Part shown: positions 1-64,000 of the stretch, piece after piece
How the letters are laid out: each line of letters starts with the position of its first letter
Numbering within the stretch: the first letter of the stretch is position 1
NCBI RefSeq assembly: GCF_024453815.1
Contig: NZ_CP072934.1
Span: 372,001 to 436,000, forward strand
Length of the DNA stretch: 64,000 nt
Reading direction: 5' to 3'
Source of the DNA: Corynebacterium pseudogenitalium
Lineage (GTDB): Bacteria; Actinomycetota; Actinomycetes; Mycobacteriales; Mycobacteriaceae
Program-made: the position numbers and the translations under genes
Notes under the pieces: generated by a model
Seen by the model: the letters and a program-made list of their open reading frames with translations, nothing else
What the model was told of the DNA's origin: nothing
The model's database searches: none

Positions 1-4
1 ATCG

Positions 5-1021
5 ATGACCAACGGCATAACACCGTCACCACGCCATGGATTTCGCATGGACCTAGGCGACGACGCCCTCACCGAGCGTGTTACGAAGGGCATGGGCGAC
101 GTTGAAACGCTGCTCAGGGAACGCCTCCAACAAGGTGAAGCGTTCATTACCGACAAAGTGATGCACCTAGCAGTCGCTGGCGGCAAACGCTTTCGTCCCC
201 TCGTGGCGCTGCTCTGCAGCGAGTTCGGCCCCAACCCGGGCGCCACCAACGTCATCAAAGGCGCCACCACCACCGAGATGGTGCACCTGGCCACCCTCTA
301 CCACGACGACGTCATGGACGAAGCCGAGAAGCGCCGCGGCGTCGACTCCGCCAACATGCGGTGGAACAACACCGTCGCCATCCTTGCTGGCGACATCTTG
401 TTCGCACACGCCTCCCGCCTCATGAGCGAAATCGACACCGACACCGTCGCCCACTTCGCCGACACCTTCCAGGGCCTGGTCACCGGCCAAATGCGCGAGA
501 CAGTCGGCGCCCAGGGGGAGGACCCAGTCGAGCACTACCTCAAAGTTATCGACGGCAAAACCGCCGTCCTCATCGCGTCCGCGGCTTACCTCGGCTCGCT
601 GCACTCCGGGGCGTCGCGCGACATCGTCGAGAGCTGCTCCCGAATGGGCAGCGCCATCGGCATGATCTTCCAGATCGTCGACGACATCATCGACATCTAC
701 TCCGACAGCGCCCAGTCCGGGAAAACCCCAGGCACCGACCTCCGCGAAGGCGTGTTTACCCTCCCCGTGCTGTACGCGCTCGAAGAGGACTCGCCCGCGG
801 CAGAGGAGCTTCGTAGCCTCCTCACTGGCCCACTCGAAAACGACGCCGACGTCGAACGGGCCATCACTCTGCTCGGCCAGACGCAAGGGCGCCAACGCTC
901 CCTCGCCACCGTGCACGAGTATCTCGACATCGTCGAGCGCGAACTCGACTTCCTTCCCGACGGCCCCGCAAACCAAGCACTGCGGCAGGTCTCCGTGTAC
1001 GCTATCGAACGCGTCGGATAG
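5..1021 (+). CDS. Polyprenyl (isoprenoid) diphosphate synthase
   Basis: Trans-prenyltransferase that extends allylic diphosphates with isopentenyl diphosphate, probably for the menaquinone side chain. The all-helical family is clear: first Asp-rich motif DDVMD at residues 101-105, second DDIID at 226-230, GGKRFRP near 59-65 and GQMRE near 160. At 338 residues it has normal family length. The frame is open to the window edge, so the true start could lie upstream; M15 (position 47) is another candidate. Its place just before tRNA-Tyr and secE matches the usual Corynebacterium order. Chain length (hepta-, octa- or geranylgeranyl) cannot be read from the sequence. Confidence 0.9.
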   Translation: MTNGITPSPRHGFRMDLGDDALTERVTKGMGDVETLLRERLQQGEAFITDKVMHLAVAGGKRFRPLVALLCSEFGPNPGATNVIKGATTTEMVHLATLYHDDVMDEAEKRRGVDSANMRWNNTVAILAGDILFAHASRLMSEIDTDTVAHFADTFQGLVTGQMRETVGAQGEDPVEHYLKVIDGKTAVLIASAAYLGSLHSGASRDIVESCSRMGSAIGMIFQIVDDIIDIYSDSAQSGKTPGTDLREGVFTLPVLYALEEDSPAAEELRSLLTGPLENDADVERAITLLGQTQGRQRSLATVHEYLDIVERELDFLPDGPANQALRQVSVYAIERVG

Positions 1022-1050
1022 CGGTGGGATATGCCCTCTGTGCACGCGAT

Positions 1051-1081
1051 TTGCCTTATCGCGGGTGCGTTGATGTAAAGT
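1051..1081 (+). promoter_or_regulatory. Possible promoter for tRNA-Tyr
   Basis: TTGCCT at 1051-1056 and TAAAGT at 1076-1081 are separated by 19 bases, 22 bases before the tRNA. The spacing is long, so this is a weak call. Confidence 0.35.
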
Positions 1082-1103
1082 AGTCCACGCACTTACGGTG
1101 CAT

Positions 1104-1186
1104 GCCAGGTTGTCCGAGTGGCCAAAGGAAGCGGACTGTAAATCCGCCGGCGTACGCCTTCAGAAGTTCGAATCTTCTACCTGGCA
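1104..1186 (+). tRNA. tRNA-Tyr (GTA)
   Basis: The 7-bp acceptor stem GCCAGGT/ACCTGGC is perfect. The anticodon arm GGACTGTAAATCC gives GTA, and the T-arm contains GTTCGAATC. The long variable arm and 83-nt length fit a class II tRNA. Bases CC follow the discriminator, so CCA is probably not fully encoded. Confidence 0.96.
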
Positions 1187-1192
1187 CCGCAA

Positions 1193-1230
1193 GCCCGTCT
1201 CTCACAGAACGTGAGGGGCGGGCATTTTTC
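1193..1230 (+). terminator. Rho-independent terminator after tRNA-Tyr
   Basis: A 13-bp stem (1193-1205 with 1211-1223, two G-T pairs) around AGAAC is followed by ATTTTTC. Confidence 0.9.
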
Positions 1231-1295
1231 ATGTTGTAGTGACGCGTTATAGCGTGCACGAAGAAGGCGTCGAAAAGCTATTGCTACCTGGCGAT

Positions 1296-1325
1296 TTGCG
1301 TTCAATGATAGAACCGGGTTAGTCT
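1296..1325 (+). promoter_or_regulatory. Likely promoter of the tRNA-Thr/Met/Trp-secE unit
   Basis: TTGCGT at 1296-1301, an 18-base spacer and TAGTCT at 1320-1325. It lies 60 bases before the first tRNA and after the preceding terminator, where a promoter is needed. Confidence 0.5.
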
Positions 1326-1384
1326 TTCAAAGGCTTCAACGGAGCGGACACACCAAAACGGTGAGTTCACAACATAGAGGCTGT

Positions 1385-1457
1385 GCCCCCTTAGCTCAGT
1401 CGGCAGAGCGTTTCCATGGTAAGGAAAAGGTCGTCAGTTCGATTCTGACAGGGGGCT
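1385..1457 (+). tRNA. tRNA-Thr (GGT)
   Basis: Acceptor GCCCCCT pairs with AGGGGGC. The D-arm is GCTC/GAGC, and the anticodon loop ATGGTAA sits in stem TTTCC/GGAAA, giving anticodon GGT. 73 nt, discriminator T. Confidence 0.95.
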
Positions 1458-1493
1458 CTGTTGTTTGTATGGCCCTCGTGGCGGCAAACACAT

Positions 1494-1565
1494 GGCGGTG
1501 TAGCTCAGTGGTAGAGCAAGCGACTCATAATCGCTGTGTCGCGAGTTCAATTCTCGCCATCGCTA
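1494..1565 (+). tRNA. tRNA-Met (CAT), elongator type
   Basis: Acceptor GGCGGTG pairs with CATCGCT through two G-T pairs. The anticodon loop CTCATAA in stem AGCGA/TCGCT gives CAT. The first acceptor pair is G-T, unlike the C1-A72 mismatch expected of an initiator, so I read it as the elongator. It is 72 nt. Confidence 0.93.
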
Positions 1566-1628
1566 CTCACCTCAAAACGGGAAACGCGTTTCCCGTGGTA
1601 GGGTTAGGAGCACTGTTCACAGTGTCCT

Positions 1629-1701
1629 AGGGGCGTGGCGCAATTGGTAGCGCAACGGTCTCCAAAACCGTAGGTTGCAGGTTCGAGTCCTGTCGCCCCT
1701 G
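1629..1701 (+). tRNA. tRNA-Trp (CCA)
   Basis: Acceptor AGGGGCG pairs with CGCCCCT and the discriminator is G. The D-arm is GCGC/GCGC, and the anticodon loop CTCCAAA in stem ACGGT/ACCGT gives CCA. It ends only 27 nt before the secE start codon. Confidence 0.96.
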
Positions 1702-1728
1702 CCAAAACTTGTAGTTAGAGGAGTTCTT

Positions 1729-2052
1729 TTGACTAATCCGCAAGAACACAACCCAGCACAGCCCACCGGCAAGCGCCAGCTGCGCGGGGTTTCCTCTGTT
1801 TCATCCGCTTCCTACGAAGAGAAGCACGCGCCCGCCAAGCAGGAAGAGGACCGCGAAGAATCCCTCGGCGGCGGCCCAGGTGCGTTCCCGGGCGAAGTCG
1901 TCCAGGAAATGCGCAAAGTCATCTGGCCAACCGGAAACCAGATGCTCAACTACACCCTCGTCGTATTCGCATTCCTCATCGTGCTCACCGCACTCGTGTG
2001 GGGGACCGACCGCCTCGGCACCATGTTGATGCAATGGGTATTCATCCGCTAA
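1729..2052 (+). CDS. secE: Preprotein translocase subunit SecE
   Basis: Small membrane subunit of the SecYEG channel that clamps SecY. I chose the TTG at 1729 because GAGGAG (1718-1723) is ideally placed before it; the upstream in-frame ATG lies inside tRNA-Trp. The 107-residue product has a variable polar N-terminus, then GEVVQEMRKVIWPT (the conserved SecE amphipathic segment) and one C-terminal membrane helix, about YTLVVFAFLIVLTALVWG. It probably shares its transcript with the tRNA-Thr/Met/Trp run and precedes nusG, as in most bacteria. Confidence 0.93.
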   Translation: MTNPQEHNPAQPTGKRQLRGVSSVSSASYEEKHAPAKQEEDREESLGGGPGAFPGEVVQEMRKVIWPTGNQMLNYTLVVFAFLIVLTALVWGTDRLGTMLMQWVFIR

Positions 2053-2072
2053 CATGAACAACAAGTGATTGT

Positions 2073-2112
2073 CCCGCCACCTCAACCTCGAGGTAAGGCG
2101 GGATTAGTTTTT
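2073..2112 (+). terminator. Terminator-like hairpin between secE and nusG
   Basis: CCCGCC-ACCTC (2073-2083) pairs with GAGGT-GGCGGG (2090-2102) with a two-A bulge and a 6-nt loop, followed by ATTAG and five T. It lies 22 bases before the nusG start, so it may act as an attenuator or partial terminator setting the secE:nusG ratio. Confidence 0.6.
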
Positions 2113-2133
2113 GCCACACCAAGGAGAAACACC

Positions 2134-3069
2134 ATGACCACCGAGCCGGAAAACCTGGAAAACCTGGAAAACGCCGACATCGAAGCAACTGAGCAGGAAA
2201 CCGAACTGCAAGCCGAAGAGGAAATGGTCGCCGAAGGCGGCGCCGTCACCGAGGCCACCGATCCGGAGATAGAAGAGGCCACTGTAGAGGCAGACGAGGC
2301 CGTTGAGGCCGTCGAGGAGCCGGTGCAGGAGGGCGACCTCACCGCGGCCGAGTCGCCGCTCGCTGAGGGCGCTGAGGGTGCCGAGGTTTCGCAGGCTTCG
2401 GGTGCTTCGGAGGCTGACGATGACTCCGAGTACCGCGCGCGCCTGCGCAAGTACGTCCGTGAGCTGAAGAAGCTGCCGGGCGAGTGGTACATCATCCAGT
2501 CCTACTCCGGCTACGAAAACAAGGTGAAGACCAACCTCGACATGCGTATCCAGACGCTCGAGGTGGAGGACTCCATTTACGACGTGGTCGTGCCGATCGA
2601 GCAAGCTATCGAGAACAAGGACGGCAAGAAGAAGCTCGTCAAGCGCAAGCTGTTGCCGGGCTACGTCCTGGTCCGTATGGACATGAACGACGCCGCGTGG
2701 TCCGTCGTGCGTGAAACCCCGGGCGTAACCAGCTTCGTGGGCAACGAGGGCAACGCTACCCCGGTCAAGCACCGCGACGTGGCGAAGTTCCTGATGCCGA
2801 AGGCTGAGCCAGCTACCGGCGAGGACACCAAGCCGAACGCCGAAGGCGAGACTGTCGTCGCGATGCCGGAGGAAGCAGCGCCGAAGAAGATCGACCACGA
2901 CTACAAGGTCGGCGAAGCCGTCACCATCCTGTCCGGTGCCCTGGCGTCCGTGTCCGCCACCATTTCCGAGATCGACGAGGAGACCGGCAAGATCCAGGCG
3001 CTCGTGTCCATCTTCGGCCGCGAAACACCAGTCGAGCTCACCGCTGACCAGATCGAACGCATCATGTAA
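2134..3069 (+). CDS. nusG: Transcription termination/antitermination factor NusG
   Basis: Binds RNA polymerase clamp helices and couples transcription to Rho or the ribosome. The start at 2134 follows AAGGAGAAACACC. The 311-residue protein has a long acidic N-terminal extension (residues 1 to about 110, mostly Glu/Asp/Ala), typical of actinobacterial NusG. The NGN domain follows (EWYIIQSYSGYENKVKTNL, then LLPGYVLVRM). After a charged insert comes a C-terminal KOW domain (KVGEAVTILSGALASVSATI to the end). The KOW core Gly-Pro is replaced by Gly-Ala, which is atypical. It ends before a strong terminator at 3106. Confidence 0.96.
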   Translation: MTTEPENLENLENADIEATEQETELQAEEEMVAEGGAVTEATDPEIEEATVEADEAVEAVEEPVQEGDLTAAESPLAEGAEGAEVSQASGASEADDDSEYRARLRKYVRELKKLPGEWYIIQSYSGYENKVKTNLDMRIQTLEVEDSIYDVVVPIEQAIENKDGKKKLVKRKLLPGYVLVRMDMNDAAWSVVRETPGVTSFVGNEGNATPVKHRDVAKFLMPKAEPATGEDTKPNAEGETVVAMPEEAAPKKIDHDYKVGEAVTILSGALASVSATISEIDEETGKIQALVSIFGRETPVELTADQIERIM

Positions 3070-3105
3070 CCGTTTGCGTTTGAGCCTAGTGGGGGCGTAA
3101 GGTTG

Positions 3106-3142
3106 AACGTCGCGTGTGCCGTAAGGCCCGCGACGTTTTTTC
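3106..3142 (+). terminator. Terminator after nusG
   Basis: A 9-bp perfect stem AACGTCGCG/CGCGACGTT (3106-3114 with 3129-3137) is followed by a T run, separating secE-nusG from rplKA. Confidence 0.88.
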
Positions 3143-3180
3143 GTTCTCCCCGGTGGCTCCGTCAAGCGGGGCATCCGGAA

Positions 3181-3211
3181 GTGCTCCTGCCGTCATCGTG
3201 GCAGGCGGCAC
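3181..3211 (+). promoter_or_regulatory. Structured leader hairpin upstream of rplK
   Basis: GTGC-CTGCC pairs with GGCAG-GCAC across a small internal loop (3181-3191 with 3200-3211), 25 bases before the rplK start. In other bacteria L1 represses rplKA by binding a leader hairpin that mimics its 23S site; that this one serves that role is inference. Confidence 0.35.
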
Positions 3212-3236
3212 TGTACCAAGGAATTGAGGTAATTCG

Positions 3237-3665
3237 ATGGCTAAGAAGAAGGTCACTGGCCTGATCAAACTGCAGATCGAGGCAGGCATGGCAAACCCGG
3301 CTCCGCCGGTTGGTCCTGCGCTGGGTGCACACGGCGTGAACATCGTTGAGTTCACCAAGGCATACAACGCTGCAACCGAGTCCATGCGCGGCAACATCAT
3401 CCCGGTTGAAATCACCGTGTATGAAGACCGCTCCTTTGACTTCATCCTGAAGTCCCCACCGGCTGCATCCCTGCTGTTGAAGGCAGCTGGTCTGAAGAAG
3501 GGCTCCGGCGTCCCGCACACCCAGAAGGTTGGCTCTGTCACCTGGGATCAGTGCAAGGAAATCGCCGAGACCAAGAAGAAGGATCTCAACGCCCGCGACA
3601 TCGAGGCTGGCGCCGCGATCATCGCTGGTACCGCCCGCTCGATGGGCATCACGGTCGAGAAGTAA
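3237..3665 (+). CDS. rplK: 50S ribosomal protein L11 (uL11)
   Basis: Binds the 23S GTPase-associated centre and is needed for RelA-type stringent signalling. At 142 residues it has the family length. It carries the N-terminal signature [19 protein letters not shown] and the C-terminal RNA-binding domain ([27 protein letters not shown]). Start supported by GAGG eight bases upstream. Cotranscribed with rplA, 77 bases downstream. Confidence 0.98.
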
Positions 3666-3742
3666 TTCTCACCGTCTGTGGGAGCGCCGGCCAGGCGCGT
3701 ACCACATTTCCTGACAACACCATTTTCTGAAAGGAAATCAAC

Positions 3743-4453
3743 ATGGCTAAGAAGTCCAAGCGCTACAACGAGACGCTGGCAAAGGTCGACCGCGACGCGT
3801 TCTACCACCCGCTCGACGCCGTCAAGCTGGCACAGGAGACCTCCTCCAAGAACTACGACGCCACCATCGACGTCGCAATGCGTCTGTCCGTCGACCCTCG
3901 CAAGGCTGACCAGCTGGTCCGCGGCACTGTCAACCTGCCACACGGCACCGGTAAGACCGTCCGCGTCGCTGTGTTCGCAGAGGGCGAGAACGCAACCAAG
4001 GCTGAGGCTGCAGGCGCTGACATCGTCGGCACCGACGCACTGATCGAGCAGATCAACGCCGGCAACATCGACTTCGACGTCGCAATCGCGACCCCGGACC
4101 AGATGGCGAAGGTTGGCCGCGTCGCTCGCGTCCTGGGCCCACGTGGCCTCATGCCGAACCCGAAGACCGGCACCGTCACCACCGACGTCGCGAAGGCGAT
4201 CGAAGAGACCAAGGGCGGCAAGATCGCGTTCCGCGTGGACAAGGCTTCGAACCTGCACGCGCTGATCGGTAAGGCTTCCTTCACCGCTGAGCAGCTGGCC
4301 GAGAACTACGGCGCTCTGCTCGACGAGGTGCTGCGCCTCAAGCCGGCATCTGCGAAGGGCGTGTACTTGAAGAAGGTCACCGTCTCCGCAACGCAGGGCC
4401 CTGGCGTCCCAGTGGACACCAACGTTGTGAAGAACTTCGCTAAGAAGGCGTAA
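3743..4453 (+). CDS. rplA: 50S ribosomal protein L1 (uL1)
   Basis: L1-stalk protein of the large subunit, and in many bacteria the translational repressor of its own operon. It has 236 residues of normal length, with the signature around [17 protein letters not shown] (residues about 129-145) and the conserved N-terminal [26 protein letters not shown] precedes the ATG. It is the last gene before the bidirectional terminator at 4474. Confidence 0.98.
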
Positions 4454-4473
4454 GCTTCGGCGTTTTACTACGC

Positions 4474-4509
4474 AAAACACCCCAGTCGATTCGTCGACTG
4501 GGGTGTTTT
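4474..4509. terminator. Bidirectional terminator between rplA and the aromatic operon
   Basis: A perfect 16-bp stem (4474-4489 with 4494-4509) with a TTCG tetraloop has four A on its left edge and four T on its right. It can therefore stop rplA transcripts on one strand and the long catabolic operon on the other. Confidence 0.95.
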
Positions 4510-4526
4510 CTACTCTTGCGTCTTGG

Positions 4527-4964
4527 TTACTGTTTGGGGCGCGGCACCGAGTAGGTGAAGGTGAACTTCGACAGAATGGCGCCTGTGACCTCAGAGTGTG
4601 TCTCCACGTCCGCAACGATGATGGTGCGACCCGCCCTCACGATGGAGGCGGTAGCGATGGCGTCACCCTCCTTGGTGTTGGACACCACGTTGCCAGCTAC
4701 CGAGACAGCGAGCGGGAATACGCCTTCTGGTACCTGCTGCATCGCCAGCCAGGTGCCGCACAAGTCGGCTTGGCCGAACAGCGCCGGGGCAGAGAACATG
4801 CCGGCCGGCTGGGCGATTGCCTTGTGCAGCGGCATACCGAGCTTGACCTGGTCCTTGTTGCCGTCGATGGCGTAAACGCGCAAGGTTTGTGCCACGTCTT
4901 GGACGCCGCCGTCCTCGCGGTAGAAGTGCGCCCAGCGCTTCTGGAACTCGTTAAGTTCGGCCAT
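4527..4964 (-). CDS. PaaI-family hotdog-fold thioesterase
   Basis: Probably hydrolyses a CoA thioester linked to the aromatic pathway. The 145-residue protein has the hotdog pattern: a helix containing PAGMFSAPALFGQADLCGTWLAM, then VSVAGNVVSNTKEGDAIATASIVRAGRTIIVADVE. It is the last gene of the minus-strand catabolic operon, starting right after the stop of its neighbour (no gap). With the acyl-CoA synthetase in the same operon it suggests that CoA esters form and must be cleared. Substrate not predictable. Confidence 0.75.
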   Translation of the reverse strand: MAELNEFQKRWAHFYREDGGVQDVAQTLRVYAIDGNKDQVKLGMPLHKAIAQPAGMFSAPALFGQADLCGTWLAMQQVPEGVFPLAVSVAGNVVSNTKEGDAIATASIVRAGRTIIVADVETHSEVTGAILSKFTFTYSVPRPKQ

Positions 4965-5288
4965 TTATTTCAACTCCAGTCCGTCGATATCCATGGATTG
5001 GTTGGTGACCCAGTCGGGTTCAGCAACCAGGAGGGAGAACTCTTGGCCGTCACGCTGGGTGACGTCCAAGACGTACCGCAGCCCGGCCTCCTCCGCGGCG
5101 ATGACGCCGTCGGTGTCGCCGACAGGCACAGGCACAATGACGCGCCGACACTCCGGCTGCTGTTTGAACACCTCAGCCACGGTCTCCTTGATTTCCGCGG
5201 TAGTCCCGAGGTCCACCACGGTGTCCGTGGTGCCGTACGGGTACGTGTGCTTCAGCGGCGATTTGGTGATGTTGCGGTAGTCGAGCAT
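4965..5288 (-). CDS. Small protein of unknown function in the aromatic operon
   Basis: A 107-residue product begins at the ATG at 5288, which follows an excellent AAGGAGG-type ribosome binding site. I see no signal peptide or membrane segment. The C-terminal half (RRVIVPVPVGDTDGVIAAEEAGLRYVLDVTQRDGQEFSLLVAEPDWV) resembles the tail of GNAT acetyltransferases, where EEAGLRY often follows the acetyl-CoA site. The protein is too short for a whole GNAT domain, so this is tentative. It sits between the acyl-CoA synthetase (13-base gap) and the thioesterase, implying a pathway role. Confidence 0.6.
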   Translation of the reverse strand: MLDYRNITKSPLKHTYPYGTTDTVVDLGTTAEIKETVAEVFKQQPECRRVIVPVPVGDTDGVIAAEEAGLRYVLDVTQRDGQEFSLLVAEPDWVTNQSMDIDGLELK

Positions 5289-5301
5289 CGTTTCCGCCTC
5301 C

Positions 5302-6960
5302 TTACTTCTGTGCGTCGGGCTGATTTTGCGATGATACGACGGACTGGCTGGCAGTCTCGGGATTCTCGCCGAACATCGCGCGCACTTCCTGGCGTAGCTG
5401 GATCTTGTTGATCTTGCCTGCCGGGTTGCGTGGGATTTCGTCCACGTGCACAACGCGGGTTGGCAGCTTGTAACGTGCCAGGTAGTTCGCACAGTGGTCG
5501 CGGACTTCTTCCAAGGTGAGTTCCTTGCCGTCCTTGACCTGCAGGACGGCGACGACGGCTTCACCCCAGCGCTCGTCGGGGATACCGATGACGGAGTTAG
5601 CCAGGATGTCGTCGTGTTCGGCGAGGACGCGCTCCACCTCGGCGGGGTAGACGTTCTCTCCGCCGGAAATGATCAGGTCCTTGAGGCGGTCGACGATGAA
5701 GAAGTATCCGTCCTCGTCGAAGTAGCCAATGTCACCGGAGTGGAACCAGCCACCGGTGTACGCCTTCTGGGTTGCTTCAGGGTTGTTCCAGTAGCCGACG
5801 GCTACGTTTGGGCCCTTCACCCACATCTCGCCGGGAACGCCTGGTTCCTTGATGTGCTGCCCGGTTTCGGTGTCCATCAGTTTGACTTCGGTGTGCGCCA
5901 TGGGGATGCCGCAGGAGCCGAGCTTTTCCATGGTCCTGGCCGGTGGGAGGTAGGTGGCAAATGGGGAGGTCTCGGTGAGGCCCCACGCCTGCTGGACGAC
6001 GGAGTCCTTCTGTTCCCAGTACGTGCGGATCAGCCGCGGTGGCACCGGGGCGCCTGCGCAGATGATGACGCGGAGGCTAGAAAGGTCGGAGTCAGCGAAC
6101 TCGTCGTGCTGTGCCATTGCCTCGAGCTGTGCCGGCACGAGGAACGCCGAACCGATCTTGTACTGGGCGACGTCCTTGAAGATGCGGGCTGGGTCGAAGG
6201 TACGGTGCACCACAACCGAGTTGCCGCGGCCGAAGGCGCGCACCGCGAAGGAGTTTAGCGCGCCGACGTGGAACAGCGGGGCGGACGCGAGCGTCGCGTC
6301 GCCGATGCGGCTGTCGATCGCTGTGTCCACGTTGATCTGGTTCCACCATAGGTTGCCGAACGTGATCTGGGCGCCCTTCGGCAGGCCAGTCGTGCCGGAT
6401 GTGAACAGCAGCAGCGCCAAGTCAGACATGGTGCGTGGCGTCGGCTTTTCCACCGCCACGGTTTCGTACTCGGAGCTTTGCGAGGTCCGCGACCAGTACA
6501 GCGGGATATCGCTCTCTGGTGGGGCGGCCTCGTCGTCATCGACAACGAGGACATGGTGGCGCTCCACGCCGTAGATGCGCTTTGCCTCGTCGAGGAACGT
6601 GCCCTCCACGATGATGCTGTTCGGGCTGCCCATCGCCAGCAGCTGCGAGACTTCGCCCGCAGCCAGGCGGAAGTTCACAGGCATGAACACTGCGCCGATC
6701 CACCAGGACGCGAACATGCCATACATGAAGGAGCTGGAGTTCATACCGAAGTAAGCGACGCGATCGCCCGGATTCACGCCAGCTTCCTTCAGCTGGGCCG
6801 CCCAGCGGACTACGGTGTCACGGAACTCACCGTAATTGATTTCTTGGCCTTCGTAGGCCATCGCCAAGCGTTCTGGCTGCCAGTCAGCGTGGCGCTGTAC
6901 TTGGAAGCAAGGGCTGACGTCGAGAGTGTTTGCGTCGTGCTCAACACCGCGAATTAACAT
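5302..6960 (-). CDS. Acyl-CoA synthetase (AMP-binding, fatty/aromatic acid CoA ligase)
   Basis: ANL-superfamily enzyme activating a carboxylic acid to its CoA thioester via an acyl-adenylate. It has 552 residues. The P-loop FTSGTTGLPKG lies near 186-196, followed by QQAWGLTETSP, GGWFHSGDIGYFDEDGYF, DRLKDLIISGGENVYPAEVE and the C-terminal catalytic lysine region PRNPAGKINK. The start at 6960 overlaps the preceding gene by seven bases (ATGTTAA), consistent with translational coupling; M34 is an alternative. It probably activates the phenylpropanoid side chain, but nothing here fixes the substrate. Confidence 0.88.
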   Translation of the reverse strand: MLIRGVEHDANTLDVSPCFQVQRHADWQPERLAMAYEGQEINYGEFRDTVVRWAAQLKEAGVNPGDRVAYFGMNSSSFMYGMFASWWIGAVFMPVNFRLAAGEVSQLLAMGSPNSIIVEGTFLDEAKRIYGVERHHVLVVDDDEAAPPESDIPLYWSRTSQSSEYETVAVEKPTPRTMSDLALLLFTSGTTGLPKGAQITFGNLWWNQINVDTAIDSRIGDATLASAPLFHVGALNSFAVRAFGRGNSVVVHRTFDPARIFKDVAQYKIGSAFLVPAQLEAMAQHDEFADSDLSSLRVIICAGAPVPPRLIRTYWEQKDSVVQQAWGLTETSPFATYLPPARTMEKLGSCGIPMAHTEVKLMDTETGQHIKEPGVPGEMWVKGPNVAVGYWNNPEATQKAYTGGWFHSGDIGYFDEDGYFFIVDRLKDLIISGGENVYPAEVERVLAEHDDILANSVIGIPDERWGEAVVAVLQVKDGKELTLEEVRDHCANYLARYKLPTRVVHVDEIPRNPAGKINKIQLRQEVRAMFGENPETASQSVVSSQNQPDAQK

Positions 6961-7775
6961 AGGTTGTCGCCTCCGGCAGTCTTAGCGAAACCGCGAGCCG
7001 CGATTCCGCCATCAATCTTGATCACTTCGCCGGTGATGTTCGCGCCGTCTTTCCTGGACGCCAACAGCACGTACGGCCCGGTGAATGCATAGGGGTCAGT
7101 AGAAATGTCGTGGAGTGGTAGGTATGGGTTGCCGCCGTCGCCGCGCTTGTCCATGATGTCGGAGAACTTCCGGTCATCCAGGCCAGCGGACGCGGGGCCG
7201 GATAGGTTCGTGCGCATGCCGCCAACGCCGACACCGTTGACACGGATTTTCGGGGCGAGCTCGTACGCCAGCTCAAGCATCATGCCTTCGGCACCGTGCT
7301 TGCTTGCGGTGTAGACCGGCCCGCCGCCGGCCGCGTAGGTCGATGCGTTGGACAGCGTGAAGATCAGCGAACCGTTCGACGCTAGCAAGTGACGCCACGT
7401 AGCTTCCGCGGTGAGCAGGTAGCCCTTGAGGTTGACGTTCATGACGTCGTCAAAAATGGCGCTCATCTCTTCGCCGTTGAGACGGGTGATGGAACGGTTG
7501 TAGTCCCAGATGCCAGCGTTTGCGATGACGGTGTCCAGGGATCCGAACTCCGCCACGGCAGCGTCGACGGCTTTGTGTAGCGAGTGTGTGTCGGTCACGT
7601 CCGCCTCGAGCGGCAGGACGTGCTCGCGGCCGATCTCGTCGGCGACGCTTTCGCATCGCTCGAGCGAGATGTCCACAACTGCTACGCGCGCACCTTCTTC
7701 AACGAAGCGCTTCGCCAGCGCTGCCCCAAGTCCGGAGCCACCACCAGTAATAAGTACGTGTTGTCCTTGTAGCAT
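6954..7775 (-). CDS. cis-Dihydrodiol dehydrogenase, SDR family (HcaB/BphB-like)
   Basis: Rearomatises the cis-dihydrodiol made by the ring-hydroxylating dioxygenase, giving a catechol and NADH. At 273 residues it is a classical SDR: TGGGSGLG at 10-17 binds NAD, NAG is at 86-88, and the catalytic triad is S142, Y155 and K159 (YTASK). A downstream PYLPLHDISTDPYAFTGPYVLLAS is typical of BphB/HcaB dehydrogenases. It sits 8 bases after the dioxygenase beta gene. The exact diol is inferred from the mhp genes nearby. Confidence 0.85.
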   Translation of the reverse strand: MLQGQHVLITGGGSGLGAALAKRFVEEGARVAVVDISLERCESVADEIGREHVLPLEADVTDTHSLHKAVDAAVAEFGSLDTVIANAGIWDYNRSITRLNGEEMSAIFDDVMNVNLKGYLLTAEATWRHLLASNGSLIFTLSNASTYAAGGGPVYTASKHGAEGMMLELAYELAPKIRVNGVGVGGMRTNLSGPASAGLDDRKFSDIMDKRGDGGNPYLPLHDISTDPYAFTGPYVLLASRKDGANITGEVIKIDGGIAARGFAKTAGGDNLC

Positions 7776-7783
7776 GTCGGCCC

Positions 7784-8368
7784 TTAGAAGAAGGTAGAGA
7801 TGTTCTTGGAGTTCAGAACGTTGATGTCGAGCAGGATGCGGCGGTCAAAGACCTTCCACTTCGGGCCGTCCTCACCGTCCTTCGCGGGGCGAAGCAGGTC
7901 GGTGCGGGTGCCCACAAACTGGTCCTGCTCGCGCTCGAGGCGAGTGCGCCAGACGTAGAAGTTGGTGCGGACCTCGAGCGCCTCGACGGCGTCGGCGCCT
8001 TCACCGACGGTGACGTGCCGTGCGATCAGGTTCGTGATCAGGTGGCGCGTACGCGACGGCGGGTCTTCAGCCCACGCCATGCCGGAGTCGAAGCGGCGGA
8101 TGCGCCACGCTAGCGAGTCGTAGGTTTCGTCGTAGAAGGCCGGGCCGTCCTCGTCCGAAATGGAGAGGGCCTGCTCGCGGCGGAGGCGGTTCGTGCGGGT
8201 TGGTGCCCAGTAGAAGAGGTCTTCGTCGAAGTGGGTCAGCCAGTCGACGTAGCGTCCCTCGTCGAGGAGGGTGGCTTCGTCGTAGTACATGTTTTGGAGA
8301 TCGAAGTAGGTGGTTTGGTCCACTCGCTCCCCGGGGGTCACGTCGTCGCGACGTAGAAAGTCAGTCAC
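7784..8368 (-). CDS. Aromatic-ring-hydroxylating dioxygenase beta subunit (HcaF-like)
   Basis: Structural small subunit of the alpha3beta3 Rieske oxygenase. The 194 residues have the SnoaL/NTF2-like beta-subunit pattern: FYDETYDSLAWRIRRFDSGMAWAEDPPSRTRHLITNL and a C-terminal WKVFDRRILLDINVLNSKNISTFF. The start is GTG at 8368 behind GAAAGGAATGG. The gene is separated from its alpha partner by the ferredoxin and reductase genes, an order different from E. coli hcaEFCBD. Confidence 0.88.
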   Translation of the reverse strand: MTDFLRRDDVTPGERVDQTTYFDLQNMYYDEATLLDEGRYVDWLTHFDEDLFYWAPTRTNRLRREQALSISDEDGPAFYDETYDSLAWRIRRFDSGMAWAEDPPSRTRHLITNLIARHVTVGEGADAVEALEVRTNFYVWRTRLEREQDQFVGTRTDLLRPAKDGEDGPKWKVFDRRILLDINVLNSKNISTFF

Positions 8369-8389
8369 GAGTCCATTCCTTTCTTGTAG

Positions 8390-9598
8390 CTATCGAGCAA
8401 GTTTCTTCAGAGGAATCGATGCGTCAGCCAGCTTGTCCTTATCGACGGCAATACCGCGGTCGATGATGCGACGTGCCGCACGAACAGCCATCGAATCTTC
8501 GATTGCTGCCGCGCCAACCAAGGCGCCGTTCTCGTCGAGGCGCAACGCGACGGCCGGGCGACCCTCCGCGTCATTGCGGATGATGGTTTCGCCAGGGATA
8601 GTCATGTCGCCGGTGCCCTCAACGTGGATGCCGTAGCGGTCGGACCAGAACCAGGACGCGGAAAGTTTCGGAGATGGGCCGTCGATAATTGAGGCGGCGG
8701 CTGTCTTTGCTTCCTGGATTGCGGAGTCCCAGTGCTCGTGGCGGCGAAGTAGCGTGCCATCCTCGAGGCGGGTGCGGGCGCAGTCGCCCACAGCCCAGAT
8801 GGAGGAGTTCGACGTGCGCTGCTGCTCATCCACCAGGATGCCGTTATCGGTCTCCAGACCAGCGGATTCGGCGAGGACCGTCTCCGGGATGATGCCGATA
8901 CACAGCAACACAGCGTCAACCGTGACGGCGTCGTGGCCGTCGAGGCCGATGTGGAACCTGCCGTCAGACTCCTCGATGCTAGAGGTCATCGCGTTGATGA
9001 ACTCCACGCCGTTTTCCGCGTGCATGTCGTGGAGGCGCTGCGCCAGCTCAGGACCGACAGCAGGGACCAGGGATACCGGTGCAGGGTCGATGAGTACCAC
9101 GTCCGCGCCCAGCTTGCGTGCAGAGGACGCGACCTCTGCACCAACAAGGCCAGCGCCAATGATGCCCAATTTCTTGCCTGGGCCGATCAGCGAGCGCAGC
9201 TTGTCAGCGTCCTCAGTAGTGCGCAGCACCACGACGTTGTCGCTGTCGAAGCCCGGCGCACTGCCGCGACGAGCAGTACCACCAGTGGCGATAACGAGGT
9301 TGTCGTACGCAACCTCCTCACCGCCCTCCAGCACCAGCTTCTTCGATTGCGCCTCAACGCGCTCAACGGTGGCTTGCTTCAACACAATGTTGTTTTCCTC
9401 GAGCCACTCCGCCGGGCGGAACTCAATCTCAGCGCGCGTCTTCTCGTTGGTCAGGTAGTCCTTGGACAGCGGTGGGCGGTCGTACGGAACACCAAGCGGA
9501 TCAATGATCGTGATCTCACCGGTGTAGCCGTTCCTGCGCAGCTCATCAGCGACGGTAAAGCCGCCGATTCCGCCGCCTACGATTGTCGTGCTGCTCAC
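8390..9598 (-). CDS. Dioxygenase ferredoxin reductase (HcaD/BphA4-like)
   Basis: FAD enzyme passing electrons from NADH to the Rieske ferredoxin. In its 402 residues are the FAD Rossmann motif VGGGIGGFTVADELR near the N-terminus, a central NAD motif KLGIIGAGLVGAEVASSARKLG around 144-165, and the second FAD motif IWAVGDCA. Its ATG overlaps the ferredoxin stop codon by four bases (ATGA), so the two are translationally coupled. Confidence 0.92.
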   Translation of the reverse strand: MSSTTIVGGGIGGFTVADELRRNGYTGEITIIDPLGVPYDRPPLSKDYLTNEKTRAEIEFRPAEWLEENNIVLKQATVERVEAQSKKLVLEGGEEVAYDNLVIATGGTARRGSAPGFDSDNVVVLRTTEDADKLRSLIGPGKKLGIIGAGLVGAEVASSARKLGADVVLIDPAPVSLVPAVGPELAQRLHDMHAENGVEFINAMTSSIEESDGRFHIGLDGHDAVTVDAVLLCIGIIPETVLAESAGLETDNGILVDEQQRTSNSSIWAVGDCARTRLEDGTLLRRHEHWDSAIQEAKTAAASIIDGPSPKLSASWFWSDRYGIHVEGTGDMTIPGETIIRNDAEGRPAVALRLDENGALVGAAAIEDSMAVRAARRIIDRGIAVDKDKLADASIPLKKLAR

Positions 9599-9945
9599 TT
9601 GTCGGCTCCTTCAGCAGGCACGCCTGGGTAGAGCCAGACTTCTTCGCCACGCAGCTCAACCTTGTGCGTGTTGGTGTCCTCGGTCGCTGGCATGCACTGC
9701 ACCGCGCCAGTCTTCATGCAGAACTGGCTGGAGTGCACCGGGCACTCAACCATTGTGCCGTCGACCCAGCCGTCAGACAGGTGAGCGATTTCGTGAGTGC
9801 AAATATCGTCGAGGGCGTACACCTCATCGTCTTCGGTGCGGAAGAGTGCAATCGGCTTGTCGTATCCCGACATTTCCTCCGTGACCAGGAAGCCTTCCTC
9901 CTGCTCGAGATCGTCCAGGTCAGCAACTTTTACTGGTTCAGCCAT
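9595..9945 (-). CDS. Rieske-type ferredoxin (HcaC/BphA3-like)
   Basis: Electron carrier between the reductase and the terminal oxygenase. The 116 residues show the Rieske ligand set C49-T-H51 and C68-P-V-H71, with 16 residues between the halves. It lacks the disulfide cysteines of respiratory Rieske proteins, as expected for a dioxygenase ferredoxin. It lies between the alpha subunit gene and the reductase gene. Confidence 0.94.
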   Translation of the reverse strand: MAEPVKVADLDDLEQEEGFLVTEEMSGYDKPIALFRTEDDEVYALDDICTHEIAHLSDGWVDGTMVECPVHSSQFCMKTGAVQCMPATEDTNTHKVELRGEEVWLYPGVPAEGADK

Positions 9946-9978
9946 GGTAATTCGGTTCCTTTCGAGGGTGTGTTTGGT

Positions 9979-11292
9979 TTACTTCTCGTGCCAAGCTGGG
10001 GTCGACATCAGTTCGCGCCAACGGCGGTACAGCGCACGACCAGCAGCGTCTGAATACAGTTCGGATGTAGTGCCGGGGAACCCTTCACGTTCACCGACCG
10101 TGGCCATACCCATCTGGTAGTTCAGCGGGGTGTTGCCAACCATGAAGCCATGCGCGATGGACTGGCACTCAGACCAGTTCTCGCCGTCGTCCTGCTCGAA
10201 GATGCCCGACGGGCCAAAAGTGCGCAGGTTATACAGGCGCTGCGCGCGAGCCACATCCTCCGGCATCGAACGGTCCAGGACAGTCCATGCCCAAACTTCC
10301 ATCTTGTTCGGACCCTTCGGGTGCCAGACGCGGATCGAGCCATTCACCGGAAGGTAGGAGAAGTTCGGGAACACGGTTGCGTGGCCGTTCGTCATCGGGC
10401 CCATCACCTGCTCAGGGGAGAGCCGCTCGCGCAAGAAGTCGTAGTCGTAGTACTCGTGGACCGGCTGGGCGTCGAAACGGTTCTTCGGGTGTACTGGGAA
10501 GCCCGCGCCGTTGCCGTGGTCGTCGTGGTACTGCACACCGGTGCGCTCCGCGATCTCCTTCTTCGGGCCCTTGCCCGACGGGGACATCACCATCAGCGCA
10601 GAGGCATGCGACATGTTGACGTGGTACCAATCAGTAGCGAACTGCTCCGCTGCCAACTTCCAGTTGCCGTCGAGCACCCACTTAGTGACGCCACCAACGA
10701 CGTAGGTGCCTTCAGGGTCTCGGTCCATGAATGCGTCGATGTACCAGCGCATATCACCAAGCGCATCCTCGAGCGGCTCGGCGTTCTCGTCCCAGTTCGC
10801 GAAGATGAGGCCCTTGTAGGACTCCACGCGTGGCACCGTGACCAGCGGCCAGTCGTCCTGGGAGAAGTTCTCGTCGTACTGCTCCTTGCCAGGAAGGTTG
10901 ACGAGGTTACCGTCGAGGTCGTACGCCCAGCCGTGGTACGTACAGGTAAACATCTTCGTGCGGCCCTGGTCGGCGCGGCACACGCGGGCACCGCGGTGAC
11001 GGCAGCTGTTGAGCAGCACGCGGATTTCGCGCTTCTTGTTCATCGTCGCGATGACCGGGTCTTCGCCCATGTACGTCTGGAAGAAATCGCCCGGTTTCTG
11101 GAACTGCGACTCGTGGGCGATAAACAGCCAGGAACAGGCAAAAATGCGCGACATTTCCTGCTTATAGACGGCCTCGTCCGTAAAGACTCGACGATCTACC
11201 AGGCCACCTTCAGGGTCGACCATGCCACTGACGTCGATGCACTGATCCAATTCTGCCGGCCGCTGTAAGCCGGACTTTGGTGGCGTTGCCAT
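9979..11292 (-). CDS. Aromatic-ring-hydroxylating dioxygenase alpha subunit (HcaE-like)
   Basis: Catalytic subunit that adds O2 across two ring carbons to give a cis-dihydrodiol. I chose the ATG at 11292 (437 residues) because AAGGAGTTACCT precedes it; an upstream in-frame ATG has no such site. Rieske ligands are C97-R-H99 and C117-T-Y-H120. The mononuclear iron site is H224 and H229, with bridging D221 (DWYHVNMSH), completed by an Asp in GIFEQDDGENW. It is the first gene of the minus-strand operon. The mhp genes opposite point to a phenylpropionate/cinnamate-like substrate, but substrate range is not readable. Confidence 0.92.
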   Translation of the reverse strand: MATPPKSGLQRPAELDQCIDVSGMVDPEGGLVDRRVFTDEAVYKQEMSRIFACSWLFIAHESQFQKPGDFFQTYMGEDPVIATMNKKREIRVLLNSCRHRGARVCRADQGRTKMFTCTYHGWAYDLDGNLVNLPGKEQYDENFSQDDWPLVTVPRVESYKGLIFANWDENAEPLEDALGDMRWYIDAFMDRDPEGTYVVGGVTKWVLDGNWKLAAEQFATDWYHVNMSHASALMVMSPSGKGPKKEIAERTGVQYHDDHGNGAGFPVHPKNRFDAQPVHEYYDYDFLRERLSPEQVMGPMTNGHATVFPNFSYLPVNGSIRVWHPKGPNKMEVWAWTVLDRSMPEDVARAQRLYNLRTFGPSGIFEQDDGENWSECQSIAHGFMVGNTPLNYQMGMATVGEREGFPGTTSELYSDAAGRALYRRWRELMSTPAWHEK

Positions 11293-11577
11293 AGGTAACT
11301 CCTTCGCACCTAGTGATAGAAAGCACAATTACTTCTGAAGCGTTCTTTGCTTCACACAATTCTTAAGCTACATGGGGGCAGTTATGTTCGCGTATGTGTT
11401 CCAGTGAATAGAACAGAATCTGTGGAACGGGGGTAGGGAACGAGGGTAGTCCAGGCATTCTTGCTTTTGAGTATGTGGTTTAGTGTTCCAAAACCCGGAA
11501 CGAGGGTGCGGAGTGTGATGCGCTACTTCTACAGTCAGATGTGACAGCTGATAAACCCAGCCCCGGAGGAGGTCACC
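11293..11577. promoter_or_regulatory. Divergent control region with repeated operator-like motifs
   Basis: This 285-bp stretch between the two divergent catabolic operons has no gene. GGAACGRGGGT occurs three times in the same orientation (11424-11434, 11437-11447, 11497-11507). GTTCC-N7-GGAAC forms an inverted repeat at 11485-11501, and a second GTTCC/GGAAC pair is spread over 11398-11428. GTGTTCCA also occurs at 11396-11403 and 11483-11490 (approximate ends). The reverse complement of the same octamer is in front of the IclR gene (16133-16140). These are the best candidates for binding sites of that regulator. Confidence 0.6.
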
Positions 11578-12507
11578 ATGAGCGTAAAACTTATTGCGCT
11601 GTCCCACAGCCCGCTGCTCGGCATCAACGAGCCAAAACCAGAGGTGAACGAGGCGCTGCAAGACGCATTCGCAAAAGCCCGCAAAGCCGCGGAAGAATAT
11701 GACCCAGATCTGGTCATCGTCTTCACGCCGGACCACTTCAACGGGTTCTTCTACACCCTGATGCCCCCGTTCTGTGTAGGCCTACAAGCAGAATCGATGG
11801 GTGACTACCTCACTACGCCTGGCCCATTCGACGTGCCCGAGTCAGCCGCAGAAGAGCTCGCGCAATTCGTTATCGACCAGGACGTCGACATGGCAATCTC
11901 CCGCCAGATGGTTCTCGACCACGGCGGCGCACAGCCTGTCGAGCTGCTCTTCGGCTCCCTGACCGCCAAGCCAGTCATCCCGATCTTCGTCAACGGAGTC
12001 GCCCGACCGTTCACCGCGATGCAGCGCATCCGTGTGATGGGGGAGGCCGTCGGCAAGTGGGCGAAGGCCCAGGATAAGAAGGTGCTGATGGTTGCCTCCG
12101 GTGGCCTGTCCCACGACCCGCCGCTTCCACGCTGGGCATCCGCAACCGACGCGCAGAAGCACTTCATGCTCCACGGCCACCCGGACCAGGCCGACCGCGA
12201 CGCTCGTGAAGCTCGCGTCATTGCTGCCGGCAAAGAAGGTGCCACAAATGCAGGAATCATCGACATCAACCCAGAGTGGGACGAAAAGTTCATGGCGGAC
12301 TGCATCTCCGGCGAATCGACACGATTCGACGCCTACGACGCCGACACCATGGACGACGAAGCCGGTCACTCCTCGCACGAGGTGCGCACCTGGGTTGCGG
12401 CGTTTTCCGCGCTGACCGCCGCCAACGGTGGAGTCAACGCCGAGTTCACGTTCTACCGCCCAATCCCAGAGTTCGTCGCAGGCTTCGGCCTGGTCATCGC
12501 ATCATAG
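11578..12507 (+). CDS. mhpB: 2,3-Dihydroxyphenylpropionate 1,2-dioxygenase (MhpB)
   Basis: Class III (LigB-type) extradiol dioxygenase that opens the catechol ring meta to the hydroxyls. The 309 residues match MhpB throughout: LSHSPLLG near the start, FTPDHFNGFFY with H53, the catalytic VLDHGGAQP with H115, GGLSHDPP with H179, HEVRTWVAAFSAL and YRPIPEFVAGFG. The two catalytic histidines fall at the same numbers as in the E. coli enzyme. The start follows GGAGGAGGTCACC. First gene of mhpBDFE, divergent from the dioxygenase operon. Confidence 0.95.
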   Translation: MSVKLIALSHSPLLGINEPKPEVNEALQDAFAKARKAAEEYDPDLVIVFTPDHFNGFFYTLMPPFCVGLQAESMGDYLTTPGPFDVPESAAEELAQFVIDQDVDMAISRQMVLDHGGAQPVELLFGSLTAKPVIPIFVNGVARPFTAMQRIRVMGEAVGKWAKAQDKKVLMVASGGLSHDPPLPRWASATDAQKHFMLHGHPDQADRDAREARVIAAGKEGATNAGIIDINPEWDEKFMADCISGESTRFDAYDADTMDDEAGHSSHEVRTWVAAFSALTAANGGVNAEFTFYRPIPEFVAGFGLVIAS

Positions 12508-12520
12508 GAGAGACAGACAG

Positions 12521-13306
12521 ATGAGTAGCCGTGAGGACTCCCTGCGTACCATCGCAAACGACCTGCTCGCCGCGTACCCGTCCTGCGAGCCGATCGCGCC
12601 ACCGCGCACCGTCGTCGCCGACCTTGACATCGCCGACGCCTACGCAATCCAACAGATCCAGGAAAAAGACTTCGTTGCCCGCGGACACAAAGTTATCGGG
12701 CGCAAGGTTGGTCTGACCTCACTCGCAATGCAGCAGCAGCTGGGGGTCGATAGCCCAGACTTCGGGTTCTTTACCGACGCCGACCTCTACGAAGTCGGCA
12801 CCGACATTGCAGTCGACCGCTTCATCTCCCCGAAGGTCGAACCGGAACTCGCGTTCGTGCTCGGGAAGGACCTTGAACCGGGCGCGACACTCGAAGAGGC
12901 CCGCAAGGCTGTCAAGTCCGCGCACCTTGCAGTCGAAATCATCGACTCACGAGTCCGTGACTGGGACATCCGCCTTGTCGACACCATCGCCGACAACGCT
13001 TCGTTCGGCGCCATCGTGTGGGACCCGACCCCGCTCGATCTCGACTTGGAGGAAGCTGCAACAGTCCACGCGACGATGACGCTCGACGGCGAAGTTGTCG
13101 GAGAGGGCGTCGGCAAGGATGTGATGGGCGACCCGCTGCTCCCGCTGCCGTGGCTCGCAGGCATTCTCGACGAGCAAGGCACCGCCCTGCGCGCCGGTGA
13201 CATCGTGCTTACCGGTAGCTTCTGCGGCGCAGTCGCTTTCAAAGCAGGCCAACACCTCGCAGTATCCTACGGCCCATACGGGGCCATCGACGTCCGGTTT
13301 AAATAG
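12521..13306 (+). CDS. mhpD: 2-Keto-4-pentenoate hydratase (MhpD)
   Basis: Adds water to 2-hydroxypenta-2,4-dienoate to give 4-hydroxy-2-oxovalerate. The ATG at 12521 follows TAGGAGAG; the longer open frame upstream runs into mhpB. At 261 residues it has the FAH-like hydratase pattern: GRKVGLTS, FISPKVEPELAFVLGKDL, HLAVEIIDSRVRDW and a C-terminal LTGSFCGAVAFKAG. Glu residues in EPE and VEI are the expected metal ligands. It begins 13 bases after mhpB. Confidence 0.95.
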   Translation: MSSREDSLRTIANDLLAAYPSCEPIAPPRTVVADLDIADAYAIQQIQEKDFVARGHKVIGRKVGLTSLAMQQQLGVDSPDFGFFTDADLYEVGTDIAVDRFISPKVEPELAFVLGKDLEPGATLEEARKAVKSAHLAVEIIDSRVRDWDIRLVDTIADNASFGAIVWDPTPLDLDLEEAATVHATMTLDGEVVGEGVGKDVMGDPLLPLPWLAGILDEQGTALRAGDIVLTGSFCGAVAFKAGQHLAVSYGPYGAIDVRFK

Positions 13307-13321
13307 GTTTGGAGCACCACA

Positions 13322-14251
13322 ATGCAAAAGAAAATGACAGCAGCCATCGTCGGATCGGGCAACATCGGCTCCGACCTGATGATGAAGCTTTTGAACAACG
13401 AATCCAACATTGATCTGCGCTACATGGTCGGCGTCGATCCAGAATCGGAAGGCCTCAAGCGTGCGCGCGAAAACGGCATCGCGGCCTCCCACGAAGGCGT
13501 CGACTGGCTCCTGCAACAGGATCCGCTTCCAGACCTCGTCTTTGAAGCAACCTCGGCGGGCGCACACGCAGCAAACGCACCGCGCTACCGCGAAGCAGGC
13601 ATCCGCGCCATCGACCTCACCCCGGCGGCCGTCGGCCCATTCTTCTGCCCATCGGTCAACCTGGATGAGCTCGAAACCGTCGACAATGTGAACATGATTA
13701 CCTGTGGCGGTCAGGCCACCACCCCGATTGTCGCGGCAGTATCCCGCATCGTAGACGTCGAATACGCGGAGATCGTTGCGTCGATCTCCTCGAAGTCTGC
13801 GGGTCCCGGCACCCGCGCTAACGTCGACGAGTTCCTCGAAACCACTGCCGCCGCCCTCGAACAACTCGCTGGCGCGAAACACGCAAAAGCCATCATCATC
13901 CTCAACCCCGTCGAGCCACCAATGATGATGCGCAACACCGTCTACTGTGCCCTTCCTCCAGAAGCCGCGGCTCCTGGCGAACTGCAAGACCAGATCGCCG
14001 CGTCCATCAAAGAAATGGCAGCGAAGGTGCAGCAGTACGTACCGGGCTACCGCCTCACCGCAGATCCACAGTTCGAAGAAGCCCGCGACGACTGGAACGG
14101 ACTCGGTCGTGTTTCCGTCCTCATCGAAGTAGAAGGGGCAGGCGACTTCTTGCCGGACTACGCCGGCAACCTCGACATCATCACATCGGCAGCAATTGCC
14201 ACCGCAAACAAGTACGCCGAGCTCGTGTCGGCGCAGAAGCAAGGAGCATAG
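13322..14251 (+). CDS. mhpF: Acetaldehyde dehydrogenase, acylating (MhpF)
   Basis: Converts acetaldehyde, CoA and NAD to acetyl-CoA. The 309 residues have an N-terminal NAD motif [13 protein letters not shown], catalytic C128 in [10 protein letters not shown], and C-terminal NKYAE. In this family it forms a channelling complex with the aldolase encoded next, whose start is one base past this stop. Confidence 0.96.
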
Positions 14252-14252
14252 T

Positions 14253-15302
14253 ATGAACACGGTTGCGAGCGATGTCATCGATGGCATCCCGACACACAAA
14301 ATCCGCCTCAACGACACGACCCTGCGTGACGGATCCCACGCCGTACGCCACCAGTACACCAAAGACCAGGTGAAAAAGATCGCCCGCGCGCTTGACGACG
14401 CCGGCGTCGAAATGATCGAGGTCACTCACGGCGACGGGCTTGGCGGGTCTTCCTTCAACTACGGCTTCTCCCACACCCGCGACATCGAACTCATCGAAGC
14501 CGCAGTCGAAGAAGTCAAGAATGCGAAGATTGCCGCACTGATGCTTCCAGGCCTGGGTACCGTAAAGGACCTCAAAGAAGCAAAGAGTGCGGGCGCATCC
14601 ATCGTGCGCGTTGCCACTCACTGCACCGAGGCAGATATTTCGATCCAGCACTTCCAGGCAGCACGGGAGCTTGGTTTTGAGACCGGTGGCTTCCTGATGC
14701 TTTCACACCGCATCCCACCAGCAGAGCTTGCGAAGCAGGCCCGCATCATGGTCGATGCCGGCTGTCAGTGCGTCTTCGTGGTCGACTCCGCCGGCTACCT
14801 GGTGATGAACCAGGCCGCGGACCGCGTCAAGGCAGTCGTTGAAGAGATTGGCGACGACGCACAGGTCGGCTTCCACGGACACCAGAACCTCGGTTTCGGG
14901 GTTGCAAACTCGTTGCTCGCTGTAGTCAATGGTGCTCGCCAAATTGACGGCACCCTGTATGGGCTTGGTGCTGGCGCCGGTAACGCACCGATCGAGGTGT
15001 TAGCCACGGTGTTCAACCGCACCGGCATTGACATCGGCAATGTTGATCAAGCCAAGCTTCGTGACGCCGCTGAAGACGTCCTGAAGCCAATGGTCGAGCG
15101 TCTCCCAATGATGGACCGCGGCTCCATCGTCCAGGGTGAGTTTGGCGTTTACAACTCCTTCTTGCTCCACGCGCAGCGCGCCGCGGAACGCTATGGTGTG
15201 CCTGCAGCGACCATCCTGGAAGAAGTCGGTCGCCGTGGTTACGTCGGTGGTCAGGAAGACATGATTATCGACGTCGCAATCGACCTGGCAAAGCAGAAGT
15301 AG
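14253..15302 (+). CDS. mhpE: 4-Hydroxy-2-oxovalerate aldolase (MhpE)
   Basis: Splits 4-hydroxy-2-oxovalerate into pyruvate and acetaldehyde, the latter passed to MhpF. The ATG at 14253 follows AAGGAGCATAGT; longer forms would overlap mhpF. At 349 residues it is an HMGL-like TIM barrel with [15 protein letters not shown] at the start, the metal site [14 protein letters not shown], and a C-terminal communication domain. Last gene of the plus-strand operon. Confidence 0.96.
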
Positions 15303-15344
15303 CGAAGTAGAGCGCGTATGCGGGTTTATCCCGCGTGCTTCGCT
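15301..15344. terminator. Hairpin between convergent mhpE and IclR genes
   Basis: AGCGAAG (15301-15307) pairs with CTTCGCT (15338-15344), and an inner GCGGG-TTTAT-CCCGC forms a second stem. There is no T run and the right arm overlaps the regulator's C-terminal codons, so termination activity is uncertain. Confidence 0.35.
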
Positions 15345-16090
15345 CTCCACGCACGAGTCCCGGATCCACAAATCTTTTTGAGGACCGGGATTACTGTTTT
15401 GGGCTGAAAGTCTTCTGCGGGAAAGGAAACGCTCATCGCGGCAATCGGTACGCCCTCGGTGCCGAAAATCGGGCAGGCGACGCAGCATAGACCTTCCGAA
15501 ATTTCCTCAAGGTCGTAGGCGATACCTTCATCGCGGATCTTTTTCAACGTTTCACGCAGCTCATCCGGGTCTGAGATCGTGTGCGGGGTCCATGGCGCGA
15601 GCCCCTCACGGATGATGCGCTCGGTCAGCGTTTCGTCGTACGCCATAATTGCTTTGCCAATGCCAGTCGCGTAAGCGGGAATGAGGCCGCCAATGCGTGA
15701 CGGCGCTGTCACACCACGGACGGAAAAGAGCTTGTTCGCGTAACGAACGTTCGTCCCTTCAACATGTCCAAGGTGGACGGTGTGTCGAGTGCGCTCAAAA
15801 AGCGCTGCCAAAAATGGTGTGAGCAACTCTGATACCTGAGCGGTTTGCTCGGAATACACCTCCGGTGTTGACGCCATTCCGAGCGCCGGGTTGAGCCGAT
15901 AGAGCTCGTTCGCTTTGAGGACGGCATCATTTTCCACCAGCTTGTTAAGAAGGCGGTGCGTCGTCGACTTTGGAAGATCGACGCGCCGGGCTAACTCTGA
16001 AACGCCAACCCCGTTGACGTCCTCGCTCTTGAACGCTTTCAGAATGCCGAACGCCTTGTCGATGGAGTTTGGTTTTGCGTCTTGAACCAT
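15326..16090 (-). CDS. IclR-family transcriptional regulator of the aromatic cluster
   Basis: 254 residues: an N-terminal winged helix (about 10-75, with LARRVDLPKSTTHRLLNKLVEN as the recognition region), then the IclR effector domain (about 85-250, with IPAYATGIGKAIMAY and GLCCVACPIFG). It lies between mhpE and mhpC, and E. coli MhpR belongs to the same family, so it is the obvious local regulator. GTGTTCCA motifs occur in front of both operons and its own gene. Confidence 0.88.
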   Translation of the reverse strand: MVQDAKPNSIDKAFGILKAFKSEDVNGVGVSELARRVDLPKSTTHRLLNKLVENDAVLKANELYRLNPALGMASTPEVYSEQTAQVSELLTPFLAALFERTRHTVHLGHVEGTNVRYANKLFSVRGVTAPSRIGGLIPAYATGIGKAIMAYDETLTERIIREGLAPWTPHTISDPDELRETLKKIRDEGIAYDLEEISEGLCCVACPIFGTEGVPIAAMSVSFPAEDFQPKTVIPVLKKICGSGTRAWRAKHAG

Positions 16091-16177
16091 AGGCTCAGTG
16101 TAACCGGATAGTGTCTATCGTGTGCCACGGACTGGAACACTCCGGCGTGTGCGTGGGTTCGTCGCTATGTTGGCTGT
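16091..16177. promoter_or_regulatory. Divergent promoter region of IclR gene and mhpC
   Basis: This 87-bp gap contains TGGAACAC at 16133-16140, the reverse complement of the GTGTTCCA motif seen in the main control region. TATGTT at 16166-16171 ends six bases before the mhpC ATG, which lacks a ribosome binding site; this fits a leaderless mhpC transcript. Confidence 0.5.
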
Positions 16178-17032
16178 ATGACTGAAATTTCCATTCCTGA
16201 TTACAAGACTGACGAATTCTTCGGGCTCGAGGACAAGTGGCTGGAGACGGCACCCGGCGAGCTCACTCACTACCACGATCTCGGCGAGGGCGAACCAGTA
16301 CTGTTCCTCCACGGCTCCGGCACGGGCGTGACTGCAGCCGCGAACTGGTGGCTGAACCTTCCGACCATCTCCGAGAACGCACGATGCATCGCGATTGACT
16401 CCATTGGTTACGGCCAGACTGTCGTAGCTGAGGGCACCAAGTACGGTATCCGCGAGTGGGTTGAGCACGCAATCCGTGTGCTGGATGCCCTGGGAATTGA
16501 AAAGACCTGGATTGTTGGTAACTCGCTCGGTGGCTGGGTTGGCTTCCAGATGATCATCGACCACCCGGAGCGTGTGAAGGGCATCATCTCCATGGGCACC
16601 GGTGGGGCGAAGTTGACCGGCGCGCTGAAGGGTCATTCGAACCCGAAGCTGACCGAAGAAGGTATCCGCAACACGCTCGAGCAGTTCGTGGTGGATAAGT
16701 CGCTGATCACCGATGAGCTCGTGTCGCTGCGCTACCAGTCCGCGCTGAACGATACGGCGTCTGATCGCCTACAGGAGGTTGTGCAGGCGCGTGACCGTGA
16801 CCGTACCGAGCTTCCACTCGACTTCGACGTGCTGTCGAAGGTCGAGATCCCGGTTCTGCTAGTGCACGGCATGCAAGACGTCGTGATTACGCCGCAGCGC
16901 ACGTGGGACCTGGTGAACACAATTCCGTCCGCTGACGCTCACCTTTTCGCACAGTGTGGCCACTGGTCGCAGGTTGAGAAGGCTGATGAGTTCAATGAGG
17001 TCATCGTGAACTGGATTAAGCGTCAGTTCTAG
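16178..17032 (+). CDS. mhpC: 2-Hydroxy-6-oxonona-2,4-dienedioate hydrolase (MhpC)
   Basis: Alpha/beta-hydrolase that cleaves the meta-fission product, releasing 2-hydroxypentadienoate plus succinate (or fumarate). In 284 residues: oxyanion-hole LFLHGSGTGVTAAANWW, nucleophile S116 in GNSLGGW, acid Asp in LLVHGMQDVVI, and catalytic His in CGHWSQVEK. It is separated from mhpBDFE by the regulator gene but completes the same pathway between MhpB and MhpD. A -10-like TATGTT six bases upstream and no ribosome binding site suggest leaderless translation. Confidence 0.92.
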   Translation: MTEISIPDYKTDEFFGLEDKWLETAPGELTHYHDLGEGEPVLFLHGSGTGVTAAANWWLNLPTISENARCIAIDSIGYGQTVVAEGTKYGIREWVEHAIRVLDALGIEKTWIVGNSLGGWVGFQMIIDHPERVKGIISMGTGGAKLTGALKGHSNPKLTEEGIRNTLEQFVVDKSLITDELVSLRYQSALNDTASDRLQEVVQARDRDRTELPLDFDVLSKVEIPVLLVHGMQDVVITPQRTWDLVNTIPSADAHLFAQCGHWSQVEKADEFNEVIVNWIKRQF

Positions 17033-17046
17033 TCAGCAGCTTTTCG

Positions 17047-17080
17047 ACGCCCACTTCGGCCCCGTCGTGGTGGGCGTTTT
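17047..17080 (+). terminator. Terminator after mhpC
   Basis: An 8-bp stem ACGCCCAC/GTGGGCGT (17047-17054 with 17070-17077) is followed by TTT. It marks the end of the catabolic island. Confidence 0.75.
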
Positions 17081-17081
17081 G

Positions 17082-18158
17082 CTATGTGTACAACATTTTC
17101 ATCGCACCAGGTCGGTGGACTGGGTTTGGGGCGGAGTAGCCGCGTGGTGAGTGCCAGAGCGGTTGTGCGTCCACAATTTCGATGCGACCTCGGCGTGCTC
17201 GTTGGGGGTCGTCGTCGTTGACGCGATTGTGGTAGCGGCACAATGGCGACAGGTTGTTGATGTTCGTTTCCCCGCCGTGTTGCCATGCAGTGATGTGGTG
17301 GATTTCGCAGGCGTCGGCTGCATGGCGGCATCCAGGCACTGGGCAGCCGGGGGTAACGGCGCGGGCCAGAGCGCGCTGCTTGTCATTTGCGAGGCGTTGT
17401 GTCCGGTAGAGGTTGACTGCCCCGTGCTGTGGGTGGAAGACGGCGGCTTCGAGCTCGTTCTCGGTGGTGGCGACGTGGCTGTTTAGGTATTCGGCGCCTG
17501 TCATGGTGGTGCCATCGGTCAGGGTGAGGGTGGTCTCGTCGCCGTGGCCGCGCTGTATTTGGATCCACTGGGGGAGTGGAATGAGCAAGAGAGGTCGGGG
17601 GACCGCGTGGGGGACGGAACGGCCGTCGCCACGTATGATGTCGAGGAATCTGCGCAGCATGTGTTTCGTGGGTGGCGTCTTGGGGTCCATGTCTTGGGTG
17701 AGGGCGTGTTCAAGGTCGGCGAGGTCGCGCTCGTTGGTGGTGAGCGTCATGGTGCGGCGCCCATTGCGGGAAGGCGAAAATGTGAGGCGGTCGTTTTGGT
17801 GCTTGGTGTTGTTCGGAAGAAGTGCTTTTGCGCGTTCGCTGAGCTTTTTGTATGTGCCCTTGGTATCGAGGAGTACGAGGCGCAGTTTGGTGCGTGTTCG
17901 CGCGGACTTGATGGGGCGTAAGCGCCGTTCGATCATAGCGAGTTGGTCGAGTGAGAAGCCGTAGCGTCGAGCCTTTTCGGTAGCGAGTCGCTGTTTTTGT
18001 CGGGATTTTGTGGGCCCGAAGTAGATGTCGTGGAGCTGGCGCCAGGCGCGGGCTCGTGTTGGATCGACGCCTGCTTCGATGGCGGCTTCGTAATCGAAGC
18101 CGTCCAGTACGTCGAGTGCCTGCGTGGACATGGATTCTAGGAATGTCTTGAAGTTCAT
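17082..18158 (-). CDS. DUF222/HNH endonuclease domain protein
   Basis: The 358 residues have an N-terminal DUF222-like helical region (about 20-230) and a C-terminal HNH nuclease motif around 275-310: CPVPGCRHAADACEIHHITAWQHGG...NNLSPLCRYHN, with paired Cys, the HH pair and final H intact. Such genes are repeated and mobile-looking in Corynebacteriales (13E12-type repeats) and their role is unknown. TATGTT ends six bases before the ATG on the minus strand, so it may be leaderless. It sits at the border of the catabolic island, as expected for mobility-associated DNA. Confidence 0.85.
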   Translation of the reverse strand: MNFKTFLESMSTQALDVLDGFDYEAAIEAGVDPTRARAWRQLHDIYFGPTKSRQKQRLATEKARRYGFSLDQLAMIERRLRPIKSARTRTKLRLVLLDTKGTYKKLSERAKALLPNNTKHQNDRLTFSPSRNGRRTMTLTTNERDLADLEHALTQDMDPKTPPTKHMLRRFLDIIRGDGRSVPHAVPRPLLLIPLPQWIQIQRGHGDETTLTLTDGTTMTGAEYLNSHVATTENELEAAVFHPQHGAVNLYRTQRLANDKQRALARAVTPGCPVPGCRHAADACEIHHITAWQHGGETNINNLSPLCRYHNRVNDDDPQRARRGRIEIVDAQPLWHSPRGYSAPNPVHRPGAMKMLYT

Positions 18159-18282
18159 AACCTGAACATATGTGGTTGCAGAACGCCTGGGAAAGGCTTT
18201 TCACGCTACCTGTGGATAACTTCTTCTTGTGTGGCGTTTTCTGAAGTGCCCTGTGGATAACGTATGACTTGCATGCGAACGC

Positions 18283-18303
18283 TAATGAAAATAATGTTCA
18301 TTA
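18283..18303 (+). promoter_or_regulatory. Zur-like operator overlapping the -10 and start of the anchored-repeat operon
   Basis: This 21-bp near-perfect palindrome has arms TAATGAA and TTCATTA around AATAATG, with one mismatched pair. It resembles AT-rich actinobacterial Zur/FurB boxes. It ends one base before the GTG start at 18305, and AATAAT/TAATGT inside it is well placed as a -10 for a leaderless transcript. A bound repressor would block RNA polymerase. Zinc control is inferred from the motif plus the ZnuA-like gene. Confidence 0.65.
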
Positions 18304-18304
18304 G

Positions 18305-19222
18305 GTGAAATTTTCTGTCATCAAGATTCTGCGAGCGCTCGCCGCGACATTACTGCTCCTTTCCATGTCGACGCCTGCTTTCGCGGCGGAATGCCACCCG
18401 ACACTGCACCCGATGGTGAAAGACGACCGCACTGTTCCGGCCGAGTGGCGCGATCCCGCAGAACTCGTTTTTGGGCTGGGTGATGCAGCAAAGCAACAGC
18501 TCTCCAATCCAGTCGGGCCAATTCCGGCCGGTACCGCGTGGATGATCGGTGCAACTCAGCAAGCCGGTGTGCCATGGCTTGGAGCGAATACGCAGCATCC
18601 GTCGCTGCTTGAGCACACTTCTGGGGATGTGGCCTGGGAGATTACAAATTTTGATGGACCCGGTGCCATGTTTGTGTTCACACAGGGTGGGCTCGGTCAG
18701 GTCGTGGGCGAGGAGTGGTTCCGTGGCGTCGATGGGCAGGCGCAGGGCAGCCATACCATTCCTGCGAATTCACATGTGCATCCAAACTGGATGTTCAGTG
18801 CTCCGGGGACTTACACGGTGACAGTTCGTCAAAGCGCGACGACGAGTAATGGCGAGCCGGTGAGCGGGGAGGCGACGCTCACCTTTGACATTGGCGGCGC
18901 CGGTAACGCGAACGATGGTCACTTCGACTTTGGCTCCGTCTTTGACGAGGAGGGCGAGTGCGCGCAGCCAGTGGCGGCGAGCAACGCGAATCCAGCGCCT
19001 GATCAGGGAGAGACTCAGTTGCAATCACAAGATCACCAGCAGCAGGATGTTGCTCCCGCGCAACGCGGTGGGGCCCTTGCAGAAACGGGTACGACAGTGA
19101 TGACGCTGCCGGTGGCTGTGCTCGGCTTGGGCGTGTTTGTCTTTGGTGCGGGTTGGTTGTGTTTGGATGCGTCGTTGCGCCGTCGTGTCGCCGCAGCGTG
19201 GGGTTTCGGTGGCCACCGGTGA
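18305..19222 (+). CDS. Sortase-anchored choice-of-anchor M surface protein
   Basis: 305 residues. A signal peptide (1 to about 28, ending PAFAA) is followed by one actinobacterial surface-anchored domain (about 50-195), with WMIGATQQAGVPWLGANTQ, FDGPGAMFVFTQGG and the hallmark SHVHPNWMFSAPGTYTVT. After a Gln/Asn-rich linker comes a sortase signal LAETG (258-262), a hydrophobic span (about 265-286) and an RRR tail. C30 and C219 could form a disulfide. The GTG start has no ribosome binding site and abuts the Zur-like operator. In this family such proteins accompany a metal-type ABC importer; direct metal binding by the His-rich hallmark is inference. Confidence 0.85.
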   Translation: MKFSVIKILRALAATLLLLSMSTPAFAAECHPTLHPMVKDDRTVPAEWRDPAELVFGLGDAAKQQLSNPVGPIPAGTAWMIGATQQAGVPWLGANTQHPSLLEHTSGDVAWEITNFDGPGAMFVFTQGGLGQVVGEEWFRGVDGQAQGSHTIPANSHVHPNWMFSAPGTYTVTVRQSATTSNGEPVSGEATLTFDIGGAGNANDGHFDFGSVFDEEGECAQPVAASNANPAPDQGETQLQSQDHQQQDVAPAQRGGALAETGTTVMTLPVAVLGLGVFVFGAGWLCLDASLRRRVAAAWGFGGHR

Positions 19223-20760
19223 TCCAGTTTTTTCAACGAGCCGCTGTGCTGATGTGCGTGGCGCTGCTCGGGGCGTGTAGCGCACCAGAAGGGCAGTCGG
19301 TGGGAGAGGGGAAGGCGTCGGTGGTGGCGTCGACACCTATTTTGGCGGATGCGGTTCAAAACGTTGCAGGTGATGTGGCTGATGTGCACACGCTGATGGC
19401 GCGTGGGGTTGATCCGCACAGCTACGAACCGAGCTTGCATGCCACACGCGACATCGCGTATGCGGATGCCATTTTTACCAACGGACTGTTGTTGGAGCCA
19501 CAGTCTTTAACGAATACGATTGCGGCGACCGTGCGTGACACGACTCCGGTCGTGGCACTTGCGCAGGAGGCGCAACGGTACGGGTTTGCGCCGATTCCGC
19601 TTGTGGAGGACGCGAGCCTAGATGCGGTGTGGCTCGGGTTGCGGGTGGATACGGGCCAACAGCTCCCGACGACGGGAGTCGCGGACTTACACCTTGTAGA
19701 TGTTGACGGCCCCGGTGCCACTTTCGCGTTCATCCTGGGAACCTTCGGCACCCCGGAGGTGGTGTTCAACTCTCACGACGGGCTGGATAGCCGTGACGTA
19801 AAGACCCTGCCGGTTGACGCGCATACTCACTTGAGCTGGGCATTTTCCAAGCCAGGCGTGTACAAGCTGACGTTTGAATCGCATATTCGCGATGCCGTCG
19901 GTGCACCTGAGCGCGCAAGTGCGGAGTCGACGGTGACGGTCGTTGTGGGGCAGGATCCCGCGCGGGTAACGCCGGGGTTGCACGCGGTGGAGAAGGGGCA
20001 CGTCGACATTACAACAGAGCTTGATGGGCAAGGCGCGGCTCACCTCGTGCTCAACTCGGATGACGACGGCCGCATGGATCCAGTGAACGTAGCCGTCACA
20101 GTGCCGAATACAACCCTGCAGCCGATCCCTCCGGAGCGCCCCTTCCGATTCCTCGGTACACCGGGGGAGGAAACCTACCTGCTCCCGCAGGCGGTGCTGG
20201 GCAATCACGTGCATGGTGAGCTGGACCCGCATGTGTGGCACGACGTTCGGGCGATGAAAGCGATCGTTCAGGTAATCCGTGACGAGTTGGCTGCGGTGGA
20301 TCCGCACCACGCGGAAATCTACCAGGCAAACGCCCGCGACTACCTGCAAAAACTGGACGCAGCGGATGAAATGATGCACGAGTCTGTCTCCGCGGTTCCG
20401 GAGGAACAACGCAACCTGGTGACTACGCACCATGGATACGCCTACCTCGCGCGGGCATATGGAATGCGAGTTGCAGGTTTTGTCACGCCAAACCCCAGCG
20501 TGGAGCCGAGCCCGCGTGATGTCATCGCGTTCACCCGCACACTGGAGAATCTGCACGTGCCCGCGGTCTTCCTGGAACCACAGTTGGCGGGGCGCAGCAC
20601 AGTGCTGACAGAAACCGCCGCCCAGCTTGGCATAGAGGTATGCCCAATCTGGGGCGACACATTGGATCCTCCGGGGTCTGGGCCAGCCGATACCTATATA
20701 CACCTTGTGGAGGCGAATGCTGCGTCGATACGCAGGTGCCTCGGACGAAATGAGAAATGA
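19219..20760 (+). CDS. Anchored-repeat ABC transporter substrate-binding lipoprotein (ZnuA-like with inserted domain)
   Basis: The GTG at 19219 overlaps the previous stop (GTGA) and gives a lipoprotein signal peptide with lipobox LLGAC. The 514-residue product is a cluster A-I (ZnuA/PsaA) binding protein. Metal-site histidine regions are visible: GVDPHSYEPS, GNHVHGELDPHVWHDV and TTHHGYAYLARAYG, with an acidic ligand near WGDTLDPPG. Between the first and second metal regions (about 135-310) a choice-of-anchor M domain is inserted (LHLVDVDGPGATFAF...HTHLSWAFSKPGVYKLTF). This is the family's known architecture. Likely cargo is zinc or manganese. Confidence 0.88.
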   Translation: MIQFFQRAAVLMCVALLGACSAPEGQSVGEGKASVVASTPILADAVQNVAGDVADVHTLMARGVDPHSYEPSLHATRDIAYADAIFTNGLLLEPQSLTNTIAATVRDTTPVVALAQEAQRYGFAPIPLVEDASLDAVWLGLRVDTGQQLPTTGVADLHLVDVDGPGATFAFILGTFGTPEVVFNSHDGLDSRDVKTLPVDAHTHLSWAFSKPGVYKLTFESHIRDAVGAPERASAESTVTVVVGQDPARVTPGLHAVEKGHVDITTELDGQGAAHLVLNSDDDGRMDPVNVAVTVPNTTLQPIPPERPFRFLGTPGEETYLLPQAVLGNHVHGELDPHVWHDVRAMKAIVQVIRDELAAVDPHHAEIYQANARDYLQKLDAADEMMHESVSAVPEEQRNLVTTHHGYAYLARAYGMRVAGFVTPNPSVEPSPRDVIAFTRTLENLHVPAVFLEPQLAGRSTVLTETAAQLGIEVCPIWGDTLDPPGSGPADTYIHLVEANAASIRRCLGRNEK

Positions 20761-20767
20761 GCGAACA

Positions 20768-21661
20768 ATGAAACTTCGAATTATCCCACTGATGGTTGCT
20801 GCGATGATCGTGGCAACTCCTGCGATTGCGAATGCGCAGGCCGCCAACAACGATCCTGCGTTACAACAGGTGGTCAGCGCAGATGAGGCGATTGCGCCAG
20901 CCGGTGAGCACACAGTTATTGACGCCGGACACGTCGATCTAGGCGCGACATTCAACGGGGATACCCTTGAATTTCTCGCTCGCGACGACACACAGCAACC
21001 GCCCGTATGGCGTCACCTCGACGACGTGGTGTTCCGCGTGACCGATGCCGCGAAGCAAACCCTCCCCGACGGCGACGACTTCGCCTTCACCGGCGCAAAG
21101 CCAGGTGCGGACGTCTGGGTGATCCCACAGACTGAGGTTGCCGGGGTGCCGTGGCTGGGGTGGAACACGCAGGCCGCGAGCCTGCTCGAACACTCCGGAA
21201 ACGGCGTGAGCCTGGAGTTCGGCGGACACGAAGGGCCAGGCGAGTTCTCCCTGTTCCTGCAACCGGGCGGGTTCCACGCACCACAGTTGCTGTGGACGAC
21301 TACTGAGCCGGGTGTGCAGCCAATGTGGGTGGAGCCGAACACGCATACCCACGCCAATTGGGTCTTCACCGAGCCGGGAGTGCACCTGGTCGGGGTGCGA
21401 GCAGTGGTGAAGGATGACGCTGGCACCGTTCACACGGACGAGCAGTTGGTGCGCGTGGCTGTAGGCGACGGGACGGACGTAGCGGCGGCGCAGTCCGCAC
21501 AGTTCAACGGGCCGTGGCGCGAGGGTGCTGCGTCGGAAGAACAGGCAGATAACCAGAGCACGCTGAATGCGGGGCTGATCGCTGGTGGGGTGATCGGTGT
21601 GTTGGTGCTCGCGCTGGTGGCGCTTCTAGTGGCGCGTTCTCGGAAGGAGCGTCGCGCGTGA
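20768..21661 (+). CDS. Membrane-anchored choice-of-anchor M surface protein
   Basis: 297 residues from the ATG at 20768, which gives a clean signal peptide ending AIANAQA; an ATG at 20750 is also possible. One domain (about 50-235) has VWVIPQTEVAGVPWLGWNTQ, GHEGPGEFSLFLQPGG and HTHANWVFTEPGVHLVGV. The C-terminus is a hydrophobic helix followed by ARSRKERRA with no LPxTG-type signal, so it stays membrane-bound. It lies between the binding protein and the ATPase; its stop overlaps the next GTG. Confidence 0.83.
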   Translation: MKLRIIPLMVAAMIVATPAIANAQAANNDPALQQVVSADEAIAPAGEHTVIDAGHVDLGATFNGDTLEFLARDDTQQPPVWRHLDDVVFRVTDAAKQTLPDGDDFAFTGAKPGADVWVIPQTEVAGVPWLGWNTQAASLLEHSGNGVSLEFGGHEGPGEFSLFLQPGGFHAPQLLWTTTEPGVQPMWVEPNTHTHANWVFTEPGVHLVGVRAVVKDDAGTVHTDEQLVRVAVGDGTDVAAAQSAQFNGPWREGAASEEQADNQSTLNAGLIAGGVIGVLVLALVALLVARSRKERRA

Positions 21662-22431
21662 GCACGCAACCGCTTATAGAGGTGCGAGGCTTGCGCGCCG
21701 GGTACCCGGGTCGCCCGGTGTTTGAGGGCGTTGATCTTCTTGTGCCTGCCGGGCAGTTCGTCGCGCTGCTCGGTCCGAACGGGGCGGGGAAGACCACGCT
21801 GATGCGTGCAACGCTCGGCCTGATTCCCGGCACAGCCGGAACGGTGCGGGTAGGGGAGTGTACGGGCCACGCGGTGCGCAAAGTGGTGGGGTACGTCCCG
21901 CAGCGTCACGACGTCGCCTGGGATTTCCCGATCGATGTCGCGTCCGCTGTCATGAACGCCACGCTTGACCTGCGCCCGTGGTACGCGCGGCCTAAGGCGG
22001 AGCACCACGAAGCTGTGGCGGAAGCACTCGAAGCTGTGAACCTCCAAGACCTGGCGTACCGGCCGATCGCGGCGCTCTCCGGAGGGCAGCGCCAACGCGT
22101 ATTGGTGGCGCGCGCCCTGGTGCGTCGTCCAGGCGCGCTGTTCCTCGACGAGCCGTTCACCGGCCTCGATATCCCGTCTACTGAGCAGCTGCTAGCGCTG
22201 TTTCGTCAGCTGGCTTCCCGCGGAATCGCGATCGTGATGTCCACACACAACATCGTGGAGGCTGTTGACTCTTGTGATCGCCTCCTGCTGTTCCGCGGTG
22301 GCATCGTCGCGGACGGGGCTCCCGCTGATCTTGACGACGCCCGCCCCTGGATGGACACGTTCGGCGTCGGCCCGGATTCGCCATGGCTGGCGGCGCTGCA
22401 AACACATGTGAAAGAGGTATCCCGTGCTTGA
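21658..22431 (+). CDS. Anchored-repeat ABC transporter ATP-binding protein
   Basis: 257-residue ATPase of a metal-type importer (ZnuC/MntB relatives). Walker A GPNGAGKTT (about 40-48), Q-loop YVPQRHDVAWDFP, signature LSGGQRQR, Walker B LFLDEPFTGLD and H-loop STHN are all intact. The GTG start overlaps the previous stop by four bases, and its own end overlaps the permease start by eight, indicating one coupled transcript. Confidence 0.94.
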   Translation: MSTQPLIEVRGLRAGYPGRPVFEGVDLLVPAGQFVALLGPNGAGKTTLMRATLGLIPGTAGTVRVGECTGHAVRKVVGYVPQRHDVAWDFPIDVASAVMNATLDLRPWYARPKAEHHEAVAEALEAVNLQDLAYRPIAALSGGQRQRVLVARALVRRPGALFLDEPFTGLDIPSTEQLLALFRQLASRGIAIVMSTHNIVEAVDSCDRLLLFRGGIVADGAPADLDDARPWMDTFGVGPDSPWLAALQTHVKEVSRA

Positions 22432-23266
22432 GATCGGGTTTCTGCAATTCTTGGCTGACGTGGCCAACCCGCACCTGGCGTTCTTGCCGCGCGCGTTGAC
22501 GGCGGCAGTGTTGGCGTCCGTGTTGTGCGCGGTCGTTGGGTGTTTTGTGGTGCTGCGCGGTATGGCGTTTATCGGGGATGCGGTGGCACACGCCGTGTTT
22601 CCGGGTGTTGCGTTGGCGTTCGCGCTGCAGGTGTCGGTGCTGCTCGGTGGGGCCGTTGCCGGGTTGATCGTGGCGGTGTTGATTGCAGTGCTGTCGCAAC
22701 GGCGTGCGCTGAAAGAGGACGCGGTGATTGGCATTGTGTTTGCGGCCGCGTTCGCGCTTGGCCTGGTGATTATTTCGCGTGTTGAGGGCTACACAGCGTC
22801 GCTGAGTTCGTTCTTGTTTGGTTCGCTGACAGGTGTGAGTGAGCGCGACCTTATAGTCAGTGCTGCGACGTGTGCTGTCATTGTGTCGCTGGTGGTGGTG
22901 TTACGGCCGTGGCTGACCGCGGTGGCGCTCGACCGAGAGACGGCGCGCGCGATGAACGTGCGCGTCGCGCTCCTGGACTTGGTGTTGTACCTGTGTGTGA
23001 CGGCCGCGGTGGTGGTTTCGGTGCAGACGATCGGCAACATTCTGGTGTTGGCACTGTTGGTTACCCCGGCGTCCGCCGCGCGACTGTTTACAGACAACCT
23101 GGAGACCATGATGATCCTCGCCGCGCTGATTGGCGTGGTAGGCAGCGTGGTTGGTGTATGGCTGGCGTGGTCGTTTGACTCGCCGACCGGCGCAACTATC
23201 GTGCTGTGCGTGACGGCAATCTTCGGTGCGAGCTGGTTGTTCGCTAGGAAGGGGGCTCGGGCATGA
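22424..23266 (+). CDS. Anchored-repeat ABC transporter permease
   Basis: 280-residue integral membrane protein of the ABC-3 (ZnuB/MntC) type. Seven or more hydrophobic spans can be seen, with conserved LRGMAFIGDAVAHAVFPGVALAF near the N-terminus and ILVLALLVTPASAARLFTDNL later. The start is GTG at 22424. It ends in an ATGA overlap with the next surface protein. Confidence 0.92.
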   Translation: MLEIGFLQFLADVANPHLAFLPRALTAAVLASVLCAVVGCFVVLRGMAFIGDAVAHAVFPGVALAFALQVSVLLGGAVAGLIVAVLIAVLSQRRALKEDAVIGIVFAAAFALGLVIISRVEGYTASLSSFLFGSLTGVSERDLIVSAATCAVIVSLVVVLRPWLTAVALDRETARAMNVRVALLDLVLYLCVTAAVVVSVQTIGNILVLALLVTPASAARLFTDNLETMMILAALIGVVGSVVGVWLAWSFDSPTGATIVLCVTAIFGASWLFARKGARA

Positions 23267-25278
23267 TCCGAAGACTCATCCTTACGGTGGCGCTTCTCGC
23301 CTTCACCGTCAGCCCGGCGCACGCGACCACGCCTGCCGGGCATCAGCCCGGTGACCCTGGGCATGGCGTCGTCCTCCCGGAGGACCTTGACCACCCATGC
23401 GCTGGCCGTAAGTTGCTGTACCACTCCCACAACGACGCCCTCTACGGCACTCGGTTCGACGGCCAGCTGTCCATTGGTGCGGTTGACGGTCAGCAGGTCA
23501 CCGACCAGCGCGACGTCTGCTTCCGTCTGCCTCTCGACGCTGACGCCGACGGCAATGACGTCTCCCGCCTCACCATCCCGGATGATGGTTCCCTCGATTT
23601 TCTGGGCGCTCCGGGCAGTCAGGTGTGGCTCGCGCCCCAGCACGCGGATTTCACCGATGATTGGCGCCCCATCTGGTCCGGCATCGGTGCATTTGACCCG
23701 GCGCACGAGCTGCCGGGTGCTGTGCCGAGCAACTTCAAAGACGACATGATGTACTTCGACCTGCTGGGCATCGATGGTCCGGGTGATGTGCAGATCTTCT
23801 TTAAGAACGCCGCCTCGCCGGCTGAGCGCCTCTTCAATAGCGCTGACGAACAGATGCGCACCGTCGAGTATGAGGTTGGCGCGCACGGCCATTTCAACTG
23901 GACGTTTACGAAGCCCGGCGTTTATAAGCTGCGTTGGCAGGGCCGCGCCGAGCTGACCAACGGTGAGACTGAGTACACCGGCTGGACCGACCAGTACTGG
24001 CTGGTTGGCACCGACGCGGACGTCGGTTTGCCGGAGGGCACCACGACGGGACTTCGCACCCCCGCACTATCGACGCCCACTCCGTCACCGACGCAACCGC
24101 CAACACCAACACCAACAGCACCAGTGACAACCGCGGCACCGGCACCGGCACCCGCACCCACTGCGAAGCACTGCGACGCGCTGCGCACCCGCCCGGAGGC
24201 GTTCATCGCGAACGGGCATATGGACATGGGGCCCGTCGATACGGGGGAGGCCGCGCTCATCGACGACCGCGACCCCAACAACCCCGCGCGGCACACCAGC
24301 GGCACCTTCCTCTTCGAGGTTCCCGACCGCGCCCGCCAGGACATCCCTGCGACGCTGCGCGACACGTTCCCCACCCGCCCCGAGCGCATGTGGGTGTTGC
24401 CGCAGTCGCAGAAGGCGGACCTGCCGTGGCTCGGGTTCTCGACAACCCACCACCCAGCCCCCGCCATCGTCCGCATTACTGCTGTCGCCGGACCCGGCCG
24501 CATGTACACCTGGCACGAGGGGCTGCAGGGCGCGAAGCTCGAACTGGACTCCGGCGACAAGTCCCGCACGCTGAGCTACCCGGCGAACGCCCATGACCAC
24601 CAGGCATTCGGTTTCACCGAGCCTGGACTTTACGCCGTGACTTTCGCGTTTGACTCTGCGGAGCTCGTTGCGGTCTTCGCGGTCGGCGACGCCGCCATCG
24701 CGACGGCCCGCGAACAGCACGCGAGCGGGTATCGTGAGCTGGACTCGTGCGGCTCCAATGCAGCGACCAGCGACATGTGGATGGGCGCATTGGCGAAGGG
24801 GATCCGCTCAATCGACGAGGAGTTGAGCAAGTTCGGCCACAAGCTACGGCCAGTAGCAACGACTGCGCCGTCAAAGCCAGTGCCACCGCGCACTGTAATA
24901 AGTACTGTGCGTGCGACGGAAGCGAAGGCCGCGACCAAGCAGGCGCCACCAAAGCAGACGACGGCGCAGAAACCGACGCAGAAGTCCACAACAACGTCGG
25001 CACCAAAGCGGCAGGCGGTAAAGCCGACGGGGGCGAAGCCGACGTCGACAAGAAGAGCGATCCCGGACGCTCCGATACAGACTGGTGGCGGTGGCATCGT
25101 CTCATCTTTCGACCAGGGAGCAGCGCAGGAGGAACCCGCGACGGGCGTGACTGCCAGCGGTTTCTGGGGCGGGCTCATCCTCGGTGTTGGCTTGATGGCG
25201 CTGCTGGGGGGCATTGCGTTGTTCGTGGTGGCGGCGCGGATGTTGCGCGGAGTTGCGCGCACGCAGGAAGACGTGTAG
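23263..25278 (+). CDS. Large two-domain choice-of-anchor M surface protein
   Basis: 671 residues. The signal peptide ends AHATT. Two surface-anchored domains follow, roughly 45-250 (hallmark HGHFNWTFTKPGVYKLRW) and 305-480 (HDHQAFGFTEPGLYAVTF), joined by a Pro/Thr/Ala-rich stretch (about 268-302). A long Lys/Thr/Pro-rich stalk (about 545-615) then leads to a single membrane helix near 633-657 and a short tail RGVARTQEDV. No sortase motif is visible. It is the last gene of the operon and is coupled to the permease by ATGA. A cell-wall-spanning partner of the importer is the likely role. Confidence 0.83.
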   Translation: MIRRLILTVALLAFTVSPAHATTPAGHQPGDPGHGVVLPEDLDHPCAGRKLLYHSHNDALYGTRFDGQLSIGAVDGQQVTDQRDVCFRLPLDADADGNDVSRLTIPDDGSLDFLGAPGSQVWLAPQHADFTDDWRPIWSGIGAFDPAHELPGAVPSNFKDDMMYFDLLGIDGPGDVQIFFKNAASPAERLFNSADEQMRTVEYEVGAHGHFNWTFTKPGVYKLRWQGRAELTNGETEYTGWTDQYWLVGTDADVGLPEGTTTGLRTPALSTPTPSPTQPPTPTPTAPVTTAAPAPAPAPTAKHCDALRTRPEAFIANGHMDMGPVDTGEAALIDDRDPNNPARHTSGTFLFEVPDRARQDIPATLRDTFPTRPERMWVLPQSQKADLPWLGFSTTHHPAPAIVRITAVAGPGRMYTWHEGLQGAKLELDSGDKSRTLSYPANAHDHQAFGFTEPGLYAVTFAFDSAELVAVFAVGDAAIATAREQHASGYRELDSCGSNAATSDMWMGALAKGIRSIDEELSKFGHKLRPVATTAPSKPVPPRTVISTVRATEAKAATKQAPPKQTTAQKPTQKSTTTSAPKRQAVKPTGAKPTSTRRAIPDAPIQTGGGGIVSSFDQGAAQEEPATGVTASGFWGGLILGVGLMALLGGIALFVVAARMLRGVARTQEDV

Positions 25279-25280
25279 GG

Positions 25281-25309
25281 TTCCACAACGAAGTTTGAAC
25301 GGGTAATAC
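25281..25309 (+). promoter_or_regulatory. Promoter of rplJL
   Basis: TTCCAC (25281-25286), a 17-base spacer, then TAATAC (25304-25309), just before the L10 leader. Confidence 0.55.
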
Positions 25310-25311
25310 CC

Positions 25312-25446
25312 GAGCTCAAGTTTCACCGAAGACCGTCGGTCGCCCTTCGGGGCCGAAGGTACCCCTCTCCAGGGGTCGACCCACGCAGGAGGAACGTGGC
25401 CTACCTTTCTAATGGTGCCTCGTGCTTCTGCACGGGGCACTTTTTG
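25312..25446 (+). ncRNA. Ribosomal protein L10 leader (r-leader)
   Basis: The untranslated region before rplJ has the GC-rich folding segments typical of the L10 leader: GAAGACCGTCGGTC, CGCCCTTCGGGGCCGAAGG and CCTCTCCAGGGGTCGACCC, followed by AGGAGGAACGTGGCC. It ends in a strong terminator hairpin (25415-25440). L10 or the L10-L12 complex is known to bind such leaders to set rplJL output. The boundaries are approximate. Confidence 0.75.
25415..25445 (+). terminator. Terminator/attenuator in the rplJ leader
   Basis: An 11-bp stem (25415-25425 with 25430-25440, one G-T pair) with loop TTCT is followed by TTTTT, 52 bases before the rplJ ATG. Its place inside the leader makes it an attenuator rather than an operon end. 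Confidence 0.85.
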
Positions 25447-25496
25447 TGTCCCGGGCGGATTGAAGGACATGAAGTTATTGGAAGGAGGCGTGTGTA

Positions 25497-26018
25497 ATGG
25501 CAAATCCGAAGAATGAGCGCGAGCTTGCTGTGTTGAAGGAGAAGTTTGACGCTGCTAGCTCCATCGTGCTGACGGAGTACCGTGGTCTGACCGTTGGTCA
25601 GCTGCAGACTCTTCGTGGCGATCTCGGCTTCGATGTCGAATACCACGTCGCCAAGAACACCCTCATCAAGATCGCTGCTAACGAGCACGGCATCGAGGGT
25701 CTCGACGAGCTTCTGACCGGCCCGACCGCTATCGCTTTCATTAAGGGCGAGGCTGTCGACGCTGCTAAGGTCATGAAGAAGTTCTCCAAGGATCACGACG
25801 CGTTCGTGATCAAGGGTGGCTACATGGATGGCGCTGCTATCGACGCCGCTCAGGTTGACGCCATCGCTGAGATGGACAACCGCGAGACCACGCTTGCAAA
25901 GCTCGCTGGCGCATTCCAGGGTTCTTTGGCAAAGGCTGCTGGGCTGTTCGAGGCTCCGGCATCCAAGACGGCTCGCCTTGTCGCTGCGCTGCAGGACAAG
26001 CAGAACGACGCCGCATAA
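25497..26018 (+). CDS. rplJ: 50S ribosomal protein L10 (uL10)
   Basis: Base of the L7/L12 stalk. 173 residues with the conserved N-terminal SSIVLTEYRGLTVGQLQTLR and VAKNTLIKIA, and a C-terminal helix that binds L12 dimers. GGAAGGAGG lies upstream of the ATG. Its own leader probably mediates autoregulation. Confidence 0.98.
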   Translation: MANPKNERELAVLKEKFDAASSIVLTEYRGLTVGQLQTLRGDLGFDVEYHVAKNTLIKIAANEHGIEGLDELLTGPTAIAFIKGEAVDAAKVMKKFSKDHDAFVIKGGYMDGAAIDAAQVDAIAEMDNRETTLAKLAGAFQGSLAKAAGLFEAPASKTARLVAALQDKQNDAA

Positions 26019-26067
26019 CACACTTACAAACTTGGGCTAACCGCCCACCAATAGAAAGGAAGCCACC

Positions 26068-26457
26068 ATGGCTAAGCTGTCTAAGGACGAGCTCATTGAG
26101 CAGTTCAAGGAAATGACCCTCATCGAGCTTTCCGAGTTCCTGAAGGAATTCGAGGAGGTCTTCGACGTTACCGCTGCTGCACCAGTTGCTGTTGCTGCTG
26201 CTCCGGGCGCTGCTGGCGGCGACGCTGCTGCTGCAGAGGAGAAGGACGAGTTCGACGTTGTTCTCGAGGACGCTGGCGCCAAGAAGATCGGTGTCATCAA
26301 GGTTGTCCGCGAGCTCGTTCCGGGCCTGGGCCTGAAGGACGCCAAGGAAATGGTCGAGGGTGCTCCAAAGGCTATCCTCGAGGGCGCAAACAAGGACGAT
26401 GCAGAGGCTGCAAAGGCCAAGCTGGAAGAGGCTGGCGCAAAGGTTACCCTCAAGTAA
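26068..26457 (+). CDS. rplL: 50S ribosomal protein L7/L12 (bL12)
   Basis: Stalk protein recruiting translational GTPases. It has 129 residues: N-terminal dimerisation region, Ala-rich hinge (about 35-58), and C-terminal domain with [22 protein letters not shown]...[29 protein letters not shown] precedes the ATG. Followed by a terminator at 26487. Confidence 0.98.
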
Positions 26458-26486
26458 TCTCGCAGGCTGCATAGCTTTTCGACGAT

Positions 26487-26523
26487 CACCCCGTCGCCAC
26501 GTACTGTGGCTGGCGGGGTGTTT
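26487..26523 (+). terminator. Terminator after rplL
   Basis: Outer stem CACCCCG/CGGGGTG (26487-26493 with 26514-26520) plus inner GCCAC/GTGGC, followed by TTT. Confidence 0.8.
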
Positions 26524-26549
26524 CGCGTTGTGTGCTAAGATTTCGCACC

Positions 26550-27476
26550 ATGCTGCCCAAATCCAGGATCATTGCTTCGTTGTTGGCGGGCCTCGGTATT
26601 GCGTTGTTGGTTGGCGGTCTGCTGGCCCCGCGTGTGCTGAACTCGGGCGCGAAGCTACCGCTGGACCTTGGGGCGGTAACGTTGACGATGGCCGATCCCG
26701 ATGGCACCCGCGAGGGCGAGCCGGCGCCGGTGGTGCACCAGCTGCATATGGAGGTGCAGAATCCGGCGGGCAAGGACTCTGCCAGCGTGCGCGTGGGGGA
26801 CACGTTGCGTGCGGGGGACGCGGGTACGGACTTTGAAAACCTTGTCGGCGCGAGCACGTGGACGTATACGTTGGACCGTGAAACCGGTGAGGCGCAGGGA
26901 CCGGCAAAGGTCCAGCTTGTGATGGCGATGCCGGCCGTCGATGTCCCGGTGGAGGGGTCGTGGCTGAAGTTGCCATCGCCGGTGAAGCAGGAGACGTACC
27001 AGGTGTTCGACCCGGTGTTGCGTGGGGCTGCTCCCGCGGAGTTCGTCGCAGAGGAATCGGTTGCTGGGCGCGCGGTGCTGCGGTTCCGGCAGGTCATTGC
27101 GCCAACGAACGTGGCGCAGCGGTACGCGGATATGCGAAACACGTTGACCGTCGAAGGGGAAGACGGTGAGCCGGTCCGCACGTTCTATACGCATAGCGCG
27201 CAGCGCGAGTTGTTGGTTGATCAGATCACCGGCGTGGTCGTGGGGATGCAGGAGCGTGTCAACGACTATTATGCTGACGTGGACGGCAATGAGGTCCAGG
27301 GCATTGTTTCCTACGACGCCGCGATGGACGAGCAGCAGACGGCCGAGCTCATCTCGCTTCTCGACGGCGCCTACGGACCTTCCGTGCAGCAGGCCTTCAC
27401 GTGGGGCGTGCTCGGTTTGGGTGGTGCGCTGACCTTGATTGGTCTGGTTGGCGCGTTGTGGCCGCGTCGGCGTTAG
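26550..27476 (+). CDS. DUF3068 (porin PorA family) membrane-anchored protein
   Basis: 308 residues with a helix at each end: about 5-27 (IIASLLAGLGIALLVGGLLAP) and about 280-302 (FTWGVLGLGGALTLIGLVGAL, then WPRRR). Between them is an extracytoplasmic DUF3068 region. The layout suggests both ends in the membrane with an external loop. Function is not established, and the family's porin name should not be over-read. TAAGAT at 26536-26541 ends eight bases before this ATG and no ribosome binding site is present, so I prefer it (leaderless) over the in-frame GTG at 26532. Its place between rplL and rpoB is normal for the genus. Confidence 0.82.
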   Translation: MLPKSRIIASLLAGLGIALLVGGLLAPRVLNSGAKLPLDLGAVTLTMADPDGTREGEPAPVVHQLHMEVQNPAGKDSASVRVGDTLRAGDAGTDFENLVGASTWTYTLDRETGEAQGPAKVQLVMAMPAVDVPVEGSWLKLPSPVKQETYQVFDPVLRGAAPAEFVAEESVAGRAVLRFRQVIAPTNVAQRYADMRNTLTVEGEDGEPVRTFYTHSAQRELLVDQITGVVVGMQERVNDYYADVDGNEVQGIVSYDAAMDEQQTAELISLLDGAYGPSVQQAFTWGVLGLGGALTLIGLVGALWPRRR

Positions 27477-27788
27477 CGTCGCGCCTGCGTTTAGTGCTAA
27501 GCTTCCCCGCGACGGCATTGAATCGGGGGATTGTTGCTGCCCTTTACAACATTGGGTGCATTGTGTAAACTCATTCGGTGCACTGGAAGCCGTCTCCAGT
27601 CCGCTATGTCAACCTTGCTTTGTTGGCGTCGAGAATTTTCGAAGCGCTGACTTGACAAGGTGATTTTGCTGTCTCTGGGGGCGGGTATTCCGAAGCAGAC
27701 CGAATGCTAATCTACCCAGCGGAAACGCCGATTTTTACAGAGCCAGAGTAGAGATCGGCGTCCGCCTTAGGTGCTGGAAGGACCCAAC
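27477..27788 (+). promoter_or_regulatory. rpoB upstream region with promoter
   Basis: These 312 bases hold no gene. The best promoter is TTTACA (27543-27548), a 17-base spacer and TAAACT (27566-27571). A second possible -10, TGCTAATCT, lies at 27705-27713 without a good -35, and an isolated TTGACA is at 27652. The leader between the first promoter and rpoB is over 200 bases. Confidence 0.6.
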
Positions 27789-30700
27789 TTGGCAGTCTCA
27801 AACCAGACCATGTCAATGGCTGAAATTCCCGGGGCTCCCGAACGTTATTCGTTCGCGAAGATCGCAGAGCCGATCGCTGTCCCGGGTCTTCTTGATGTAC
27901 AGCTTGAATCTTTCGCGTGGCTTGTTGGTACGCAGGAGTGGCGTGAGCGTGAGCAGGAAGCTCGCGGCGCCGACGCGCGTATCACGAGTGGCTTGGAGGA
28001 CATTCTCGAAGAGATTTCTCCAATCCAGGACTACTCGGGCAACATGAGCCTGACGCTGTCCGAGCCGCGCTTCGAAGATGTCAAGGACACGATCGACGAG
28101 TGTAAAGAAAAAGATATTAACTACTCCGCGCCGTTGTATGTGACGGCGGAGTTCATCAACAATGAAACCCAGGAGATTAAGTCTCAGACGGTGTTCATTG
28201 GTGATTTCCCGCTGATGACGGACAAGGGCACCTTCATCGTCAACGGCACTGAGCGTGTTGTTGTTTCGCAGTTGGTGCGTTCGCCGGGCGTGTACTTCGA
28301 CGAGACGATTGATAAGTCGACGGAACGGCCGCTGCACGCGGTGAAGGTGATCCCTTCGCGCGGTGCGTGGTTGGAGTTTGACGTCGATAAGCGTGACACG
28401 GTTGGTGTGCGTATTGACCGTAAGCGTCGTCAGCCAGTGACGGTGCTGCTGAAGGCGCTTGGTTGGACGACGGAGCAGATCACGGAGCGCTTCGGCTTCT
28501 CCGAGATCATGATGTCCACCCTCGAGAACGACGGCGTGGCGAACACCGACGAGGCTCTGCTGGAGATTTACCGCAAGCAGCGCCCGGGCGAGCAGCCGAC
28601 GCGCGACCTCGCGCAGTCCCTGCTGGAGAACTCGTTCTTCAAGGCGAAGCGCTACGACCTGGCACGAGTTGGCCGTTACAAGATCAACCGCAAGCTTGGT
28701 CTTGGCGGCGACCACGACGGTCTGATGACGCTGACCGAGGAAGACATCGCGACGACCCTCGAGTACCTGGTGCGCCTGCACGCGGGTGAGCACGAGATGA
28801 CTTCCCCGGAGGGCGAGGTTATCTCGATCAACACGGACGACATTGACCACTTTGGTAACCGTCGTCTACGCACGGTGGGCGAGCTCATCCAGAACCAGGT
28901 TCGCGTTGGTCTGTCCCGCATGGAGCGCGTTGTGCGCGAGCGTATGACGACGCAGGACGCGGAGTCCATCACCCCGACCTCGCTGATTAACGTCCGCCCG
29001 GTTTCCGCGGCGATCCGCGAGTTCTTCGGCACCTCGCAGCTGTCGCAGTTCATGGACCAGAACAACTCTCTGTCTGGTCTGACGCACAAGCGTCGTCTGT
29101 CGGCGCTGGGCCCTGGTGGTCTGTCGCGTGAGCGCGCCGGCATTGAAGTCCGAGACGTGCACCCGTCGCACTACGGCCGCATGTGCCCGATTGAGACGCC
29201 GGAAGGCCCGAACATTGGTCTGATCGGTGCGTTGGCTTCCTACGCACGCGTCAACGCGTTCGGCTTCATTGAGACGCCGTACCAGAAGGTCGAAGACGGC
29301 AAGCTGACTGATACGGTCCACTACCTGACCGCGGACGAAGAGGACCGCTACGCAATTGCGCAGGCGGCCACCCCGATGGATAAGGACGGCAACCTAACTG
29401 GTGAGCGTATTGAGGTCCGCCTGAAGGACGGCGACATCGGCGTCGTTGGCCCTAAGGGCGTCGATTACCTCGACATTTCCCCACGCCAGATGGTGTCCGT
29501 GGCAACGGCAATGATTCCGTTCCTCGAGCACGATGACGCGAACCGTGCCCTCATGGGTGCGAACATGCAGAAGCAGGCTGTGCCGCTGCTGCGTTCTGAG
29601 GCCGCGTACGTGGCCACCGGCATGGAGCAGCGCGCTGCGTACGATGCTGGTGACACGATTATTTCGGCGAAGGCTGGCGTCGTCACGAATGTGACAGGTG
29701 ACTTCATCACCGTCATGGACGACGAAGGCATCCAGGACACGTACATGCTGCGCACGTTCGAGCGCACGAACCAGGGCACCTGCTACAACCAGGTTCCGAT
29801 CGTTGACCACGGTCAGCGTGTTGAGGCTGGCCAGGTGCTGGCTGACGGTCCTGGTACCAAGAACGGTGAGATGGCGCTCGGCCGCAACCTGCTGGTTGCG
29901 TTTATGCCGTGGGAAGGCCACAACTACGAGGACGCGATCATCCTGAACCAGCGCGTGGTTGAGGACGACATTCTGACTTCCGTGCACATCGAAGAGCACG
30001 AGATCGACGCCCGCGACACCAAGCTGGGTGCAGAGGAAATTACTCGCGAGATCCCGAACGTGTCCGAGGACGTGCTGAAGGACCTCGATGAGCGCGGCAT
30101 TATCCGCATCGGTGCGGACGTGCGTGACGGCGACATCCTGGTCGGTAAGGTCACCCCGAAGGGTGAGACCGAGCTGACTCCGGAGGAGCGTCTGCTGCGC
30201 GCCATCTTCGGCGAGAAGGCCCGCGAGGTCCGCGACACCTCCCTGAAGGTGCCGCACGGTGAGACCGGTAAGGTCATCGCGGTTCGTCGCTTCTCCCGCG
30301 AGGACGACGACGATCTGTCGCCAGGCGTCAACGAGATGATTCGCGTCTATGTTGCGCAGAAGCGCAAGATCCAGGACGGCGACAAGATGGCTGGCCGCCA
30401 CGGCAACAAGGGTGTCGTGGGCAAGATTCTGCCGCAGGAAGATATGCCGTTCATGGAGGATGGCACCCCGGTGGACATCATTCTGAACACCCACGGTGTG
30501 CCGCGTCGTATGAACATTGGCCAGGTCCTTGAGGTACACCTCGGCTGGTTGGCGAAGGCTGGTTGGACGGTCAACCCGGACGATCCTGCGAACGCCAAGT
30601 TGCTCGAGACGCTGCCTGAGCATCTGTACGACGTCCCGCCTGAGTCGCTCACCGCGACCCCAGTGTTTGACGGCGCGACGAACGAGGAGATCGCTGGTCT

Positions 30701-31268
30701 GCTGGCGAATTCCAAGCCGAACCGCGACGGTGACGTCATGGTCGATGAGAACGGCAAGACCACGCTGTTCGACGGCCGCTCCGGCGAGCCATTCAAGTAC
30801 CCGATTTCCGTCGGCTACATGTACATGCTCAAGCTGCACCACCTGGTTGACGAGAAGATTCACGCTCGCTCCACTGGTCCGTACTCCATGATTACCCAGC
30901 AGCCGCTCGGCGGTAAGGCCCAGTTCGGTGGCCAGCGCTTCGGTGAGATGGAGGTGTGGGCGATGCAGGCATACGGCGCCGCCTACACGCTGCAGGAACT
31001 GCTGACGATTAAGTCGGATGACGTGGTTGGCCGCGTGAAGGTGTACGAGGCCATTGTGAAGGGCGAGAACATCCCTGACCCGGGTATTCCGGAGTCGTTC
31101 AAGGTGTTGCTCAAGGAGCTGCAGTCGCTGTGCCTGAACGTTGAAGTCCTTTCGACGGACGGCACCCCGATGGAGCTCGACGGCGATGATGACGACTTTG
31201 ATCAGGCCGGTTCCTCCCTTGGCATCAACCTGTCACGTGACGAGGGCTCCGCGGCGGACACCGCCTAA
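27789..31268 (+). CDS. rpoB: DNA-directed RNA polymerase subunit beta
   Basis: Large catalytic subunit, about 1,159 residues. I chose TTG at 27789 because GGAAGG (27775-27780) is a good ribosome binding site for it. A longer form from GTG at 27771 adds six residues, and those codons include the ribosome binding site. The rifampicin cluster reads [33 protein letters not shown] in consecutive segments, with the usual Asp, His and Ser residues unchanged, so no common resistance mutation is visible there. C-terminal [18 protein letters not shown] is intact. rpoC follows 71 bases later. Confidence 0.98.
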
Positions 31269-31339
31269 GCCAGGAACGAACGAAAGAATCTATCCAACTG
31301 CAATCCTCCCCGTCGTTGGGGAGGTGAAAGGGAATTTAC

Positions 31340-34300
31340 GTGTTTGACGTAAACCTCTTCGACGAGCTTCGCATCGGCCTGGCTACTGCTGACGACATCC
31401 GTCGTTGGTCGCATGGTGAGGTCAAGAAGCCCGAAACGATTAACTACCGCACGTTGAAGCCGGAAAAGGACGGCCTGTTCTGCGAGCGCATCTTCGGTCC
31501 TACCCGTGACTGGGAGTGTGCGTGTGGCAAGTACAAGCGTGTCCGCTACAAGGGCATCATTTGTGAACGTTGTGGCGTCGAGGTCACTAAGTCGAAGGTT
31601 CGCCGTGAGCGCATGGGCCACATTGAGCTGGCCGCGCCGGTGACCCACATTTGGTACTTCAAGGGCGTCCCATCGCGCCTGGGTTACCTGCTGGATCTTG
31701 CTCCGAAGGACCTGGAGCGCATCATTTACTTCGCCGCGAACATCATCACCAGTGTTGATGAGGAGGCGCGTCACAACGACATGTCGACGCTCGAGGCGGA
31801 GATGCTGCTCGAGAAGAAGGAAGTCGAGCAGGACGCGAATGCCGAGATTGCGGAGCGTGCGCAGAAGCTGGAGGAGGACCTCGCTGAGCTCGAGGCTGCC
31901 GGTGCGACTGCTGCCGCCCGCAAGAAGGTGCAGAACGCTGCTGACAAGGAGATGCAGCACATCCGCGAGGTCGGCGAGCGCGAGGTCGAGCGCCTCGACG
32001 AAATTTGGTCCACCTTCCAGAAGCTTGCTCCGAAGCAGATGATTATCGACGAGTTCCTCTACGAAGAGCTCGTGGACCGCTACGAGGACTACTTCACCGG
32101 CGGCATGGGCGCTGAGGCGATCCAGACGCTGATCCGCAACTTCGACCTCGAAGCTGAGGCGGAGGAACTGCGCACCATCATCGCTGAGGGCAAGGGCCAG
32201 AAGAAGGTCCGCGCACTGAAGCGCCTGAAGGTTGTGGCTGCGTTCCAGCGTTCCGGCAATGATCCTGCCGGCATGATCCTGGACGCGATCCCGGTGATCC
32301 CACCAGAGCTGCGTCCAATGGTGCAGCTCGACGGTGGCCGTTTCGCCACCTCGGACCTGAATGACCTGTACCGTCGCGTAATTAACCGCAACAACCGTTT
32401 GAAGCGCATGATTGACCTGGGAGCCCCAGAGATCATCGTGAACAACGAGAAGCGCATGCTGCAAGAGTCTGTCGACGCCCTCTTCGACAACGGCCGTCGT
32501 GGCCGCCCTGTCACGGGCCCAGGCAACCGTCCGCTGAAGTCCCTGTCTGACCTGCTGAAGGGTAAGCAGGGTCGCTTCCGCCAGAACCTGCTGGGTAAGC
32601 GTGTGGACTACTCTGGCCGTTCGGTCATTATTGTTGGTCCGCAGCTGAAGATGCACGAGTGTGGTCTGCCGAAGCTGATGGCGCTCGAGCTGTTCAAGCC
32701 GTTCGTGATGAAGCGCCTCGTGGACAATGAGTACGCGCAGAACATTAAGTCGGCGAAGCGCATGGTGGAGCGCCAGCGCCCTGAGGTGTGGGACGTCCTC
32801 GAAGAGGCGATTTCCGAGCACCCAGTGCTGCTGAACCGTGCACCAACCCTGCACCGCCTTGGCATTCAGGCGTTCGAGCCGAAGCTGGTCGAGGGTAAAG
32901 CAATCCAGCTGCACCCGCTGGCCTGTGAGGCGTTCAACGCTGACTTCGACGGTGACCAGATGGCAGTCCACCTGCCGCTGTCCGCGGAGGCGCAGGCCGA
33001 GGCCCGCATCCTGATGCTGTCCTCGAACAACATCCTGTCCCCGGCATCCGGCAAGCCACTGGCGATGCCTCGCCTGGACATGGTGACCGGCCTGTACTTC
33101 CTGACCATGGAAAAGGGCGAGGACGAGATCGGCGGCGAGGGTCGTTTCACCCCAGCCGACGAGAACGGCCCAGCCAAGGGCGTGTACTCCTCCTACCGTG
33201 AGGCCATCATGGCTTACGACCTGGGTGTACTTGGCCTGCAGGCACCGATCAAGGTGCGCATCGACCACCTGCGTCCGACGATTGAGATTGAGGCTGAGCA
33301 GTTCCCAGACGGCTGGTCGAAGGGCCAGGCTTGGATGATGGAGACCACCCTTGGTCGCATCATGTTCAACGAGCTGCTTCCGTTCAACTTCCCGTACCAG
33401 GAAGGCGCGATGGTCCGTAAGGGCGGCGGCGCTGGCAAGGTGCTGTTGGGCGACATCATCCAGTCGATGGTGGAGAAGTACCCAATGATTACCGTTGCCC
33501 AGACGCTGGACAAGCTGAAGGACGCCGGTTTCTACTGGGCGACCCGTTCCGGCGTGACCATCTCCATGTCCGACGTGTTGGTGCTTCCGAACAAGACGGA
33601 AATCCTTGAGCAGTACGAGCAGCGCGCCGAGGAGATCGAGCGCAAGTACTGGGAGAAGGGTGCCCTGACCGAGGAGAACCGCTACGACCGTCTCGTGGAG
33701 CTGTGGCAGGACGCCACCAACCAGGTCGGTGAAGCAGTTGAGGCGCTGTACCCGGATGACAACCCGATTCCGATGATCGTGAAGTCTGGTGCTGCCGGTA
33801 ACATGCGTCAGATCTGGACCCTGGCCGGCATGAAGGGCATGGTCGTGAACTCGCGCGGTGAGTACATCACCCGCCCGATCAAGACCTCCTTCCGCGAAGG
33901 CCTGACAGTGATGGAGTACTTCAACAACTCCCACGGTTCCCGAAAGGGCCTGGCGGATACGGCACTGCGTACCGCAGACTCCGGCTACCTGACCCGCCGT
34001 CTTGTCGACGTCGCCCAGGACGTCATCGTCCGCGAGCACGACTGCGGCACCCGCCAGGGAGTCAAGGTTCCAGTTGCGCAGCTTGCCGGTGAGAAGTTCG
34101 TCCGCGACGAGTTCGTCGAGACCTCCGTCGCTGGCCGAGTACTGGCATCCGACGCGAAGGACGCCGAGGGCAACGTTGTGCTCGAAGCCGACGCTGAGCT
34201 TTCGGAAGAGCGTATCGACGCCCTCGTCGCCGCCGGTGTCGAGGAAGTCAAGGTCCGCTCCGTCCTGACCTGCCAGACCCCAACCGGCGTCTGCGCGAAG

Positions 34301-35338
34301 TGCTACGGCAAGTCCATGGCATCCGGCAAGCTTGTCGACATCGGTGAAGCCGTCGGTATCGTGGCTGCACAGTCGATTGGTGAGCCTGGTACCCAGCTGA
34401 CCATGCGTACCTTCCACCAGGGTGGTGTCGGTGGCGACATTACCGGTGGTCTGCCACGTGTTCAGGAGCTGTTCGAGGCCCGCGTGCCGAAGAACTGCGC
34501 CCCGATCGCATCCGTGGCCGGCACCGTCACCCTCGAAGACGAAGGCAACTTCTGGACGCTCACCATCCACCCGGATGACGGCTCCGACGTTGTGGTCTAC
34601 GAGAAGCTGTCGAAGCGCCAGGGCCTCGCACAGGTCCGCCGCCCGATGGAGTCCAACCCGAACGCGATGATCGAGCGCTCCCTGCGTGAAGGCGACCACG
34701 TTAACGTGGGCGACCGCCTCCTGCGTGGCGCTGCTGACCCGCACGACGTGCTCGAGGTCCTCGGCCGCCGTGGCGTGGAAAAGCACCTCATCGACGAAGT
34801 GCAGGCCGTGTACCGCACCCAGGGTGTGTCCATCCACGACAAGCACATCGAGATCATCATCCGCCAGATGCTGCGACGCGGCACCGTCATCGACTCGGGT
34901 ACCACCGAGTTCCTGCCGGGTACGCTCGTGGACCTGTCGGAGGCACGCCAGGTCAACGCTGCGGCTGTTGCAGATGGTGGCGAGCCAGCAGAGATGCGCT
35001 CCGAGATCATGGGTATCACCAAGGCCTCCCTGGCAACCGAGTCCTGGCTGTCCGCCGCCTCGTTCCAGGAGACCACGCGTGTGCTCACGGACGCTGCTAT
35101 CAACAAGCGTTCTGACCAGCTGATCGGTCTGAAGGAGAACGTGATCATCGGTAAGCTGATCCCGGCTGGTACCGGTATCTCGCGCTACCGCAACATCACG
35201 GTCAAGCCGACGGAAGCCGCCCGCTCCGCCGCCTACTCGATCCCGTCCTTCGGCGACGGCATCTACGGCGACGAGGCATACGGCGACTACACCGGCGCCT
35301 CCGTCCCACTGGAGGAATACGGGTACGACCAGATCTAG
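31340..35338 (+). CDS. rpoC: DNA-directed RNA polymerase subunit beta'
   Basis: 1,332 residues from a GTG start behind GTGAAAGGGAA. The N-terminal zinc ribbon has [20 protein letters not shown], and the catalytic magnesium loop is NADFDGDQM. The second zinc cluster has CGTRQG...[13 protein letters not shown], and trigger-loop and bridge-helix regions are present ([16 protein letters not shown]). Normal actinobacterial length. Ends before a strong terminator. Confidence 0.98.
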
Positions 35339-35377
35339 TGACTCTGGCTTATAGCTAGGTCTGCTACCCCAGCACCA

Positions 35378-35415
35378 GCGCCCCGCCCCCTGAACCCAGG
35401 GAGGCGGGGCGCTTT
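35378..35415 (+). terminator. Terminator after rpoC
   Basis: A 10-bp stem GCGCCCCGCC/GGCGGGGCGC (35378-35387 with 35403-35412) plus inner CCC/GGG is followed by TTT. Confidence 0.88.
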
Positions 35416-35418
35416 GCC

Positions 35419-36090
35419 TTAGGCGCTGTACACGCCGTGGGCGTCAACTCCGCGAGCCCACTGCAATACCAGCGCGTGGCCCCGCTGTGCGGCGGCGTCC
35501 TGCAGCTGGTCGATGTTTTGCTCGATGACGGACCCCGGCCACAACGTAGTACGCAGCTGCAGTTCCATGCCATGTTCGCGGGCCGCGGCGCACACGATGT
35601 CGAGGCTTTCCCACATCCGTGCGGCCACCACGCTGGTGACACCAGCGACCGAGGGTAAGTGCTCGGGAAGCGCCTTGACGTCGAACCCGATCCAGTCGGG
35701 GCGGGTAGCCGAGTCAGCGAGAATGGAACCCAGCCTCGCGGGGACATAGCCACTCGTGTGTAGCCCGACGGGAAACCCGATCTCATGGGCCGCGGCAATC
35801 GCTTCGCCGAGTCCTGCGCATGCGAGTGGTTCGCCGCCGGAAATGACGAGGGCGTCAATAAGTCCGTGTCGAGCCCGCAGTAAGTCGAGCACTTCCGAGA
35901 AATCGTGGGGAGCAGGAGTAAATTCCTGCAAGCTAGGGTTGTGGCAGTAGCTGCAGCGCAGTGGGCAGCCTTGTGTGAATGCCGTGACCGTGAGACGGCC
36001 GGGCCAGTCGGTGGCGGAGAACGGAATGATCCCCGCCACCGGCAGGTTAGGCGAAGGCTTCTGCGAAGTAGTGACGCTCAGCGAACTCAC
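35419..36090 (-). CDS. nrdG: Anaerobic ribonucleoside-triphosphate reductase activating protein
   Basis: Radical SAM enzyme that installs the glycyl radical on NrdD. 223 residues with the cluster motif C42-x3-C46-x2-C49 (GCPLRCSYCHN), then VISGGEPL and a short barrel. The start overlaps the 3' end of nrdD by 44 bases, so the two are translated from one minus-strand message. NrdG usually has about 150-230 residues. Confidence 0.93.
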   Translation of the reverse strand: MSSLSVTTSQKPSPNLPVAGIIPFSATDWPGRLTVTAFTQGCPLRCSYCHNPSLQEFTPAPHDFSEVLDLLRARHGLIDALVISGGEPLACAGLGEAIAAAHEIGFPVGLHTSGYVPARLGSILADSATRPDWIGFDVKALPEHLPSVAGVTSVVAARMWESLDIVCAAAREHGMELQLRTTLWPGSVIEQNIDQLQDAAAQRGHALVLQWARGVDAHGVYSA

Positions 36091-37831
36091 CCTTCTTCCC
36101 AGTGTTGAAGCTTTGCACGGGCCGGAAGTAGCCCATTACGCGCGTCCACATTTCGGTGGCGCTTCCGCAGTGCGGGCATTCGGGGTGCTCGCCGGAGATG
36201 TAGCCGTGGTTTGCGCAGATGGAGAACGTCGGCGTGATAGTGATGTACGGCAGGCGGAAGGTTTCTAGGCTGCGTCGTACGAGCTTGGCGGTTGCTTCGC
36301 CACTGGACATTGCTGCGCCCATGTACAGGTGAAGCACCGTGCCGCCGGTGTACTTCGTTTGCAGGTCCTCCTGGGCGGCGAGCGCCGCGAACGGATCTGG
36401 AGTGTGCGCAACAGGCAGCTGGGAGGAGTTGGTGTAGTACGGCTGCTCCTCGGTACCTGCCTGGATGATGCCGGGATAGCGGGCACGGTCCTCGCGTGCG
36501 AAGCGGTACGTTGCGCCTTCCGCGGGGGACGCTTCTAGGTTGTAGAGGTGCCCTGTACGTTCCTGAGCTTCCGTGATGCGGGCATTGATGTGGTCGAGCA
36601 GGCGCGCCACAAGTGCATGGCCTTGGGGGTCGGTGATGTCGTAGGCGTCGTGCGTGAAGTTACGTACCATTTCGTTGCAACCATTGACCCCGATGGTGGT
36701 GAAGTGGTTGTCAAACCCCGGTAACCACCGTTTCGTGTACGGGTATAGCCCCTTATCGAAGCAATCTTGCACAAACGCGCGACGCCGCTCCAGCGTATCG
36801 ACAGCCACCTCGATCAACTCGTCAACCCTGCGCAGTAGCGCAGCCTCATCGTTGGGGAAGAGGTACCCGAGGCGTGCGCAGTTCAGGGTGACTACGCCAA
36901 TGGAGCCAGTGAGCTCCGCGGAACCGAACAGACCGTTTCCGCGCTTGAGTAGCTCACGCAGGTCGAGTTGGAGGCGGCAGCACATCGAGCGGATCATGCC
37001 TGGGTCCAAATCCGAGTTGAGGAAATTTTGGAAGTAGGGGAGGCCGTACTTGCCAGTCATGTCGAACAGGGCTTTCGTGTTTGGCGAGCCCCAGTCGAAG
37101 TCCTTGGTGATGTTGTACGTCGGGATGGGGAAGGTAAATGGGCGGCCGTCGGCGTCGCCTTGGGACATAACCTCAATGAACGCGCGGTTGATCATGTCCA
37201 TCTCTTCTTGGAGCTCGCCGTAAGTGAAGTCGACAGGGTCTCCACCGATGAACGGAGTCTGCTCAGCGAGGTCCTGAGGGCACGTCCAGTCAAATGTAAG
37301 GTTTGTGAACGGAGTCTGCGTCCCCCAACGCGAGGGAACGTTGAGGTTGAAGACGAACTCCTGCATGTGTTGCAAGACGTCCTCGTATGTGAGCGAGTCC
37401 AGCCGCACGAATGGTGCCATGTAGGTATCGAAGCTGGAGAACGCCTGCGCGCCAGCCCATTCGTTCTGCAGTGTGCCGAGGAAGTTCACTACTTGTCCGC
37501 ACGCGGAGGAGAAATGTTTTGGTGGCAGAGAAGATATCGTGCCAGGTACCCCTCCGAACCCTTCTTCAAGGAGCTGCCTCAATGACCACCCTGCGCAGTA
37601 CCCGGAGAGCATGTCGAGATCGTGGATGTGGAGGTCGCCGTTGCGGTGGGCATTGCCGGCGACGTCGGAAAACACTTCGTCCAGCCAGTAGTTGGCGGTG
37701 ATTTTGCCGGCGGAGTTGAGAATCATTCCGCCGAGGGAGTAATCCTGATTGGCGTTTGCGTTGATGCGCCAGTCAGCGCGGTGGAGGTATTCGTTGATGG
37801 TGGCTTGGGGGTTGACGTTGTTGGCGGCCAT
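36047..37831 (-). CDS. nrdD: Anaerobic ribonucleoside-triphosphate reductase
   Basis: Class III reductase making dNTPs without oxygen. I take the ATG at 37831 (594 residues), preceded by GAAAGGAAGC; the open frame upstream has no homology. Features: NGDLHIHDLDML near the N-terminus and GSIGVVTLNCARLGYL. The C-terminal zinc site is C539-x2-H542...C552-P-H-C555, and the glycyl radical is G567 in RVMGY. It implies capacity for anaerobic growth. Confidence 0.94.
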   Translation of the reverse strand: MAANNVNPQATINEYLHRADWRINANANQDYSLGGMILNSAGKITANYWLDEVFSDVAGNAHRNGDLHIHDLDMLSGYCAGWSLRQLLEEGFGGVPGTISSLPPKHFSSACGQVVNFLGTLQNEWAGAQAFSSFDTYMAPFVRLDSLTYEDVLQHMQEFVFNLNVPSRWGTQTPFTNLTFDWTCPQDLAEQTPFIGGDPVDFTYGELQEEMDMINRAFIEVMSQGDADGRPFTFPIPTYNITKDFDWGSPNTKALFDMTGKYGLPYFQNFLNSDLDPGMIRSMCCRLQLDLRELLKRGNGLFGSAELTGSIGVVTLNCARLGYLFPNDEAALLRRVDELIEVAVDTLERRRAFVQDCFDKGLYPYTKRWLPGFDNHFTTIGVNGCNEMVRNFTHDAYDITDPQGHALVARLLDHINARITEAQERTGHLYNLEASPAEGATYRFAREDRARYPGIIQAGTEEQPYYTNSSQLPVAHTPDPFAALAAQEDLQTKYTGGTVLHLYMGAAMSSGEATAKLVRRSLETFRLPYITITPTFSICANHGYISGEHPECPHCGSATEMWTRVMGYFRPVQSFNTGKKGEFAERHYFAEAFA

Positions 37832-37990
37832 GCTGCTTCCTTTCTCTCGGTTCGTAACTAACGTAGCTGTAATTCCATTGATCGTAATTAGTAGATATGG
37901 ACACAAAGAGTAACTGAGATACAACATGTGGTAGCCGTAGGGGTGTGCACCCTTGGTGGACGACGGGCGATAGGTGTAGGTGTAGTAGCG

Positions 37991-38040
37991 CCTCCATACA
38001 CCTTCAGTACACCCTCGAGCGGGGGTATGTACTGTGGAGG
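37991..38040. repeat. Interrupted inverted repeat between nrdD and rpsL
   Basis: Three nested arms match: CCTCCA (37991-37996) with TGGAGG (38035-38040), AGTACA (38006-38011) with TGTACT (38028-38033), and CCC with GGG near the centre, around CTCGAG. There is no T run, so an operator or an RNA structure is more likely than a terminator. Confidence 0.6.
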
Positions 38041-38051
38041 AAGTTTCGGTC

Positions 38052-38081
38052 TTGCAAAGCTGGGGTGGCTCGTGATACGCT
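38052..38081 (+). promoter_or_regulatory. Promoter of rpsL-rpsG
   Basis: TTGCAA (38052-38057), an 18-base spacer and TACGCT (38076-38081), 157 bases before rpsL. Confidence 0.55.
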
Positions 38082-38237
38082 GTCGGACGGTTCACCACCT
38101 CAAGGTGAAGTGTCTGATCGTTTTCGCATAAACGTGGCGGAGCGTTCTGGACGTGCGGCAGGGCCCCGGGAAAGAGCCCTCATTTTTGCATGTTCAGGCG
38201 ATTGTCCGCCTCAGCGTAAAAATTAGAAGGAAAATCT

Positions 38238-38609
38238 ATGCCAACTATCCAGCAGCTGGTCCGCAAGGGCCGCCACGACAAGCGTGGCAAGGTAGCAACT
38301 GCAGCGCTGAAGGGTTCCCCGCAGCGTCGTGGCGTGTGCACCCGCGTGTACACCACCACGCCGAAGAAGCCGAACTCGGCGCTTCGTAAGGTTGCTCGTG
38401 TTCGTCTGACCTCCGGTATTGAGGTCTCCGCATACATCCCAGGTGAGGGCCACAACCTCCAGGAGCACTCCATGGTGCTTGTCCGTGGTGGTCGTGTGAA
38501 GGACCTCCCGGGTGTTCGCTACAAGATTATTCGTGGTTCCTTGGATACCCAGGGTGTCAAGGATCGTAAGCAGGCTCGTTCCCGCTACGGCGCAAAGAAG
38601 GGACAGTAA
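38238..38609 (+). CDS. rpsL: 30S ribosomal protein S12 (uS12)
   Basis: Decoding-centre protein, 123 residues. The streptomycin-related loops are wild type: [12 protein letters not shown] and [16 protein letters not shown] keep both key lysines. AGAAGGAAAATCT precedes the ATG. rpsG follows 6 bases later. Confidence 0.98.
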
Positions 38610-38615
38610 TCAGAA

Positions 38616-39083
38616 ATGCGTAAGCAGCAAGCTCCGAAGCGTCCCATCGTTAAGGACCCGGTATACAACTCTGAACTCGTGACCCAGCTGGTCAACAAGG
38701 TGCTTCTCGACGGCAAGAAGTCCACCGCTGAGCGCATCGTCTACGGTGCGCTCGAGATCTGCCGTGAAAAGACCGGCACCGATCCGGTTGGCACCTTGGA
38801 AAAGGCACTCGGCAACATCCGTCCTGACCTTGAGGTTCGCTCCCGTCGTGTCGGTGGCGCTACCTACCAGGTTCCAGTCGAGGTGAAGCCAGTTCGTGCA
38901 ACCACTCTGGCTCTGCGCTGGATGGTCACCTTCACGCGCCAGCGTCGTGAGAACTCGATGATCGAGCGTCTCGCTAACGAGATCCTGGACGCATCCAACG
39001 GCTTGGGTGCATCCGTGAAGCGTCGCGAGGACGTCCACAAGATGGCCGAGGCAAACCGCGCGTTTGCTCACTACCGCTGGTAG
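38616..39083 (+). CDS. rpsG: 30S ribosomal protein S7 (uS7)
   Basis: Nucleates assembly of the 30S head and contacts the E-site tRNA. 155 residues, normal length, with [29 protein letters not shown] at the N-terminus, [11 protein letters not shown], and C-terminal [14 protein letters not shown]. Cotranscribed with rpsL. Confidence 0.98.
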
Positions 39084-39113
39084 TCGCCGGTAGGTCATAT
39101 ATGAGACAAAACG

Positions 39114-39206
39114 CCCGGACCATGCTGACACGGACAACGTGTGCACAATTGCATACGTGGTTACCCACCAATGTGGGTGCACGTGCGGCGTCCGGGTTTT
39201 TGTTTT
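39114..39206 (+). terminator. Terminator region after rpsG
   Basis: CCCGGAC (39114-39120) pairs with GTCCGGG (39190-39196), followed by TTTTTGTTTT. The long interval contains smaller hairpins (for example ACCCACCAATGTGGGT), making a branched structure. Confidence 0.65.
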
Positions 39207-39323
39207 GAGGTGACTTGCAGGCCGACTCTGCCCATCTTGGGCAAACAGTGGCACAATGAACTAGGTAAATATTCGCCAAGACGTGTGCAGCACGTCGACG
39301 ACTTTTAAGTTGGGGTAAATAAC

Positions 39324-41444
39324 GTGGCACAAGAAGTGCTTAAGGATCTGCACAAGGTCCGCAACATCGGCATCATGGCGCACATCGATGCTGGTAAGAC
39401 CACCACGACAGAGCGCATTCTGTTCTACACCGGTATTAACCGCAAGGTCGGCGAGACCCACGACGGTGGCGCAACCACCGACTGGATGGAGCAGGAGAAA
39501 GAGCGCGGCATCACCATTACGTCCGCAGCAGTGACCTGCTTCTGGAATAACAACCAGATCAACATCATCGATACGCCGGGTCACGTGGACTTCACCGTTG
39601 AGGTTGAGCGTTCCCTGCGCGTGCTCGATGGCGCAGTTGCTGTGTTCGACGGCAAGGAAGGCGTTGAGCCGCAGTCCGAGCAGGTCTGGCGTCAGGCTGC
39701 AAAGTACGACGTTCCGCGTATCTGCTTCGTCAACAAGATGGACAAGCTGGGCGCTGACTTCTACTACACCGTTGGCACGATCGTCGATCGTCTCGGCGCG
39801 AAGCCGTTGGTAATGCAGCTCCCGATCGGTGCTGAGGATGACTTTGACGGTGTCGTTGACCTTCTCGAGATGAAGGCAATGCTGTGGCCAGGCAAGGTCG
39901 AGACCGGCACTCCTGCACAGATCACCGAGATCCCGGACGATCTGAAGGAAAAGGCTGAGGAGTACCGTGAGAAGCTCGTCGAGACCGTTGCTGAGTCCGA
40001 CGAAGAGCTCATGGAGAAGTACTTCGGCGGCGAAGAGCTCACGATCGAGGAGCTCAAGGCTGGCATCCGTAAGCTGACCGTTAATTCGGAAGTTTACCCA
40101 GTGTTCTGTGGTACTGCGTACCGCAACAAGGGTGTCGAGCCTGTGCTGGACGCCATCGTCGATTACCTGCCTTCTCCGCTGGATATCGGCGAGGTTCACG
40201 GCACCTCCGTCGACGGTGAGGAAGACCTCACGCGTAAGCCTTCCGTTGATGAGCCGTTCTCTGCACTGGCGTTCAAGATTGCTGTGCACCCGTTCTTCGG
40301 CAAGCTGACTTACGTGCGCGTGTACTCGGGCCAGGCTATCCCGGGCGAGAACATGATGAACTCCACCAAGCAGCAGCGTGAGCGCGTGGGCAAGCTCTTC
40401 CAGATGCACGCGAACAAGGAGAATCCGGTTGAGCACGCTGACGCCGGCAACATCTACGCGTTCATTGGTCTGAAGCACACCACTACTGGTGACACCCTGT
40501 GCAACCCTGATCACCCGATCATCCTCGAGTCCATGGACTTCCCGGATCCGGTTATTCAGGTTGCTATTGAGCCGAAGACCAAAGCTGACCAGGAGAAGCT
40601 GGGCACCGCTATTCAGAAGCTTGCTGAAGAGGACCCAACCTTCACCGTTCACCTGGATGAGGAGACTGGCCAGACCGTTATCGGCGGCATGGGCGAGCTC
40701 CACCTCGACGTCCTCGTTGACCGCATGAAGCGCGAGTTCAAGGTCGAGGCGAACATTGGTTCTCCACAGGTTGCGTACCGCGAGACCATCCGCAAGAAGG
40801 TGCAGTCCCTGGACTACACCCACAAGAAGCAGACGGGTGGTTCCGGTCAGTTCGCAAAGGTTATCGTTTCCATCGAGCCTTACAACCCGGATCCAGAGAC
40901 CCTGGAAGAGGGCGAGAGCGCAACCTACCTGTTCGTCAACGAGGTCACCGGTGGTCGCGTGCCGAAGGAGTACATCCCTTCCGTGGATGCCGGTATCCAG
41001 GACGCGATGCAGTACGGCTACCTCGCTGGCTACCCGCTGGTCAACATCAAGGCAACCCTCGAAGACGGCGCTTACCACGAGGTTGACTCCTCCGAAATGG
41101 CCTTCAAGATGGCCGGTTCGCAGGTGCTCAAGGAGGCCGTCGCTAAGGCGAAGCCAGTGCTGCTCGAGCCGCTGATGGCTGTTGAGGTTGTCACGCCTGA
41201 GGAGTACATGGGTGACGTCATCGGTGACCTGAACTCCCGTCGTGGCCAGGTCAACTCGATGGACGACCGCTCTGGCGCCAAGGTTGTCAAGGCTGTTGTT
41301 CCGCTGTCGCAGATGTTCGGCTACGTTGGTGACCTGCGCTCCAAGACGCAGGGTCGCGCGAACTACACCATGGTGTTTGACTCCTACGGTGAGGTTCCGT
41401 CCAACGTCGCTCAGGAAATCATCGACGCCCGCAACGGCAACTAA
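39324..41444 (+). CDS. fusA: Elongation factor G
   Basis: Translocation GTPase of 706 residues, GTG start. G1 [14 protein letters not shown]3 DTPGHVDF, G4 [10 protein letters not shown], then domains II-V ending [28 protein letters not shown]. Normal length. Confidence 0.98.
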
Positions 41445-41757
41445 TCGCTGCTCCCTGCTTCTCGACGGCCTGCTCACGTGCCAGTGAGCGTGACCGGTAG
41501 AAGGAAGCAGGGATGGCCGCTAGTAGCGGTCGCGCTGGAATCGCCACAAGATTGAAGTGGTGGTTTGAGCCGGCCGTTACTCGCGACGAATGATCCCGGA
41601 ACTTTCGGTCTGACGGTTTGAAAATCAGACTGGGAATCTCTAGGATCAGGTAACTGGCACATTGTGAATGAGCCGACGCCTTTTCGAAGGCAAAGGCAAA
41701 TGTAAACCACGTGGCTGCGAAGGTCGTAGCCACCATGAAGTCCTAGGAGGACATACA
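41445..41757 (+). promoter_or_regulatory. fusA-tuf intergenic leader
   Basis: These 313 bases have no gene. Near the start is a long hairpin: TCCCTGCTTC (41453-41462) pairs perfectly with GAAGCAGGGA (41505-41514), enclosing GCTCAC/GTGAGC (41473-41478 with 41485-41490), with no T run. The tuf promoter lies downstream at 41618-41646. Confidence 0.6.
41618..41646 (+). promoter_or_regulatory. Promoter of tuf
   Basis: TTGAAA (41618-41623), a 17-base spacer and TAGGAT (41641-41646): a near-consensus vegetative promoter about 110 bases before the tuf start, allowing transcription independent of fusA. Confidence 0.72.
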
Positions 41758-42948
41758 GTGGCAAAGGCAAAGTTCGAACGTACAAAGCCGCACGTCAACA
41801 TCGGTACCATTGGTCACGTCGACCACGGTAAGACGACCACCACGGCTGCTATCACCAAGGTGCTCGCTGACAAGTACCCGGAGGAGAACAAGTCCTTCGC
41901 GTACGACGCGATTGACAAGGCGCCGGAAGAGCGCGAGCGCGGCATTACCATTAACATTTCCCACGTCGAGTACAACACTCCTAAGCGTCACTACGCACAC
42001 GTGGATGCTCCAGGCCACGCTGACTACATCAAGAACATGATCACCGGTGCTGCTCAGATGGACGGCGCAATCCTCGTGGTTGCTGCTACCGACGGCCCGA
42101 TGCCTCAGACCCGCGAGCACGTTCTGCTTGCTCGCCAGGTTGGCGTTCCTTACATCCTCGTTGCTCTGAACAAGTGCGACATGGTCGACGATGAGGAAAT
42201 CATCGAGCTCGTCGAGATGGAAGTTCGTGAGCTTCTCGCAGAGCAGGATTACGACGAAGAGGCTCCAATCGTTCACATCTCCGCTCTGAAGGCTCTTGAG
42301 GGCGAGGAGAAGTGGGTTGACTCCATCGTTGAGCTCATGGAAGCTTGCGACAACTCCATTCCGGACCCAGTTCGCGAGACCGACCGTGACTTCCTGATGC
42401 CGATCGAGGACATCTTCACCATTTCCGGCCGCGGTACCGTTGTTACCGGCCGTGTTGAGCGTGGCGTCCTGAACCTCAACGACGAAGTTGAGATCATCGG
42501 TATCCGCGAGAAGTCCACGAAGACCACCGTCACCTCCATCGAGATGTTCAACAAGCTTCTCGACACCGCTGAGGCTGGCGACAACGCAGCTCTGCTGCTC
42601 CGTGGCCTGAAGCGTGAGGACGTTGAGCGTGGTCAGGTTGTCATCAAGCCGGGCGCTTACACCCCTCACTCCAAGTTCGAGGGCTCCGTCTACGTCCTGT
42701 CCAAGGACGAGGGTGGCCGTCACACGCCATTCTTCGACAACTACCGTCCTCAGTTCTACTTCCGCACCACCGACGTTACCGGTGTTGTGCACCTGCCTGA
42801 GGGCACCGAGATGGTCATGCCTGGCGACAACGTCGACATGTCCGTCGAGCTGATCCACCCAGTCGCTATGGACGAGGGCCTGCGCTTCGCTATCCGCGAG
42901 GGCTCCCGTACCGTCGGCGCTGGCCGCGTCACCAAGATCCTCGGCTAA
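41758..42948 (+). CDS. tuf: Elongation factor Tu
   Basis: Delivers aminoacyl-tRNA to the ribosome. 396 residues from the GTG at 41758 behind CTAGGAGGACATACA; the longer frame upstream is leader. G1 GHVDHGKT, G3 [13 protein letters not shown]4 NKCDMVDD, G5 SALKAL, and the usual C-terminal domains. The ribosome binding site is one of the strongest in the window. Confidence 0.98.
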
Positions 42949-42972
42949 TTCAGTCCGATAACGTGACGTAAA

Positions 42973-43003
42973 GGTCACTCCCCATCGGGGAGTGACCTTT
43001 TTT
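42973..43003 (+). terminator. Terminator after tuf
   Basis: A perfect 11-bp stem GGTCACTCCCC/GGGGAGTGACC (42973-42983 with 42987-42997) with loop ATC is followed by six T. Confidence 0.95.
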
Positions 43004-43100
43004 CATGCCTACAGTGCGTTGGGAAGGCAATGGTTCTAGGACCACTATGTCCTGCAACTGGTCACCGTGCTGTTACTTCAGTGCATTGGGCACCGCCGAC

Positions 43101-43560
43101 TTAAGGGACATTTTGTGTGTAACTAGCCGCGTCCAGCCCACCCCTTTCTCACGGCTAGACCGGGGTTGCACTGACGATCATTGCCAGTATTGAATTCTTT
43201 CAGCCGCCCATTCAGTGCACCGCTGTGTGCAAGATCGTCTCTCGCCCCGCAGGCTGTATGGCAGCTCAGTTAGCGGCATACCCCACTTGCTTCCCGGTCA
43301 TGTTCGTGCCCTGGCCAGTATCGTGCACGTCAGGGCTTTGCTCGTCCCCCTGGCAGTATGCGATCGCCCAACGCGTAGAGAGACCGGTTCTTGTTCTCTA
43401 GAGCCACCAATCTCGCTGCGCTACCCGCAGACTCGATACATCCCACACGTCAGACGTCATCCGGCGTTCAATTCTCAAGACCGGCGAATGGAACTGTTTT
43501 GAAAACCATATCGGGAGTCCGGGAAACCGAATAGATATATACACACAAAATGTCCCTTAA
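43101..43560. mobile_element. Candidate MITE or decayed insertion element
   Basis: A perfect 22-bp inverted repeat lies at 43100-43121 and 43540-43561; its unique part is GGGACATTTTGTGTGTA. Reading outward, both ends finish with TTAA, which could be a 4-bp target duplication. The enclosed 420 bases have no intact transposase in any frame and are broken by stops. GCCAGTAT recurs at about 43184 and 43314, with GGCAGTAT near 43352. It lies in a 620-bp gap (43004-43623) between tuf and the Asp23 cluster. Family unassigned. Confidence 0.55.
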
Positions 43561-43579
43561 GCCGCACCGTCTGGACACG

Positions 43580-43607
43580 AAAAGCTCCCCACCTGTTGGT
43601 GGGGAGC
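43580..43607 (-). terminator. Terminator of the Asp23/Gls24 cluster
   Basis: A perfect 10-bp stem GCTCCCCACC/GGTGGGGAGC (43584-43593 with 43598-43607). On the minus strand it is followed by TTTTCG, placing it just past the last cluster gene at 43624. Confidence 0.88.
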
Positions 43608-43623
43608 ATTCGCGTGAGTCCTT

Positions 43624-44184
43624 TTAGGCGCTAACCTGGTCGAAGTGCAGCTTCCACAGGGTATCCACGTTCATTGTGTGGTTTGCCATTCGGAAGTCCT
43701 GATCGGCGCGCTCGAGAACGTCAACGACTTCGTCCAGCGAGAATGCTGGGTTGGCAATCGCAACGAATTCAACGGTCGGCCTGGTCTCGACCATCGCAAC
43801 TTTGGCGTCGGCAGAGTTGATGATGGGGTCCATAGCCAAGTGGTGGCATGCGGCTTCGGCGACGCGTTTGACGTTGATTTCGGTTGTGCCATGCTCGGCG
43901 TCGGCTGCGGTGATGGCGCGGGTGGAGAACCCGCGGCTGCGAATATTTGCGATAATGGCCCACAGCCCGATAATTACCAGCACAACCGCACCGACGATCA
44001 ACGCGGTGTTGTACCAGGAACGGTAGGGCAGGTTGCCGATCACCACTGGATCCACTTGCTGGATCCATTGGCTGACGTAGGGGATGTCCCAGAAGTATGC
44101 GAGTGGAACGAACCCGATGCAGAGCAACAAAACTCCGAGGATGAAGACGAGTATGCGGTCAAAGAACGCAAGTGTCTTGGTCAT
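43624..44184 (-). CDS. Alkaline-shock membrane-anchor-like protein (AmaP-like)
   Basis: 186 residues with two N-terminal membrane helices (about 8-30, ILVFILGVLLLCIGFVPLAYF; and about 60-83, TALIVGAVVLVIIGLWAIIA). A cytoplasmic Asp23-related domain follows. The layout resembles AmaP, which tethers Asp23 to the membrane in Firmicutes. Last gene of the minus-strand cluster, immediately after the stop of its neighbour. Confidence 0.7.
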   Translation of the reverse strand: MTKTLAFFDRILVFILGVLLLCIGFVPLAYFWDIPYVSQWIQQVDPVVIGNLPYRSWYNTALIVGAVVLVIIGLWAIIANIRSRGFSTRAITAADAEHGTTEINVKRVAEAACHHLAMDPIINSADAKVAMVETRPTVEFVAIANPAFSLDEVVDVLERADQDFRMANHTMNVDTLWKLHFDQVSA

Positions 44185-44778
44185 TTACTTCGCCTCCTGT
44201 TCAGCAACTGGTGCTGGCGCTTCGGTCTTGATGGTGATGGCGGGTACCTGCTCCAGACGCTGGAACTCACCAACGAGAGTTTCGTGCGCTTGCTGCTCTA
44301 CCTCGGGGCGTTGCGTGTCGGTCTGCATTGTGAGTGTGACCTTCTTCCGGTCAGCCTTGGTGCGTGCATGATTAGCTCCGAACTGGGATGTTGCAAGGAA
44401 TGTTGACTTCCGTGCGATGTCCACTGGTCGTGTCCAGATCGAAACTGGGGACTGCACGCGAAGGTGCGTCTTCTGGCGAGGTTTGAGCGATGCAACCACA
44501 AGCGCGAGCCCTACGAGCATCACAATGATGCCAACTGCGACGCCCACCCACGTGATGTCAATGAGATTCAACGTCAACTGGTCGTAGAGCTCGGGGAGCC
44601 ACTCCGGTTGGTTGCTAGTTTCCTGGAGTCGCACCCAAGCGTCGTGCCCGGTAACAACGGCGCCCCCGAGGAACGCCAGGCCAGCGAGCACGGTGATCCA
44701 GCGAGCAACTGGGCTAGCTTTAGGTGCGGCAGCCGGGTGCGGGCCTACTGGGGCGACGGGCGTATTAGGTTCGGTCAT
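44185..44778 (-). CDS. DUF6286-type membrane protein of the Asp23 cluster
   Basis: 197 residues: a Pro/Ala-rich N-terminus, two membrane helices (about 26-46 and 75-96, ITWVGVAVGIIVMLVGLALVVASL), then a basic domain and an acidic tail. It overlaps the preceding gene by 14 bases. Its position in Asp23/Gls24 clusters of actinobacteria is recurrent; function unknown. Confidence 0.68.
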   Translation of the reverse strand: MTEPNTPVAPVGPHPAAAPKASPVARWITVLAGLAFLGGAVVTGHDAWVRLQETSNQPEWLPELYDQLTLNLIDITWVGVAVGIIVMLVGLALVVASLKPRQKTHLRVQSPVSIWTRPVDIARKSTFLATSQFGANHARTKADRKKVTLTMQTDTQRPEVEQQAHETLVGEFQRLEQVPAITIKTEAPAPVAEQEAK

Positions 44779-45550
44779 AGTACTTCACCGCCGGTTTGAT
44801 CGTAATTTCACGAAGCGGCTGAGGTTGCGGTGCCGATACCGTCGTCGGTGCCGCAGTGCGCTTCACGCGAATGGGCTTGAGCGGCGCAGGTTGCGGAACG
44901 CTCGGGCTATATACGCGCTGTTTGCGTGTTTGCACGCCAAGCAGTCGGGCAGGCTCCGGTGTCCGTGGACGGAAAACTCGCGCGGGCTGTGCTTCGAAGC
45001 CCTTGGTACGCACGGGGTACGGAGTCGGAGCAGTAATGGATTTCACAGAGACTGGCTCTGGAACGTGGGTGTCCGTCAGGTCGTCGACAAGCGAGCGAGC
45101 GACGATATCGTGCAACGGTTCCGGCTCCTTCGTCGTCGGGGACTCTACGTCCAAAGGCTTGACCTTCAGCGGAGTCGGGATGATGAACGACTGGTGGTTT
45201 GCAACGTCGTCCCACGAGACGGGTTCACCGGCGTTCGCGGTGACGTTTGCCACCTCGATATTGACGCTGGAGACGTCCAGCCCAGTCAATGTCCGGATGT
45301 GCGAGATGATCGTTGAACGCACGGCGTCCGTGATGGCAGCAATGGGGGCAGGGTAAGTAGTAGCGATCTCGGCTTCGACGGCCGCGGTGCCTGAAACTCG
45401 GTCCAGGCGGACATCGATTTGGGGAAAGCTGCGGCCTGCCAAACCTGCAAGCTTTGCGTCCATTTCGATCGTGCCGGGCACTGACGAAGCCGCCACCTCA
45501 GCAATCTGCGCGATGACGCGCTCACTGAGATGGAATTGGTTCGACGCCAT
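44765..45550 (-). CDS. Asp23/Gls24-like N-terminal domain protein with long Pro-rich tail
   Basis: 261 residues. Residues about 1-115 have the Asp23/Gls24 pattern (LSERVIAQIAEVAASSVPGTIEMD, then HIRTLTGLDVSSVNIEVANV). Residues about 125-261 are Pro/Thr/Val/Arg-rich and low in complexity, probably disordered. No membrane segment. Start codon shares its last base with the stop of the neighbouring gene. Confidence 0.72.
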   Translation of the reverse strand: MASNQFHLSERVIAQIAEVAASSVPGTIEMDAKLAGLAGRSFPQIDVRLDRVSGTAAVEAEIATTYPAPIAAITDAVRSTIISHIRTLTGLDVSSVNIEVANVTANAGEPVSWDDVANHQSFIIPTPLKVKPLDVESPTTKEPEPLHDIVARSLVDDLTDTHVPEPVSVKSITAPTPYPVRTKGFEAQPARVFRPRTPEPARLLGVQTRKQRVYSPSVPQPAPLKPIRVKRTAAPTTVSAPQPQPLREITIKPAVKYYDRT

Positions 45551-45750
45551 TAGCTACGACCCTTGCCCGAGCTGGTGCTCAGGATTTCTGCGAGGTCCAG
45601 CTTGCCATCAAGCTGGGCGCCGACGACACCACCAATGACGGAGAAGAGAACGAGCCACAGTAGCCCGAGTCCGCCGCCAAAGGTGACGAAGAAAGCAACG
45701 ATAATGCCGATAATGACACCGGTTAACGCTTTGTTAGATAAAAGATTCAT
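45550..45750 (-). CDS. DUF2273-like small membrane protein
   Basis: 66 residues with two adjacent hydrophobic helices joined by GGGLG (ALTGVIIGIIVAFFVTF, GLLWLVLFSVIGGVVGAQL) and a short polar tail. Such proteins accompany Asp23/AmaP genes. The layout supports a membrane partner of the Asp23 proteins; the role is inferred. Confidence 0.72.
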   Translation of the reverse strand: MNLLSNKALTGVIIGIIVAFFVTFGGGLGLLWLVLFSVIGGVVGAQLDGKLDLAEILSTSSGKGRS

Positions 45751-45807
45751 TGTTCACCACTTACTTGTAGTTGTGGGTACGCAACGCGGACGCCCTAATG
45801 GGCGTTC

Positions 45808-46119
45808 CTATTCGGCGTCGGCGACAACAACGTCGACGAAATCGACATCGGTGGCGCGCAGGGTAGCGGTGCGTACGTCGTCGGCGACGGAGTGAATGTC
45901 CCGTTCGCTCGAAACGTCGTAAATAAAGTTGACTTCAAGGCCGCGGAGGTTGGGGTCTGAGGATCGCGTCGCGGGTTTGAGCCCTTCGATCCGCTCACCG
46001 GGTAGCAGGAGGGCAACTTCACCGAAGAACCCGCTGTGCATACCCGCAACGCCAGGGACAGCCAAAATGGCGTCCCGGGCGGCTTCGGCCACCTCGCGGC
46101 TAACGGAGGTGTACGCCAT
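45808..46119 (-). CDS. Asp23/Gls24-related small protein
   Basis: 103 residues with no membrane segment: REVAEAARDAILAVPGVAGMHSGFFGEVALLLPGERIEGLK, then IHSVADDVRTATLRATDVDFVDVVVADAE. The AILAVPGVAGM opening and the DVDFVDVVV close match the two halves of an Asp23 domain. Lies 57 bases upstream of the DUF2273-like gene. Confidence 0.7.
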   Translation of the reverse strand: MAYTSVSREVAEAARDAILAVPGVAGMHSGFFGEVALLLPGERIEGLKPATRSSDPNLRGLEVNFIYDVSSERDIHSVADDVRTATLRATDVDFVDVVVADAE

Positions 46120-46121
46120 AA

Positions 46122-46616
46122 CTACTGAGCCAGCGCCTGGTTAGCGTTGTAAGCGGCCTCGTTGGACTCCTCGTTGTCCTGCTCCGGCAGGTGGACGTCG
46201 TGAACAGTGACGTCGACGCGGTCAACGATAAGGCCGGTCATGCGGGTAACAGCAACAGTGATGTTCTCGCGGATGGCGTTTGCGAGCTCGTGGATGGCGA
46301 CGCCGTACTCCGCAATAATTGCAACAGCGACGGAAGCGTGGCCGTCCTCGACAACGACATCGACGCCCTGCTGAACATTGGTGGAGGAGGTCAGCGACTC
46401 GCGAACAGCGCCCCACATGCGTGCAGCGCCACCGCCCAGGTTGTAAACTCCGGAAACTTCGCGGGCGGCGATGCCGGCGATCTTGCCGACGACGTTGTCG
46501 TCGATCATCGTGGTGCCGTGCTCAGTCTCAAGGTTGGAGTTGCGGGTGCGAACCTGCTCTGTCTCCTTTGCCTCGGTGGTGGCAGGAGTGTTCTCGGTTG
46601 CATTGTGGTCGGCCAT
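46122..46616 (-). CDS. Asp23/Gls24 family envelope stress response protein
   Basis: 164 residues: a polar Thr/Glu-rich N-terminus (1-35), then a full Asp23 domain (DDNVVGKIAGIAAREVSGVYNLGGG, VVEDGHASVAVAIIAEYGVAIHELANAIRENI, MTGLIVDRVDVTVHDVHLP). GAAGGGATTTTCC precedes the ATG. It is the promoter-proximal gene of the six-gene cluster. Confidence 0.88.
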   Translation of the reverse strand: MADHNATENTPATTEAKETEQVRTRNSNLETEHGTTMIDDNVVGKIAGIAAREVSGVYNLGGGAARMWGAVRESLTSSTNVQQGVDVVVEDGHASVAVAIIAEYGVAIHELANAIRENITVAVTRMTGLIVDRVDVTVHDVHLPEQDNEESNEAAYNANQALAQ

Positions 46617-46919
46617 GGAAAATCCCTTCGTCTATATATTGGGTAAAGAAAAGTACGACGGACAGACGCCCGTGTAAACACCCAGGGTACACAGCAACCA
46701 GCTAGCTTGCCTGAATCGATGCAAAAATTTCCGAATGGATATCAGTCTGCAACCAAACTGAAATGTTCGGAGAAGGGGTTGCACTTCTTGCAAGAACGTG
46801 TTTTAATACTCGGGTTGCCTCGACATGGCGGCCGCAAGGTTGTGATGGTGGGGTAAACATGACACCTTCCAAAGAAGGTTTTTATCTAGGTTAACTAGGT
46901 GAGAAACCGGAGAAGGGAC
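46617..46919. promoter_or_regulatory. Divergent region between the Asp23 cluster and the S10 leader
   Basis: 303 bases without a recognised gene. On the plus strand, TTGCAC (46779-46784) and TAATAC (46804-46809) with a 19-base spacer is a possible promoter. A small hairpin ACCTTC-CAAA-GAAGGT (46864-46879) followed by TTTTAT could be an early attenuator. Minus-strand promoter elements for the Asp23 cluster were not clear. Confidence 0.45.
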
Positions 46920-47015
46920 ATGGCAAATAAACAGCGGCAGTACGCAAGGGTCACGCACCCTTCCGAGTCTGACACCCCGATGCACGTGTGCACCGAGGCG
47001 GAAGCACTGAAGTAA
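46920..47015 (+). CDS. Possible 31-residue small protein or leader peptide upstream of rpsJ
   Basis: The ATG at 46920 follows GGAGAAGGGAC, a near-ideal ribosome binding site, and opens a 31-codon frame to TAA at 47013-47015. The product is polar, begins [11 protein letters not shown] and ends [10 protein letters not shown], with no hydrophobic segment. It sits in the long leader of the S10 operon, 167 bases before rpsJ. No homologue comes to mind. It may be a regulatory leader ORF or a real microprotein; coding status rests on the ribosome binding site alone. Confidence 0.45.
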
Positions 47016-47182
47016 GCGCGCAGTTTATTGTCGCGTTACTCACCTTCCGGAAGTGTCAAACAGTCAATGAAAACGACACTGGCGTTGAGCCATGGGCCCA
47101 GCCCGGACAACGTTATAGAGAAACTAGAAGCTACAACCCCACCGCTTCGTTCAGAATGTGGGGATGCGAGGAAGAGGTAAGC
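47016..47182 (+). promoter_or_regulatory. rpsJ leader
   Basis: 167 bases before rpsJ. TTATAGA near 47113 and TAGAAG near 47125 are AT-rich enough for -10 elements, but no well-spaced -35 was convincing. An S10-operon promoter or L4-type leader structure could lie here. Confidence 0.3.
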
Positions 47183-47488
47183 GTGGCGGGACAGAAGATC
47201 CGCATCAGGCTGAAGGCCTACGACCACGAAGCGATCGACGCATCTGCGAAGAAGATCGTTGAGACGGTCACCCGCACGGGTGCCCGCGTCGTTGGACCGG
47301 TGCCGTTGCCCACAGAGAAGAACGTGTACGCCGTTATTCGTTCTCCCCACAAGTACAAGGACTCTCGCGAGCACTTTGAGATGCGCACGCACAAGCGTCT
47401 CATCGACATTCTCGATCCGACGCCGAAGACGGTTGACGCGCTCATGCGTATCGACCTTCCTGCAAGCGTTGACGTGAACATCCAGTAA
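47183..47488 (+). CDS. rpsJ: 30S ribosomal protein S10 (uS10)
   Basis: 101 residues from the GTG at 47183, behind GAAGAGGTAA; the upstream open frame is leader. [28 protein letters not shown], then [10 protein letters not shown] and [21 protein letters not shown] are diagnostic. First gene of the S10 operon; in some bacteria its product is also NusE. Confidence 0.98.
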
Positions 47489-47531
47489 TCACTAGAGATC
47501 CGACAACCTGTAAGTAGTGGAGAACTAATAC

Positions 47532-48188
47532 ATGTCTGATAACCAGATCAAGGGCATTCTGGGCACCAAGCTCGGCATGACCCAGATCTTCGACGACGAG
47601 AACCGTGTTATCCCGGTTACCGTCGTTGAGGCTGGGCCGTGCGTGGTCACCCAGATCCGTACACCAGAGACTGATGGCTACTCCGCCATCCAGATTGCTT
47701 ACGGCGACATCGATCCCCGTAAGACGAACAAGCCAGAGGCTGGCCACTTCAAGAAGGCTGGCGTCACCCCACGTCGCTACGTAGCTGAAATCCGCATGGA
47801 TGACACCTCTGCGTACGAACTCGGCCAAGAGATCACCGTCAATCTGTTTGACGGCGACGTCTTCGTCGACGTTGCTGGCACCACCAAGGGCCACGGCTTC
47901 GCTGGCGCAATGAAGCGTCACGGCTTCGCGGGCCAGGGTGCAGCACACGGTAACCAGGCTGCTCACCGTCGCGTTGGTGGCATTGGTGGCGCGTCTACGC
48001 CGGGTCGCGTGTTCAAGGGCAAGCGCATGGCTGGCCGTATGGGCGGTAACCGCGTTACTACCCAGAACCTGAAGATTCAACGCATCGACGGCGACAACAA
48101 CCTCCTCCTCATCAAGGGTGCTATCCCTGGTGCGAAGGGTTCTGTTGTTACCGTCAAGACCGCAGTGAAGGGCGGTGCTCACGCATGA
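47532..48188 (+). CDS. rplC: 50S ribosomal protein L3 (uL3)
   Basis: 218 residues: [29 protein letters not shown] at the start, central loop [23 protein letters not shown] that reaches the peptidyl transferase centre, and [12 protein letters not shown]. Its stop overlaps the rplD start (ATGA). Confidence 0.98.
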
Positions 48189-48841
48189 CGAACCTGACGT
48201 TGAACGTCCACACCGCAGACGGAAAGACCAACGGTTCCGTTGAGCTTCCGGCAGAACTTTTTGACCGTGAAGCTTCCATTCCCCTGATGCACCAGGTTGT
48301 GACAGCTCAGCTGGCAGCCGCTCGTCAGGGCACTCACGCCACCAAGACCCGCGGCATGGTCCGCGGTGGTGGTAAGAAGCCATTCCGCCAGAAGGGCACC
48401 GGTCGCGCTCGTCAGGGCTCGATCCGCGCGCCACACTTCACCGGCGGTGGCATTGTCCACGGTCCGCAGCCGCGTTCTTACGCGCAGCGCACCCCAAAGA
48501 AGATGATCAAGGCTGCACTTGCTGGTGCACTCACTGATCGTGTTCGCAACGAGCGCATCCACCTCATTGAGGAGCTTGTTCCGGGCCAGAAGCCTTCGAC
48601 CAAGTCTGCTCGTGCGTTCATTGAGCGTCTGACTGACCGTAAGTCGGTGCTGCTCGTGATCGGCCGTGAGGATGTTAACTCCCGTCTGTCCGCAAGGAAC
48701 CTGCCGGGCGTCACCATTCTTGAGCCGGCGCAGCTGAACACCTACGACGTGCTGAACGCCGATGACGTTGTGTTCTCGGTTGAGGCGCTGCACACCTTCA
48801 TCAACCGTGGCAAGGCTGAAGCTGCGGAGGAGGAGAAGTAA
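48185..48841 (+). CDS. rplD: 50S ribosomal protein L4 (uL4)
   Basis: 218 residues with the long tunnel loop containing [26 protein letters not shown] and a C-terminal KFLxxL-like globular region ending in acidic residues. Autoregulator of the S10 operon in enterobacteria; whether so here is unknown. rplW begins at the next base after its stop. Confidence 0.98.
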
Positions 48842-49147
48842 ATGGCTAAGATCGTGAATTCCCGCGACATCATCATCGCGCCGGTCCTCTCTGAGAAGAC
48901 CTACGCGCTGATGGAGCAGAACACCTACACGTTTTTTGTAGCGAAGTCTGCTAACAAGACCCAGATCAAGATTGCCGTGGAAGAGATTTTCGGCGTCGAC
49001 GTCGCTTCGGTGAACACCGTGAACCGTGAGGGCAAGCGCAAGCGTTCCCGCACTGGTTTCGGTAAGCGCAAGGACACCAAGCGCGCCTACGTTACTCTCC
49101 GCGAGGGCAGCGATCCCATCGACATCTTCGGCGGCGCAGCCGTCTAA
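48842..49147 (+). CDS. rplW: 50S ribosomal protein L23 (uL23)
   Basis: 101 residues: [36 protein letters not shown] and the loop [23 protein letters not shown]. Lies at the tunnel exit and docks trigger factor and SRP. Confidence 0.98.
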
Positions 49148-49172
49148 GTGACTCGATAGAAAAGGACAAAAT

Positions 49173-50012
49173 ATGGCTATTCGTAAGTACAAGCCGACAA
49201 CCCCGGGTCGCCGTGCCAGCTCTGTTTCGGAGTTCGAGGAGCTTACCCGCTCCACTCCGGAAAAGTCGCTGCTGCGCCCGCTCCCGAAGAAGGGTGGCCG
49301 CAACACGCACGGCCACATCACCACTCGTCACCGTGGTGGCGGCCACAAGCGTCGCTACCGCGTGATTGACTTCCGTCGTTCGGACAAAGACGGCGTGCTG
49401 GCAAAGGTTGCTCACATCGAGTACGACCCGAACCGCACCGCTAACATTGCTTTGCTCCACTACTACGACGGTGAGAAGCGCTACATCATCGCTCCGAAGG
49501 GCCTGAAGCAGGGTGCCGTCGTTGAGGCTGGTCCTAACGCCGACATCAAGGTTGGTAACAACCTCCCACTTCGTAACATCCCGACCGGTACGACGATCCA
49601 CGCTGTTGAGCTCAAGCCTGGTGCAGGTGCCAAGCTTGCTCGTTCCGCAGGCGCTTCTATTCAGCTGCTCGGTAAGGAAGGTTCCTACGCAGTGCTGCGT
49701 ATGCCGTCCTCCGAAATTCGCCGCGTGGACATCCGCTGCCGCGCAACCGTTGGTGAGGTCGGCAACGCTGACCAGATCAACATCCGCTGGGGCAAGGCTG
49801 GCCGTATGCGCTGGAAGGGCTGGCGCCCAACGGTCCGCGGTGTTGTCATGAACCCTGTGGATCACCCACACGGTGGTGGTGAAGGTAAGACTTCCGGTGG
49901 TCGTCACCCAGTGTCCCCATGGGGCAAGAAGGAAGTTCGCACCCGCAACCCAAACCGTTACTCAAACAACATGATCGTGCGACGCCGTCGCTCGAAGAAC
50001 AAGAAGCGTTAA
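49173..50012 (+). CDS. rplB: 50S ribosomal protein L2 (uL2)
   Basis: 279 residues of normal length: [34 protein letters not shown], and C-terminal [25 protein letters not shown], which contacts the peptidyl transferase region. Confidence 0.98.
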
Positions 50013-50028
50013 GAGGAGGTAGTAAGAC

Positions 50029-50304
50029 ATGCCACGTAGCCTAAAGAAAGGCCCGTTCGTCGATGAGCACCTCCTCAACAAGGTGGACGCTCAGAACGAT
50101 GCAGGCACCAAGCAGGTAATCAAGACCTGGTCTCGCCGTTCGACCATTCTCCCAGATTTCATCGGACACACTTTCGCCGTCCACGACGGCCGCAAGCACG
50201 TCCCGGTGTTTGTCGACGAGTCCATGGTCGGCCACAAGCTCGGCGAGTTTGCACCAACCAAGACCTTTAAGGGTCACGTCAAGGAACAGAAGGGACGTCG
50301 ATAA
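50029..50304 (+). CDS. rpsS: 30S ribosomal protein S19 (uS19)
   Basis: 91 residues: [42 protein letters not shown] and [13 protein letters not shown]. Preceded by AAGAGGAGGTAG. Confidence 0.98.
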
Positions 50305-50307
50305 GCA

Positions 50308-50667
50308 ATGGCTGACACCATCACCACTGCATCCGCGACGGCCAAGTTCGTTCGTGTTTCTCCGATGAAGGCGCGCCGCGTGCTCGCCCTCGTCCGTGGG
50401 AAGTCCGTCTCCGAGGCTCTCGCAGTCCTGAAGTACGCACCACAGGGTGCTGCGAAGGACGTCGCCAAGGTTGTTGCATCTGCAGCCGCCAACGCTGAAA
50501 ACAACTTCGGTTTGGACCCGCGTACGCTGGTCGTCTCCGAGTGCTGGGCAAACGAAGGTCCGACCATGCGTCGCTTCCAGCCACGCGCTCAGGGTCGCGC
50601 ATTCCAGATCCGGAAGCGCACCTCGCACATCACCGTAGTTGTCGAGTCCAAGGAAGGGGCGAAGTAA
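50308..50667 (+). CDS. rplV: 50S ribosomal protein L22 (uL22)
   Basis: 119 residues: [27 protein letters not shown] and C-terminal [26 protein letters not shown], the hairpin lining the exit tunnel. No macrolide-type insertion visible. Its stop overlaps the rpsC start (TAATG). Confidence 0.98.
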
Positions 50668-51410
50668 TGGGCCAGAAGATTCACCCACACGGCCTGCGCC
50701 TGGGTATCACGTCCGACTGGAAGTCCCACTGGTACGCCGACAAGAACTACGCTGATTACGTCGCAGAAGACATCAAGATCCGCGAGTTCCTGTCCAAGGG
50801 CCTCGAGCGCGCCGGTATCTCCGACGTCGTCATCGAGCGCACCCGTGACCGCGTCCGCGTCGACATTCACACTGCCCGCCCGGGCATCGTGATTGGCCGT
50901 CGTGGCGCTGAGGCTGACCGCATCCGCCGTGAGCTCGAGAAGCTCACCGGCAAGATGGTTGCGCTGAACATCCTCGAGGTCAAGAACGTCGACGCCGACG
51001 CGACGCTCGTTGCTCAGTCCATCGCTGAACAGCTGGTCAACCGCGTTGCGTTCCGTCGTGCGATGCGCAAGGCAATCCAGTCCGCTATGCGTAACCCACA
51101 GGTCAAGGGCATCAAGGTCATGACCTCGGGTCGTCTCGGCGGCGCTGAAATGTCCCGCGTCGAGCGCTACCACGAAGGCCGTGTGCCACTGCACACCCTT
51201 CGTGCTGAGATCGACTACGGCATCGCAGAAGCACACACGACCTTCGGCGTCATCGGCGTCAAGGTTTGGATCTACAAGGGCGACGTCGTCGGTGGCGTGC
51301 GCGAGTCCGAGCTCAACGCTCCGTCGAACGAGCGTCGTGGCCGTGGCGATCGCCGCCCACGCCGTGGTGGCCAGCGCCGCCAGCGTGCAGAGCAGAAGCA
51401 GGAGGGCTAA
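50667..51410 (+). CDS. rpsC: 30S ribosomal protein S3 (uS3)
   Basis: 247 residues from the ATG at 50667: [22 protein letters not shown] domain with [20 protein letters not shown], and a basic Arg-rich tail typical of actinobacteria. Longer upstream frames lie within rplV. Confidence 0.98.
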
Positions 51411-51413
51411 TCA

Positions 51414-51830
51414 ATGCTTATTCCTAAGCGTGTGAAGTACCGCCGCCAGCACCGCCCGACTCGTTCTGGCGTGTCCAAGGGTGGCAACACGATCAACTTC
51501 GGTGACTACGCTCTGCAGGCTCTCGAGCCGGCGTACATCACCAACCGTCAGATTGAGGCGGCTCGTATTGCGATCAACCGCCACGTCAAGCGTGGTGGCA
51601 AGGTCTGGATCAACATCTTCCCGGACCGTCCGTTGACGCAGAAGCCGCTCGGTGTTCGTATGGGCTCCGGTAAGGGCCCTGTCGAGAAGTGGGTCGCTAA
51701 CGTAAAGCCGGGACGTATTCTCTTTGAGATGTCCTACCCGAACGACGCAACCGCTATCGAGGCACTGCGCCGCGCAGGCGCGAAGCTGCCTTGCAAGGTT
51801 CGCATCATCAAGAAGGAGGACCAGTTCTAA
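51414..51830 (+). CDS. rplP: 50S ribosomal protein L16 (uL16)
   Basis: 138 residues: [52 protein letters not shown]. Near the A-site tRNA elbow. Stop overlaps the rpmC start (TAATG). Confidence 0.98.
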
Positions 51831-52060
51831 TGGCAAACGGTACCCCCGCATCCGAGTTCCGCGAGCTCAACGACGAAGAGCTGCGCGCTCGTCTGTCCGA
51901 GGCAAAGGAAGAGCTGTTTAACCTGCGCTTCCAGCTTGCTACCGGCCAGCTGACCAACAACCGCCGCATCTCCACCGTGAAGCGCGACATCGCACGTATC
52001 TACACCGTGCTGCGCGAGCGCGAGCTCGGCCTGTCCGTTGTTCCGGGAGCTGAGGCTTAA
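51830..52060 (+). CDS. rpmC: 50S ribosomal protein L29 (uL29)
   Basis: 76 residues: helical hairpin with [35 protein letters not shown] and [16 protein letters not shown]. The start at 51830 overlaps the rplP stop. Confidence 0.97.
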
Positions 52061-52062
52061 TC

Positions 52063-52347
52063 ATGAGTGAGGCAAACGTGAACGAACAGACCAACGAGAA
52101 GCGTGTTCAGAAGAACCGCCGCGGCTACGTCGTCTCCGACAAGATGGACAAGACCATCGTTGTCGAGGTCGAGGACCGCAAGTCCCACGCCCTGTACGGC
52201 AAGATCGTCCGTACCACCAAGCGCGTGAAGGCACACGACGAGGAGAACACCGCCGGTGTTGGCGACCTCGTCCGCATCCAGGAGACGCGTCCGCTGTCCA
52301 AGGACAAGCACTTCCGTCTCGTGGAGATCATTGAGAAGGCACGCTAA
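52063..52347 (+). CDS. rpsQ: 30S ribosomal protein S17 (uS17)
   Basis: 94 residues: [43 protein letters not shown] and [20 protein letters not shown]. Last gene of the S10 operon, which stops at the next terminator instead of running into rplN. Confidence 0.97.
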
Positions 52348-52384
52348 ACCCATCCGGTAGAGGCGTCCGACTCAAGGACAAGAG

Positions 52385-52426
52385 AGCACCACCCCCAAGT
52401 TTCGCGACGAGGGGGTGGTGCTTTTT
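52385..52426 (+). terminator. Terminator of the S10 operon
   Basis: A perfect 12-bp stem AGCACCACCCCC/GGGGGTGGTGCT (52385-52396 with 52411-52422) is followed by TTTT. Confidence 0.94.
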
Positions 52427-52479
52427 GCATTTCGGTACACTTTCTGGTGTTCGATATCACCAATTTGAAGGAGTCCATG

Positions 52480-52845
52480 ATGGGTACTGGTAAGTTTTGT
52501 GTCACCGTTGCACACGCGAAGGATAATGAGGACCTGGCGACGCTCGGCTTCGTCGTCGCGAACGCTGCTGTTGGTTCCGCGCAGGACACGATGGTGTTCC
52601 TGTCCTCCGAGGGCGCTCGCCTCGCTGTGAAGGGCTACGCGGACGACATCCATGAGGAGGGCTTCGCTCCAATCAAGGAGTTGATTGAGAACTTCGTTGC
52701 CGCAGAGGGCAAGCTGTACGTGTGCGCGCCTTGTGCCAAGAAGCGTGGCTTCGGGGAAGAGGATCTTATCGACGGCGCCACCATCGTCGGCGGCGCAAAG
52801 CTGGTTGAGTTCCTGGCGGACGGCACCCCAAGCGTTTCCTACTAG
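52480..52845 (+). CDS. DsrE-family protein
   Basis: 121 residues. The ATG at 52480 has GAAGGAG six bases upstream; the ATG at 52477 is too close to it. The DsrE/F-like fold is suggested by VTVAHAKDNEDLATLGFVVANAAVGSAQDTMVFLSSEGARLAVKGYADDI in consecutive segments. C82-A-P-C85 in LYVCAPCAKKRGF replaces the single catalytic Cys region of sulfur-relay DsrE proteins. It starts a tight three-gene unit with two TusA-like domains, so sulfur transfer is the natural inference. The seven bases after its stop hold no promoter. Confidence 0.8.
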   Translation: MGTGKFCVTVAHAKDNEDLATLGFVVANAAVGSAQDTMVFLSSEGARLAVKGYADDIHEEGFAPIKELIENFVAAEGKLYVCAPCAKKRGFGEEDLIDGATIVGGAKLVEFLADGTPSVSY

Positions 52846-52852
52846 GGCAGCG

Positions 52853-54445
52853 ATGGCTCAGCAAGAGAATGTGCACCCGTACGCTCCAGACGCCAGCTTT
52901 GATGGCGGCGATCTGGACTGCGGTAACGGGTTGCTGCTGTTGATTCGAAAGAACATCGATCCGCTCGAGTCTGGTCAGCTGCTAGAGATTATCTCCTACG
53001 ACTCCACAGTCAAGGTGGATCTGCCTTCCTGGTGTAACTTGACTGGCAATGACTTGGTCAACGTGGTTGAGGAGCCAGAGCACAAGCGGTGGTGCTTCCT
53101 TGTGTCGAAGGGGGCGTTCACGAAGCCCGTGGAGGTTGCTGATATCCCGGCTGCTCCCGAGGCTGTGCGCCCGAAAAAGAAGAAGGGGCCGCGCAAGCGC
53201 CCGCAGATGCCGGTGACGCAGGAGGTCGTGGAGCCGACGATCGCCAAGGAACTGCCTGAGCCAGCTCCCGCGCCGGAGATTCCGGCCGGATCTGTGCTGA
53301 CGATGGGCTCTTGGCCGCGGTCTCCGTGGTTGTTGGATGCGCTGCACCGCCACCTCGAAGAGCGGATGGATGAGGGCACGTTCCAGGCCACAGCCGACGA
53401 CGCAGTGCGCCTTGTGCTTGCGGCGCAGGAGCGGGCCGGAGTGGACGTCGTCACGGATGGTGAAATGCGACGCGACAACTACTCGAGCTTCGTCGCGGGG
53501 CGTCTGCAGAACTGCCAGCTCATCCCGATTACGGACCTGCTGCCGTACGTGGATGACCCGGAGGAGTTCGAGCGCGAGCTTCGCGCGTTGGACGTCCCGG
53601 CGGGCGAGGTGCGCCACCCGGCGGTCTTTGGCCCGCTTGGTCGCGATAAGCCGCTGGTTGCGCACGAGGTTGAGTTTGTGCAGCAGCTCACCGACCGCCC
53701 GGTGAAGGTGTGCCTGCCAGGGCCGTATCTGCTCACACGCACGATGTGGATGGAGTGTGTCTCCGACCGCGCGTACGAGAACCGCGAGGAGATGTCGAAG
53801 GATATCGTCCGCGTGCTACGCGAGGAGCTCCACGAATTGCTGGCGAAGGGAACGTCGCTGGTGCAGATCGATGAGCCGGTGCTTACTGAAGTCGTGTACG
53901 GGCAGGCAGGCGGGGGCGGCCGCACGTTTATGTGTGGCGCGCTCGACGGCCTGGAGGGCACGGTGGATGAGGAGCTGGAGTTCGCGAAGTCCCTGCTCGA
54001 CGAGCTCACAGAAGGGCTGCCGAAGGACAGGTTGGCGCTGCACGTGTGCCGCGGCAACTGGACCACGGACGAGTCGGCGGCGCTGACGGGCGATTACGCT
54101 CCGTTTGTTGAGCTTTTCGCCTCGCTGAACGTGGGTATGTTGTCCATGGAGTTGGCGACGCCTCGCGCCGGCGATATCCGAGCCCTCGAGGGAATCCGCG
54201 ACGACCAGCGCATCTGCGTTGGCGTGCTGAACCAAAAACTCCAGGAGCTGGAGCCGGTCGAAGCAGTGGAGGAGCGCATCGAGCGCGCCCTGGACACGTT
54301 CGGAGCTGACCGGGTGGTCTTCTCCACGGACTGCGGTTTTGCAACGTTTGCGGATAACCCGATCGTGGCCGCGAACTTGGCTGAGCAGCAACTCGCGCTC
54401 ATTGTGCAGGCCCGCGACAATGTGATGGCGCGCCGCAATGCATGA
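52853..54445 (+). CDS. TusA-like domain fused to a MetE-type zinc methyltransferase domain
   Basis: 530 residues from the ATG at 52853. Residues about 18-90 are TusA-like: DLDCGNGLLLLIRKNI with C23 at the sulfur-carrier position, then DLPSWCNLTGNDLV matching the TusA C-terminus. The normal CPxP is CGNG here. A basic, Pro-rich linker (about 95-145, KKKKGPRKRP at 108-117) leads to a MetE C-terminal/UROD-like barrel (148-530). All expected zinc ligands are present: H397 and C399 (LHVC), E433 and C494 (STDCGF). It lacks MetE's N-terminal half, so it resembles core-MetE proteins. A sulfur-carrier-coupled methyl transfer is my inference. Coupled by an 8-base overlap to the next gene. Confidence 0.82.
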   Translation: MAQQENVHPYAPDASFDGGDLDCGNGLLLLIRKNIDPLESGQLLEIISYDSTVKVDLPSWCNLTGNDLVNVVEEPEHKRWCFLVSKGAFTKPVEVADIPAAPEAVRPKKKKGPRKRPQMPVTQEVVEPTIAKELPEPAPAPEIPAGSVLTMGSWPRSPWLLDALHRHLEERMDEGTFQATADDAVRLVLAAQERAGVDVVTDGEMRRDNYSSFVAGRLQNCQLIPITDLLPYVDDPEEFERELRALDVPAGEVRHPAVFGPLGRDKPLVAHEVEFVQQLTDRPVKVCLPGPYLLTRTMWMECVSDRAYENREEMSKDIVRVLREELHELLAKGTSLVQIDEPVLTEVVYGQAGGGGRTFMCGALDGLEGTVDEELEFAKSLLDELTEGLPKDRLALHVCRGNWTTDESAALTGDYAPFVELFASLNVGMLSMELATPRAGDIRALEGIRDDQRICVGVLNQKLQELEPVEAVEERIERALDTFGADRVVFSTDCGFATFADNPIVAANLAEQQLALIVQARDNVMARRNA

Positions 54446-54662
54446 GGATCACTACTGGGACGCCCAGGACATCGCGTGCGGTGATGTCCTGGTGCGCCTC
54501 TTCCTCTTGTTCCGCGACCAGATCAAGGATGGGGAAGTGCTGCACTTGCGGTCCACGAACGAGGCGATCGATATCGATATTCGTGCCTGGTGCGGCCTGA
54601 CCGGCAACACGTTGCTGCGCGCGGATCACCCGGAGTTTTATATCCGTAAAACTTCTGATTGA
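54438..54662 (+). CDS. Free-standing TusA-like sulfurtransferase
   Basis: 74 residues, overlapping the preceding gene by eight bases. DIACGDVLVRLFLLFRDQIKDGEVLHLRS and AWCGLTGNTLL align closely with the N-terminal domain of the fusion protein, with C14 at the carrier site and CGDV instead of CPxP. The second Cys (C52) is also shared. Probably a partner of, or donor to, the fused domain. Confidence 0.78.
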   Translation: MHEDHYWDAQDIACGDVLVRLFLLFRDQIKDGEVLHLRSTNEAIDIDIRAWCGLTGNTLLRADHPEFYIRKTSD

Positions 54663-54689
54663 TGTGAAACTTCGGCTATCCTTAGCGCT

Positions 54690-56291
54690 GTGAATAAAGG
54701 ACTGCGCCGAACGAACCGTGTCGTTTCCCGAGCCCTCGCAACCGTTGGGCTCGGGCTTTGTATTCTTGCCTCTACCGCCGCCTGCGGGTTTGGGGGCGGT
54801 CAGCCGGTCATGGCAGCTGATACGACAGAGCTCGCTCCTCGTGATGTTGCTGCCAAAGTGCCGGTCACCGCGACGGTGGAGGCTGCCACGGTGACCGCGT
54901 TGACGACGCACCTGACCGGCCCGGTCACAGCCCTGAACGTGAAGGTGGGACAGCGTGTCGAGGCGGGCCAGGTCGTCGCGGTCCTGGATACGTCGGGGGT
55001 CCAGCGTGAGATTGATGCGCAGCGCGCGCAGCAGATTTCGGCGGATGTCGCGGCGCAGAATCAGCTTGAGCAGGCCCAGCAGGCTTACCGGCAGTCGAGC
55101 GACGCGATGCAGCGTGGCCTGAACCCGCAGGTGACGCAGGCGGAGGCGGCGCTTCGCCAGGCTGATGGCCAGTTGCAGGAGGCTACCGCAGTTTTCGAGC
55201 AGCGAAAGAAAGCAGTCGCTGCGGGCCTGGACAGCACGCTGCTTACGCAGGCGCAGGGCGTGGACTCGGCGCGTCGTGACGCGCTGACGGCGGCCCTGGA
55301 GTCTGTGCGTGGCAACCACGGCATCTTCCAATCCGGGATGGCGCAAGACGATGCTGTGCAGCCGTTGCTGAGCAAACTGGAGGCCGACGAACGCTACCGC
55401 GGCGCGAAGCACAACCTTTCTGCGGCGCAAAAAGCGTACGACGCTGCCCTCAACGACACCGACGCGGATCTTGCGGCGAAGCAGCGCGCAGTTGCCCAGG
55501 CATTTGATGCGAAGGCGGAGGCAGCGGTCGGGCTCGAGGTAGCAAAGCTTGCGGCCCAGCAGCAGCTCGACTCCCAGGCGGCAGCGGTGCAGCAGGCACA
55601 GCGTGGGGTGCAGGCGGCGCAGGCCGCGGCGGGCCAGTCAATCGCGCAGCTTGAGGTCGACGTGGCGTCGGGCCAGGTGCGAGCCCCGATCGCGGGTGTG
55701 GTCGCGGAGGTCGCGGTGAAGCAGGGGCAGACGCCGACGGGCTATCTGCTCTCTGTGGCGGACCCGAACCGGCTGGTGCTGCGCGCGAGCGTCAAGGAGC
55801 TGGACTCGGCGAAGATGAAGCCGGGCGACGCCGTCTCGTTCACCACGCCTGGCACCGGCGCGAAGAAGTTTAAGGGCCGTGTGCTGGATGTTTCATCGGT
55901 TGCGGAAACGCAGCCCGCGGCGGATGGGGCGTCGGCGCAGGCGGCGCGCCCGGAGTTCCCCGTGGAGATCGAGGTTCTGGGTGATACCGAGGGCCTCAAG
56001 ATCGGCGGCACGGCCAAGGCGCAGATCACCACGGAGTCCGCGAAGGACGCGCTCGCTGTGCCGCGGGAGGCCGTCGTCGATGAGAACGGTAGCTACTCGG
56101 TGTACGCGCTGCGCCCGAAGGATGACGGGGACAAGTTCGAGGTAGTGAAGACGCCTGTCAAGGTTGGGCTGGTGTCGGATTCGGATGTGGTCGTAGAGGG
56201 CGTCGAGAAGGGGACGCGGGTGCTGAACAAGCCTGCCGAGTATCGCGAACGCGTCGGTGCCACCGTGACCTTGGTTGAGGAGCAGGAGTGA
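54690..56291 (+). CDS. Efflux transporter periplasmic adaptor lipoprotein (HlyD/MacA-like)
   Basis: 533 residues from GTG. Lipoprotein signal with lipobox STAAC (C32). Split biotinyl-lipoyl domain ([24 protein letters not shown] and GQVRAPIAGVVAEVAVKQGQTP) around a long Gln/Ala-rich coiled coil (about 105-325), then beta-barrel and C-terminal regions. TATCCT ends seven bases before the GTG and no ribosome binding site is seen, so it may be leaderless. Overlaps the permease gene by four bases (GTGA). Confidence 0.88.
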   Translation: MNKGLRRTNRVVSRALATVGLGLCILASTAACGFGGGQPVMAADTTELAPRDVAAKVPVTATVEAATVTALTTHLTGPVTALNVKVGQRVEAGQVVAVLDTSGVQREIDAQRAQQISADVAAQNQLEQAQQAYRQSSDAMQRGLNPQVTQAEAALRQADGQLQEATAVFEQRKKAVAAGLDSTLLTQAQGVDSARRDALTAALESVRGNHGIFQSGMAQDDAVQPLLSKLEADERYRGAKHNLSAAQKAYDAALNDTDADLAAKQRAVAQAFDAKAEAAVGLEVAKLAAQQQLDSQAAAVQQAQRGVQAAQAAAGQSIAQLEVDVASGQVRAPIAGVVAEVAVKQGQTPTGYLLSVADPNRLVLRASVKELDSAKMKPGDAVSFTTPGTGAKKFKGRVLDVSSVAETQPAADGASAQAARPEFPVEIEVLGDTEGLKIGGTAKAQITTESAKDALAVPREAVVDENGSYSVYALRPKDDGDKFEVVKTPVKVGLVSDSDVVVEGVEKGTRVLNKPAEYRERVGATVTLVEEQE

Positions 56292-57550
56292 ACCCGCGCG
56301 AATCTGTCAGACTCGCTACGGTGAGCCTGCGGGCGAACAAGATGCGCTCGGCGCTGACGCTGCTCGGGGTGATCATTGGCATCGCCTCGGTGATTGCGAT
56401 TATGACGCTGGGTAAGGCGATGCAGAAGCAGACGCTGGACAGCCTGGAGCAGTTCGGCATTCACGACGTCCACCTCGAAGTCAAGCCCCGCCAGGAGGAT
56501 GACAGCGAGGCCGCCCGCTACATGTTCCAAGAAATTGACGACGCCTCGAAGCTCACCCCCGACATGATCGAGGACCTGCGCGCCGAACTCGGGACGCGGG
56601 CGAAGGGTATCGCGTTTGAGTTGGATAGCTCGACAGCTCAGGCGACACGCGGGCTGGCGCACGGCACCACGATGGTGAGTTTTGTCAACGCTGACCAGCT
56701 GGAGATGCAGAACCTGCCGCTGACCGCCGGGCGATTTCTGACCCAAGACGACATTGAGGCGAACCGCGCCGTGGCGGTGGTCTCGCCGGAGGTTGTGGAG
56801 CAGCTGTTCAATAACGACCCTGATTCGGCGATCGGGCAGGAAGTCGAGCTGGACATCGGCGGGCAGTACGCTTCGGTGCAGGTGGTCGGTGCGTACGGGC
56901 ACTTTGAGAAGCAGGGAGTGCTGGTCGGGGACTTTTCGCAGTCGATGATGGCGGTGCCGTACACGGTGCAGCCGGACATGATGCGCACGCCGGTGCCTGG
57001 CGTGGACAACGTGAGCGTGCGCGCCGCGGACGGCGCCGACACCGATCAAGTGGCCAAGGACGTCCAGGCGTGGGCGGACCGCGCCTATGAGGACGACCCC
57101 GATTACAAGGGGAAAGTGGCCGACATGAAGCGTGACATCGATCAGCTCAACCAGACGTTGACCATGATGAGCGTGGTGGTCTCCGCAATCGGCGGGATCT
57201 CGCTACTCGTCGGCGGTATCGGCGTGATGAACATCATGTTGATTACCGTGACGGAGCGCACCCGTGAGATCGGTGTGCGCATGGCGCTGGGCGCGACGCG
57301 TCGGATGATCCGCACGCAGTTTGTCACCGAGGCGATGATCGTCTGCCTCATCGGCGGGCTCTTCGGCGTGGTCGTGGGCGCGGGCTTCGGCATGCTGGGC
57401 GCGCTGCTGCTGAACGCCTTCGTGTTCCCCCCGATCTCGGCAGTGCTACTCTCACTGGTATTCGCGCTGCTGATTGGCCTGTTCTTCGGCTACTACCCGG
57501 CAAACCGCGCATCGAGAATGAACCCGATCGAAGCCCTGCGCTACGAATAG
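56288..57550 (+). CDS. MacB-type ABC transporter permease (FtsX family)
   Basis: 420 residues: one N-terminal helix ([22 protein letters not shown]), a periplasmic MacB core domain (about 45-270), then three helices (about 285-310, 340-370, 375-400) with the FtsX motif [18 protein letters not shown] and a C-terminal [17 protein letters not shown]. No nucleotide-binding domain is fused, and no ATPase gene lies next to it, although adaptor-ATPase-permease is the usual order. The ATPase must be encoded elsewhere, if it exists. Confidence 0.9.
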
Positions 57551-57573
57551 CAACAACGTTTGGAGTGACACAT

Positions 57574-59076
57574 ATGGCAGCCACCGTGCTGACCACGGAA
57601 AACACGCGCCGGTACAAGCCCGAGCCATCAGTGGCGACAGCGCTGAAGACACCGCGCATCCTGACGAAGGAGGTCCTCGCCGGGCTGGTTGTGGCGCTGG
57701 CGCTGATCCCAGAGGCGATCAGCTTCTCCATCATCGCAGGAGTGGACCCGAAGATCGGGCTGTACTCCTCCTTCATCATGGCGATGGTGATCGCGATTAC
57801 GGGTGGGCGCCCCGCCATGATCGCGGCCGCCACCGGTGCGGTGGCGCTGGTAATCGCGCCACTGGTGAGGGATTACGGCTACGACTACATGGTGGCGGCC
57901 ATCATGCTCGCCGGGGTGTTCCAGATTGTGTTGGCGGTAGCTGGCGTCGCAACGCTGATGCGGTTCTTGCCGCGCAGCGTGATGATCGGCTTCGTCAACG
58001 CGCTGGCGATTCTCATCTTTGTGGCGCAGCTGCCCGAAATTATCGGCATTCACTGGGCGGTGTACCCGCTGCTGGCGCTGGCCATCGTGATCATGGTGGT
58101 GATGCCGAAGTTTACGCAGGCGGTTCCGGCGCCGCTCATTGCGATTCTGGTGGTCACGCTCATCGCGGTCGCTACGAAGGCACCCGTGCCGACGGTCGGA
58201 GACCGCGGCGAGCTGCCGAGCAGCCTGCCCGAATTCTTCATCCCACACGTGCCGCTGACCTGGGAGACGCTTCGGATCATCGCACCGTACTCGCTCGGCG
58301 TGGCGCTCGTCGGCCTGATGGAGTCGCTGATGACCGCGAAGCTGATCGATGAAGTCACGGACACGCATTCCAACAAGACCCGCGAGAGCTGGGGGCAGGG
58401 CGTCGCGAACATTGTCACCGGCCTGTTCGGCGGGATGGGTGGCTGCGCCATGATCGGCCAGTCCATGATCAACGTGAAGGTCTCCGGGGCTCGCACCCGT
58501 ATTTCCACCTTCCTGGCGGGCGCGTTCCTGCTCATCCTGATGCTCGCGTTCGGCGAGTACGTCGCCATGATCCCGATGGCTGCGCTGGTTGCCGTGATGG
58601 TGATGGTGTCGGTGGGCACGTTCGACTGGCACTCGGTGATGCCGAGCACGCTGCGCAAGCTGCCGGCTTCGGAAACCGTCACGATGCTGATCACGGTTGC
58701 GGTGGTGCTGGCGACGAACAACCTGGCTATCGGCGTCGTGGTTGGCGTGCTTGTGGCGTCCGTAATCTTTGTGCGAAACGTCGCCCACCTGGTGGAAGTG
58801 ACCCGCGAAGTTGTCGACGGCGTGGCCCACTACGTGGTGTCCGGCCAGCTGCTGTTTGCCTCCTCCAACGACCTGACCACTCTGTTCATGTACTCGGAGG
58901 ACCCCGACGAAGTGGTCGTGGACCTGCACCGCGCGCACGTGTGGGACGCGTCGACGGTCGCGGCGCTCGACAGCATTGAACAAAAATACGAAGAGCGCGG
59001 CAAGCACGTGCGCTTCATCGGCATGAACCCGAGTACCACGGAGTTTCACAGCAAGCTCACGGGCTCTCTGAGATAG
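57574..59076 (+). CDS. SulP family anion transporter
   Basis: 500 residues. I prefer the ATG at 57574, with GGAG eight bases upstream, over the in-frame GTG at 57565. About ten or more hydrophobic spans with family signatures [30 protein letters not shown] and [31 protein letters not shown]-terminal STAS domain (about 415-495, [24 protein letters not shown]). Carries sulfate, bicarbonate or another anion; substrate unknown. Lies 23 bases after the permease gene. Confidence 0.9.
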
Positions 59077-59128
59077 GGTTCGGCGGCGTCACTTTTTCAG
59101 GAACTACGCCGCGTGTAAAATTCGCCCC

Positions 59129-60997
59129 ATGTGTGGAATCGTTGGATACATAGGTGGCGAGCGTGCACGCGAGCACGACGCCCTCACCGTCATTATTGAT
59201 GGGCTTCGCAGGCTCGAATACCGCGGTTATGACTCGGCCGGGGTAGCAGTCATGCAGGGCGACACCATCGCGTGCAGGAAGAAGGCAGGCAAGGTCGCGG
59301 ACCTAGAGCAGGCCATCGCAGAGGCACCGCTTGCGCCCTCCAACCTGGGCATCGGGCACACCCGGTGGGCAACCCACGGCGGGCCTACCGACGCCAACGC
59401 CCACCCCCACGTCGTCGGCGACGGCGCACTGGCCGTGGTGCACAACGGCATCATCGAGAACTTCGCGGCACTCCGCGCCGAGCTGAGCGAGAAGGGCTAC
59501 ACGTTCCGCTCCGAAACTGACACCGAGGTAGCAGCCACGCTGCTGCTGGACATCTTCAATACTGAGGCGAACAAGGACCTCACCGAGGCAATGCGCCTGA
59601 CCGCCCTGCGACTCGAGGGCGCGTTCACGCTGCTGGCCATCGAGCAGGAATTCCCGGACCGTATCGTTGCGGCGCGCTGGAACTCACCGCTGGTGATCGG
59701 CCTGGGCGAGGGTGAGAACTTCCTCAGCTCTGACGTCTCCGGCTTCATCGAGTTCACCCGCGACGCGGTGGAGATGGACAACGGGCAGATCGTTACCCTG
59801 ACCGCCGACAGCTACGACATCATTGACTTCGAAGGCAACCACGCCGAGGGCAGCCCGTTCCGCGTCGAGTGGGACGTCACCGCCGCAGAAAAGGGTGGGT
59901 TTGATTCCTTCATGGCGAAGGAGATCCACGACCAACCGGCCGCCGTTCGCGACACGCTGTACGGCCGCTTCGACGCCGAGGGCAAGCTCACGCTCGACGA
60001 ACTACGTATCGACGAGTCCGTGCTGCGCAGCGTCGACAAGATCATCATCGTGGCCTGCGGTACCGCTGCGTACGCGGGGCACGTGGCGAAGTACGCGATT
60101 GAGCACTGGTGCCGCATCCCGACGGAGGTCGAGCTGGCGCACGAGTTCCGCTACCGCGACCCGATCGTCACCCCGAACACCCTGGTCGTAGCAATTTCGC
60201 AGTCCGGCGAGACCATGGACACCCTCATGGCTGTACGCCACGCGCGCGAGCAGGGCGCGAAGGTCATCGCGATCTGCAACACGGTCGGCTCCTCCATCCC
60301 GCGTGAGGCCGACGCCTCCCTGTACACCTACGCCGGCCCAGAGATCGCAGTGGCGTCGACGAAGGCGTTCATCTCCCAGATCGTGGCGTCCTACCTGTTG
60401 GCGCTGTACCTGGCGCAGGTTCGCGGCAACAAGTTCACCGACGAAATCCAGACCATCATTGCTGAGCTGGAGGAGATGCCGGAGAAGATCCAGTGGATCC
60501 TGGACAACGAGGCAGAAATCCAGGAACTTGGCCGCGAGCTCGCCGACGCGAAGTCGGTGCTCTTCCTCGGCCGCCACGTCGGCTTCCCAGTCGCGCTCGA
60601 GGGGGCACTGAAGCTCAAGGAGGTCGCCTACCTGCACTCCGAGGGCTTCGCCGCAGGCGAGCTCAAGCACGGCCCGATCGCGCTGGTTGAGGAAGGGCAG
60701 CCGGTGTTCGTCATCGTGCCGTCGAAGCGTTCGCGCCACAACCTGCACGCCAAAGTTGTCTCCAACATCCAGGAAGTCCGCGCGCGTGGTGCCGTCACCA
60801 TCGTGATCGCGGAAGAGGGCGACGAAGACGTGAACCGCTTCGCCAACCACGTGATCCGCATCCCGCAGTCGGCCGGCCTCATGCAGCCCCTCTTGTCGAC
60901 GATCCCACTGCAGATCTTCGCCTGCACCGTTGCGCAGGCACGTGGCTTGAACGTGGACCAGCCACGCAACCTGGCGAAGTCCGTCACGGTGGAGTAG
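59129..60997 (+). CDS. glmS: Glutamine-fructose-6-phosphate aminotransferase (isomerizing)
   Basis: First committed enzyme of UDP-GlcNAc and peptidoglycan synthesis. 622 residues: N-terminal glutaminase with nucleophile C2 (MCGIVGYIGG), then two SIS domains (IIVACGTAAYAGHVAKY; SQSGETMDTLMAVRHARE; LGRHVGFPVALEGALKLKEVAYLHSEGFAAGELKHGP) and the C-terminal PRNLAKSVTVE. TAAAAT (59116-59121) ends seven bases before the ATG with no ribosome binding site, so translation is probably leaderless. No glmS ribozyme is visible in the 52-base gap. Confidence 0.97.
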   Translation: MCGIVGYIGGERAREHDALTVIIDGLRRLEYRGYDSAGVAVMQGDTIACRKKAGKVADLEQAIAEAPLAPSNLGIGHTRWATHGGPTDANAHPHVVGDGALAVVHNGIIENFAALRAELSEKGYTFRSETDTEVAATLLLDIFNTEANKDLTEAMRLTALRLEGAFTLLAIEQEFPDRIVAARWNSPLVIGLGEGENFLSSDVSGFIEFTRDAVEMDNGQIVTLTADSYDIIDFEGNHAEGSPFRVEWDVTAAEKGGFDSFMAKEIHDQPAAVRDTLYGRFDAEGKLTLDELRIDESVLRSVDKIIIVACGTAAYAGHVAKYAIEHWCRIPTEVELAHEFRYRDPIVTPNTLVVAISQSGETMDTLMAVRHAREQGAKVIAICNTVGSSIPREADASLYTYAGPEIAVASTKAFISQIVASYLLALYLAQVRGNKFTDEIQTIIAELEEMPEKIQWILDNEAEIQELGRELADAKSVLFLGRHVGFPVALEGALKLKEVAYLHSEGFAAGELKHGPIALVEEGQPVFVIVPSKRSRHNLHAKVVSNIQEVRARGAVTIVIAEEGDEDVNRFANHVIRIPQSAGLMQPLLSTIPLQIFACTVAQARGLNVDQPRNLAKSVTVE

Positions 60998-61014
60998 CGC
61001 GCTAGAGTGGCCGC

Positions 61015-62058
61015 ATGAAGAAGTTTGGGTTCCTTTCATTCGGCCACCACGCACCACCCGGGCGCCAGGGGATGACCGCGCGCGAGGCGCTACAGGACAC
61101 CGTGGAGCTCGCGCGCCAGGCGGACGCGATTGGTGTCAACGGCGCCTACGTGCGAGTGCACCACTTCGCGCCGCAGTTCGCGTCTCCGATTGCCCTGCTT
61201 GGCGCGATGGCGTCGGCGACGAAGCACATTGAGGTGGGCACCGGCGTCGTCGATATGCGCTACGCCAACCCGCTGCAGCTCGCGGAGGACGTCGCCGCGC
61301 TCGATTTGCTAAGCGACGGCCGCCTCGCCTTCGGCGTCTCCCGCGGGTCACCGGAGCCTGCCGATAGAGGGTGGCGCGCTTTCGGCTACGAGTCAGAGGC
61401 CGCGAACGGTTCTGACCTGGCGCGTGCACATTTCCAGCGTTTCATTTCCGCGCTGCGCGGGGACCCGATGGCGCTCGCCGCATCCCTTGAGGAGCAGTAC
61501 CCGCAGATGTACCCGCCTGCCAGCCCACTTTCGGTGTTGCCACACTCCGAGGGGGCGGCGCGCCGGGTGTGGTGGGGCGCAGGTACCTTCGCCAGCGCCG
61601 AGCAGGCTGCCCGCGACGGCGTGAACCTGATGAGCTCCACGCTGATTTCGGAAGCCGACGGCCGCAGCCTCGGCGAGCTGCAGGCGGAACAGATCCAGCA
61701 CTACCGGAAGGCGTGGGCGGACGCGGGCCACGACTGGGAACCGCGCGTTTCTGTTTCTCGTTCTATCTTTCCGATCGTGGACGAGGACACCGAGCGGCTC
61801 TTCGGACTGCTGGATACCGAGGAACAGATCGGACAGATTGAGCGTGGTGTGTACACCACGTTTGGCAAGACGTACGCCGCAGAGGCCGACCAGCTTATCG
61901 AGGAGCTCGGTAATGACCCAGCAATCCAGGCCTCGGACACGCTGATGCTCACCGTTCCGAACCAGGCCGGGGTGGACGTGTGCATGCAGATCCTGCGCGG
62001 GTTCGCCGAGCACGTCGCGCCGGCGCTTGGGTGGGAGCCAGCGAACGCGGCTTCCTAA
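61015..62058 (+). CDS. LLM class flavin-dependent oxidoreductase
   Basis: 347-residue luciferase-like monooxygenase: GFLSFGHHAPPG at the start, GVNGAYVRVHHFAPQFASPIALLGAMASATKHIEVGTGVVDMRYANPLQLAEDVAALDLLSDGRLAFGVSRG in consecutive segments. Flavin is probably FMN; substrate unknown. TAGAGT (61003-61008) ends six bases before the ATG, consistent with a leaderless message. Its stop overlaps the convergent kinase gene by four bases. Confidence 0.88.
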   Translation: MKKFGFLSFGHHAPPGRQGMTAREALQDTVELARQADAIGVNGAYVRVHHFAPQFASPIALLGAMASATKHIEVGTGVVDMRYANPLQLAEDVAALDLLSDGRLAFGVSRGSPEPADRGWRAFGYESEAANGSDLARAHFQRFISALRGDPMALAASLEEQYPQMYPPASPLSVLPHSEGAARRVWWGAGTFASAEQAARDGVNLMSSTLISEADGRSLGELQAEQIQHYRKAWADAGHDWEPRVSVSRSIFPIVDEDTERLFGLLDTEEQIGQIERGVYTTFGKTYAAEADQLIEELGNDPAIQASDTLMLTVPNQAGVDVCMQILRGFAEHVAPALGWEPANAAS

Positions 62059-62921
62059 TCCAGCTCGTGGGCGAAGGGGGTGTCTGCGCCGGTGCGCGAC
62101 ACCGTGATCGCGGCCGCGCGGGTGGCGAACGTGAGGATCTCGCGCCACTCCTCCTCGCCGAGGGCGAGCAGGCCGTCGCGGTCCAGGCCGCGGGCGTCGA
62201 ACTGGTGGACCAGCGCCGCCATCACCGTGTCCCCGGCCCCAATCGTGTCCGCGACCGTGACCTTCGGTGACGGGACCGTGACCGTGCCGAACGGCGCGCG
62301 TACCCGCAGGCCGTCGGCGCCGAGCGTGGTCACCACGACTGGCACGTGGGAGGTGTCACCGAGGAACTCGACTTCCTCGTCGGAGAGTTTGAGCACCGTT
62401 ACGGAATCGAGCAGCCCCCGCAGGAACAGGCGGTGTTTCTCGGAGGCGAACGCCGGGCGGATATTCGGGTCCAGGCAGACGATTGCGCCGTGCTTCGCCG
62501 ACTCAGAGGCGGCCTCCGCGTAGCGCAGCGACGCGGGCTCTAGCGCCAGGGACAGGGTCCCAAACACCGCGTAGCCCTCCTGCACCGGGACCGGCTGTGC
62601 GAAGCGGTCGGCAGTGCCGTCGACGTAGAACGTGTACGTTGCCGAGCCGTTCTCCGCCAAGGCGGTGACAGCCAGGGTGGTGGGCTCGTCCCCGCGACCG
62701 CAGTTGGTGAGGTCCACGTGGGCGTCGAGAAGCGATTGGGCGAGTGCCTCCCCGAAGTTGTCGCGAGACAACCGTGACTGGAAGGAGACGTCTGCGCCGA
62801 GTCGGCCCAGCGCACGGGCCACATTGAACGGGCCGCCACCGAGCGCGGGCACCAGCGGCGCGAGCGGGGAACGGTCCTGGGGGACAAGGTCAACGAGGGC
62901 TTCGCCGTACACAGTGATCAT
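62055..62921 (-). CDS. PfkB-family sugar kinase (probable fructokinase)
   Basis: 288 residues from the ATG at 62921. N-terminal GEALVDLVPQ, GGGPFNVARALGRLGADVSFQSRLSRDNFG, and the C-terminal catalytic VTVADTIGAGDTVMAAL with the catalytic Asp. The neighbour is a GH32 sucrose hydrolase, so fructose is the likely substrate. The start is very close to a -10 (TAGTCT) shared with that gene; the 5' leader would be only a few bases. Confidence 0.9.
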   Translation of the reverse strand: MITVYGEALVDLVPQDRSPLAPLVPALGGGPFNVARALGRLGADVSFQSRLSRDNFGEALAQSLLDAHVDLTNCGRGDEPTTLAVTALAENGSATYTFYVDGTADRFAQPVPVQEGYAVFGTLSLALEPASLRYAEAASESAKHGAIVCLDPNIRPAFASEKHRLFLRGLLDSVTVLKLSDEEVEFLGDTSHVPVVVTTLGADGLRVRAPFGTVTVPSPKVTVADTIGAGDTVMAALVHQFDARGLDRDGLLALGEEEWREILTFATRAAAITVSRTGADTPFAHELD

Positions 62922-62931
62922 GGTTCCACCG

Positions 62932-62938
62932 TAGACTA
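62932..62938. promoter_or_regulatory. Shared symmetrical -10 element for divergent kinase and GH32 genes
   Basis: The sequence TAGACTA gives TAGACT (62932-62937) on the plus strand and TAGTCT on the minus strand. On the plus side seven bases separate it from the GH32 ATG; on the minus side eleven bases separate it from the kinase ATG. The two start codons are only 23 bases apart, so both promoters must overlap. Confidence 0.6.
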
Positions 62939-62944
62939 AGTCGC

Positions 62945-64000
62945 ATGACGTACCGGCCAACATTTCACCTGTCCCCGCCGCAAGGGCGCCTCAACGACCC
63001 GAACGGCGTCACGCTCATCGGCGACCAACTCCACGTGTTTTACCAGCATGATCCGTGCTTTCCGCACGCTGCGAAGCGCACCGGTTGGGGCCACGCCGTC
63101 ACCACAATTGGGGGTGAGGAGGGCCTGGGCCAGTGGCGTCACCTCCCCGACGCGCTGTACCCGGACTTCCCGTACGACACGCACGGGTGCTACTCCGGGT
63201 CCTCCGTGGTCCACGACGGTGAAGTCATGCTGTTTTACACCGGCAACGTGAAGGAGGATGGGCGCCGCCTGACCACGCAGAACCTGGTTCGGGTTGAGGA
63301 CCTGGAGGGCCCGATGGGCGGTGTGTACCACCGTGCGCCAGAGAATCCGCTCATTGACGGCCCAGCCCTCGGCTTTACCGCCCACTACCGGGACCCGCAC
63401 GTCACCCAGAATGAGGACGGCTCCTGGCGCATGGTGCTCGGCGCGCAGCGTGAGGAGGAGCGCGGCGCGGTGGTGCTCTACGAGTCACCGGACCTGCTGA
63501 ACTGGTCGTTTGCTGGCGCGCTGCAGTTCGAGGGGCTGGACCCGCGCGTTGAGGCCGCCTACATGTGGGAGTGCCCGAACCTGCTGCGGATGCGTGACCA
63601 CGCGACGGGGCAGTGGCGCGAGGTGCTGGTGCTGTGCCCACAGTACCCGGGCTCGGACGAGTGCGGCTACGTCGTGGGCACGCTGGATGGGCTGTGGTTC
63701 CGCGTGGAGTCGCAGTTCCGGGCGTTGGACTTTGGGCATCAGTTTTACGCGCCGCAGATGGTCGCCGAGGACGATGGCGATGCGCTGTTGCTCGGTTGGA
63801 TGGGACTGCCTGCCCGCGATGACACCCCAACGCTTCAGGCAGAGGGCTGGGTGCATCAGCTGACGTTGCCTCGCAGGCTCCAACTTGTCGACGGCCAGCT
63901 TCGCACCGAACTCCTTCTCCCAACCGATCCCGCGGGGATGGTCGTGCACCGCGAAGTTCTCAGGGGACAGCCGTGGGAGGCCGACCTGGTCGACGATGCC
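62945..64000 (+). CDS. GH32 family sucrose(-6-phosphate) hydrolase, 3' end outside window
   Basis: 352 codons are visible with no stop, running off the window. GH32 landmarks are intact: RLNDPNG near residue 15 carries the nucleophile Asp, RDPHV (in FTAHYRDPHVTQ) the transition-state Asp, and WECPNLL the acid/base Glu. HVFYQHDP and YSGSSVV also fit. No signal peptide, so it acts inside the cell, probably on sucrose-6-phosphate or sucrose. ATG at 62945, seven bases after TAGACT, looks leaderless. Confidence 0.92.
   Translation, partial: MTYRPTFHLSPPQGRLNDPNGVTLIGDQLHVFYQHDPCFPHAAKRTGWGHAVTTIGGEEGLGQWRHLPDALYPDFPYDTHGCYSGSSVVHDGEVMLFYTGNVKEDGRRLTTQNLVRVEDLEGPMGGVYHRAPENPLIDGPALGFTAHYRDPHVTQNEDGSWRMVLGAQREEERGAVVLYESPDLLNWSFAGALQFEGLDPRVEAAYMWECPNLLRMRDHATGQWREVLVLCPQYPGSDECGYVVGTLDGLWFRVESQFRALDFGHQFYAPQMVAEDDGDALLLGWMGLPARDDTPTLQAEGWVHQLTLPRRLQLVDGQLRTELLLPTDPAGMVVHREVLRGQPWEADLVDDA

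Follow-up and report, generated by a model that had tools for sequence, protein, structure and literature searches.

Three genes at positions 52480 to 54662 of the window (the whole 64,000-nucleotide stretch of Corynebacterium pseudogenitalium DNA that was analysed) combine a barrel of the methionine synthase type with DsrE- and TusA-like proteins, and the question is which methyl transfer such a set could serve. The trio may be an undescribed way of making methionine. On sequence comparison, the reading tentatively preferred, at somewhat less than an even chance, is that the fusion protein is a core MetE-type zinc methyltransferase without a folate domain, most likely a further methionine synthase family tied to a TusA/DsrE relay. 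The following features were assigned:

52385..52426, + strand: hairpin resembling a terminator, with an outer stem of 12 bp followed by TTTT, lying after the ribosomal-protein operon upstream and before the trio
52468..52473, + strand: AAGGAG, which from the sequence could be the ribosome-binding site for DsrE
52480..52845, + strand: protein of the DsrE family, 121 aa; CxPC motif at C82 and C85; Pfam DsrE, E 7e-15, over the cut-off
52853..54445, + strand: fusion protein, 530 aa, consisting of a TusA-like N-domain, a linker and a MetE-type zinc barrel (Pfam matches)
52886..53113, + strand: TusA-like domain within the fusion protein, covering approximately residues 12-87, with Cys23 in CGNG and Cys61 in SWCNLTGN (matches to Pfam TusA and 1dcj)
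53288..54427, + strand: MetE-type (Meth_synt_2) barrel, about residues 146-525, with putative zinc ligands H397, C399, E433 and C494, homocysteine-binding positions S153, E204 and D340, and family-specific C302 and C361 (Meth_synt_2 match; alignment to 3rpd and 1t7l)
54438..54662, + strand: small TusA-like protein, 74 aa, with Cys14 in CGDV and Cys52 (family profile against E. coli TusA)

The genes follow one another as DsrE, fusion and small TusA-like protein; a gap of 7 nt separates the first two, and the end of the fusion, with its stop, overlaps the start of the third by 8 nt (both read from the sequence). The predicted packing of three genes was confirmed by the open reading frames, this spacing and the family matches, and the end points 52480 and 54662 coincided with ORF limits. 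The upstream hairpin folded at -28 kcal/mol (z -4.6; 0 of 200 shuffles equally stable) and was not among the calls of a simple consensus terminator scan, and a promoter scan found no promoter-like site in the gap preceding the DsrE gene. Riboswitch control of the trio was rejected, since no riboswitch reached the Rfam threshold in 21 loci and in the window at 46000-58000, the sole match at threshold being a tmRNA.

Against Pfam Meth_synt_2 the fusion scored 81.5 bits (E 9e-23, cut-off 21); a Meth_synt_1 folate-domain match of 18.7 bits, under the cut-off of 27, lay inside the same barrel, and no MetE N-terminal domain was present. Residues were counted on the best 120 of 6278 database matches, which were not chosen by peptide and yet are the closest relatives. 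Among these homologues H397, C399, E433 and C494 were invariant (120/120), so the MetE-type barrel with a full zinc ligand set stands as originally predicted, and these residues would bind zinc. S153, E204 and D340, the MetE homocysteine-binding positions, were likewise invariant (120/120), which favours a free amino-acid thiol, presumably that of homocysteine, as acceptor (residue roles as given in PMC7857596). The two family-specific barrel cysteines, C302 and C361, were also kept in 120/120. The N-domain of the fusion is conserved to the same degree as the barrel: mean pairwise identity was 0.70 for the N-domain, 0.68 for the barrel, 0.69 for DsrE and 0.47 for the small TusA-like protein.

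In Price et al. 2021 (PMC7857596), the criteria for assignment to the core methionine synthases MesA-MesD include the zinc ligands and the Ser/Glu/Asp residues for homocysteine, the proteins have at most 386 aa, and MesD requires a partner protein, MesX; the methyl source of folate-independent methionine synthases, with the MesX of MesD, was an open question in 2021. Like the fusion, MesA-MesD are Meth_synt_2 barrels without the MetE folate domain that carry the zinc set HCEC and Ser/Glu/Asp for homocysteine, and the dependence of MesD on MesX resembles the trio with its partner proteins. The fusion alone, however, has an N-terminal TusA-like domain, near-constant DsrE and TusA neighbours, two extra invariant Cys and a length of 530 aa, which places it outside the four families and their size range, and the main text of that paper mentions neither TusA nor DsrE. 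Every NCBIfam methionine-synthase model scored the fusion below its cut-off, and the best curated profiles, PRK04326 (154.7 of 406) and PRK09121 (103.4 of 392), did so by far. Identity with MesD was rejected, the curated model that we take to be that of MesD being below cut-off; the pairing of NCBIfam/PRK models with individual Mes families is our assumption throughout. In all six Micrococcaceae trio genomes tested the fusion was the sole Meth_synt_2 (MetE-type) protein, so these genomes have no separate MesD. With MetE the fusion shares the catalytic barrel and the zinc ligands, whereas MetE has two face-to-face barrels in about 750 aa and the fusion, without the N-terminal folate barrel (TIGR01371, 69.4 of 930 bits), has one.

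Fusion loci were collected from named genomes with the exact peptides TRTMWME and RTFMCGAL, and the best 80 of 211 were retained; because they are peptide-chosen, counts on these 80 loci favour close relatives and are biased at C361. A DsrE gene lay near the fusion in 77 of the 80 loci and a separate small TusA gene in 68, and the loci span at least six phyla, in agreement with the proposed co-conservation of the three genes. In the residue count on these loci one row had a gap at D340 and two rows had gaps at the zinc ligands and C361. At two loci (L024 and L067) the fusion is split into two ORFs, one ORF of each was used, and both rows were left outside the tree, which (78/80 rows) tracked the phyla with 6 changes for 7 groups, the minimum possible. 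Some database entries name the fusion 5-methyltetrahydropteroyltriglutamate--homocysteine methyltransferase, a name that suits a conventional MetE paralogue whose clustering with its neighbours is accidental; the missing MetE N-domain and the conservation of linkage and residues across phyla contradict this, and such a paralogue is very improbable. The accidental cluster itself was rejected on the DsrE and small TusA linkage. No described pathway with the architecture of the trio was found among the open-access papers searched, as the original prediction had supposed.

The N-terminal segment of the fusion matched Pfam TusA over residues 28-86 (E 7e-8, 32.7 bits, cut-off 28.6) and E. coli TusA 1dcj over residues 11-87 (E 0.003), and TusA and Meth_synt_2 each matched 23/23 members of set A1 at E <= 0.001, which upheld the TusA homology suggested for this segment. 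Although the small TusA-like protein alone stayed under the same Pfam cut-off (E 3.6e-5, 24.0 bits), a profile from 13 of its relatives matched E. coli TusA (1dcj) over almost the full length (E 9e-13), with its two Cys aligned to both Cys of the latter; it is a real TusA homologue, as claimed. YedF and YeeD are, with TusA, TusA-type sulfur carriers, and the trio domains belong to the same sequence family. They differ from these carriers in that one copy is fused to a methyltransferase and in that CPxP is replaced by CGNG, CGDV (both correctly noted before) or CGEL, the Cys itself being kept. Of the two Cys said to be shared by the TusA-like domains, the carrier C23 was strictly conserved (119/119 homologues, from the best 120 of 6278 matches), and the second was not, C61 being Cys in 115/120, Ser in 4 and Ala in 1. 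The Cys of the small protein was retained in 68/68 loci.

The DsrE protein belongs to a family whose related members include DsrEFH and TusBCD. It matched structure 3mc3 across almost its whole length (E 2e-11), with the first Cys in common, whereas 3mc3 is without the second Cys of the CxPC motif; C, P and C were retained in 77/77 loci having DsrE. A methionine synthase under thiol-state control, in which the DsrE/TusA-like parts would sense persulfide or oxidation, gate the barrel and pass no sulfur, would agree with the redox-like CxPC, the lost CPxP and the replacement of C61 in 5/120, but it fits poorly with the constancy of C23 and of the small TusA Cys, and three separate thiol parts seem many for one switch; this reading is improbable.

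The methionine pathway of the host genomes was then compared. The same six Micrococcaceae had no PF02574 protein, and in each of them (6/6) no more than roughly 120 bases separated a MetX-like gene from a gene of the MetY/MetB family (PF01053), the pair of Yaniella halotolerans being called MetX and O-acetylhomoserine sulfhydrylase by profiles; every MetX match in the trio-genome search lay below the model cut-off, as did C. glutamicum MetX. No literature on methionine in Yaniella was found. A divergent, weakly matching MTHFR-like protein is present in the six genomes, so a folate donor may still serve there. That the fusion is the sole synthase looked at first like strong evidence and was weakened by a control, in which 50/116 Micrococcaceae without the trio were also without MetE (over cut-off) and MetH; the contrast with 4/4 trio genomes gave p about 0.04 (calculated by hand, on related rows), the lack of a match in G175, G177 and G179 being deduced from their absence among the matches listed for the same 120 genomes. 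The argument is therefore weak and suggestive only. Most trio genomes tested hold another synthase: a MetH domain occurred in 19/25 (Pseudomonadota 11/11, Binatia-type 4/4, Planctomycetota 3/3), and the C. pseudogenitalium genome itself has a full MetE with MetF adjacent. Corynebacterium atypicum (G112) carries MetX alongside the trio, and a search confined to MetF, PF02574 and full-length MetE found none of these; its genome also encodes another core MetE-like protein besides the fusion, and its MetY reading frame is broken in two. In 8/8 Binatia-type loci metY-metX-metW lies divergent to the module.

A methionine synthase is thus favoured by the invariant zinc and Ser/Glu/Asp residues, the absence of the MetE N-domain, the conservation of the TusA-like N-domain, the gene linkage, the agreement of the tree with the phyla, the MetX/MetY context in Micrococcaceae and Binatia-type loci, and the presence of the trio and MetX in C. 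atypicum with no MetF, PF02574 or full-length MetE found. Against it, the MetE reaction requires no sulfur relay, whose role stays unexplained, and the non-trio control, the other synthases, the lack of a riboswitch, the MTHFR-like protein, the sub-cut-off MetX and, in C. atypicum, the second core MetE-like protein and the broken MetY frame also weigh. In the preferred mechanism, the homocysteine thiol would be bound to zinc, held by S153, E204 and D340, and methylated by the barrel, which, unlike MesA-D, would work with thiol proteins that always come as one set (the fused TusA domain, the separate TusA-like protein and the CxPC DsrE) and are its probable physical partners. The relay might pass a thiol-bound group (sulfane sulfur, methylthio or activated methyl) to the barrel with participation of C302 and C361, and the methyl donor might be other than 5-methyl-THF in at least some hosts; both are guesses. 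It is distinctly unlikely, although conceivable, that TusA is the working arm of a methionine- or methanethiol-forming methyltransferase, presenting a DsrE-loaded sulfane sulfur or methylthio group to the zinc barrel with C302/C361 in the relay; if true, this would be sulfur-carrier-coupled assimilation of C1 and sulfur, independent of methylfolate and B12, across several phyla. The trio adds another case to the methyl-source question, one that occurs in aerobes that can be cultured and is testable through its defined partners and invariant Cys, and some apparent methionine auxotrophs may carry the trio instead.

The near-constant adjacency of relay proteins and barrel and the two extra barrel Cys would also suit methylation of a persulfide, in which DsrE/TusA bring sulfane sulfur, the barrel methylates it, the methyl persulfide is reduced to methanethiol, and MetY with O-acetylhomoserine makes methionine directly. 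The MetX/MetY genes at the eight Binatia-type loci and the MetX/MetY-family pairs of the six Micrococcaceae are consistent with this route, as is a Paracoccus operon with a SufS-family cysteine desulfurase at its flank and a thioredoxin reductase gene at its end. The invariant S153, E204 and D340, however, serve a free amino acid and would be superfluous for a protein-bound persulfide, and CGxx stands where TusA has CPxP, which leaves this route rather unlikely. It is a definite form of the earlier idea of methyl transfer to a protein-bound sulfur.

For the preferred methionine synthase, an importer within the operon may feed the system in many Pseudomonadota, where the operon contains, as an insert, either an ABC importer of the HtxB type or an unknown cassette of two genes; the two interleave on the fusion tree. 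The operon binding protein (Pseudomonadota operons only) matched HtxB at 256-267 bits over almost the whole chain. Of the hypophosphite-pocket residues of HtxB, W52, F158 and N128 (PMC5700983), W52 was kept, whereas F158 was changed to His and N128 to Ser (12/12), both of which are also seen in phosphite binders of the STS-H set (PMC5700983). Hypophosphite was rejected as ligand because of these changes, and a small anion with three oxygens is the probable substrate of the importer. The tested members of the unknown cassette had no match over cut-off in Pfam or NCBIfam, and their best match to a PDB chain did not improve on E 0.03. Thiol or methyl transfer on an imported small S, Se or P anion (e.g. 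sulfite, thiosulfate, selenite or a methylated oxyanion), with a product other than methionine, would account for the importer, its pocket and its interleaving with the cassette, and for genuine selA and trxB after the fusion in Paracoccus. Neither importer nor cassette was detected in 57/81 loci, including all Actinomycetota, and selA linkage occurs in one lineage only; this reading is unlikely. Selenium as a general theme was rejected, because a selA gene after the trio was confined to the two Paracoccus plasmids examined (P. versutus pBEN and P. ferrooxidans pFER4), no SelA-like ORF was found in the 80 fusion loci as retrieved, and in P. pantotrophus selA occurs although the trio is missing. 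A search of a plasmid collection gave three Paracoccus matches, two of them at places with no gene annotated beneath.

The three adjoining genes of the original prediction were located at the expected position as open reading frames on the forward strand of the window, with a gap of 7 nt between the DsrE and fusion genes and an overlap of 8 nt between the fusion and small TusA-like genes.

52385-52426, hairpin followed by TTTT (-28 kcal/mol, z -4.6, folding versus shuffles)
52480-52845, +, DsrE gene
52853-54445, +, fusion gene (TusA-like N-domain and MetE-type barrel, 530 aa)
54438-54662, +, small TusA-like gene (74 aa)

Because the stable hairpin and TTTT part the trio from the ribosomal-protein genes (named by eye) on its 5′ side, the three genes probably form a separate transcription unit; a simple consensus scan did not call this hairpin and placed no promoter-like site in the intergenic stretch that precedes DsrE. 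The host genome is a single 2.39-Mb contig. Its fusion shares 97-99% identity with the fusions of Corynebacterium sp. NML98-0116, NML130628 and NML140438; in Corynebacterium as a whole such fusions are rare (8/151 genomes).

Profile searches bore out the predicted domains of the fusion, which exceeded the Pfam cut-offs for TusA (32.7, cut-off 28.6) and Meth_synt_2 (81.5, cut-off 21); all 23 aligned relatives were also hit by both families. As a single sequence, the small TusA-like protein scored under the Pfam TusA cut-off; a 13-member profile of its family matched E. coli TusA over almost the full length (E 9e-13), and its two Cys coincided with both Cys of E. coli TusA in that alignment. The CPxP motif of TusA is absent here, with CGNG, CGDV or CGEL in its place. 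The DsrE protein matched 3mc3 (E 2e-11) and shares with it the first Cys of CxPC, whereas the second is absent in 3mc3.

The homologous trio is conserved and linked. In the proposed co-occurrence survey (one genome per species scanned; best 80 of 211 loci), DsrE was found near the fusion in 77/80 loci and a separate small TusA in 68/80, in the order TusA-DsrE-fusion (59), DsrE-fusion (9), DsrE-fusion-TusA (6), fusion alone (3) or others (3). The 12 loci without small TusA comprised eight of Binatia type (one labelled Desulfurellaceae) and four proteobacterial MAG contigs (L058, L062, L063 and L075), with a TusA match cut by the contig start in L062. A maximum-likelihood tree of 78 fusions was grouped by phylum, its 7 groups requiring 6 label changes, which is the minimum possible. 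Pairwise identities of the fusion correlated with those of DsrE at r 0.72 across 77 loci, and with those of small TusA at r 0.68 across 68. The N-domain and DsrE (mean identity 0.70 and 0.69) were about as conserved as the barrel (0.68), and small TusA less so (0.47); the fusion linker varied from 28 to 65 residues. In two MAG contigs (L024 and L067) the fusion was read as two ORFs, which may reflect a frameshift or a sequencing error. Plasmid pNOCA01 of Nocardioides sp. JS614 carries a run of DUF4242, TusA-family and DsrE genes (L119:4080-5366); the annotation of the surrounding 10-kb stretch lists no MetE-type gene.

Among the 120 best database homologues of the fusion, the predicted zinc-ligand set (H397, C399, E433, C494) was invariant, as were S153, E204, D340, C302 and C361; Cys was present in 119/119 at position 23 (one gap), in 115 at position 61 and in 112 at position 221. 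According to Price et al. 2021 (PMC7857596), the His, Cys, Glu, Cys set binds zinc, and the aligned Ser, Glu and Asp of MetE and MesD grip homocysteine by its carboxyl and amino groups. By the criteria of that study the fusion barrel could be a core (folate-domain-less) methionine synthase, which would bind zinc and homocysteine; curated methionine-synthase profiles scored it far under their cut-offs (154.7 of 406, 103.4 of 392, others lower). Cys residues matching C302 and C361 were absent from the aligned stretches of 3rpd and of another core MetE-like protein that the host genome encodes.

G000:C1:1516512-1517720 (L108:1513-2721), -, second core MetE-like protein, 402 aa, without TusA domain

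Other trio genomes of Corynebacterium and Dermabacteraceae contained further Meth_synt_2 frames of 408-437 aa.

The extra invariant Cys (C302 and C361) make attractive the original suggestion that the barrel may act on protein-bound sulfur, but the amino-acid pocket favours a free homocysteine-like acceptor. With such an acceptor, the relay (DsrE and TusA-like parts), a presumed partner of the barrel, could deliver the methyl donor, provide sulfane sulfur or act as a gate on the enzyme. We tentatively propose, at slightly below even chances, a core methionine synthase that depends on the relay; unless the relay carries the reacting group, the fusion would be a variant of known core MetE. No description of a TusA-MetE fusion was found among the listed titles and abstract openings of a collection of open-access papers.

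Genomic context was compared with methionine synthesis. In Binatia-type loci, metY, metX and metW lie divergently beside the module (8/8), with a nucleoside-phosphorylase-family gene in 7/8. In six Micrococcaceae trio genomes (Enteractinococcus helveticum, E. coprophilus, Yaniella halotolerans, two Yaniella MAGs and one Micrococcaceae MAG) the fusion was the sole Meth_synt_2 protein, no PF02574 protein was found, and a MetX-like gene adjoined a PF01053 gene, the Y. halotolerans pair being MetX and O-acetylhomoserine sulfhydrylase by profile; in the five searched, neither MetE N-domain nor MetH domain was found. Of 120 Micrococcaceae genomes, 66 had a MetE N-domain above cut-off, including all 8 with a MetH domain. 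Since the trio occurred in only 4 of the 54 with neither, this survey counts against linking the fusion to methionine as the only synthase. Two of the 54 contain a frame of 355 aa whose match fell below the threshold. Many of the 50 trio-less genomes may use MesD, by analogy with Paenarthrobacter aurescens, where a passage of PMC7857596 gives it as the apparent sole synthase. MetH was present in 19/25 trio genomes tested, and MetE in several; MesD likewise often co-occurs with both, according to a part of the same paper. Methylfolate is a possible donor: PF02219 (MetF) matched strongly in 16 of the 25, weakly only in 6 and not at all in 3 (C. atypicum, Helcobacillus and Dermabacter). Among the weak genomes, a divergent 287-aa MTHFR-like frame was found in Yaniella and both Enteractinococcus (weak PF02219 in L101, the one profiled).

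L101:644-1507, -, MTHFR-like protein
L102:646-1509, +, MTHFR-like protein
L104:398-1261, -, MTHFR-like protein

The Yaniella gene adjoins an SsuA/NMT1-like binding protein.

Importer cassettes, a feature of Pseudomonadota operons, were sought in 81 loci (the 80 and one Paracoccus). A PhnD/PhnE/PhnC-type importer occurred in 12, always between DsrE and fusion; often replacing it was a two-gene cassette (11 loci, one gene alone in L069; between DsrE and fusion in 9).

L071:7826-9895, two-gene cassette
L116:7853-9937, two-gene cassette

Both genes were also present in L052, L059, L065, L073, L079, L080, L083, L084 and L086. They encode a membrane-like protein that bears Cys pairs (~170-180 aa) and a larger one that looks secreted (~505-520 aa); those tested matched no known family. 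Xanthobacter tagetidis carries both importer and two-gene cassette. Fifty-seven loci were labelled without either, yet L058 and L075 have permease and ATPase genes adjoining the fusion; in two Yaniella loci ~40% identical permease and ATPase genes lie some 8 kb off. The two types interleave on the fusion tree (sisters L052 and L062 carry different cassettes, L071 falls inside an importer clade, and L065, L078 and L085 among two-gene types), a pattern that we take to reflect repeated swapping of cassettes with related functions. Thirteen of the 81 loci also encode a second protein with weak similarity to DsrE.

On two Paracoccus plasmids, pFER4 of P. ferrooxidans and pBEN of P. versutus, the operon order is TusA, DsrE, both cassette genes, fusion, selA, trxB; divergent upstream lies a gene for a SufS-family cysteine desulfurase, and selB is ~12 kb away. 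The profile score of SelA (565 bits, cut-off 268) marks it as genuine; around the 91% identical selA of P. pantotrophus, trio, trxB and desulfurase were absent within 12 kb on either side. This lineage-specific linkage hints at chalcogen chemistry.

The binding protein of the operon importer closely resembles HtxB and keeps W52, with F158 replaced by His and N128 by Ser (12/12). As these two residues shut the third-oxygen site in HtxB, according to a passage of PMC5700983, the ligand of the operon's binding protein probably has three oxygens. The binding protein also matched the Rv1680 model weakly (E 0.008), and the NCBIfam model of the Rv1681 radical SAM family was weakly matched by both TusA-like parts (54438-54662 and 52853-54445; E 0.003 and 0.05), perhaps a related theme of TusA-like plus binding protein.
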